This document shows positions 1 through 34,293 of a DNA stretch of 34,293 bases, one piece after another (positions within the stretch are counted from its first letter, which is position 1; each line of letters opens with the position of its first letter). Origin of the DNA: Vicinamibacterales bacterium (GTDB lineage: Bacteria > Acidobacteriota > Vicinamibacteria > Vicinamibacterales > CAVVIG01); NCBI GenBank assembly GCA_025450765.1, contig JANWLS010000183.1:1-34293 (forward strand), read 5' to 3'. Below the pieces are notes generated by a model. That model ran no database searches and was not told the origin of the DNA. It saw only the letters and a list, made by a program, of their open reading frames with translations. The position numbers and the translations under genes were made by a program.

Positions 1-2
1 CG

Positions 3-1373
3 GCGGCGCTCGCCTATGGGCTCGCTACGCAGAAGAACGAAACGCTCGCGGTGTTCGACTTCGGCGGCGGCACCTTCGACATCTCGATCCTCGAAGTGGG
101 CGACGGTGTCATCGAGGTGAAGTCGACCAACGGCGACACGCACCTCGGCGGCGACGATCTCGACGACCGGATCATCAACTGGATGGTCGCGGAGTTCCGC
201 AAGACCGACGGCATCGATCTGAGCAAGGACCGGATGGCCGTGCAGCGGCTGAAGGAAGCGGCGGAGAAGGCGAAGATCGAGCTCTCGTCGCTGATGGAAA
301 CCGACGTCAACCTGCCGTTCGTCACGGCCGATGCGTCAGGCCCGAAGCACCTGGCGATGACGCTCACGCGGGCGAAGTTCGAGCAGCTGGTCGACGACCT
401 GCTGCAGAACGCGATGGGCCCGGTGAAGCAGGCGATGGCGGACGCGGGCCTCTCGCCGGCGCAGATCGACGAGGTCGTCCTCGTCGGCGGCTCGACGCGC
501 GTGCCGAAGGTGCAGCAGCTCGTGCAGCAGTACTTCGGCAAGGAGCCGCACAAGGGCGTCAATCCGGATGAAGTGGTGGCAGTCGGCGCCGCCGTGCAGG
601 CGGGCGTGCTCGCCGGCGAGGTCAAGGACATGCTGCTGCTCGACGTGACGCCGCTCTCGCTGGGTGTTGAGACCCAGGGTGGCGTGATGACGACGCTCAT
701 TCCGCGGAATACGACGATTCCGACGCGCAAGAGCGACCTCTTCTCGACGGCGGCCGACAACCAGACGAGCGTGGAAATCCACGTGCTCCAGGGCGAGCGC
801 TCGCTCGCGCGCGACAACCGGACCCTGGGCCGCTTCCACCTCGTGGGCCTGCCGCCCGCGCCGCGCGGCGTGCCGCAGGTCGAGGTGAGCTTCGACATCG
901 ACGCGAACGGCATCGTGAACGTCTCGGCGAAGGACCAGGCGACGGGGAAGGAACAGAAGATCACCATCACCTCCTCGTCGGGCCTGAGCAAGAACGACGT
1001 CGATCGGCTGGTCCGCGAGGCCGAGAGCCACGCGGCGGACGACAAGGATCGGCGTGAGCTCATCGAGGTGCGCAATCAGCTCGATGCGCTGAGCTACTCG
1101 GTGCAGAAGACGCTCGACGAGCATCGGGCGAAGCTGGCCGCCGACAAGGTGGCCGCGGTGGAATCGGCCCTCGCGTCCGCGAGGACCGCCGCGTCGGGCG
1201 AGGACGTCGCGGCGATTCGGCGCGCGCTCGAGGAGTTGCAGCGCGCGTCGCATGCAGTGGCCGAATCGCTCTATCAGGGCCAGGCCAACGGGACGTCCGA
1301 TGCCGGTGCGCCGGCCGGCGGCTCCGAGGTGAAGGATGCAGAAGTGGTCGACGGCGAATACGTCGAAAGCTAA
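3..1373 (+). CDS. dnaK: Molecular chaperone DnaK (Hsp70), 5'-truncated by window edge
   Basis: Frame open from base 3; AALAYGLA...[63 protein letters not shown]-terminal [12 protein letters not shown]. Confidence 0.98.
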
Positions 1374-1388
1374 GGAGGACACGTCATC

Positions 1389-1823
1389 ATGACTCTTGTG
1401 CGTTGGGATCCATTTCGTGACGCGGCGGCTCTCCAGGCGCGGATGAACCGTGTGTTCTACGGCCAGGCGGGCAGCGAAGACCTGTCGGGGCGCTGGGCGC
1501 CGGCCGTGGACATCTACGAGTCGCCCGGGGCGCTCTTCCTGAAGGCGGAGCTTCCGGACGTGAAGCGCGAGGACATCCACATCACCGTGGAGAACGGCCT
1601 GCTCACGCTCTCGGGTGAGCGGAAGGCCGACAGCGAGGTCCGCCAGGAGCAGTATCACCGCGTCGAGCGGAGCTACGGCCCCTTCAGCCGGTCGTTCTCG
1701 CTGCCGACGAGCGTGGACGGCTCGAACGCCTCGGCCGAGTACAAGAATGGCGTGCTGACGGTGCGGCTCCCGCGCCGCGAGGACGCCAAGCCGAAGCGGA
1801 TCGACATCCAGACGGCGGCGTAA
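1389..1823 (+). CDS. Small heat shock protein, Hsp20/alpha-crystallin family
   Basis: 144 aa; alpha-crystallin pattern (VDIYESPGALFLKAELPDVKREDIHITVENGLLTLSGERK ... YKNGVLTVRLPRRE); AGGAGG SD; 15 nt after dnaK. Confidence 0.95.
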   Translation: MTLVRWDPFRDAAALQARMNRVFYGQAGSEDLSGRWAPAVDIYESPGALFLKAELPDVKREDIHITVENGLLTLSGERKADSEVRQEQYHRVERSYGPFSRSFSLPTSVDGSNASAEYKNGVLTVRLPRREDAKPKRIDIQTAA

Positions 1824-1863
1824 GGGGAAGACAGGGCCACGGGCCCGATGTCTGTGGCCTGAG

Positions 1864-1902
1864 GCCCGCGGCCTGCCAGTGGCAGGTGCGCGGGCTTTTT
1901 TT
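1864..1902 (+). terminator. Rho-independent terminator of dnaK-hsp20
   Basis: GCCCGCGgCCTGCCA / TGGCAGGtgCGCGGGC hairpin (1864-1895) followed by TTTTTTT (1896-1902). Confidence 0.85.
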
Positions 1903-1903
1903 C

Positions 1904-1933
1904 TTGCCGCGCTCCTGCCCTTGTTGCTAGGCT
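1904..1933 (+). promoter_or_regulatory. Candidate promoter for omega-like gene
   Basis: TTGCCG (1904-1909), 18-nt spacer, TAGGCT (1928-1933), 8 nt before ATG 1942; directly after terminator. Confidence 0.35.
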
Positions 1934-1941
1934 GGAGTGTT

Positions 1942-2247
1942 ATGGATGCTGAAGAGCCATTGATGGAAGCCGTCGAGCTGCAGCCGGTCCCCCTTGCCGC
2001 CCCGCGCATTCCCGAGGAGCCGGTGGAGCCGCCGACGAGCCGCTTCCTGTTCGTCGACATCGCCGCACTGCGCGCCAAGCAGCTCCGGCGGGGGGCCCTC
2101 CCGCGCCTGGACCTCGCCACCATGCCCCTGACCCGCGGGGAGTCGGCCCACAAGCCCGAGCGCGTGGCGATGGAAGAAGTTCGGCGGGGCCTCGTGCCGT
2201 ACATCGCGCCCGAAGCCCACGAGCCGCCGGCCGAAGAAACAACGTAG
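1942..2247 (+). CDS. rpoZ: DNA-directed RNA polymerase omega subunit-like protein (101 aa)
   Basis: SRFLFVDIAALRAKQLRRGALPRLD...HKPERVAMEEVRRGLVPY matches the RpoZ pattern (NRF-LV--A--RA-Q ... K-T-IA--EI--GL). The ORF-track GTG at 1879 lies inside the terminator hairpin, so ATG 1942 is preferred. Confidence 0.7.
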   Translation: MDAEEPLMEAVELQPVPLAAPRIPEEPVEPPTSRFLFVDIAALRAKQLRRGALPRLDLATMPLTRGESAHKPERVAMEEVRRGLVPYIAPEAHEPPAEETT

Positions 2248-2281
2248 CCGCGGCTCTCGTCAAAGGACGCAGGAGCTGGCC

Positions 2282-2593
2282 ATGATCGAATTCGGTCTCT
2301 TTACGAGTCTGATCGGCGCGGCGCTCGTCGTCTCGGCGATCGCCTTCGTGGGCATCGTGGCGATCCGCCTGGTCGTCGGGCTCGTACTGCTGCCCATCAA
2401 GCTGATATTCAGCCTGCTGATGCTGCCGCTGGCCCTCATTCTCGCCGTGCCGGTGCTGGCAATCGGCCTGGGCATCGGGCTGGTGGGCGCGGTCGTGCTC
2501 CTGACGGTCGGCTCCATCATCCTGCTACCCATCGCCTGCATCGTCGCGGTGATCTGGGCGCTCACGCACCATCGGGATACGGCGACGGCATAG
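2282..2593 (+). CDS. Small, almost entirely hydrophobic membrane protein
   Basis: 103 aa, about 3 long hydrophobic segments, ATG with AGGAG SD (caggagctggccATG); 3' end overlaps gatA. Confidence 0.6.
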   Translation: MIEFGLFTSLIGAALVVSAIAFVGIVAIRLVVGLVLLPIKLIFSLLMLPLALILAVPVLAIGLGIGLVGAVVLLTVGSIILLPIACIVAVIWALTHHRDTATA

Positions 2594-4040
2594 CGCCGCG
2601 ATCCCGCTCGTACGCCTCCGCCATTCTCAGAATCGTTTCTTCCTCGAACGGTCTGCCGGTCACGTGCAGTCCGATGGGAAGTCCCGCGCGCGTGAGGCCG
2701 CACGGCACACTCACCGCGGGGAGGCCCGCCAGGTTGGCGCTCACCGTGAAGACGTCATTGAGATACATCCGGAGCGGATCGTTCACCTGCTCGCCGAGCC
2801 TGAAGGCGGGCGCCGGCGCCGTCGGCAGCGCGATCGCATCCACCTGCGCGAACGCACGCGTGTAGTCTTCGGCGATGAGCGTGCGCACCTGCTGCGCCTT
2901 CACGTAGTACGCCTCGTAGTAGCCGGCGCTGAGGACGTAGGTGCCGAGCAGGATCCGCCGTTTCACCTCCGCACCGAACCCCAGATCGCGCGTCTTTCGA
3001 TACATGGCGGCCAGCGCGCCCTCCGAGGTGCCAGGGGCGCGCGCGCCATACCGGACGCCGTCGTAGCGGGCCAGGTTCGAGCCCGCTTCGGCTGTCGCAA
3101 TCAGGTAATAGGTCGGAATGGCATACGCGGCGCGCGGCAGCTGCACATCGACCAGGTGGGCGCCTCGGGCGCGCAGCGTCTCGAGCGCGGTGGTCGTGGC
3201 CTGCAGAACGTCCGGGTCGACGCCTTCCTGCAGCAGATGCTTCGGTACGCCGATTCGTACACCCCGCACGTCGCCGGTGAGCGCCGCTGAATAATCCGGG
3301 ACGGCCTCACGCGAGGAGGTTGCATCGGCTGGATCCTCACCGGCGAGCACCGACAGCGCCCGGGCCACGTCCTCCACGCGGCGCCCGATCGGCCCCACCT
3401 GATCGAGCGACGAGGCGAACGCGATGAGGCCATAGCGCGAGACGCGGCCGTAGGTCGGCTTCAACCCGACGACCCCGCACAACGCGGCGGGCTGGCGGAC
3501 CGATCCGCCGGTGTCGGACCCGAGCGCGATCGGCACGAGCGCCGCCGCCACCGCGGCCGCCGACCCGCCGCTCGATCCGCCTGGCGTCCGGTCGAGATCC
3601 CACGGGTTGTGCACCGGCCCTGCCGCGGAGCTCTCGTTCGAGGATCCCATCGCGAACTCGTCGCAGTTCGTCTTGCCGACGATGATGGCGCCGGCCGATT
3701 CGAGCCGCGAGACGACGGTCGCGTCGTAGGGAGAACGATAGCCGGCGAGGATGCGGGAGCAGGCGGTGGTCGGCAGCTCGCGTGTGCAGAGGTTGTCCTT
3801 CACGGCGACCGGAACCCCGGCGAGCGGCAGGGCGTTGAGCGCGTCGCGCGAGCGGGCGCGGAGCGCGTCGAGCGCACGCGCGCGTCCGAGCGCCTGTTCG
3901 GCACCGACGGCCGTGAACGCGTTGAGCCGCGCGTTCTCCTGCTCGATGCGCACAAGCGCCTCGCGACAAATCTCTTCGGCGGATCGCGCGCCGCTGACGA
4001 TGACGTCGCGGATGGCGGCAGCGCCCTGCGCCGGCGTCAT
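2562..4040 (-). CDS. gatA: Asp-tRNA(Asn)/Glu-tRNA(Gln) amidotransferase subunit A
   Basis: 492 aa amidase signature: GVPVAVKDNLCTRELPTTACSRIL, GGSSGGSAAAVAAALVPIALGSDTGGSVRQPAALCGVVGLKPTYGRVSRYG. Confidence 0.97.
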   Translation of the reverse strand: MTPAQGAAAIRDVIVSGARSAEEICREALVRIEQENARLNAFTAVGAEQALGRARALDALRARSRDALNALPLAGVPVAVKDNLCTRELPTTACSRILAGYRSPYDATVVSRLESAGAIIVGKTNCDEFAMGSSNESSAAGPVHNPWDLDRTPGGSSGGSAAAVAAALVPIALGSDTGGSVRQPAALCGVVGLKPTYGRVSRYGLIAFASSLDQVGPIGRRVEDVARALSVLAGEDPADATSSREAVPDYSAALTGDVRGVRIGVPKHLLQEGVDPDVLQATTTALETLRARGAHLVDVQLPRAAYAIPTYYLIATAEAGSNLARYDGVRYGARAPGTSEGALAAMYRKTRDLGFGAEVKRRILLGTYVLSAGYYEAYYVKAQQVRTLIAEDYTRAFAQVDAIALPTAPAPAFRLGEQVNDPLRMYLNDVFTVSANLAGLPAVSVPCGLTRAGLPIGLHVTGRPFEEETILRMAEAYERDRGAMPSPYPDGA

Positions 4041-4336
4041 CCGATCACCCGCGGCACGCGCAGGAGGCCGGTGGCCTCGTCACCATCCGGCGCGGCGGCC
4101 ACGATCGGGTCGCGTGGGAGCGAGGGCTGGACGGTATCGTCCCGTTCGCGGCCTGCGCCCAATCCCGCGTGCGACATCGGCGCGACCCCGGTGGCGTCCA
4201 CGAGCCGCAGCGCATCGACGTAGCCGAGGATGTCGCCGAGCTGGCGCGCGAAGTCGTCCTCTTCATGCGGATCCAGCTCGAGCGAGGCGAGCGCCGCGAG
4301 GTGCTGGAGCGCTTCTGGTGTGAGTCGAGCAGGCAT
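4037..4336 (-). CDS. gatC: Asp-tRNA(Asn)/Glu-tRNA(Gln) amidotransferase subunit C
   Basis: 99 aa; LASLELDPHEEDDFARQLGDILGYVDAL...GLLRVPRVIG; 4-nt overlap with gatA. Confidence 0.93.
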   Translation of the reverse strand: MPARLTPEALQHLAALASLELDPHEEDDFARQLGDILGYVDALRLVDATGVAPMSHAGLGAGRERDDTVQPSLPRDPIVAAAPDGDEATGLLRVPRVIG

Positions 4337-4342
4337 GGCTGG

Positions 4343-4348
4343 ATGCTA
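4343..4348 (-). promoter_or_regulatory. -10-like TAGCAT, 6 nt before gatC ATG
   Basis: Minus strand reads TAGCAT-CCAGCC-ATG. Confidence 0.4.
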
Positions 4349-4371
4349 AGATTACTAAAATCCTCGCCCGC

Positions 4372-5208
4372 ATGACTGGTCTGGAGATTCGTCCGACGGC
4401 AGTCGCCGGCAGCTGGTATCCGCGCTCGGCCGCCGCGCTCACCGAAGAAGTCGATCGCGGGCTGCGCGAGGCCCGCCGCGCGCCGGACGGTGAGATCCGC
4501 GCCCTCATCGCGCCGCACGCAGGTTTGATGTTCTCCGGGGGGGTCGCCGCGCATGCCTATCGAGCGGCCGCGCCCGGATCGTACGACGTGGTGGTCCTGA
4601 TCGGACCCTCGCATTTTGTCGGGTTCGACGGCGCGGCGGTCTGGGATCGAGGCGCGTTCGAAACGCCACTGGGTCCGCTCGCGATCGACGAGGCCGGCGC
4701 GCAGGCCCTCGAGGCCGCATCCCCGCTGGTCGTCCGGCGAACCGATGTTCACGTCCGCGAGCACTCGCTGGAGATGCAGCTCCCGTTCCTGCGCCATCTG
4801 CTGCCCACGGTGCCGATCGTGCCGGTGTTGATGGGATATCAAACGCCTGAGACGGTCCGGTCGCTCGGCGAGGCGATCGCGCAGGCGTTCGCGAACCGGC
4901 GGCCGCTGCTCGTCGCCAGCTCCGATCTGTCGCACTACCAGAATGCCGCGACCGCCTGGCGGCTCGACAGCCGGGTGCTCGACTGTATCGCGCGGTTCTC
5001 GGCCGACGACCTGCTCGACGTGCTCGAACGCGAGCCCTCGCACGCCTGCGGCGGCGGCCCGATGGTGTCGGTGATGCAGGCCGCGTACGCGTTCGGCGCA
5101 CGCGACGCCGCCATCCTGAAGTACGGCGACTCGGGCGACATCTCCGGCGACAAGACGGCCGTTGTCGGCTATGTCGCCGCGGCCTTCGGCAATTTCAACG
5201 AAACATAA
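4372..5208 (+). CDS. Memo/MEMO1 family protein (AmmeMemoRadiSam system protein B)
   Basis: 278 aa; AVAGSWYP, LIAPHAGLMFSGGVAAHAYRA, VVLIGPSHFVGFDGAAV, EHSLEMQLPFLRHLLP, LLVASSDLSHYQ, CGGGPMVSVMQAA. Confidence 0.95.
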   Translation: MTGLEIRPTAVAGSWYPRSAAALTEEVDRGLREARRAPDGEIRALIAPHAGLMFSGGVAAHAYRAAAPGSYDVVVLIGPSHFVGFDGAAVWDRGAFETPLGPLAIDEAGAQALEAASPLVVRRTDVHVREHSLEMQLPFLRHLLPTVPIVPVLMGYQTPETVRSLGEAIAQAFANRRPLLVASSDLSHYQNAATAWRLDSRVLDCIARFSADDLLDVLEREPSHACGGGPMVSVMQAAYAFGARDAAILKYGDSGDISGDKTAVVGYVAAAFGNFNET

Positions 5209-5210
5209 GG

Positions 5211-5789
5211 ATGCTCGAGCCCCTCAGTCCCGCCGAACGTGCCCTGCTCCTGCGCGTCGCGCGCGAGGCGATCGCGGCGAACCTGGCGATCGGCGCCAGC
5301 GCGTGCGTCACCGATGCCGAGGGCCTTCTGCGCGATCGGCAGGCCGGCGCCTTCGTGACCATCCGGTGCGGCGGTGAGTTGCGCGGTTGCATCGGCGATC
5401 TCGACGGCGGGCCGATCCTCGAGGTGGTCAGGCACTGCGCGGTGGCCGCTGCCTCGAGCGATCCGCGATTTTCCCGTGTCACCGCGGCCGAGTGGCCGGC
5501 CGTCGATCTCGAGATCTCCGTGCTCGGTGCGCTCGAGCCCGTCGATGAGGTGACGACGATCGAAATCGGCCGTCACGGCCTCATCGTCGAGCACGGGCGC
5601 CGGCGCGGGCTGCTGCTGCCGCAGGTGGCGACCGAGTGGGGCTGGGATCGCGAGACGTTTCTGGCCCACACCTGCCGGAAGGCGGGGCTGCCGCCGGACG
5701 CGTGGCGGAAGGGAGCGCAGGTCTTCAGGTTCGAGGCGGACGTCTTTGCGGACGAATGGTCAGGAACGAGGAATGATCAACTGCCGTAG
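5211..5789 (+). CDS. AMMECR1 family protein (AmmeMemoRadiSam system protein A)
   Basis: 192 aa; GAFVTIRCGGELRGCIGDL, DPRFSRVTAAEWPAVDLEISVL, GLIVEHGRRRGLLLPQVATEWGWDRETFLAHTCRKAGLPPDAW. Confidence 0.95.
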   Translation: MLEPLSPAERALLLRVAREAIAANLAIGASACVTDAEGLLRDRQAGAFVTIRCGGELRGCIGDLDGGPILEVVRHCAVAAASSDPRFSRVTAAEWPAVDLEISVLGALEPVDEVTTIEIGRHGLIVEHGRRRGLLLPQVATEWGWDRETFLAHTCRKAGLPPDAWRKGAQVFRFEADVFADEWSGTRNDQLP

Positions 5790-6641
5790 CGCCCCGAGAT
5801 TCATCTCATCGAGCTCGTCCACCTGCAGCGGTCCGCGCGAGAGTCCCTCCGTCTTCGGCGTCTCGAGCACCATCGGCAGCTCCTGAAACCGCGCGTCGTT
5901 GAGGAGCCGCCTGAACGGCTCCAGGCCGAGGCATCCCTTCCCGATGTGCTCATGCCGGTCGACGCGGCTGCCGCAGGGCTTTTTCGAATCGTTCACGTGA
6001 AACAGCTTCAAGCGATCCAGGCCGATCAGGCCTTCGAACTCCTTGAACGTCGCCTCGTAGCCCTCCGCCGTGCACAAATCATAGCCAGCCGCGAGCAGGT
6101 GACACGTGTCGAGACAGACGCCCACGCGCGCATGGCCGTTGAGATGCGCGAGCAGCGTCGCGAGCTGCTCGAACCGGTAGCCGAGCGCCGTCCCCTGGCC
6201 GGCCGTGTGCTCGAGCAACACCATCGTCTTGCCAGCAGGCCTGGCGGCGAGCAGGTCGCTGAGGGCCTCGGCGATCAGGCGCAAGCCGTGCTCCTCGCTG
6301 CCATCGGTGTACGAACCGGGATGGAGCACCACGCCGAGCAGGCCAAGCGCTTCGGCGCGATCGAGCTCATCCGCGAAGGCCTCGATCGATTGCTTCCGAA
6401 GGCCGGGCTTCGTCGTGGCGAGATTGATCAAATAGCTGGCGTGCGACACCGGGTGCACGAGCCCGGCGGCTTCGGCCTGTTCGCGGAACGTTCGGATCTC
6501 GTCGGGCGGCAGCGGCCGCGCGCGCCATTGACTGGTGGGGCGCGTGAACACCTGCAGCGCGCGGCAGCCGTGGAGCGCGGCGCGATCGACGGCCATCGGG
6601 AGGCCGCCGGCGACGGACATGTGGGCACCAAGATAGGGCAT
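5760..6641 (-). CDS. nfo: Endonuclease IV (AP endonuclease, Nfo)
   Basis: MPYLGAHMSVAGGLPMAVDRA...ALQVFTRPTSQW, VLHPGSYTDGSEEHGL, VGVCLDTCHLLAAGYDL, KLFHVNDSKKPCGSRVDRHEHIGKGCLG; ATG 6641. Confidence 0.96.
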   Translation of the reverse strand: MPYLGAHMSVAGGLPMAVDRAALHGCRALQVFTRPTSQWRARPLPPDEIRTFREQAEAAGLVHPVSHASYLINLATTKPGLRKQSIEAFADELDRAEALGLLGVVLHPGSYTDGSEEHGLRLIAEALSDLLAARPAGKTMVLLEHTAGQGTALGYRFEQLATLLAHLNGHARVGVCLDTCHLLAAGYDLCTAEGYEATFKEFEGLIGLDRLKLFHVNDSKKPCGSRVDRHEHIGKGCLGLEPFRRLLNDARFQELPMVLETPKTEGLSRGPLQVDELDEMNLGALRQLIIPRS

Positions 6642-6645
6642 CGGC

Positions 6646-7779
6646 TTATTGTCCAAAACTCGCGGACAGGATGTCGCCTCGCGGATCGAGCGTGACCGTG
6701 AGGCGGAACGGCGAGGTCTGCGGGTGCGCGGGCACGAGGCGCGTGATGCCGCCAAGAAAGCGCGCATCCGTCCAGCTCACCGCTGTGCGGCCGCCCGCCT
6801 CTTCGACGTGCGCCATCGGAAAGCGTGCGAAATGGAGAAACACGCGTGCGTCCGGCGCCTGCGCCGCGCGCGCCACCGCCGGCGCGTGGCTATCGGGGAA
6901 CCGGATGTCCTGCAGCGTGCCGGGTGAGGAGCCGCCCGGAAATCCGAACGGCCGGACATCGAGATCCGTCAATTCGTAGGCATCCGCGTACCGCTCCACC
7001 ATGCGCCAGACGAACGGCGACAGGAATGTCGGGATAGCGGCGGCTTCGAGCAGACAGTCGCTCGATTCTCCGGCCGCAACTGAGCCGTTTTCCCCCGAGG
7101 GGGCGCTGCTCGGCCAGCGGTACAGGGCGAGCAGCGCGGCCTGGGACGGATCGGCATCCGCCGTGCAGGGGTGAATGCCGCGAGCGGCCAACTCGGCACC
7201 GAGCTCGTGGAGCGCGGCCTGGTGCGAGGCGGCACGCAGGCCGTAGTAGCCGAGGCTGAGCAGGATCACGGCGGCCGCAATGCCGCGCCGGCGCTCGCGG
7301 CGGAGCAGGAACGCCGCCGTGCCGCCGATCAGGATGGCGAGAAAGTACACATCGATGATCGGCATCCAGTCGACCGAGTACCAGACGCCGGACAGCGGGC
7401 TGAGGAGCCGCGTCCCATACGGGGTCGCCAGGTCGAGGAGCACGTGCCCGATGGTGCCGACGAGCGACACCCCGATCAGGGCCGTCCAGGACGCGAGGGG
7501 CTCGCGAGGCTCGGGCGACGTGTGGCGGCGCGGCCGGTGCTCCCACGATCGCACGAGGGCGGCGGTGACGATCGCCAGCACGACGATCCCGAACACGCTA
7601 TGGGTGAAGGCGCGATGATCGGCGAGATAGGCGGCGCGGCCTCCGTGAAGTGCCATGACCACGTCGATGTCCGGCAGGTTGGAGGCGATGATCAGGGCGG
7701 CCGTGGTGCCGCGTCCGGCGCGCTCGAGCGGCGTGCGCGAGAGCGTGAGCCCGACGAGGGTGTGCGTGATATTGTCCAA
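6646..7779 (-). CDS. Membrane-bound metal-dependent hydrolase, YdjM/YbcI-like family
   Basis: TTG start 7779; LDNITHTLVGLTLSRTPLERAG, ASNLPDIDVVMALHGG, HRAFTHSVFGIVVLAIV, GTIGHVLLDLATPYGTRLLSP (conserved His/Asp and TM segments). Confidence 0.85.
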   Translation of the reverse strand: MDNITHTLVGLTLSRTPLERAGRGTTAALIIASNLPDIDVVMALHGGRAAYLADHRAFTHSVFGIVVLAIVTAALVRSWEHRPRRHTSPEPREPLASWTALIGVSLVGTIGHVLLDLATPYGTRLLSPLSGVWYSVDWMPIIDVYFLAILIGGTAAFLLRRERRRGIAAAVILLSLGYYGLRAASHQAALHELGAELAARGIHPCTADADPSQAALLALYRWPSSAPSGENGSVAAGESSDCLLEAAAIPTFLSPFVWRMVERYADAYELTDLDVRPFGFPGGSSPGTLQDIRFPDSHAPAVARAAQAPDARVFLHFARFPMAHVEEAGGRTAVSWTDARFLGGITRLVPAHPQTSPFRLTVTLDPRGDILSASFGQ

Positions 7780-7785
7780 ACGACG

Positions 7786-7791
7786 ATTGTA
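7786..7791 (-). promoter_or_regulatory. -10-like TACAAT, 6 nt before TTG start at 7779
   Basis: Minus strand TACAAT-CGTCGT-TTG; the element abuts the divergent ATG 7792. Confidence 0.4.
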
Positions 7792-8451
7792 ATGGAGATT
7801 TATCTCATTCCCCTCGGCTCCGGCTACGGCTTGTACGCGGAGGCGCCGGCACCCACGGCGCCGCGGGTCGAACCGGCCAAGCGCGGGATGATGGGCCGCG
7901 TGGCCGATCGCGGACGTGCGTGGGTGGCCTCGCTCGAACACGAAGACCCGCAGGCACGCGGCGACGGCGGCTGGCGCTCGCGCTTCCGCCACTGGGCGGC
8001 CGGGCGCGTGCGCGAACAACGCGTGCTCTGGCAGTTGCGCGGCGAGCAGACGGTCACGATCGTCGCGGCGGCCGACTGCCCGGATCGGCAGGCCATCGAC
8101 ATCGTGCAGCGGCTCCTCAAGCGCGATGCGGAGCGGCACGGCCGCTGGATCGCCATCGATGCCGCCGGGCTCATCGGCTCGGCCGTGTTCATGCTGCTGC
8201 CCGGACCGAACGTGGTGGCCTACTACTTCGCGCTCAGCCTCGGCGGTCACGTCCTCTCGTGGAAAGGGGCGCGCCACGCGCGACAGCGCATCTGCTGGCA
8301 GGTCCGTCAGGACGAGGCGCTCGCCGATTTGCGGCAGGCGATCGGGGCGCCTGCCGATGAGCGCGATCGGCGCGTGCACGCGATTGCGGATCGGCTCCAT
8401 CTTCCCAGTCTGCCGGGGTATCTCGCGCGCGCCGGATCGCGAAGCGCCTGA
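7792..8451 (+). CDS. Mitochondrial K+/H+ exchange-related (Mit_KHE1-like) family protein
   Basis: 219 aa; MEIYLIPLGSGYGLYAEAP...REQRVLWQLR...RRLLKRDAERHGRWIAIDAAGLIGSAVFMLLPGPNVVAYYFALSLGGHVLSWKGARHA. Confidence 0.55.
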   Translation: MEIYLIPLGSGYGLYAEAPAPTAPRVEPAKRGMMGRVADRGRAWVASLEHEDPQARGDGGWRSRFRHWAAGRVREQRVLWQLRGEQTVTIVAAADCPDRQAIDIVQRLLKRDAERHGRWIAIDAAGLIGSAVFMLLPGPNVVAYYFALSLGGHVLSWKGARHARQRICWQVRQDEALADLRQAIGAPADERDRRVHAIADRLHLPSLPGYLARAGSRSA

Positions 8452-8473
8452 AATCAGGCCCGGAAACGCGTGA

Positions 8474-8479
8474 TATACT
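8474..8479 (+). promoter_or_regulatory. Candidate extended -10 (TGaTATACT) upstream of lpxD
   Basis: TG at 8471-8472, TATACT 8474-8479, 13 nt before GTG 8493. Confidence 0.4.
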
Positions 8480-8492
8480 TCCGCCACCGCAG

Positions 8493-9542
8493 GTGATGCA
8501 ACTCGGGGACATCGCACAGCGCCTGGACTGCCGACTCGATGGCGATGGCCAGGCGGAGGTTTTTCGTGTCGCCGGCATCGAGCAGGCCGGACCGGGCGAC
8601 CTGACCTTTCTCGCCAACGGCCGCTACCTCGGGATGCTGGCGCGCACGAAGGCCACGGCGATCATCCTGCGGGATACGGACCCGCCGGCGCCCTGCGCGA
8701 CGCTGCGCACCGGTCATCCATACCTGGCGTTCGCCGAAGCGCTGCGCCTGTTCGTCGAACCGAGTCATCCCGCCCCCGGAATCGATCCTCTCAGTTCCAT
8801 TGCGCCGGATGCCGAGATCGGGGCTGGCGTGTCCGTCGGTCCCTTCGTCGTGATCGGCGCCCACGCCCGCATCGGCGCTGGATCGGTGCTGTATCCGAAC
8901 GTGGTGGTCGGGGTGGGCGCGGCGATCGGCCGCGACTGCATCATCCACGCGAACGTCTCGATCCGCGAGCGCGTCATCCTCGGCGATCGCGTCATCATCC
9001 AGAACGGCGCCGTGATCGGCGGCGACGGATACGGTTTCGTGAAGCGCGCCGACGGCAGCTATCTCAAAATCCCGCAGACGGCCGACGTCGTCCTCGAAGA
9101 TGACGTGGAGGTCGGGGCGAACACGACGATCGATCGACCGGCAGTGGGCGAGACGCGGATCAAGCAGGGCGCGAAGATCGACAACCTGGTGCAGATCGCG
9201 CACGGCGTCGTCATCGGCCGCCACACGCTGCTGGCGGCGCAGGTCGGCGTGGCGGGCAGCACCGCCATTGGCGACAGCGTCACGCTGGCCGGCCAGGTCG
9301 GCGTCGCCGGACATCTCGAGATTGGTGCCGGGACGATCGCGACGGCGCAGACCGGCATCCCCAATTCCCTCGACGAGCGGTCGTTCGTCTCCGGCTACCC
9401 GGCCATCGGCAACCGCGAGTGGCTCAAGTCCTCCGCCGTCTTCCGGAAGCTGCCGGCGCTGCGCAAGCAGGTGAGCGAGCTCGAGCGGCGCATCGCCGAG
9501 CTCGAGGCACGGCTCGCCGCCGTCGGCCACGACGATCGATGA
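8493..9542 (+). CDS. lpxD: UDP-3-O-(3-hydroxyacyl)glucosamine N-acyltransferase
   Basis: 349 aa; hexapeptide repeats, NGAVIGGDGYGFVKRADGSYLKIPQTADVVLEDDVEVGANTTIDRPAVGETRI; start GTG 8493 or ATG 8496. Confidence 0.96.
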   Translation: MMQLGDIAQRLDCRLDGDGQAEVFRVAGIEQAGPGDLTFLANGRYLGMLARTKATAIILRDTDPPAPCATLRTGHPYLAFAEALRLFVEPSHPAPGIDPLSSIAPDAEIGAGVSVGPFVVIGAHARIGAGSVLYPNVVVGVGAAIGRDCIIHANVSIRERVILGDRVIIQNGAVIGGDGYGFVKRADGSYLKIPQTADVVLEDDVEVGANTTIDRPAVGETRIKQGAKIDNLVQIAHGVVIGRHTLLAAQVGVAGSTAIGDSVTLAGQVGVAGHLEIGAGTIATAQTGIPNSLDERSFVSGYPAIGNREWLKSSAVFRKLPALRKQVSELERRIAELEARLAAVGHDDR

Positions 9543-10348
9543 AACAACTATTGATGGTGGCTGCCCTGGGCGCGCTGATGCTGTGCCCCTCGGCGGCACG
9601 CGCCCAGACGTCCCTGGCGAAGCCCGTGACCCCGTCGGCGCCCTCCCCCGGATTCTTCACCAACTACACCTTCCACATGGACGCGGCGTCGCTGTCGGGT
9701 GGCGACGATACGGCCGAGGCCTTCGACTGGGACGCCAACTTCGGCGGCGACCTGGACCTGATCGACTATGGGGCGGGCCGGCTGAACTTTCTCGCCAACT
9801 ACCAGGTGGTGCTCGGCAATCAGCTGCGCGTCTTCGATCCCAACCAGGGCAATTACACGCTCGAGTTCTCCTCGTCGCTTCGCGTCGGCCGCACGGAATT
9901 CGCGGGCGTCTTCCACCACATCTCCCGGCACCTGAGCGACCGGCCGAAGGCGTTCGCGATTGCCTGGAACGAAGCGGCGCTGCGGGTCTCGCGGCCGCTC
10001 GACGCCGGCCGGTGGCATGCGACGCTTCAGGCGGACCTCGGCCGGATGACCGAGCGCGCCTTCGTCGATTACGTATGGCAGGCGGAAGGCGACGCGACCG
10101 CGCGGTACGACATCAACGCCCATGTGGCGGCTGTGTTCGCGGGCAGCGTCACCACCATCGGCACGGACGCCGCCGTGGCCGGCCGCGGGCGGCTCACAGG
10201 CGGCCGTGGCGAGGCGGGCGTACTGCTCTCCGGCACGCGCGGTGCGCTCGAGCTCTTTGCCGCGGTCGACCGCCGCATCGACGCCGACCCGATCGACCGT
10301 CAGATCCGCACGTTCGGGCTCCTGGGATTCAAGCTGCTGAGCAAGTAG
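9539..10348 (+). CDS. Secreted/outer-membrane beta-barrel-like hypothetical protein
   Basis: 269 aa, signal peptide MKQLLMVAALGALMLCPSAARAQ, alternating amphipathic strands; ATGA overlap with lpxD stop. Confidence 0.7.
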   Translation: MKQLLMVAALGALMLCPSAARAQTSLAKPVTPSAPSPGFFTNYTFHMDAASLSGGDDTAEAFDWDANFGGDLDLIDYGAGRLNFLANYQVVLGNQLRVFDPNQGNYTLEFSSSLRVGRTEFAGVFHHISRHLSDRPKAFAIAWNEAALRVSRPLDAGRWHATLQADLGRMTERAFVDYVWQAEGDATARYDINAHVAAVFAGSVTTIGTDAAVAGRGRLTGGRGEAGVLLSGTRGALELFAAVDRRIDADPIDRQIRTFGLLGFKLLSK

Positions 10349-10377
10349 GGCCTGACGGGCGGCGCGATTCTTTGTGC

Positions 10378-10383
10378 CATAAT
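10378..10383 (+). promoter_or_regulatory. Candidate -10 CATAAT upstream of M16 peptidase
   Basis: CATAAT 10378-10383, 13 nt before ATG 10397. Confidence 0.35.
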
Positions 10384-10396
10384 CGAATTCATCTTC

Positions 10397-11818
10397 ATGC
10401 AGGCCCGCCTTGCTCCGCGCCGCGCGTGGCCGTTGCGTCTGGTCGCTGCGGCTGCCTGTGCCACCCTGATCGCCGCCGGGCTTGCGCCGCACGTCTGGGC
10501 GATGGTCCGTCCGCCCAGGCTCGTCTACCAGCTGACGAAGCTTCCCAACGGGCTCACGGTCGTGCTGTCGGAGGATCATTCGACGCCGATCGTCAACGTC
10601 CAGGTCTGGTATCACGTCGGTTCGCGCGATGAACGGCCGGGGCGCACCGGGTTCGCCCACCTGTTCGAGCACCTCATGTTCAAGGGCTCCGAGAACGTCG
10701 AGCCCGAGCAGCACACCTCCATCATTTCCAGCATCGGCGGCCGCAGCAACGCGTACACGCAGCAGGACGTCACCGTCTTCTGGGAGACGGTGCCCTCGCA
10801 GTATCTGCCGCTCGCGCTCTGGCTCGAAGCCGATCGGATGGCCACGCTCCGGATCGACAAGGACACCTTCACCCGCGAGCGCGCGGTCGTGAAGGAGGAG
10901 CGCCGGATGCGCGTCGACAACCAGCCCTACGGCAATCTCTCCGAGCTGATTTACGACCAGGCCTACACGACACATCCCTACAAGCATCCGACGATCGGCA
11001 GCATGGCCGATCTCGACGCCGCCACCGTGGACGATGTGCTGGACTTCTATCACACGTACTACGTGCCCTCGAACGCGACGCTCGTGATCGTGGGGGACTT
11101 CGACAGCAAGCAGGCGCTGGATCTCATCACCAACACGCTCGGCCGCGTGCCGGCCGCCGCAAAGCCGCTCGTGCGCGACATTCCGAAGGAGCCGCCGCAG
11201 ACGAAAGAGAAGCGGGTCACGCTGCACGAGGACTGGCCGCTGCCGGTGGCCGTCGTCGCCTACCACATCACCTACGACGGCGATCCGGATTCCTATCCGC
11301 TGCACATCATTTCGAAGGTGCTCTCGGACGGCGACAGCTCGCGCATCTACCAGGACCTCGTCTACAAGAAGCAGATTGCGCTGGCGGCTTTCGGCGGCGG
11401 CGAGATCATGGAGGACCCGAGCCTCTTCTACGGGGTGGCAGTCGTCAAGCCGGGGCACACGGTCGAAGAGGCGACGCAGGCGCTCATCGACGAGTTCGAG
11501 CGCCTCAAGACCGACGGGATCACCGAGCACGAGCTCGAGCGGGCGAAGAACCAGTTCGCGCGCGACTACATCCTGGGGCGCGAGTCCGACCAGCAGAAGG
11601 CCGATCAGCTCGCGCACGCCGTCGTCATCCACAACGACATCACGACGGCCGACGGCGAGTTCGACATCTTTCAACACGTGACGACCGCTGACGTGCAGCG
11701 CGTCGCCCGCAAGTTCTTCACCGAGCAGAATCGCCTGGTGATGACCGTGCTGCCGTCAAGTGTGCCGAGCGCGCCTCCCGGCCCGACGCCGCGTGCGCAC
11801 CCGGGCGGGCTGCGATGA
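10397..11818 (+). CDS. M16 family zinc peptidase, catalytic subunit
   Basis: 473 aa; HxxEH zinc motif in GFAHLFEHLMFKGSENV, distal ERAVVKEERRMRVDNQPYG; N-terminal hydrophobic segment. Confidence 0.93.
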   Translation: MQARLAPRRAWPLRLVAAAACATLIAAGLAPHVWAMVRPPRLVYQLTKLPNGLTVVLSEDHSTPIVNVQVWYHVGSRDERPGRTGFAHLFEHLMFKGSENVEPEQHTSIISSIGGRSNAYTQQDVTVFWETVPSQYLPLALWLEADRMATLRIDKDTFTRERAVVKEERRMRVDNQPYGNLSELIYDQAYTTHPYKHPTIGSMADLDAATVDDVLDFYHTYYVPSNATLVIVGDFDSKQALDLITNTLGRVPAAAKPLVRDIPKEPPQTKEKRVTLHEDWPLPVAVVAYHITYDGDPDSYPLHIISKVLSDGDSSRIYQDLVYKKQIALAAFGGGEIMEDPSLFYGVAVVKPGHTVEEATQALIDEFERLKTDGITEHELERAKNQFARDYILGRESDQQKADQLAHAVVIHNDITTADGEFDIFQHVTTADVQRVARKFFTEQNRLVMTVLPSSVPSAPPGPTPRAHPGGLR

Positions 11819-14259
11819 GGCGGCGACCCTCGATGGTCGTCGTGGCCGTGCTCTGCGCGCTGGCGCTCGCCTGGCCGGTTGGGGCGCAAACGCGCGACCT
11901 GCAGGGCGATGTCATCGGGTGGCCGTCGAGCAATCCGCCGCCGCCGCTGCCTGCGCACGACGTGCCGTTTCCGCCCTACGAGGTTCGGACGTTTCCCAAC
12001 GGCCTGCAGGTCGTCGTCGTGCAGCAGCACGAGGAGCCGGCGGTGTCGATGCGGTTGATCGTGCGCGCCGGCAGCGCGCAGGACCCCGCCGGCAAGACGG
12101 GGCTGGCGAATCTCGCCGCGTCGCTGCTCGACCAGGGGACGACCACGAAGAGCGCCGAGCAGATTGCTGATGCCGTCGATTCGATCGGGGGGAACATCGA
12201 CACCGGATCGGGCATCGACCTCACGTACGCCGGCGTGCTGGTGATGAAGGACAGCTTCGACTTCGCGATGAACCTGCTGTCCGATCTCGTGCGGCACCCG
12301 GCGTTTGCACAGACCGAGGTCGACCGGCAGAAATCGCAGCTGCTCGCCGGCCTGCGCGTCAGCCGCGACGATCCGTCCTATATCGCCGACGCCGTGTTCA
12401 ATCGCCTCGTGTACGGCTCTCATCCCTACGGGCAGCCGCAGGAGGGGACGCCGGACACGATCTCGCGGCTCACGCACGACGATTTCCAGGCGTTTCACGA
12501 CGAATACTTCGTTCCGAACAACAGCATTCTCGCGATTGTCGGCGACGTCATGCCGGCCGACGCGTTCGCGGCGGCCGAGCGGGTCTTCGGTGGATGGGAA
12601 CGCCACGACGTCCCCACGACGACCTATGCCAAGCCGCCGGATCCGGAGAGCCGCGTCATCATCGTCAACAAGCCTGATGCCGTGCAGACGGAGATCCGCG
12701 TCGGCAACATCGGCACGGCCCGGAAGGTCGACGACTACATGGCGCTCAACCTCGCTATCCGGGTACTCGGCGGCGAGGGGAGCGATCGGCTCCAACAGGT
12801 CCTGCGCACGGAACGCGGGCTGACCTACGGCGCGCAGGCCGACCTCGACTCCTACCAGCTCACCGGCGACATCGAGGCGCAGACGAACACGCGCTCGGCC
12901 GCCACCGCCGAAGTGCTCCGGCTCATGGTCAACGAGTTCTGGCGCCTTCAGCAGGAGCCGGTTGGACGCGGCGAGCTGCGCGCCGCCAAGGACTACATGA
13001 TCGGCAGCTTTCCGCTGACGATCGAGACGCCGGAGCAGATCGCGCTGCAGGTGCTGAATGCGCTCTTCTACCAGCTGCCGCTCGAGCAGCTGCAGACGTT
13101 CCGGCAGCGCGTGGAGGCGGTGACGCCGGAGGATATTCAGCGTGTCGCGCGCTCGTACCTGAAGCCGGGTGACCTGTCGGTGGTGCTCGTCGGCAACGCC
13201 TCGGCCTTCATCGACGACCTGAAGAGCGCCGGGTTCGCACACTACGACGTCATCAACCTGCCGGACCTCGACCTGGCGAGCCCCGATCTGAAGCGAGCGT
13301 CCTCACCCGGGGCTCCGCCCCGGACCCCGGCTCACTCCACTGCGCCCTTCGGCGAGGCTCACGGCGCCCCGAGCGCTCATCGAGGGACGCTCGCGCGTCG
13401 TCGCTCGCTCCACTCCGTGAGCGGGCGCGCTGTGCGGGCCCTTGGCCCCGCCGTACAGCCGGTCGCGTTTCGTGCAGCGGCGTACTCACCCGTAGGGGCG
13501 GCTCCTCGTGGCCGCCCGCAGGATGAGGGTGCCGCCCACCGCGTTACGCCGACGCCTGAGGAACAGAACCGCGGGCAGGCCGTGGTCGCCCAGGCCGTGT
13601 CCGCGAAGGCGAAGGGCGGGCTCGCGGCGCTGAAGAACATCCATACCGTGGTCGCCAACGCCACGACCACCGTGATGACGCCGCGCGGCCCGATGCCGAC
13701 GAAGACGAAGACGACCATCGAATATCCCGACCGGTTCTGCGTCGAGGCGACGCTGCCCGAAGGGACGGTTGTCCAGGTCTACGACGCGGGGCGCGCGTGG
13801 ATGAAGGGACCGCAGGGGGTTCGCGACGCGTCGCCGCCGATGACGCAGAGCTTTCGCGAGAGCGTGCAGCACGACATCATCCATCTCCTCGTCGGTGCGG
13901 CATCGGGCACGCTGCTCGCCCGGGGCCTGCCGGACGTGAAGGACGCCGACGGCCGCCTGCAGCACGCGGTTGAGCTGTCATCGGACGCGATGGGGCCCGT
14001 CACCTTGTATGTGGACGCGCGCAGCGGCGCCATCACGCGCGAAACCTACGCCAGCGCGGACGAGCCCGGCAGCACGCTCACCGCCGAAACCTTCTCCGAC
14101 TACCGCAGCGTCGACGGCATCCAGGTCGCCTTCAGGGCGGCCGTCCGGCATGGCAGCGTCACGCTGGTCGAACGCACGGTCACCTCCATCAACTGGAACG
14201 CGCCGGTGGACGAAGCGCTGTTCAAGCGCCCTGCTGGCGAATCGAGAATTGAGAATTGA
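11815..14259 (+). CDS. M16-like non-catalytic subunit fused to a C-terminal LolA/lipoprotein-like beta domain
   Basis: 814 aa; M16 fold sequence with HxxEH position replaced (GLANLAASLLDQGT); low-complexity linker about residues 496-577; C-terminal GGLAALKNIHTVVANATTTVMTPRGPMPTKTKTTIEYPDRFCVEATLPEG... Confidence 0.8.
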   Translation: MRRRPSMVVVAVLCALALAWPVGAQTRDLQGDVIGWPSSNPPPPLPAHDVPFPPYEVRTFPNGLQVVVVQQHEEPAVSMRLIVRAGSAQDPAGKTGLANLAASLLDQGTTTKSAEQIADAVDSIGGNIDTGSGIDLTYAGVLVMKDSFDFAMNLLSDLVRHPAFAQTEVDRQKSQLLAGLRVSRDDPSYIADAVFNRLVYGSHPYGQPQEGTPDTISRLTHDDFQAFHDEYFVPNNSILAIVGDVMPADAFAAAERVFGGWERHDVPTTTYAKPPDPESRVIIVNKPDAVQTEIRVGNIGTARKVDDYMALNLAIRVLGGEGSDRLQQVLRTERGLTYGAQADLDSYQLTGDIEAQTNTRSAATAEVLRLMVNEFWRLQQEPVGRGELRAAKDYMIGSFPLTIETPEQIALQVLNALFYQLPLEQLQTFRQRVEAVTPEDIQRVARSYLKPGDLSVVLVGNASAFIDDLKSAGFAHYDVINLPDLDLASPDLKRASSPGAPPRTPAHSTAPFGEAHGAPSAHRGTLARRRSLHSVSGRAVRALGPAVQPVAFRAAAYSPVGAAPRGRPQDEGAAHRVTPTPEEQNRGQAVVAQAVSAKAKGGLAALKNIHTVVANATTTVMTPRGPMPTKTKTTIEYPDRFCVEATLPEGTVVQVYDAGRAWMKGPQGVRDASPPMTQSFRESVQHDIIHLLVGAASGTLLARGLPDVKDADGRLQHAVELSSDAMGPVTLYVDARSGAITRETYASADEPGSTLTAETFSDYRSVDGIQVAFRAAVRHGSVTLVERTVTSINWNAPVDEALFKRPAGESRIEN
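13307..13323. repeat. GC-rich hairpin CCGGGGC-TCC-GCCCCGG inside the M16-fusion ORF
   Basis: Perfect 7-bp stem, 3-nt loop. Confidence 0.8.
13496..13517. repeat. Palindromic element GGGCGGC-tcctcgtg-GCCGCCC inside the M16-fusion ORF
   Basis: Perfect 7-bp arms, 8-nt loop; preceded by CCGTAG. Confidence 0.75.
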
Positions 14260-14310
14260 GAATGCAGAAATTTTCTCAATTCTGAATTCTGAACTCTGAA
14301 TTCTCAATTG
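14244..14310. repeat. AT-rich, 7-bp-period, partly inverted repeat array between M16 fusion and lpxB
   Basis: Read in sevens from 14244: GAGAATT GAGAATT GAGAATG CAGAAAT TTTCTCA ATTCTGA ATTCTGA ACTCTGA ATTCTCA ATTG. Includes perfect 11-bp inverted repeat AGAATTGAGAA (14252-14262)/TTCTCAATTCT (14273-14283). Confidence 0.85.
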
Positions 14311-15486
14311 ACACCATCAGTGAACGTGATGCTCTCGTGCGGCGAGGCGTCCGGTGATCTTTACGCCGGCGCGCTGGCCGAGGCGCTGCGCGCGCGCGAG
14401 CCGCAGGTCGCTCTCTTCGGGTTCGGCGGCCCGCGATTCGCCGCAGCCGGCGGACGGCTGGTCGGCGACTTCCGCGGCTTCAGCGTCACTGGTCTCACCG
14501 AAGCGGTTGCCACGATCCCGCGCTACTACCGGATGTATCGCCGGCTGGTGGCCGCGGCGCGCGCCGAGCGGCCCGACGTCTTCGTCGCCATCGACCTGCC
14601 CGACTTCAATTTCAGGCTGGCGAAGGCGATTGGCCGGCTCGGGATCCCGGTCGTCTACTACATCAGCCCGCAACTCTGGGCCTGGCGCGCCGGCCGCATG
14701 AAGACGATGAAGCGGATCGCCGACCAGGTGCTGGTGATCTTCCCGTTCGAGCAGTCGATCTACGAGCACGCCGGGGTGCCGGTCGCCTTCGTCGGACATC
14801 CCCTCGTGGACCTGGCCCGCGCGCGGGAGCCGCGCGAGGTCTTCCTGGCTCGCCTCGGTCTCGCTGCCACCGCGCCAACCGTCGCGCTGCTCCCCGGCAG
14901 CCGGACGAACGAAGTCGGCGCCATCCTGCCGACATTGGTCGAGGCCACCAAAATCATCTGCGCCAGCCTGCCGCGCGCGCAGTTCGTCGTCGCACGCGCC
15001 CCCGGTCTGCACGACCAGCTGTTTGCGCCGCTCCGATCGTTGGCGGCTCCCACCCGAGCGCTCGTCGAAGGCCATGCGGACGACGTGCTCGCCGCGGCGG
15101 ACGTCGTGCTGACCGCCTCGGGCACCGCCACCGTGCAGGCGGCGCTGCACGGCACGCCGATGGTCGTGGTCTACCGTCTGTCGCCGCTGACCTATCGCCT
15201 GGGCAAGCCGTTCGTCCGCGTCAGCACCTACGCGATGGTGAACCTGGTGGCCGGCGAGCGCATCGTCCCGGAACTGATCCAGGAGGCGTTTACGCCCGAG
15301 GCCGTGGCGCGCGAGGCGCTCGCGCTGCTCACCGACCGCGATCGCCGCGCCGCGATGCGTCAGGGGCTCGCCGACGTGCGTCGCCGGCTCGGGTCGTCCG
15401 GGGCGAGCGACCGGGCTGCCGCGGCCATTCTGCAGGTCGTACGGGACCGGCGCGCCGCGACGCCCGGATCGCAGGCGGCATGTTAG
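14308..15486 (+). CDS. lpxB: Lipid-A-disaccharide synthase
   Basis: 392 aa; [86 protein letters not shown]; start TTG 14308 or GTG 14320. Confidence 0.96.
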
Positions 15487-15500
15487 GATCGGCTGTTCCC

Positions 15501-15519
15501 CCCTCGCCGGGTGCGAGGG
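15501..15519 (+). promoter_or_regulatory. Hairpin in acnA leader
   Basis: CCCTCGC-CGGGT-GCGAGGG, 7-bp perfect stem, ending 16 nt before ATG 15536. Confidence 0.45.
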
Positions 15520-15535
15520 ACACCAGAGGCCACGC

Positions 15536-18280
15536 ATGCCGACCGCCAACAGTTTCAAGACCCGCACGGAACTCACCGTCGACGGGAAGACCTACGACTA
15601 CTTCAGCCTGCCCGCGCTCGAGCGCGCCGGCTTTCCGCGCATCGCGAAGCTGCCGTTCTCGCTGAAGATCCTGCTGGAGAACCTGCTGCGGCGCGAGGAC
15701 GGCCGGGCCGTGACGGCTGATGACATCCGCGCCCTCGCCAGCTGGGCGCCCGACGATCCCGGCACACGCGAGCTCGCGTTCACGCCGGCCCGCGTCCTCC
15801 TCCAGGATTTCACCGGCGTCCCGGCCGTGGTGGATCTCGCCGCGATGCGCGACGGGATCGCGCGCCTGGGCGGCGATCCGAACCGCGTCAATCCCCTCCA
15901 GCCGGTGGAGCTGGTCATCGACCATTCCGTGCAGGTCGATTTCTTCGGCCGACCGGATGCGTTCCGCAAGAACGCGGCGCTCGAGTTCGAGCGCAACCGC
16001 GAGCGGTACGCGTTCCTGCGCTGGGGACAGACCGCCTTCGATCGGTTCCGCGTCGTCCCGCCCGACACCGGCATCGTCCACCAGGTGAACCTCGAATACC
16101 TCGCGCGTGTCATCTGCGCCGAGGACGTGGACGGGCGAACGCTCGCGTTCCCGGACACGCTCGTCGGCACCGACTCGCACACGACGATGGTGAACGGCCT
16201 CGGTGTGGTGGGATGGGGCGTTGGCGGCATCGAAGCCGAGGCGGCGATGCTCGGCCAGCCGATTTCGATGCTGCTCCCCAAAGTGGTCGGCTTCAAGCTC
16301 ACCGGCCGGCTGCCGGAGGGGACGACGGCGACCGACCTGGTGTTGATGATTACCGAGCGGCTCCGCAAGCACGGGGTCGTCGGGAAGTTCGTCGAGTTCT
16401 ACGGGCCCGGGCTCGCCTCGCTCACGCTGGCCGATCGCGCGACGCTCGGCAACATGTCGCCGGAGTATGGCGCCACGATCGCCATCTGCCCGATCGATGC
16501 GATGACGATCGAGTATCTGCGGCTCACGGCCCGTGACGACTCGCGCGTGAAGCTGGTGGAAGCCTACGCCAAGGCGCAGGGGCTCTTCCACGATCAGCGC
16601 TCGACCGAGGCCGAGTACAGCGAGCATATCGAGCTGGACCTCGGACAGGTCGAGCCGAGCCTCGCCGGCCCGCGGCGACCGCAGGATCGCGTGCCGCTCA
16701 AGGATGCGAAGGAGGGCTTCGGCAAGGCCCTGCCGTCGCTCATGGTCGATCAAACGAAGAAGGCCGCCGCGGTGCCGCCGCGGACATCCGTCTGGAACGA
16801 CGAGGGTGGCGCCACCGGCGGTGTGGCCGTCGCGAACCAGCCGGCCGTCGAGCACGAGGTCGATCACGGCTCGGTCGTCATCGCCGCGATCACGAGCTGC
16901 ACGAATACGTCGAACCCGAGCGTGATGATCGGCGCCGGCCTGCTGGCGAAGAAGGCGGTCGAGCGCGGATTGACGTCGCGGCCGTGGGTGAAGACGAGCC
17001 TCGCGCCCGGGTCGAAGGTCGTCACCGAGTACTTGCGCAAGTCGGGACTGCTGCCGTACCTCGAGCAGCTCGGATTCGGCCTGGTCGGCTACGGCTGCAC
17101 GACCTGCATCGGCAACAGCGGTCCGCTGCCCGAGGAAGTGTCCGCCGAGGTGAAGGAGCGCAACCTGGTCGTCGCGTCCGTGCTGAGCGGCAACCGCAAC
17201 TTCGAAGGGCGCATCCAGTCACAGGTCCGCGCCAATTACCTCGCGTCGCCTCCGCTGGTGGTGGCCTATGCGCTCGCCGGACGCATGACGATGGACATCA
17301 CGACCGAGCCACTCGGGACCGATGGCCAGGGCAAGGCCGTCTACCTGAAGGACGTGTGGCCGAGCCAGCGCGAGATCCAGGCGGCGATGGCGGCGGTGAG
17401 CGCCGACATGTTCCGCGAGCAGTATGCGGACGTCTTCCGGGGCGACGAACAGTGGCGGTCGCTCGACGTGCCGACGGGCGATCGCTTCGCCTGGGAAGAC
17501 TCGTCGACCTACGTGCGGAACCCGCCGTTCTTCGACGGATTGCCGAAACAGCCGGCGCCGCTCGCCGACATCTCGGCCGCCCGCGCGCTCGCGCTGCTCG
17601 GCGATTCGGTGACGACGGATCACATTTCGCCGGCGGGATCGAGTCCGGCGGACGGGCCGGCGGGGAAGTATCTCATCGCGCACGGCGTCTCGCCCCGCGA
17701 CTTCAACTCGTTCGGATCGCGCCGCGGGAATCACGAAGTGATGATGCGGGGCACCTTCGCCAACGTTCGTCTCCGCAATCAGCTCGCGCCGGGCACCGAG
17801 GGCGGATGGACGCGCTACCAGCCCGATGGCGCCGAGATGACGATCTTCGACGCGGCGATGAAATACGCCGACGCCGGCGTGCCGCTGCTCGTGCTGGCGG
17901 GCAAGGAATATGGATCGGGCTCCTCGCGCGACTGGGCGGCGAAGGGGACCATGCTGCTCGGCGTGCGCGCGGTGATCGCCGAAAGCTTCGAGCGGATCCA
18001 TCGGAGCAACCTCGTGAACATGGGGGTGCTGCCGCTGCAGTTCCGCGAGGGCGAGACGGCGGCATCGCTCGGCCTGAGCGGCACCGAGAGCTTCGCCATC
18101 ACCGGCATCGCCAGCGGCCTCGAGCCGCGCGGCGCGGTCACCGTGACGGCGCGCGACGCCAAAGGCGGCGAGACGCGCATCACCGCCAGCGTCCGCATCG
18201 ACACGCCCGAGGAGCTCACGGCGTTCCGCCACGGCGGCATCCTGCCGTACGTGCTGCGGCAGCTCGCCGGAGTGGTCTAG
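15536..18280 (+). CDS. acnA: Aconitate hydratase A
   Basis: 914 aa; [109 protein letters not shown]. Confidence 0.98.
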
Positions 18281-19324
18281 ATGCTCACGGCTGCGCGCGT
18301 CAAGGACCACGCGCGCAGTCTTGGCTTCGACCTCTGCGGCATCGCGCAGGCGGCGGTTCACCCGGAGCTGGCGCACTACCAGGCCTGGATCGACCGCGGG
18401 TACGCCGGCACGATGGCGTACCTGGAGCGCACCGCCGAACGGCGCGCCGACGTGCGCCACGTGCTCCCTTCCGCCCAATCGGTGATTGTCACCGGCACCA
18501 TCTATCACACCGACCGTCCCTATTCGACCGACATCCACGATGCGTCGCGCGCGCTTCTCGCGCGGTACGCCTGGGGCGACGATTATCACGACGTGATCGA
18601 GCGGCGCCTGGAGGCGCTGGTCGACTGGATGCGCGGTGAGGCCGGCGAGTCGTTCGAGGCCAAGCCGTACGTCGACACGGGGCCGGTGCAGGAGCGTGTC
18701 TACGCGCGCCATGCGGGTCTCGGCTGGATCGGCAAGAACACCTGCCTGATCAATCAGGAGCTCGGCTCCTGGCTCTTTCTCGCCGAGATCCTCTGCAGCC
18801 TGCCGCTCGAGCCCGACACCGCAGGGTTCGATCGCTGCGGGAGCTGCACCCTGTGCCTCGACTGGTGCCCGACGGGCGCGCTCGTCGCGCCGGGCGAGCT
18901 CGACGCCACGCGCTGCCTGTCGTATCTGACGATCGAGCTGAAGGGCGGCATGCCCGAGGCCTGGCGCGATCGGGTCGGCGAGCACGTGTACGGGTGCGAC
19001 ATCTGCCAGGACGTGTGCCCCTGGAATCTCGCGCCGGCGGTGTCGAGCGATCCCGCCTGGCAGCCGCGTCCGGGCCTGGATGGGCCGGCGCTGCTCGATC
19101 TCTGGCGGCTCTCCGACACCGCGCTGCGGGCGCTGATCAAGGGGAGTGCGATGACGCGCGCGAAGATCACCGGGCTGCGCCGGAATCTCGCCGTTGCCCT
19201 CGGCAACGCCGGCGATCGCGCCGCGATCGCCGAGCTGTCGCGCGATCGCGACGATGCGCCGTCGCTGCAGGATCCAATGGTGCGCGAACACGTCGCCTGG
19301 GCCATCGAAAAGCTGCAGGGGTAG
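18281..19324 (+). CDS. queG: Epoxyqueuosine reductase
   Basis: 347 aa; Fe-S motifs CGSCTLCLDWCPTGAL and CDICQDVCPWN; YVDTGPVQERVYARHAGLGWIGKNTCLIN. Confidence 0.95.
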   Translation: MLTAARVKDHARSLGFDLCGIAQAAVHPELAHYQAWIDRGYAGTMAYLERTAERRADVRHVLPSAQSVIVTGTIYHTDRPYSTDIHDASRALLARYAWGDDYHDVIERRLEALVDWMRGEAGESFEAKPYVDTGPVQERVYARHAGLGWIGKNTCLINQELGSWLFLAEILCSLPLEPDTAGFDRCGSCTLCLDWCPTGALVAPGELDATRCLSYLTIELKGGMPEAWRDRVGEHVYGCDICQDVCPWNLAPAVSSDPAWQPRPGLDGPALLDLWRLSDTALRALIKGSAMTRAKITGLRRNLAVALGNAGDRAAIAELSRDRDDAPSLQDPMVREHVAWAIEKLQG

Positions 19325-19341
19325 GCGCCGTCTTCAGGCCT

Positions 19342-19390
19342 GGACCTCGGATCTCGGACGTGGGACGTCGGACCCCGGACCCCGGACGCG
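19342..19390. repeat. GC-rich tandem 7-bp array between queG and algH
   Basis: GGACCTC GGATCTC GGACGTG GGACGTC GGACCCC GGACCCC GGACGCG, 7 consecutive units. Confidence 0.88.
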
Positions 19391-19400
19391 TCCCGTGTCA

Positions 19401-19406
19401 TATGAT
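19401..19406 (+). promoter_or_regulatory. -10-like TATGAT, 6 nt before algH ATG
   Basis: TATGAT-GATTCC-ATG. Confidence 0.45.
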
Positions 19407-19412
19407 GATTCC

Positions 19413-19976
19413 ATGCCTGACGAGCACTCCGACTCTCTCGCGCCGGCCTTGCTGCTTTCCATGCCGCAGCTCGCCGATCCGAACTTCGCGCGCAGCGTGA
19501 TCCTGCTGTGCCGGCACACGGTGGATGGTGCGTTCGGCCTCGTCATCAACCGGCAGCTTCCGCTGCCTGCGCGTGTGGTCGTCCAGGAGGATCCGGCGAC
19601 GACCTCCGAAAAAGAGGTGCCCGTCTGGCTGGGCGGTCCCGTCGAGCAGGAGCGGAGCTGGATTCTCCTCGGCGATGATCCCGGCGATGCGGAAGCGACG
19701 CCGATCATCGACGGGCTCTACGTCTCCACCTCGCCTGAGCTGCTGAAGCGCTTGACGGGCGGCGCGCTCCCGCGCGCGCGGCTCCTCGTCGGCTACGCCG
19801 GCTGGGGGCCCGGGCAGCTCGACGCCGAGTTGAAGCAGTCGGCGTGGCTCACGACCGACGTCACCATGGACCTCGTCTTCGAGACGCCGGCCGACAGCAT
19901 GTGGGAGACGGCGATCCGCCGCCTTGGCGCCGATCCCGCCACCCTGCAGATGGGCGGGCATGGGGGAGTGCATTAG
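19413..19976 (+). CDS. YqgE/AlgH family protein
   Basis: LAPALLLSMPQLADPNFARSVILLCRHTVDGAFGLVINRQL ... VWLGGPVEQERSWILL ... LLVGYAGWGPGQLDAELKQSAWL. Confidence 0.95.
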   Translation: MPDEHSDSLAPALLLSMPQLADPNFARSVILLCRHTVDGAFGLVINRQLPLPARVVVQEDPATTSEKEVPVWLGGPVEQERSWILLGDDPGDAEATPIIDGLYVSTSPELLKRLTGGALPRARLLVGYAGWGPGQLDAELKQSAWLTTDVTMDLVFETPADSMWETAIRRLGADPATLQMGGHGGVH

Positions 19977-21674
19977 ATGACAACGCGATGGGCCGCTCTC
20001 GTGGTCACGACGATGCTGGCGTGCGGGGGAGTGATCGCCGCCCAGGAGAAATCGATGCCCGATACCGCAACACTGCAGGCGATGACGGCGCGGTTCGCGC
20101 CCGTGGATCTCACGGTCGACCTCTCGGCGGTTCCCGCGCGTGAGCACCAGGTCCTGGCGAAGCTCGTCGAAGCGTCGCAGATCATGAACGCGATCTTCCT
20201 GCGCCAGGTCTGGGCCGGCAACGAGTCGCGGCTGTTCCAGCTGGCGGAGGATCACAGCGCGCTCGGGCAGGCGCGCCTGCACTACTTCCTGATCAACAAG
20301 GGGCCATGGTCGCGCCTCGATCACGACGAGCCGTTCCTCCCCGGTGTGCTGGCGACGAAGCCCGAGGGGGCGAACTTCTATCCGGCCGGGGCCACCAAGG
20401 CGGACGTGGCGGCCTGGATCGACAAGCTGCCGGCCGACCAGAAGGCACGAGCCACCGGATTTTTCACGACGATCCGCCGCACGGCCGACGGGGCGTTCAC
20501 GATCGTCCCCTACAGCCTGGAGTACCAGGGCGAACTGGCGCGGGCGGCGCAGTTGTTGCGTGATGCCGCGGCGCTCACGGCGGATCCGACGCTCAAGAGC
20601 TATCTCGAGAAGCGGGCCGACGCGTTCCTGACCGACGACTACTATCCGAGTGACGTCGCCTGGATGGAGCTCGACGGAGATATCGAGCCGACCATTGGTC
20701 CGTACGAGGTGTACGAGGACGGCTGGTTCAACTACAAGGCCGCCTTCGAGTCGTACATCACGGTGCGCGACGAAGCGGAGACGAAGAAGCTGCAGACGCT
20801 CGGGTCGCACCTGCAGGAAATCGAGAACACGCTGCCGATCGATCCCGGGTATCGGAATCCGCACCTGGGCGGCATGGCGCCGATCCGCGTCGTCAACGAG
20901 ATCTACGCCGCCGGCGACGGCAACGTCGGCGTCCAGACGGCCGCCTTCAACCTCCCGAACGACGAGCGCGTCATCCGGGAGAAGGGATCGAAGCGCGTGA
21001 TGCTGCGCAACGTGCAGCAGGCGAAGTTCAGGCTGACGCTCGTGCCGATTTCACGCGTGGTGCTCTCGCCGGCCGACCAGGCGAACGTGTCGTTCGACGC
21101 GTTCTTCACGCACACGGTGATGCACGAGCTGATGCACGGGCTCGGGCCGCACAACATCACGGTGAACGGGCAGGCGACCACCGTCCGCCAGGAGCTGAAG
21201 GACACCTACAGCGCCATCGAGGAAGCGAAGGCGGACATCTCGGGTCTCTTCGCCCTGCAGTACCTGATCGATCACGGGGTGCTCGACAAGTCGCTCGAAC
21301 GGACGATGTACACGACGTTCCTGGCGTCGGCGTTTCGATCGATCCGCTTCGGCATCAACGAGGCGCACGGACTCGGCCAGGCCGTGCAGCTCAATTACCT
21401 GCTCGATCACGGCGCGTTCGAGGTCCATGCCGACGGCACCTTCGCCGTGAATCCTGCGAAGATCCGCGACGGCGTCACGTCCCTCACGCACGAGTTCATG
21501 ACCATCGAAGCCGAGGGCAATGTGACGAAAGCGCGCGAGATGCTCAAGACGCTCGGCGTCATCCGGCCGCCGGTGCAGCACCTGCTGGACGCGCTGAAGT
21601 CGGTGCCGGTGGACATCGAGCCGCGCTTCACGACCGCGGACGGGCTGGTGGAGGCGGATCGGGGCGGGAATTGA
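19977..21674 (+). CDS. Exported M49 (dipeptidyl-peptidase III)-like metallopeptidase
   Basis: 565 aa; signal-like N-terminus; HTVMHELMHGLGPHNI zinc motif and downstream YSAIEEAKADISGLFAL. Confidence 0.82.
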   Translation: MTTRWAALVVTTMLACGGVIAAQEKSMPDTATLQAMTARFAPVDLTVDLSAVPAREHQVLAKLVEASQIMNAIFLRQVWAGNESRLFQLAEDHSALGQARLHYFLINKGPWSRLDHDEPFLPGVLATKPEGANFYPAGATKADVAAWIDKLPADQKARATGFFTTIRRTADGAFTIVPYSLEYQGELARAAQLLRDAAALTADPTLKSYLEKRADAFLTDDYYPSDVAWMELDGDIEPTIGPYEVYEDGWFNYKAAFESYITVRDEAETKKLQTLGSHLQEIENTLPIDPGYRNPHLGGMAPIRVVNEIYAAGDGNVGVQTAAFNLPNDERVIREKGSKRVMLRNVQQAKFRLTLVPISRVVLSPADQANVSFDAFFTHTVMHELMHGLGPHNITVNGQATTVRQELKDTYSAIEEAKADISGLFALQYLIDHGVLDKSLERTMYTTFLASAFRSIRFGINEAHGLGQAVQLNYLLDHGAFEVHADGTFAVNPAKIRDGVTSLTHEFMTIEAEGNVTKAREMLKTLGVIRPPVQHLLDALKSVPVDIEPRFTTADGLVEADRGGN

Positions 21675-22412
21675 CTACAACTCCGCAAGTTCCTCGAGCG
21701 TCCCCCGATTCAGCACCACGAACCCGTCCGGCTCGGTCCGGACGATCTGCTGCTTCCCCCAGCGGCTCATGATCCGGATGCAGGTTTCGATCGTCGTCCC
21801 GGCGAGGTCGGCGAGATCCTGGCGGGACAGCGCGACCGGGATGAAGAGGCCGCCGCGATCCGGGCGCCCGGACTGATCGGCCAGCTTGAGCATCGCGCGC
21901 GCGACGCGCGGCTCCACACGCGTGCCGCTCAATTCCGCGAGGCGGTTGGTGAGCTCGATCAACCGGTGCGTGAGGCCGAAGAGCAGGCCGCGGGCGAGCG
22001 TGGGGTGCGCCTCGAGCTCGGTGAAGAACGCCTGGCGCGGGATCATCACGCAGACCGTTTCTTCGAGCGCCGCCGCCGAGGCGGGAAACGGACGCCCTTC
22101 GTACGCCGCGACGGCTCCCAGCGGATCGCCGGGTCCGAAAATCTCCAGGATCACGTCCTTGCCGACGGGCGTCGACTTGTAGATCTTCACGCGCCCCTGC
22201 GCGATGGTGCAGAAGAAGTCCGAGTCGGCCCCTTCCTCGAAGATGACATCGCCGCGCTGGTAGGTCGCCACGCGCGCATGGCGCGCGAGCTTCGCCAGGT
22301 CCTCGCCGGCCAGCTTGCGGAACAGCGTCGTTGCATGCAGCAGTTGCTCAGCCGTCTTGGTCGTGACTGCCTCCTTTGGCTCGCCGGATGCCGGAGGTAG
22401 AATACCGCGCAT
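21675..22412 (-). CDS. Crp/Fnr family transcriptional regulator
   Basis: cNMP-binding region ([51 protein letters not shown]) and HTH ([23 protein letters not shown]); start uncertain (22412 or 22502). Confidence 0.93.
22398..22403 (+). promoter_or_regulatory. -10-like TAGAAT, 7 nt before HIBADH-family ATG
   Basis: TAGAAT-ACCGCGC-ATG. Confidence 0.45.
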
Positions 22413-23343
22413 GCCGCCATTCGCGAACGCGTCGTCCACGTCCACCCGCATCGGCTGGATCGGCACCGGCGTCATGGGCGTGTCCATGTGTGGGCACCTC
22501 ATGGCGAAAGGCTATCCGGTCACGCTGTACAACCGCACGCGCGCCAAGGCGCAATCGCTCCTCGATCGTGGGGCGACCTGGGCCGACAGTCCCGAGGCGG
22601 TGGCGCGTGCCTCCGACATCGTCCTGACGATGGTGGGCTTTCCGCCGGACGTGCGGGAGGTGTATCTCGGGGCGCCGGGCCTCATGGCCGGTGCGCGCGC
22701 CGGGCACCTGTTCGTCGATTTCACGACCACGGATCCGGCGCTGAGCCGCGAGGTGGATGCGGCGGCGACCGCCGCGGGTGCGGCCGCCGTGGATGCGCCG
22801 GTCTCTGGCGGAGACGTCGGCGCGCGAAACGCGACGCTCTCGATCATGGTGGGTGGTGCGCCGGAGGCCGTGGAAGCCGCCCTTCCGCTCCTGCACATCG
22901 TCGGCAAGACAGTCGTGCACCAGGGGCCCGCCGGTGCCGGGCAGCACACGAAGATGTGCAACCAGATCACGATCGCCGGCACCATGATCGGCGTCTGCGA
23001 GGCGCTGCTCTACGGGCACAAGGCTGGTCTCGATCTCGAGACGATGCTGCGGTCGATCGGCGGAGGCGCGGCCGGCTGCTGGACGCTGGACAATCTCGCG
23101 CCCCGCATCCTGAAGCGGAACTTCGATCCCGGCTTCATGATCGATCACTTCATCAAGGATATGGGGATTGCGCTCGACGAGGCGCGCCGGATGCGCCTGT
23201 CGCTGCCGGGCCTGGCGCTCGTGCACCAGTTGTACGTGGCCGTGCAGGCGCAGGGACACGGCCGTGATGGCACGCATGCGCTCATGCTGGCGCTCGAGCA
23301 GATGTCGCACACCGAGGTGTCGCTCGGAGTGGCGCGGGTGTGA
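22411..23343 (+). CDS. NAD(P)-dependent 3-hydroxyisobutyrate/beta-hydroxyacid dehydrogenase family oxidoreductase
   Basis: [97 protein letters not shown]. Confidence 0.95.
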
Positions 23344-23951
23344 CGGGCGGCCGTGTCCGCCCGCTGAAGCTGCTCGATCCGGCGGTCGTCCCGGGGCTGC
23401 TCGCGCGGCTCCGGCTCACGCGCCTGCTCGGTCGATTTCCGCCGCGGCCCATCTGGGCCGCGTTCATGTTCATCAACGGGTTCATCACGATCTGCATTCT
23501 CTCGGGCGTGGCCGAGCTCTCGAACACCCCGTTCATCTTTCCGTCGCTCGGCCCGACGGCCATTCTCTTCTTCGCGACACCGCTGTCCCCGTCGGCGAGC
23601 CCGCGCCACACCATCATCGGCCACGCCATCGGCATCGTCTGCGGGTACGGGGCGCTCGTCCTGACCGGATTGCAGCATCACCCGGCGGCGCTGCAGGTGG
23701 GGGTGAACGAGCCGCGCATCCTGGCGGCCGCGCTGTCGCTCGCCGCCACGAGCGCGCTGATGATCCTCCTCAAGGCGGCGCATCCACCCGCCGGCGCGAC
23801 GACGCTCATCGTGTCGCTCGGGATCGTGACGCGGCCGTTCTACCTCGGCGTGATCGAGATCGCCGTCGCGCTCTTGACCGTGCAGGCGGTCGTCATCAAT
23901 CGGCTGGCAGGGCTGGACTATCCCTTCTGGGTGGCACGCGCGCCGGACTAA
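23340..23951 (+). CDS. HPP family membrane protein
   Basis: 203 aa; [51 protein letters not shown] start overlapping previous stop. Confidence 0.9.
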
Positions 23952-25380
23952 TCCAGGCGTGGCGGAGGATCCAGGCGGTATCGATGCCGCCCAGGACCGC
24001 CGCCGCGAAGAGCACCCACGCGCCCGCCACGAGCAACGGTACGGCATCGAACGCAAACCCACCGGCCAGGCACGGAACGCCAATGAGCCACGACCAGAAG
24101 ATGAGCCGCTGCAGCGGATGCGAAGCCAGCGCATCGGGCGGGGTCAGATCTTGTTTCTTGCGCACTTGATCAGGGGGCAGAGGGGTCAGATCTTGTTTCT
24201 TGCGCACTTGATCAGGAGTGCAAGAAACAAGATCTGACCCCTTGAAGCGTGCGAAGGCGTGATACCAGGCGAAAATCGGCAGAATCCGCGCCTGCACGCC
24301 GACGATGATTTGCGCGAGAAAGCCCACGAGACCGCAGATGCCGTAGGCCGAGGCCAGCTGCAGCGTCCAGTCGTTCATCGGGGCGATCGCGAGGACGAGA
24401 CCGAACACGCAGCTCACCGCGAGATATCCCATCGCGATCGCGACATGACGCACGGCGCAGTCCGGCTGCGGCCGCCGCACCGGCACGGGACGCCGATGCC
24501 GGGTCATCCAGACCACGTGCGACAGGAACGCGGCGAAGCCCGCGACGATGATCGCACCGAACACGACGGTCCATCGGCTCTCTTTCAGTAACGCAACGAA
24601 CAGACCGGCCGTTCCAGCTTCGAGCAGGATGGCACTGACGTAGAGCGAGCGCCCGTCGGGCATCGCCGCGGGCAGCACCATCGGCAGCAGGCGGTAGGCC
24701 AGGCCGACGACCATGAGACTCGCCCAGCCGATGGCGGCCAGGTGGGCATGGGCGAAGACGTTGGTCAGCACGTAGCCAGAGAGAATCGGGTGGACCTTGT
24801 CGATCGCGAGCAGGATGCCCATGGTGGCTGCCGCGAGGATATTCGCGAAGGCGAGCAGGATGTGCACCTTCACGGAGCGCGGCGCGCGCGCGCGGGCCAC
24901 GCGAGGCAGCAGGCGCGCGGCCATCAGGGTGAAGCCGGCCGCGACGACGCCGGCCGACCAGCCCATCCCGCCGTACTCGCCGATCCAGAAATGGCCCGCC
25001 ATGCCGATGATGCCGGTCAGCAGCAGGCCGAAGATCCAGTAGTCGATCTGGCGCGCGGGCATCGGCATGCGCAGCGCCATCGGTCCCACCAGGTAGAGGG
25101 CCCCGATGATCGACAGGCTGATCCAGCCGAGCGTCACGAGGTGCACGAGCGCGATCAGGTGATGGTGATAGAAGAAGCCGCCGATGGCGCGTGGATCGAT
25201 CGCCGTGACGAGGAAGGCGAGCGCGAGCGCGACGTGCGCGGAGCCGAAGTACAGGACCGGCAGCCATCGCGGCGGCAGCGCATCAGGATCGATGCCCGTG
25301 CGCGGTTCGGTCGAGCTCGAACGCGAAGGTGGGCTCGATACGGTCGAGTCCTCGCGACGTTGATGAGTCACACTGTGCAA
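23896..25380 (-). CDS. Polytopic His-rich membrane protein (NnrS / haem-copper oxidase subunit I-like), carrying an in-frame repeat insertion
   Basis: 494 aa, about 12 TM segments, FFYHHHLIALVHLVTLGW, YVLTNVFAHAHLAAIGWASLMVVGLAYRLLPMVLP; 34-residue hydrophilic insert with QVRKKQDLTP twice; TTG start. Confidence 0.75.
   Translation of the reverse strand: MHSVTHQRREDSTVSSPPSRSSSTEPRTGIDPDALPPRWLPVLYFGSAHVALALAFLVTAIDPRAIGGFFYHHHLIALVHLVTLGWISLSIIGALYLVGPMALRMPMPARQIDYWIFGLLLTGIIGMAGHFWIGEYGGMGWSAGVVAAGFTLMAARLLPRVARARAPRSVKVHILLAFANILAAATMGILLAIDKVHPILSGYVLTNVFAHAHLAAIGWASLMVVGLAYRLLPMVLPAAMPDGRSLYVSAILLEAGTAGLFVALLKESRWTVVFGAIIVAGFAAFLSHVVWMTRHRRPVPVRRPQPDCAVRHVAIAMGYLAVSCVFGLVLAIAPMNDWTLQLASAYGICGLVGFLAQIIVGVQARILPIFAWYHAFARFKGSDLVSCTPDQVRKKQDLTPLPPDQVRKKQDLTPPDALASHPLQRLIFWSWLIGVPCLAGGFAFDAVPLLVAGAWVLFAAAVLGGIDTAWILRHAWISPARVPPRRDSPALPAD
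24140..24241. repeat. REP-like palindromic composite: direct duplication (42-bp period) plus inverted copy, inside CDS
   Basis: GGGGTCAGATCTTGTTTCTTGCGCACTTGATCAGG at 24140-24174 and 24182-24216; inverted AGTGCAAGAAACAAGATCTGACCCC at 24217-24241; 22-bp perfect hairpin stem 24182-24203/24220-24241. Confidence 0.95.
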
Positions 25381-25403
25381 AATGTCCGTGCGGCCGCAGA
25401 CGA

Positions 25404-25423
25404 GAAGAGTAGAATAACTCTTC
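25404..25423. promoter_or_regulatory. Operator-like dyad overlapping a TAGAAT -10-like hexamer
   Basis: GAAGAGT-AGAATA-ACTCTTC, perfect 7-bp arms; TAGAAT at 25410-25415; in the divergent intergenic region. Confidence 0.5.
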
Positions 25424-25513
25424 CCGACACGACCGCTCCTCGACGAACGGCCCTGACGGTGATGGGCGCGACCGACATCTCACCCCGGATGCGGTGAACG
25501 GAACACGGCGGCG

Positions 25514-27655
25514 ATGGTTCGTCGCCGCGCACGGAAGGACGCTCTTCATCTCATGGCGCGATCCGACCATCATCACGCGGCCTCGCCCATTCACCGCGGT
25601 CGGCCGCACCCGCCGCGGCTGAGCGTGCTCGACTGGTTGTCTTACGGGGGCGAGATGAGCACGCTCGCGCGCACGTTCAACTGGACCGGCACGCCGCTCG
25701 GCGCGCCCGATCGGTGGTCGCGCAGCCTCAAGACCGTGGCGCGCATCATGTTCACCGCGCGCCAGCCCGTGTTCCTCTGGTGGGGACCGCGGCTGATTCA
25801 TCTCTACAACGACTCGTTCCGCATGATGCTCGGTCCGCGTCATCCGGGGGCATTCGCACAGCCCGCCTCGCTCGTCTGGCACGACATCTGGGACGAGCTC
25901 GGCCCCCGCGCGGAAGTGGCGATGCAGGGCGGTCCCGCCGCCGACGAGACGCTGCTGCTCATCCCGGCGGCGAACGGGTCCGACCAGCCGTACTGCCTGT
26001 TCGGCGGCACCCTCATCCCTGACGATGACGGCCGCGTGGGCGGCCTGCTGTGCACCAATACCGAAGAGATGCCGCGCGCGCGTCTCCTCGAGTGGGAGCA
26101 GTCCACGCGCCGGCAGGCCGAGCGCCAGCGCGAGTATCTCTATTCGCTGTTGATGCAGGCGCCGGCGATCTTCGTCATTCTCCGGGGATCCGAGTACGTC
26201 ATCGATCTGGCGACGCCGTTTGCGTGCGAAATGGCCGGCCGCCGGCACGAAGAAGTCATCAAGCGTTCGTTGTTCGAGGTGCTGCCGGAGCTCGAGCGGA
26301 ACAATCTGCGGCCGCTCCTCGATCGCGTGGTGAGCACGGGTGTTCCCTTCGTCGGCAAGGAGATGTCGCTCGAGCTCGACCGCCACGGCGATCGCGGCCG
26401 CGAGACGCTGTGCCTGAATTTCCTGTTTTCGCCGCTGCGCAACCTCGAAGGCGAGATCGATGGCGTCTTCGTCACCGCCTCCGACGTGACGGAGCAGGTG
26501 GCCGATCGGCATCGGATGGAGCAATTGCGGGCCACGGCTGAAATGGCGAATCGGGCGAAAGACGACTTCCTCGCCATGCTCGGGCATGAGCTCCGCAACC
26601 CGCTCGCGCCGATCCAGACGGCGCTGCGGCTCATTCGGCAGCGCGGTGCGGACCGCGCCCTGCGGGAGCAGGCCGTCATCGAGCGGCAGGTCCAGCAACT
26701 GACGCATCTCGTCGACGATTTGCTGGACGTGTCGCGGATCGCGCGCGGCAAGGTGGCGCTCAAGAAAACGCGCCTCGAGCTCGCCGACGTCGTGACGCGC
26801 GCCGTCGAGACGGCGGGGCCGCTCATCGAACAGCGCGATCACCGGCTCATCGTCGATGTCCCGTCGACTGGGCTCGTCATCGACGGCGATCCGGCGCGCC
26901 TGAGCCAGGTCGTGTCGAACCTCCTGACGAACGCGGCGAAGTACACCGAGCCTGGCGGCGAGATCCGGGTGGCCGGGAGTCGTGAAGGCGGAGAGGTCGT
27001 CCTGCGCGTGCGCGACACCGGCGTGGGCATCGCGCCGCAGATGCTGCCGCGTATCTTCGATCTGTTCACGCGCGTCCGGTCGTCAGTCGAGCGGGTCCAC
27101 GAAGGCCTGGGACTGGGCCTGGCGATCGTCCGCAACCTGGTGACGCTTCACCGTGGCACCGTGTCGGCCGTCAGCGCCGGCCTGGGACAGGGAAGTGAGT
27201 TCATCGTGAAGCTGCCCGCGGCAGCCACCGCGGTGCCGGCGGCGCGGCCGATCACCGGGCTGCTCGGACCCATCACGGTGAAGTCCCATCATGCCCGCGT
27301 GTTGATCGTGGACGACAACGAGGACGCGGCGCGCATGCTCGCGGCCGCGCTCGAGCCTTCCGGGTTCGAGACGGAAGTGGCGTGCAACGGACCCGCCGCG
27401 CTTCGTCTCTGCAATCGCTTCAGCCCCGACATCGCGTTGCTGGATATCGGGATGCCGATCATGGACGGCTATCAGCTCGCCGACGCCATCCGGCGGATGC
27501 CCGGGCTCGAGCAGGTGGCGCTCGTTGCGGTCACCGGCTACGGGCTGCAGGCCGACCAGGATCGGTCGGAGGCGGCCGGCTTTCTGCGCCACCTGGTGAA
27601 GCCGATCGACATCGACCTGCTCACCGCGGTGCTTGAAGATCTGAAGAGCTCGTGA
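25514..27655 (+). CDS. PAS-containing hybrid sensor histidine kinase/response regulator
   Basis: 713 aa; H-box FLAMLGHELRNPLAPIQTAL, N-box NLLTNAAKYT, VRDTGVGI, GLGLGLAIV, REC domain VLIVDDNEDAARM...IALLDIGMPIMDGYQLA. Confidence 0.96.
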   Translation: MVRRRARKDALHLMARSDHHHAASPIHRGRPHPPRLSVLDWLSYGGEMSTLARTFNWTGTPLGAPDRWSRSLKTVARIMFTARQPVFLWWGPRLIHLYNDSFRMMLGPRHPGAFAQPASLVWHDIWDELGPRAEVAMQGGPAADETLLLIPAANGSDQPYCLFGGTLIPDDDGRVGGLLCTNTEEMPRARLLEWEQSTRRQAERQREYLYSLLMQAPAIFVILRGSEYVIDLATPFACEMAGRRHEEVIKRSLFEVLPELERNNLRPLLDRVVSTGVPFVGKEMSLELDRHGDRGRETLCLNFLFSPLRNLEGEIDGVFVTASDVTEQVADRHRMEQLRATAEMANRAKDDFLAMLGHELRNPLAPIQTALRLIRQRGADRALREQAVIERQVQQLTHLVDDLLDVSRIARGKVALKKTRLELADVVTRAVETAGPLIEQRDHRLIVDVPSTGLVIDGDPARLSQVVSNLLTNAAKYTEPGGEIRVAGSREGGEVVLRVRDTGVGIAPQMLPRIFDLFTRVRSSVERVHEGLGLGLAIVRNLVTLHRGTVSAVSAGLGQGSEFIVKLPAAATAVPAARPITGLLGPITVKSHHARVLIVDDNEDAARMLAAALEPSGFETEVACNGPAALRLCNRFSPDIALLDIGMPIMDGYQLADAIRRMPGLEQVALVAVTGYGLQADQDRSEAAGFLRHLVKPIDIDLLTAVLEDLKSS

Positions 27656-28688
27656 CGACGACCTCGCGTGCGGTGTAGGCGTCGATCAGACCCGCCGCCG
27701 TCGCCACGAGGATCGGGCCCAGCACGACCCCCAGCAGGCCGAAGACGCTCATCCCGCCGAGCAGGCTGATGAACACCACCAGCCCGTTCATCCGCACGCT
27801 CCCCGAGATCAGTGCTGGCCGCAGCACGTTGTCGGCGAGTCCGACGATGCCGACGCCGACGGCGACGAGCACGATGCCGCGCACGACCGCGCCCGTCGCG
27901 ATGAGCCAGAGGGCTGCCGGCACCCACACCACCCACGCCCCGAGCGGCAGGATGCAGAAGAACGCCATCACGACGCCCCAGAACACCGGCGCGCCGATCC
28001 CGACCAGCGCAAACGCCGCACCGCCGAGCGCGCCCTGGACGGCGGCCACCGCGACCGACGAGATGACGCCGGCCGACACGAGATCAGCCGCCTGCTGAAT
28101 CATCCGCTCGCGCAGGGAATCTTCGAACGGCAGGAGATGCCGGCACACCGCCATGATGCTGCGCGCGTCGCGGAAGATGAAGAAGGCGGCAAACAGCATC
28201 AGCACGAAGTCGAACATGAACACCGCGACGTTCTGCAGCAGCGTCCCCGCGCTCGAGGCGAGGAACGCCGCCAGGCGCCGCGAGCCGTCAGCGACGATCG
28301 TCGTCAGGTTGATGGAGACCGTGCCGGGCAGGTGCGCCTGGATCCGATCCCAGAGTGCCTGGAGCGCTTCGACGCGCCCGCTCGCCAGCGCACCCTGCAC
28401 GCTGCCGGCGGCCTGGATCCCCTCACGCACGAACGCCGTCGCGATGAGGAGGATCGGCACGATGACGATGACGGTGACGATCACCGTGCTCGCCAGCGCG
28501 GCGATGCCCGGCCGCCAGTGTCGTTCCAGGCGCGCCTGCAGCGGGAAGAAGAAGACGACCAGGATCACGGCCCAGGCCAGGGGCATCAGGAACGGCTCGA
28601 AGATCCGGAAGAGGATGTAGCCGAGCCAGATGACGACGGCATAGAACAGCAGCGTCGTGATCCGGTCGTGTGAGCTGAGGATCGCCAT
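27621..28688 (-). CDS. AI-2E/PerM family transporter
   Basis: 355 aa; ATG 28688; YILFRIFEPFLMPLAWAVILVVFFFPLQARL, GIGAPVFWGVVMAFFCILPLGAWVVWVPAALWLI, GLLGVVLGPILVATAAGLIDAY. Confidence 0.93.
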   Translation of the reverse strand: MAILSSHDRITTLLFYAVVIWLGYILFRIFEPFLMPLAWAVILVVFFFPLQARLERHWRPGIAALASTVIVTVIVIVPILLIATAFVREGIQAAGSVQGALASGRVEALQALWDRIQAHLPGTVSINLTTIVADGSRRLAAFLASSAGTLLQNVAVFMFDFVLMLFAAFFIFRDARSIMAVCRHLLPFEDSLRERMIQQAADLVSAGVISSVAVAAVQGALGGAAFALVGIGAPVFWGVVMAFFCILPLGAWVVWVPAALWLIATGAVVRGIVLVAVGVGIVGLADNVLRPALISGSVRMNGLVVFISLLGGMSVFGLLGVVLGPILVATAAGLIDAYTAREVVVTSSSDLQAPR

Positions 28689-28740
28689 ATGTTCGCGGGA
28701 GCGATCGTAGCGCGCGCGGCAGCGACCGGCAAATCGCCAG

Positions 28741-29667
28741 CTACAGCCGAGCCTCTTCGACCTGCCGGGGCGAGGGGAGCAGCAGAATCGGGCAGGGCGC
28801 CGCGCCTGCCATGCGCCAGGCCGTGAACCCGGTGATCGACTGGTGGGACGTGCCGCGGCCGACCGAACCAATGACGATGAGGTCTGCGCGTTCCCGTGTG
28901 GCGAGCGCCAGCAGTTCCACATGCGGCGTCCCCCGCTGCAGACAGTGCGTGGCCTTGACGCCGCGTGTCCCGGCCGTCATGGCCCGCAGATGATCGGTCG
29001 CTGCCTCGACCATCCCGGCGTCGTACTCCGCGAGTGTCGCCGCCTCTCCTTCGGTGAGCTGTGGCGGGAGCGCCGGTAATACATGGGCGAGGACCAGCTC
29101 GCTGTGCCAGTCGCGGGCGAGCGCCGCGGCCACGCTCACGGCGCGGTCCGCATCCTTGCCGAAATCGGTGGCGGCCAGGATCCGCCGGACCGACAGCTCG
29201 GGCCGGTCCGGGGTCAAGGTGGCGAAGGTCGCCGTCTCGCCGCTGATCAGGAGTACCGCGCACGGCGGCGTGCGCAGCAGGCGGGCGGCCGTGGAGCCCA
29301 GGGCCCACTGGTGTCCACCGGATCGACCGTGGGTGCCGAGCACGATGAGATCCGCATCCGTCTCGACGGCCGTCCGCCGGATGCACTCATCAGGAGCGCC
29401 CGATTTCACGGAGACGTCAATGGCTGGTGCCCAGTGGCTGCCGGCTGGCAGCTCAGCGGTGACAGCGTCGCGTGCGGCCTGTTCCAGCCGCGGGCGCGCG
29501 TCGGCGCTGAGGGGTGTGGCGGCGGACGCTGACGATCCGTCTTCGATGACCGCCAGAACGTGCAGCCGGACGCGGGCGGTCGCGGCCAGCGCCAGCGCGG
29601 TCCGCAACGCCGCCCGCGATGGGGTCGAAAAATCGATAGGGCAGAGCACGGTGCTTGCCGGGATCAT
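28741..29667 (-). CDS. Tandem universal stress protein (two UspA domains)
   Basis: 308 aa; VLCPIDFSTPSRAALRTALALA ... DLIVLGTHGRSGGHQWALGSTAARLL ... RRILAATDFGKDADRAVSVAAALA ... DLIVIGSVGRGTSHQSITGFTAWRM. Confidence 0.95.
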   Translation of the reverse strand: MIPASTVLCPIDFSTPSRAALRTALALAATARVRLHVLAVIEDGSSASAATPLSADARPRLEQAARDAVTAELPAGSHWAPAIDVSVKSGAPDECIRRTAVETDADLIVLGTHGRSGGHQWALGSTAARLLRTPPCAVLLISGETATFATLTPDRPELSVRRILAATDFGKDADRAVSVAAALARDWHSELVLAHVLPALPPQLTEGEAATLAEYDAGMVEAATDHLRAMTAGTRGVKATHCLQRGTPHVELLALATRERADLIVIGSVGRGTSHQSITGFTAWRMAGAAPCPILLLPSPRQVEEARL

Positions 29668-29846
29668 TGTTTCGACTCCGCGAGGTGCGACAAATTCCGT
29701 GTGGGAACGCAAGGCCGGTACCAACTGTCAGGTTGCGAACGCCCGTTCGACGACACGCGGCCGTGAACCGCCTGCCGCCGGCAAGCCCAGCCGATTGACA
29801 GGGAAGGCTGAAGCGCGTTCTGATGGGCAACGGGTGACCGCTGCTC

Positions 29847-31430
29847 GTGCGCACGATTGATTCGTCCCGGAACCCGCGCCAGGCGCTCGCGGAAACGAGC
29901 TCGACGCGACGGGCCGCCGTCCTCATCCTCGCGATCCTGGCTCTGCCGCGCGTGCTTCGGATGGTGTGGCCGCAGGTCTGGATCGAGGACGAGTCCTATC
30001 TGAACGGGGCTTTTCTTCTGGCGACCGGGCACGCCCCGTACACGGGCTTTCCCCTGCCGCATTTTCCGCTGCTCGAAGGCTCCCTCGCCGCGCTCCTCGA
30101 GATCTTCCCGACGGCCATCCGCACGGCTGAAGCGTTCACCGCGGCCGCGGCCTGGGTGTCGTCGATTTTCGTGTGGCGCATCGGCCGGCGGCTCGGAGGC
30201 GAGGTGTGCGGTGTCGCCGCCGCGCTGATCTTCGCGACCTCGCCACTGCTGTTCCGCTATCACGTGTTCGAGCGCGAAGTGTTCCTGGTCGTTCCGGTCC
30301 TGTCCGCCTCGTGGCTGGTGCTGCGCTGGCCGGGAACGGGCGAGCGGACGGAGACGCGGACGATCGTCATCGCGGGCGTGCTGCTGGCGATCGCGATGGC
30401 GATCAAGCTCACGGCCGCCAGTTACGTGGCCGCATTATTTTTGTTCATCCTGCTCGTCAACCGCCAACGCGATCGCGCGGTCGTGTTTCTCGGCACGGTC
30501 GTGGTGGTGATGGGCATCTCGACTGGCGCGCTGTGGGCCCTCTTCGGGACGCCGTTTCTCGTGCAGGTCGTCCTCTTCAGGCTCGTGCACGCCGGCTTCC
30601 ACAGCCTGACCGGACAGTTTCACGAGTGGCTGGGCAGCCTGGATGTCGAGCTCGCTGCCGGCGCGGCCGGGTTTGCGCTGGTGCTCTGGCAGCACCGCCT
30701 TCGGCGATGGGCGTTGCCGCTGCTTCACCTGGCATTCGGCTTCGTGCTGCTGGTCGTGCTGAACCCGACCTTCTGGGCGCACGACAGCATCGAGCTGCTG
30801 CCGTGGCTCGCGCTGCTCGGCGGCGTGCTCGTGGCCGATCTGGCCATGGCCTTCGGACGCCACACGCGCGACGCGCCATCGCGTCCCGCGGCGGTCGCGG
30901 CGCTCGTCGGCGCCGTGCTGCTGTTCGTGATCGTGGTGCCGCTGCCGCACGCCAACTGGGGACCCGGTGCGGGGAGTGGATTCGGCTTCGGGTACCGCGA
31001 TCGTGCGGAGATCGATCGTGTGGCGGCGTACGTGCGGTCGAAGACGGCTCCGGGCGCGCTCGTGGCGATGCCGCCGATTCTCGCGTTTCAGGCGAACCGG
31101 CCGGAGCTCATCACCTATCCCGAGCTCGCCGGGACGATGATGACGCTCGGGCGCGAGGTGAAGGCGAAGGGGTTTGCGACGACGCTGAAAACGAGCGAGG
31201 TCGGCCAGCGGATGTTCTGGGACGAGGTCGCCGCCTCACGCGACGTGTGGCTGCCGGATCTGGCGGAGGCGATCCAGGCCCGCCGCCTGGGTGCCGTGAT
31301 CAACTTCTCGCCCGCGGATCTCTTTCCCGTTCCGCTCATCGACGTCCCCGACCAGGCTCTCCGCGCGGCCGGCTATGTGCCGGGCCTGGTGACGGAGCAC
31401 TACACGGTGTGGACGGTGGGGGGATCGTGA
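29847..31430 (+). CDS. Multi-TM PMT/ArnT-like glycosyltransferase family protein
   Basis: 527 aa; EDESYLNGAFLLATGHAPYTGFPLPHFPLLE loop after first TM, many TM helices. Confidence 0.7.
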   Translation: MRTIDSSRNPRQALAETSSTRRAAVLILAILALPRVLRMVWPQVWIEDESYLNGAFLLATGHAPYTGFPLPHFPLLEGSLAALLEIFPTAIRTAEAFTAAAAWVSSIFVWRIGRRLGGEVCGVAAALIFATSPLLFRYHVFEREVFLVVPVLSASWLVLRWPGTGERTETRTIVIAGVLLAIAMAIKLTAASYVAALFLFILLVNRQRDRAVVFLGTVVVVMGISTGALWALFGTPFLVQVVLFRLVHAGFHSLTGQFHEWLGSLDVELAAGAAGFALVLWQHRLRRWALPLLHLAFGFVLLVVLNPTFWAHDSIELLPWLALLGGVLVADLAMAFGRHTRDAPSRPAAVAALVGAVLLFVIVVPLPHANWGPGAGSGFGFGYRDRAEIDRVAAYVRSKTAPGALVAMPPILAFQANRPELITYPELAGTMMTLGREVKAKGFATTLKTSEVGQRMFWDEVAASRDVWLPDLAEAIQARRLGAVINFSPADLFPVPLIDVPDQALRAAGYVPGLVTEHYTVWTVGGS

Positions 31431-31434
31431 CGAT

Positions 31435-31635
31435 TCAAAATTCTTCAGGCTTTTTTCTCAGGTCCTCCATCAACCGCTCGTAATCCTCCCTCCCAATCTC
31501 GCCGCGCGCGTAGCGGCGCTTGACGATGTCCTCGGGTGGGAGGCGGGCTTCGCGCCGGAAGACGACGACAATCGGGACGATGACGAGCACGATGAGGACG
31601 ACCGACCAGAGAAGCAGCCAGCCTGCGTGAGGCAT
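31435..31635 (-). CDS. SHOCT-domain small membrane protein
   Basis: 66 aa; N-terminal TM, C-terminal EDIVKRRYARGEIGREDYERLMEDLRK. Confidence 0.88.
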   Translation of the reverse strand: MPHAGWLLLWSVVLIVLVIVPIVVVFRREARLPPEDIVKRRYARGEIGREDYERLMEDLRKKPEEF

Positions 31636-31666
31636 AATGCGTCTACGTTATCCGAACGGAGGGAAG

Positions 31667-32746
31667 ATGTTCCAGCCTCGGACCTTGACCGCCGTCGTGG
31701 CCGCCGCCCTGATGGCCGCCGGTGCCGGCCTCGTGCCGCGCGCCCAGACGACCTTTCGTTTTGCCGTGTCCGGCGATTCGCGCGACTGCGGCGACGTGGT
31801 GATGCCGGAGATCGCCGCCGGGGCGCAGCAGGACGGCGCGGCATTCTACTGGCACCTGGGCGACTTCCGGAAGATCTACGACTTCGACGAGGACATGCAG
31901 CACGAAGTCTCCCGCCAGGGGAAGCCGTTGACGATTCTCGACTACGAGAACGGCGCCTGGGACGACTTCATCGCCCACCAGTTGGCGCCCTTCGGTTCCA
32001 CGCCCGTGTACCTCGCCGTCGGGAACCACGAGCTCTACCCGCCCAAGACGCGCGGCGATCTCATCGCTGAATTCGCCGATTGGTTCAACGCGCCCGAGAT
32101 CCGGCGCCAGCGGCTCGCCGACGATCCCTCAGCGTACCGCGTGCAGACCTGGTCGCACTGGGTGCAGGCGGGTGTCGACTTCATCAGCCTGGACAACGGC
32201 TCGATCGAGCAGTTCGAGCCGGCGCAGATGCGCTGGGTGCACGGCGTGCTCGCGCGCGACGAGCAGGACCCCGCGATCAAGACGATCGTCGTCGGCATGC
32301 ACCGCGCGCTGCCCGAGAGCCTGTCGGCCGACCACAGCATGAATGAATCGCCGGCGATGCGCGCCACGGGCCGGGAGGTGTACGAAACTCTCCTGCACGC
32401 GCAGAACGTCGCGCACAAGCACGTGTATCTCGTGGCGAGCCATTCGCACTACTACATGGACGACACCTTCAACACGGCGTACTGGCGTGAGCACGGGGGC
32501 GTGCTCCCCGGGTGGATCGTCGGGACCGCCGGCGCGTACCGCTACACGCTGCCCGCCGATGCGAAGGACGCGAAGATGGCCGAAACGCACGTCTATGGAT
32601 ATCTGCTGGGCGAGGTGGCGCCTGACGGCACGATCGCGATGCGGTATCATCGGATCGACGAGTCCGACGTCCCGCCCGCGGTGGCCAACCAGTTCACCCC
32701 CGGCTTTGTCCATTGGTGTTTTGCGGAGAATGCTCAAACACGCTAG
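31667..32746 (+). CDS. Secreted metallophosphoesterase
   Basis: RBS GGAGGGAAG before ATG 31667; signal peptide; FAVSGDSRDCGD, WHLGDFRKIYD, LAVGNHELYPP, HSHYYMDDTF. Confidence 0.85.
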   Translation: MFQPRTLTAVVAAALMAAGAGLVPRAQTTFRFAVSGDSRDCGDVVMPEIAAGAQQDGAAFYWHLGDFRKIYDFDEDMQHEVSRQGKPLTILDYENGAWDDFIAHQLAPFGSTPVYLAVGNHELYPPKTRGDLIAEFADWFNAPEIRRQRLADDPSAYRVQTWSHWVQAGVDFISLDNGSIEQFEPAQMRWVHGVLARDEQDPAIKTIVVGMHRALPESLSADHSMNESPAMRATGREVYETLLHAQNVAHKHVYLVASHSHYYMDDTFNTAYWREHGGVLPGWIVGTAGAYRYTLPADAKDAKMAETHVYGYLLGEVAPDGTIAMRYHRIDESDVPPAVANQFTPGFVHWCFAENAQTR

Positions 32747-33797
32747 CGCCCTGTTGCTGGCCGTCGGCCTTGCGCTGACGGCCGCCTGTTCGTCGAGGCC
32801 CACCGCGCCGGCCTGGGAAATCGCCAATCCGATCGAGCCGCTGCCGCCGCCGCCGCTCGGCATCACCGCAAGCTTCACCGATCTCAAGGAGCCGCCGACG
32901 CCGGCGCGCGTCCGCCTGGGGCGCTGGTTGTATTTCGACAAGCGGCTGTCGGGCGACGGTACGCTCTCCTGTGCGAGCTGTCACGATCCGGCCGACGGCT
33001 TTTCGCTGAAGACGGCCGTCGCGACTGGCATTCGCGGTCAGCACGGCACGCGCAAGCCGCCCTCCTTCGAGAACGAAGCCTGGACGCTCTATCCATATTT
33101 CTTCTGGGATGGCCGGGCGGCCTCGCTCGAGGATCAGGCGCTCGGGCCGATCGCCAACCCGGTGGAGATGGGGAACACGCACGCGCACATGGTGCAGACC
33201 CTCCAGGCGATTCCCGCCTACGCGCCGTACTTCGCGCAGGCGTTCGGCTCCCCGGCCATCACGCAGGATCGCATCGTCCACGCCATTGCCGACTACGAGC
33301 GGACCGTGATGAGCGGCAACTCGCCCTACGACCGCTGGCGGCTGAAGCGCGATCAGTCAGCCGTGTCGGCGTCGGTGAAGCGCGGCTACGATCTGTTCTT
33401 CGGTAAGGCGGGCTGCGACCAGTGCCACCTCGGGCAGAACTTCACCGACAACCGCTTCCACAACGTCGGTGTCGGCTGGGATCCGGCGGCGAAGACCTTC
33501 AAGGATGAGGGGCGGTTCGGGATCACGCACCAGGCGGCCGATCACGGGGCGTTCAAGACGCCCACGCTGCGCGACGTCGTGCTCCATCCGCCGTACATGC
33601 ACGACGGATCGTTTGCCACGCTCCGCCAGGTGGTGGAGCACTACAACAAGGGCGGCGAGGCGAACCCGTGGCTGGATCCGAAGGTCCAGCCGCTGCACCT
33701 CACCGATCAGGACGTGGATGATCTGGTCGCGCTGATGGAGTCGCTCACGGGCGACACGCGGACGGGAACGAAAGTCCTCACCGACTTCCCGTACTAG
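32730..33797 (+). CDS. Di-haem cytochrome c peroxidase (CcpA/MauG family), lipoprotein
   Basis: CxxCH motifs CASCH and CDQCH, RLGRWLYFDKRLSGDGTLSCASCHDPADGFS, KTPTLRDVVLHPPYMHDGSFATLRQVVEHYNKGG; lipobox-like LALTAAC. Confidence 0.94.
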   Translation: MLKHASALLLAVGLALTAACSSRPTAPAWEIANPIEPLPPPPLGITASFTDLKEPPTPARVRLGRWLYFDKRLSGDGTLSCASCHDPADGFSLKTAVATGIRGQHGTRKPPSFENEAWTLYPYFFWDGRAASLEDQALGPIANPVEMGNTHAHMVQTLQAIPAYAPYFAQAFGSPAITQDRIVHAIADYERTVMSGNSPYDRWRLKRDQSAVSASVKRGYDLFFGKAGCDQCHLGQNFTDNRFHNVGVGWDPAAKTFKDEGRFGITHQAADHGAFKTPTLRDVVLHPPYMHDGSFATLRQVVEHYNKGGEANPWLDPKVQPLHLTDQDVDDLVALMESLTGDTRTGTKVLTDFPY

Positions 33798-33813
33798 CCG
33801 CCGGACGTCGGAC

Positions 33814-34038
33814 TCAGTTCATGCTGCACGCGCCGGGGCCCCGGGGATCCCCGCACGTGCCGCACGGCGCCATCGGGGCGTTCGAGCTCTTCGGGCCGCC
33901 GGCACCGACGGCGAAGACCGACAGCAGCCGCTCCAGTTCCTCGCTGCGACACGACGGGCAGGCCGGCGTCCGCCCATCCCGCGCGAGCGCCTCGAAATGA
34001 TGCCCGCACGACCGGCATTCGTATTCGAACAGTGGCAT
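33814..34038 (-). CDS. FmdB family zinc-ribbon protein
   Basis: MPLFEYECRSCGHHFEAL...CPSCRSEELERLLSVF...CGTCGDPRGPGACSMN. Confidence 0.93.
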   Translation of the reverse strand: MPLFEYECRSCGHHFEALARDGRTPACPSCRSEELERLLSVFAVGAGGPKSSNAPMAPCGTCGDPRGPGACSMN

Positions 34039-34044
34039 GCCTCT

Positions 34045-34050
34045 AAAGTA
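34045..34050 (-). promoter_or_regulatory. -10-like TACTTT, 6 nt before FmdB ATG
   Basis: Minus strand TACTTT-AGAGGC-ATG (AGAGG could alternatively act as SD). Confidence 0.3.
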
Positions 34051-34067
34051 GCACAGCTCGTTTCCTG

Positions 34068-34073
34068 TAAGAT
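34068..34073 (+). promoter_or_regulatory. -10-like TAAGAT, 6 nt before ADH-like ATG
   Basis: TAAGAT-CGCTCC-ATG. Confidence 0.4.
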
Positions 34074-34079
34074 CGCTCC

Positions 34080-34293
34080 ATGTCCATTCTCGCCGCCGTG
34101 ATGGCCGCGCCGCGTGTCCCGGTCGAATTGCGCGAATTTCCTGAGCCCGACCTGGCGCCCGGCGGCGCCCTGCTCCGCACCATCTATTCGGAAGTCTGCG
34201 GCACGGACGTGCACCTCTGGCACGGACGCCTGCAGGGCGTGCCGTACCCGATCATTCCCGGTCACGTGTCGGTCGGCACGCTCGAGAAGATCC
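34080..34293 (+). CDS. Zinc-dependent alcohol dehydrogenase-like protein, 3'-truncated by window edge
   Basis: Open frame to window end, absent from ORF track: MSILAAVMAAPRVPVELREFPEPDLAPGGALLRTIYSEVCGTDVHLWHGRLQGVPYPIIPGHVSVGTLEKI. Confidence 0.85.
   Translation, partial: MSILAAVMAAPRVPVELREFPEPDLAPGGALLRTIYSEVCGTDVHLWHGRLQGVPYPIIPGHVSVGTLEKI

Follow-up and report, generated by a model that had tools for sequence, protein, structure and literature searches.

A TIR-type palindromic element in frame in a membrane-protein gene of a Vicinamibacterales bacterium, and similar inserts in other conserved genes

Results

The gene considered here lies on the minus strand of the window (the whole 34,293-nucleotide stretch of DNA that was analysed) and encodes a 494-aa polytopic membrane protein; it adjoins a 203-aa plus-strand ORF (23340-23951), which we take to resemble an HPP-family membrane protein. 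The TTG start of the host ORF is predicted, being the program's first start codon, and the open frame continues farther upstream. In Pfam the protein showed no more than weak similarity to COX1 (E=0.009, below the cut-off), and homologs of the gene were present in 25 of 60 related genomes. No tRNA was found in a search of the window. The coordinates of the features discussed below are collected in Table 1.

Table 1. Coordinates of the palindromic block, its host gene, the candidate transposase and the in-frame inserts in other genomes.
Feature	Location	Strand	Remark
Host gene, polytopic membrane protein	23896-25380	-	11 predicted hydrophobic segments
Insert-encoded peptide GSDLVSCTPDQVRKKQDLTPLPPDQVRKKQDLTP	24140-24241	-	residues 381-414 of the listed ORF
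Partial extra copy, 35 nt (arm + loop)	24140-24174	+	identical to 24182-24216
Spacer GGGCAGA, 7 nt	24175-24181	.	separates partial from complete copy
Complete TIR element (palindrome, 60 nt)	24182-24241	.	60-64-nt form recurs at many genomic locations
Arms of complete element	24182-24203 and 24220-24241		loop 24204-24219
Transposase ORF	G000:C124 (L075) 2796-3698		between TIRs 2618-2639(+) and 3681-3702(-)
TIR element (GGGGTCAG) in uvrA, G020	L076:1459-1522		uvrA = L076:358-3021, minus strand
TIR element in hutH (histidine ammonia-lyase), G020	L079:1501-1572		
TIR element in pxpC (5-oxoprolinase subunit C-like gene), G020	L094:1501-1575		
TIR element in trmD, Bipolaricaulota MAG JAJOKK010000143	L135:3728-3814		87 nt, same 22-nt terminus

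Within this gene lies a block of 102 nt, made up of a partial 35-nt copy, a 7-nt spacer and a complete 60-nt palindromic element. The 35-nt sequence GGGGTCAGATCTTGTTTCTTGCGCACTTGATCAGG occurs twice at 100% identity and 42-nt spacing (zero chance matches across 100 shuffles), and an inverted copy of its arm ends at 24241. The arms of the complete element pair perfectly over 22 bp, or over 24 bp with one G.T wobble, and the 60-mer folded as single-stranded DNA reached -27 kcal/mol (z = -10.9), no shuffle being equally stable. The 60-nt hairpin constitutes the natural unit, to which the remainder adds a partial copy. The original prediction, which had described the duplicated 35-nt element with its 42-nt period, the perfect 22-bp hairpin formed by the inverted and second copies, and a stop-free, in-frame block of 34 residues, was thus borne out in its coordinates, its repeat identity and its reading in the host ORF. 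On the coding strand the spacer and its neighbouring bases read P-L-P, which MAFFT aligned to the PVP of the orthologs, and they may be a remnant of ancestral P-V/L-P loop codons.

The insert-encoded peptide, which includes the segment KKQDLTPLPPDQVR, is positioned in a long hydrophilic loop (residues 361-425) between membrane helices, as anticipated from the hydrophobic segments on either side of it. This loop is probably cytoplasmic by the positive-inside rule, because it is predicted to share a membrane side with the protein's two other strongly positive loops. The frame is intact across the whole gene, including ~80 codons past the insert, and from this intact ORF we infer that the 34-residue loop is tolerated. 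Compared with the congener G001, dN was 0.23 and dS 0.72-1.0 on both sides of the insert (dN/dS ~0.2-0.3); judged by these substitution rates the signal shows a real gene, but it is mostly older than the insertion.

The insert was absent from all 20 distinct aligned sequences spanning the site, including that of G001, the only congener in the comparison, so that the peptide which the original prediction had proposed to look for in orthologs is carried by none of those that span the site. The site reads FKG-PVP-PPDEM in G001 and FKG-[insert]-PDAL in the window. The site-spanning orthologs have a short loop of almost constant length, and the net gain relative to them is ~27-29 codons rather than the full 34, because the window gene lacks ~5 codons of the usual GPVPP-type loop; the insertion was therefore accompanied by a local deletion, or it entered a loop that was already different. 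No target-site duplication was detected at the window insertion, and DNA-level comparisons for the window gene, hutH, uvrA and pxpC, whose loops also vary in length at these sites, yielded no clean empty site with a duplicated target.

The host assembly (G000; 3.3 Mb, 83% complete, 239 contigs) contains 44 exact copies of the 22-nt terminus and 24 near copies (1-3 mismatches), against 0 matches for the reversed 22-mer used as control. These termini form 35 elements, nearly all of them head-to-head inverted pairs of 60-69 or 81-90 nt with variable loops, and the ends begin GGGGTCAG at nearly all of them. Further genomic copies, whose absence would have weakened the original prediction, therefore exist at many places, and the identical termini throughout the genome fit the recent activity that it proposed. 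Half-plus-whole arrays with short spacers occur not only in the window block but also at L003 and L026 of the same genome and at L145 of genome G148, so that partial duplication is not confined to the window. The half-copy of the window matches the adjacent copy exactly, a sign that it arose by local duplication.

Most elements (24 of the 35) are found close (-10 to +2 nt) to the stop codon that ends a frame of 120 codons or more, compared with 4.6% of random sites, and in 10 cases a long frame ends in a TAG made up of a flanking TA and the first G of the element. Such element-made stops were sometimes seen at both ends of an element between convergent genes (e.g. L004, L067). TA directly preceded the terminal GGGG at 14 of 68 ends (background 1.1%); apart from this excess there were no fixed bases at -6 to -1 across the 68 flanks, and inspection of the flanks revealed no constant target-site duplication, L067 having TA on both sides. 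By codon-usage profiles, only the window copy has same-strand, same-frame coding sequence on both sides, and it is the only clear intragenic copy among the 35 elements. Four others (L007, L064, L065 and L012), through which long open frames run, were candidates for additional in-frame insertions but were discarded, since their coding-frame profiles do not continue across the element and several of the flanks end in real stop codons.

The only Y1_Tnp match in the G000 assembly is a 300-aa Y1/HUH (RAYT-like) protein, whose gene is flanked by the same inverted termini within a 1,085-bp element; the check for a RAYT gene suggested at the outset thus led to a single RAYT-like Y1 gene between matching TIRs. 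The protein matched the NCBIfam model REP_Tyr_transpos at E=5.5e-17, which is below the model's curated cut-off, and the HUH motif NHYH (H60, H62) and RYVALNPV (Y119) were invariant in a 5-sequence alignment. A C-terminal HTH is suggestive from residues 250-276 (HTH_38, E=0.0021, and HTH_23, E=0.0039, both below curated cut-offs). Elements of 88 nt share the subterminal CACGA..GTCCA of the transposase element and look like internally deleted derivatives of it. A plasmid search with the transposase returned distant relatives only, and in the congener G001 there was no element copy and no detectable transposase relative. Genome G020, of the same family, encodes a 49%-identical transposase with a TIR variant (..GATTTTTTC) that is common to its own short elements, so that TIR and transposase diverge together.

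When open frames were read across elements in related genomes, four further in-frame insertions were identified, in uvrA, hutH and pxpC of G020 and in trmD of a Bipolaricaulota MAG (Table 1). The UvrA, HutH and TrmD identities were above the NCBIfam cut-off, while for PxpC the 5-oxoprolinase/urea amidolyase domain scored above its cut-off and the PxpC equivalog model below. The UvrA insert comprises 21 residues relative to PDB 2r6f and precedes SLTGAYL. Measured against relatives, hutH and pxpC gained on balance less than the length of the element, so these genes, too, lack some of their earlier loop. Judged from the sequences, the uvrA and hutH loops look like tolerant or preferred sites. At the same uvrA site the sibling genome G005 (L174) has another palindrome, GGGGTCAG..CTGACCCC, in frame; the sibling uvrA palindrome GGGGTCAGACCCC..GGGGTCTGACCCC was dismissed as a repeat family on account of its single occurrence. 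In G002 (L165) the corresponding hutH loop is occupied by another in-frame insert, which differs from the TIR element, is rich in repeats and includes inverted ones.

Discussion

The block is, with high probability, a non-autonomous miniature TIRtron element that came to be in frame through insertion and partial duplication. The 22-33-nt TIRs of the palindrome match the ends of the 1,085-bp element with the genome's only Y1/HUH transposase, and this enzyme would recognise the hairpin into which the termini fold when the DNA is single-stranded, then cut and rejoin it, so that a short element could be copied or moved without target-site duplication. Most intragenic insertions would be purged, and the survivors would adjoin stop or start codons or, as here, form an in-frame loop; a partial local duplication following insertion would have added the second half-copy at a distance of 42 nt, that is 14 codons, with the frame kept. 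The arms are stop-free in all three entry frames (GVRSCFL, GSDLVSC, GQILFL) and in two of three exit frames (QETRSDP, KKQDLT), the third containing TGA. Because five of the six possible readings are open and a hydrophilic peptide loop is possible, the arms would aid survival within genes, and a suitable total length therefore suffices for an insertion to become a peptide loop. The loop is predicted to be translated and may be neutral for the host protein.

The family fits the TIR elements of TIRtrons, rather than a canonical GTAG REP. RAYT-like genes lying between TIRs (TIRYT, TIRtron), with the motif GGGGWSAS, were described by Di Nocera and colleagues in 2013, whose main text also describes an Acidobacteria group and TIR repeat families of moderate abundance (PMC3733652). 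Most TIRYTs belong to a subclass 2.1 with a C-terminal HTH (PMC6006769, 2018), and the TIRtrons/TIRYT of the former study are probably the TnpAREP subclass 2.1 of the latter. The term "REP-type element" in the original prediction holds for a multicopy, transposase-associated palindrome, but not for the GTAG/CGTC tetranucleotide, which is lacking at the stem foot. That the palindrome could nevertheless be a canonical GTAG/CGTC REP (REPIN) mobilised by a classical RAYT is very unlikely: although the hairpin, the inverted pairs, the RAYT-like transposase in the genome and the preference for gene ends are all shared with such elements, a GTAG/GGAG or CGTC tag is absent at the foot of the stem, the flanking positions are variable, and the termini are long TIRs whose initial GGGGTCAG fits GGGGWSAS as given in the main text of PMC3733652.

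Three further explanations bear on the insert itself. An ancestral structural loop of the protein family, with a merely coincidental resemblance to repeats, deserves practically no credence given the short, near-constant loop of all site-spanning orthologs and the identity of the insert DNA to a dispersed genomic repeat. An assembly artefact, in which repeat copies were joined or duplicated inside the gene by the assembler, might be suspected in a draft assembly rich in repeats, the extra partial copy being a misassembly-prone unit; yet both flanks come from one gene, colinear with one ortholog, and a contig chimera of two loci was therefore rejected. Moreover, neither copy disrupts the frame, other loci and G148 also have half-plus-whole arrays, and a normal read is longer than the repeats; we consider such an error highly improbable. 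Inactivation of the host gene, past or in progress, with an ORF open by luck and a misfolded protein (an early pseudogene), is unlikely but deserves more weight. The identical copies mean that the event may be too recent for visible decay, the insert brings in charged residues (RKK twice) while about five codons of a conserved-length loop are missing, and the purifying signal (dN ~0.23, dS 0.7-1.0) mostly predates the insertion. Against this, the whole frame is intact up to its end, the insert occupies a long hydrophilic loop whose charge predicts a cytoplasmic location, and similar in-frame inserts are kept in uvrA and trmD, genes that are rarely lost. The miniature TIRtron element tolerated as a protein loop is thus retained as the preferred reading.

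The phenomenon as such is already known, since the RPEs of Rickettsia, the classic in-frame palindromes (Ogata et al. 2000, 2002, as cited in PMC3733652 and PMC10969869), and the intragenic GTAG/CGTC REPs are of this kind. The present analysis adds a family of TIR type whose candidate transposase is encoded in the same genome, and several conserved genes that carry such inserts in frame. As in the TIRtrons of PMC3733652, a Y1/HUH transposase lies between TIRs carrying the GGGGWSAS motif in GGGGTCAG, and the TIRs are dispersed singly, as dimers and as clusters; unlike in the main-text description of TIRtrons, TIR elements here stand in frame in several conserved genes, and this TIR sequence does not appear in that main text. 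The intragenic GTAG/CGTC REPs reported there likewise are short palindromes in frame in conserved genes, uvrA among their hosts, and their ends often supply TAG stops to neighbouring genes, but the elements described here differ in tag and termini and lack the GTAG/CGTC foot; the intragenic units listed in the main text are those of the GTAG and CGTC families, and TIR families are not among them. With the RPEs our elements have in common that palindromic mobile DNA forms an in-frame insert in unrelated genes, its translation being predicted here, whereas they occur in another host group, are 60-102 nt long against about 150 bp, and have a candidate transposase with matching ends in the same genome. 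They also resemble MITEs and REPINs in being non-autonomous and in sharing terminal inverted repeats with a parent element, but differ from them in having no consistent target-site duplication, a Y1/HUH rather than a DDE transposase and no REP tag.

A literature search, mainly of freely accessible main texts, found no earlier report of in-frame TIR elements in conserved genes. In-frame palindromes have so far been discussed mainly for Rickettsia and the GTAG/CGTC REPs; a TIR family now shows them likewise, the five conserved genes concerned being unrelated to one another and distributed over three genomes from at least two phyla. The generation of protein loops by tyrosine transposases, the ways in which insertions survive in genes and the mobility of TIR elements, which were named in 2013 and have been little studied since, thereby become testable. 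A wider reading is possible, though on balance doubtful: that in free-living Acidobacteria and beyond, TIRYT-mobilised palindromes are a recurrent source of protein loops (the genes concerned being uvrA, hutH, pxpC, trmD and the window membrane protein), with preferred loop sites, at which palindromic inserts are retained or arise anew from one species to another, and with stop-poor arms that evolved for in-frame survival.

Among named genomes, those that contain the exact terminus are MAGs of Acidobacteria, Nitrospirae and Bipolaricaulota, and the trmD copy in a distant phylum suggests horizontal spread. The exact 22-nt terminus GGGGTCAGATCTTGTTTCTTGC was seen in Nitrospira/Nitrospirae MAGs (L127, L134, L136). 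In G020 (L154, G020:C299) a TIR element forms, by appearance, the C-terminal tail of a TrmFO-like protein.
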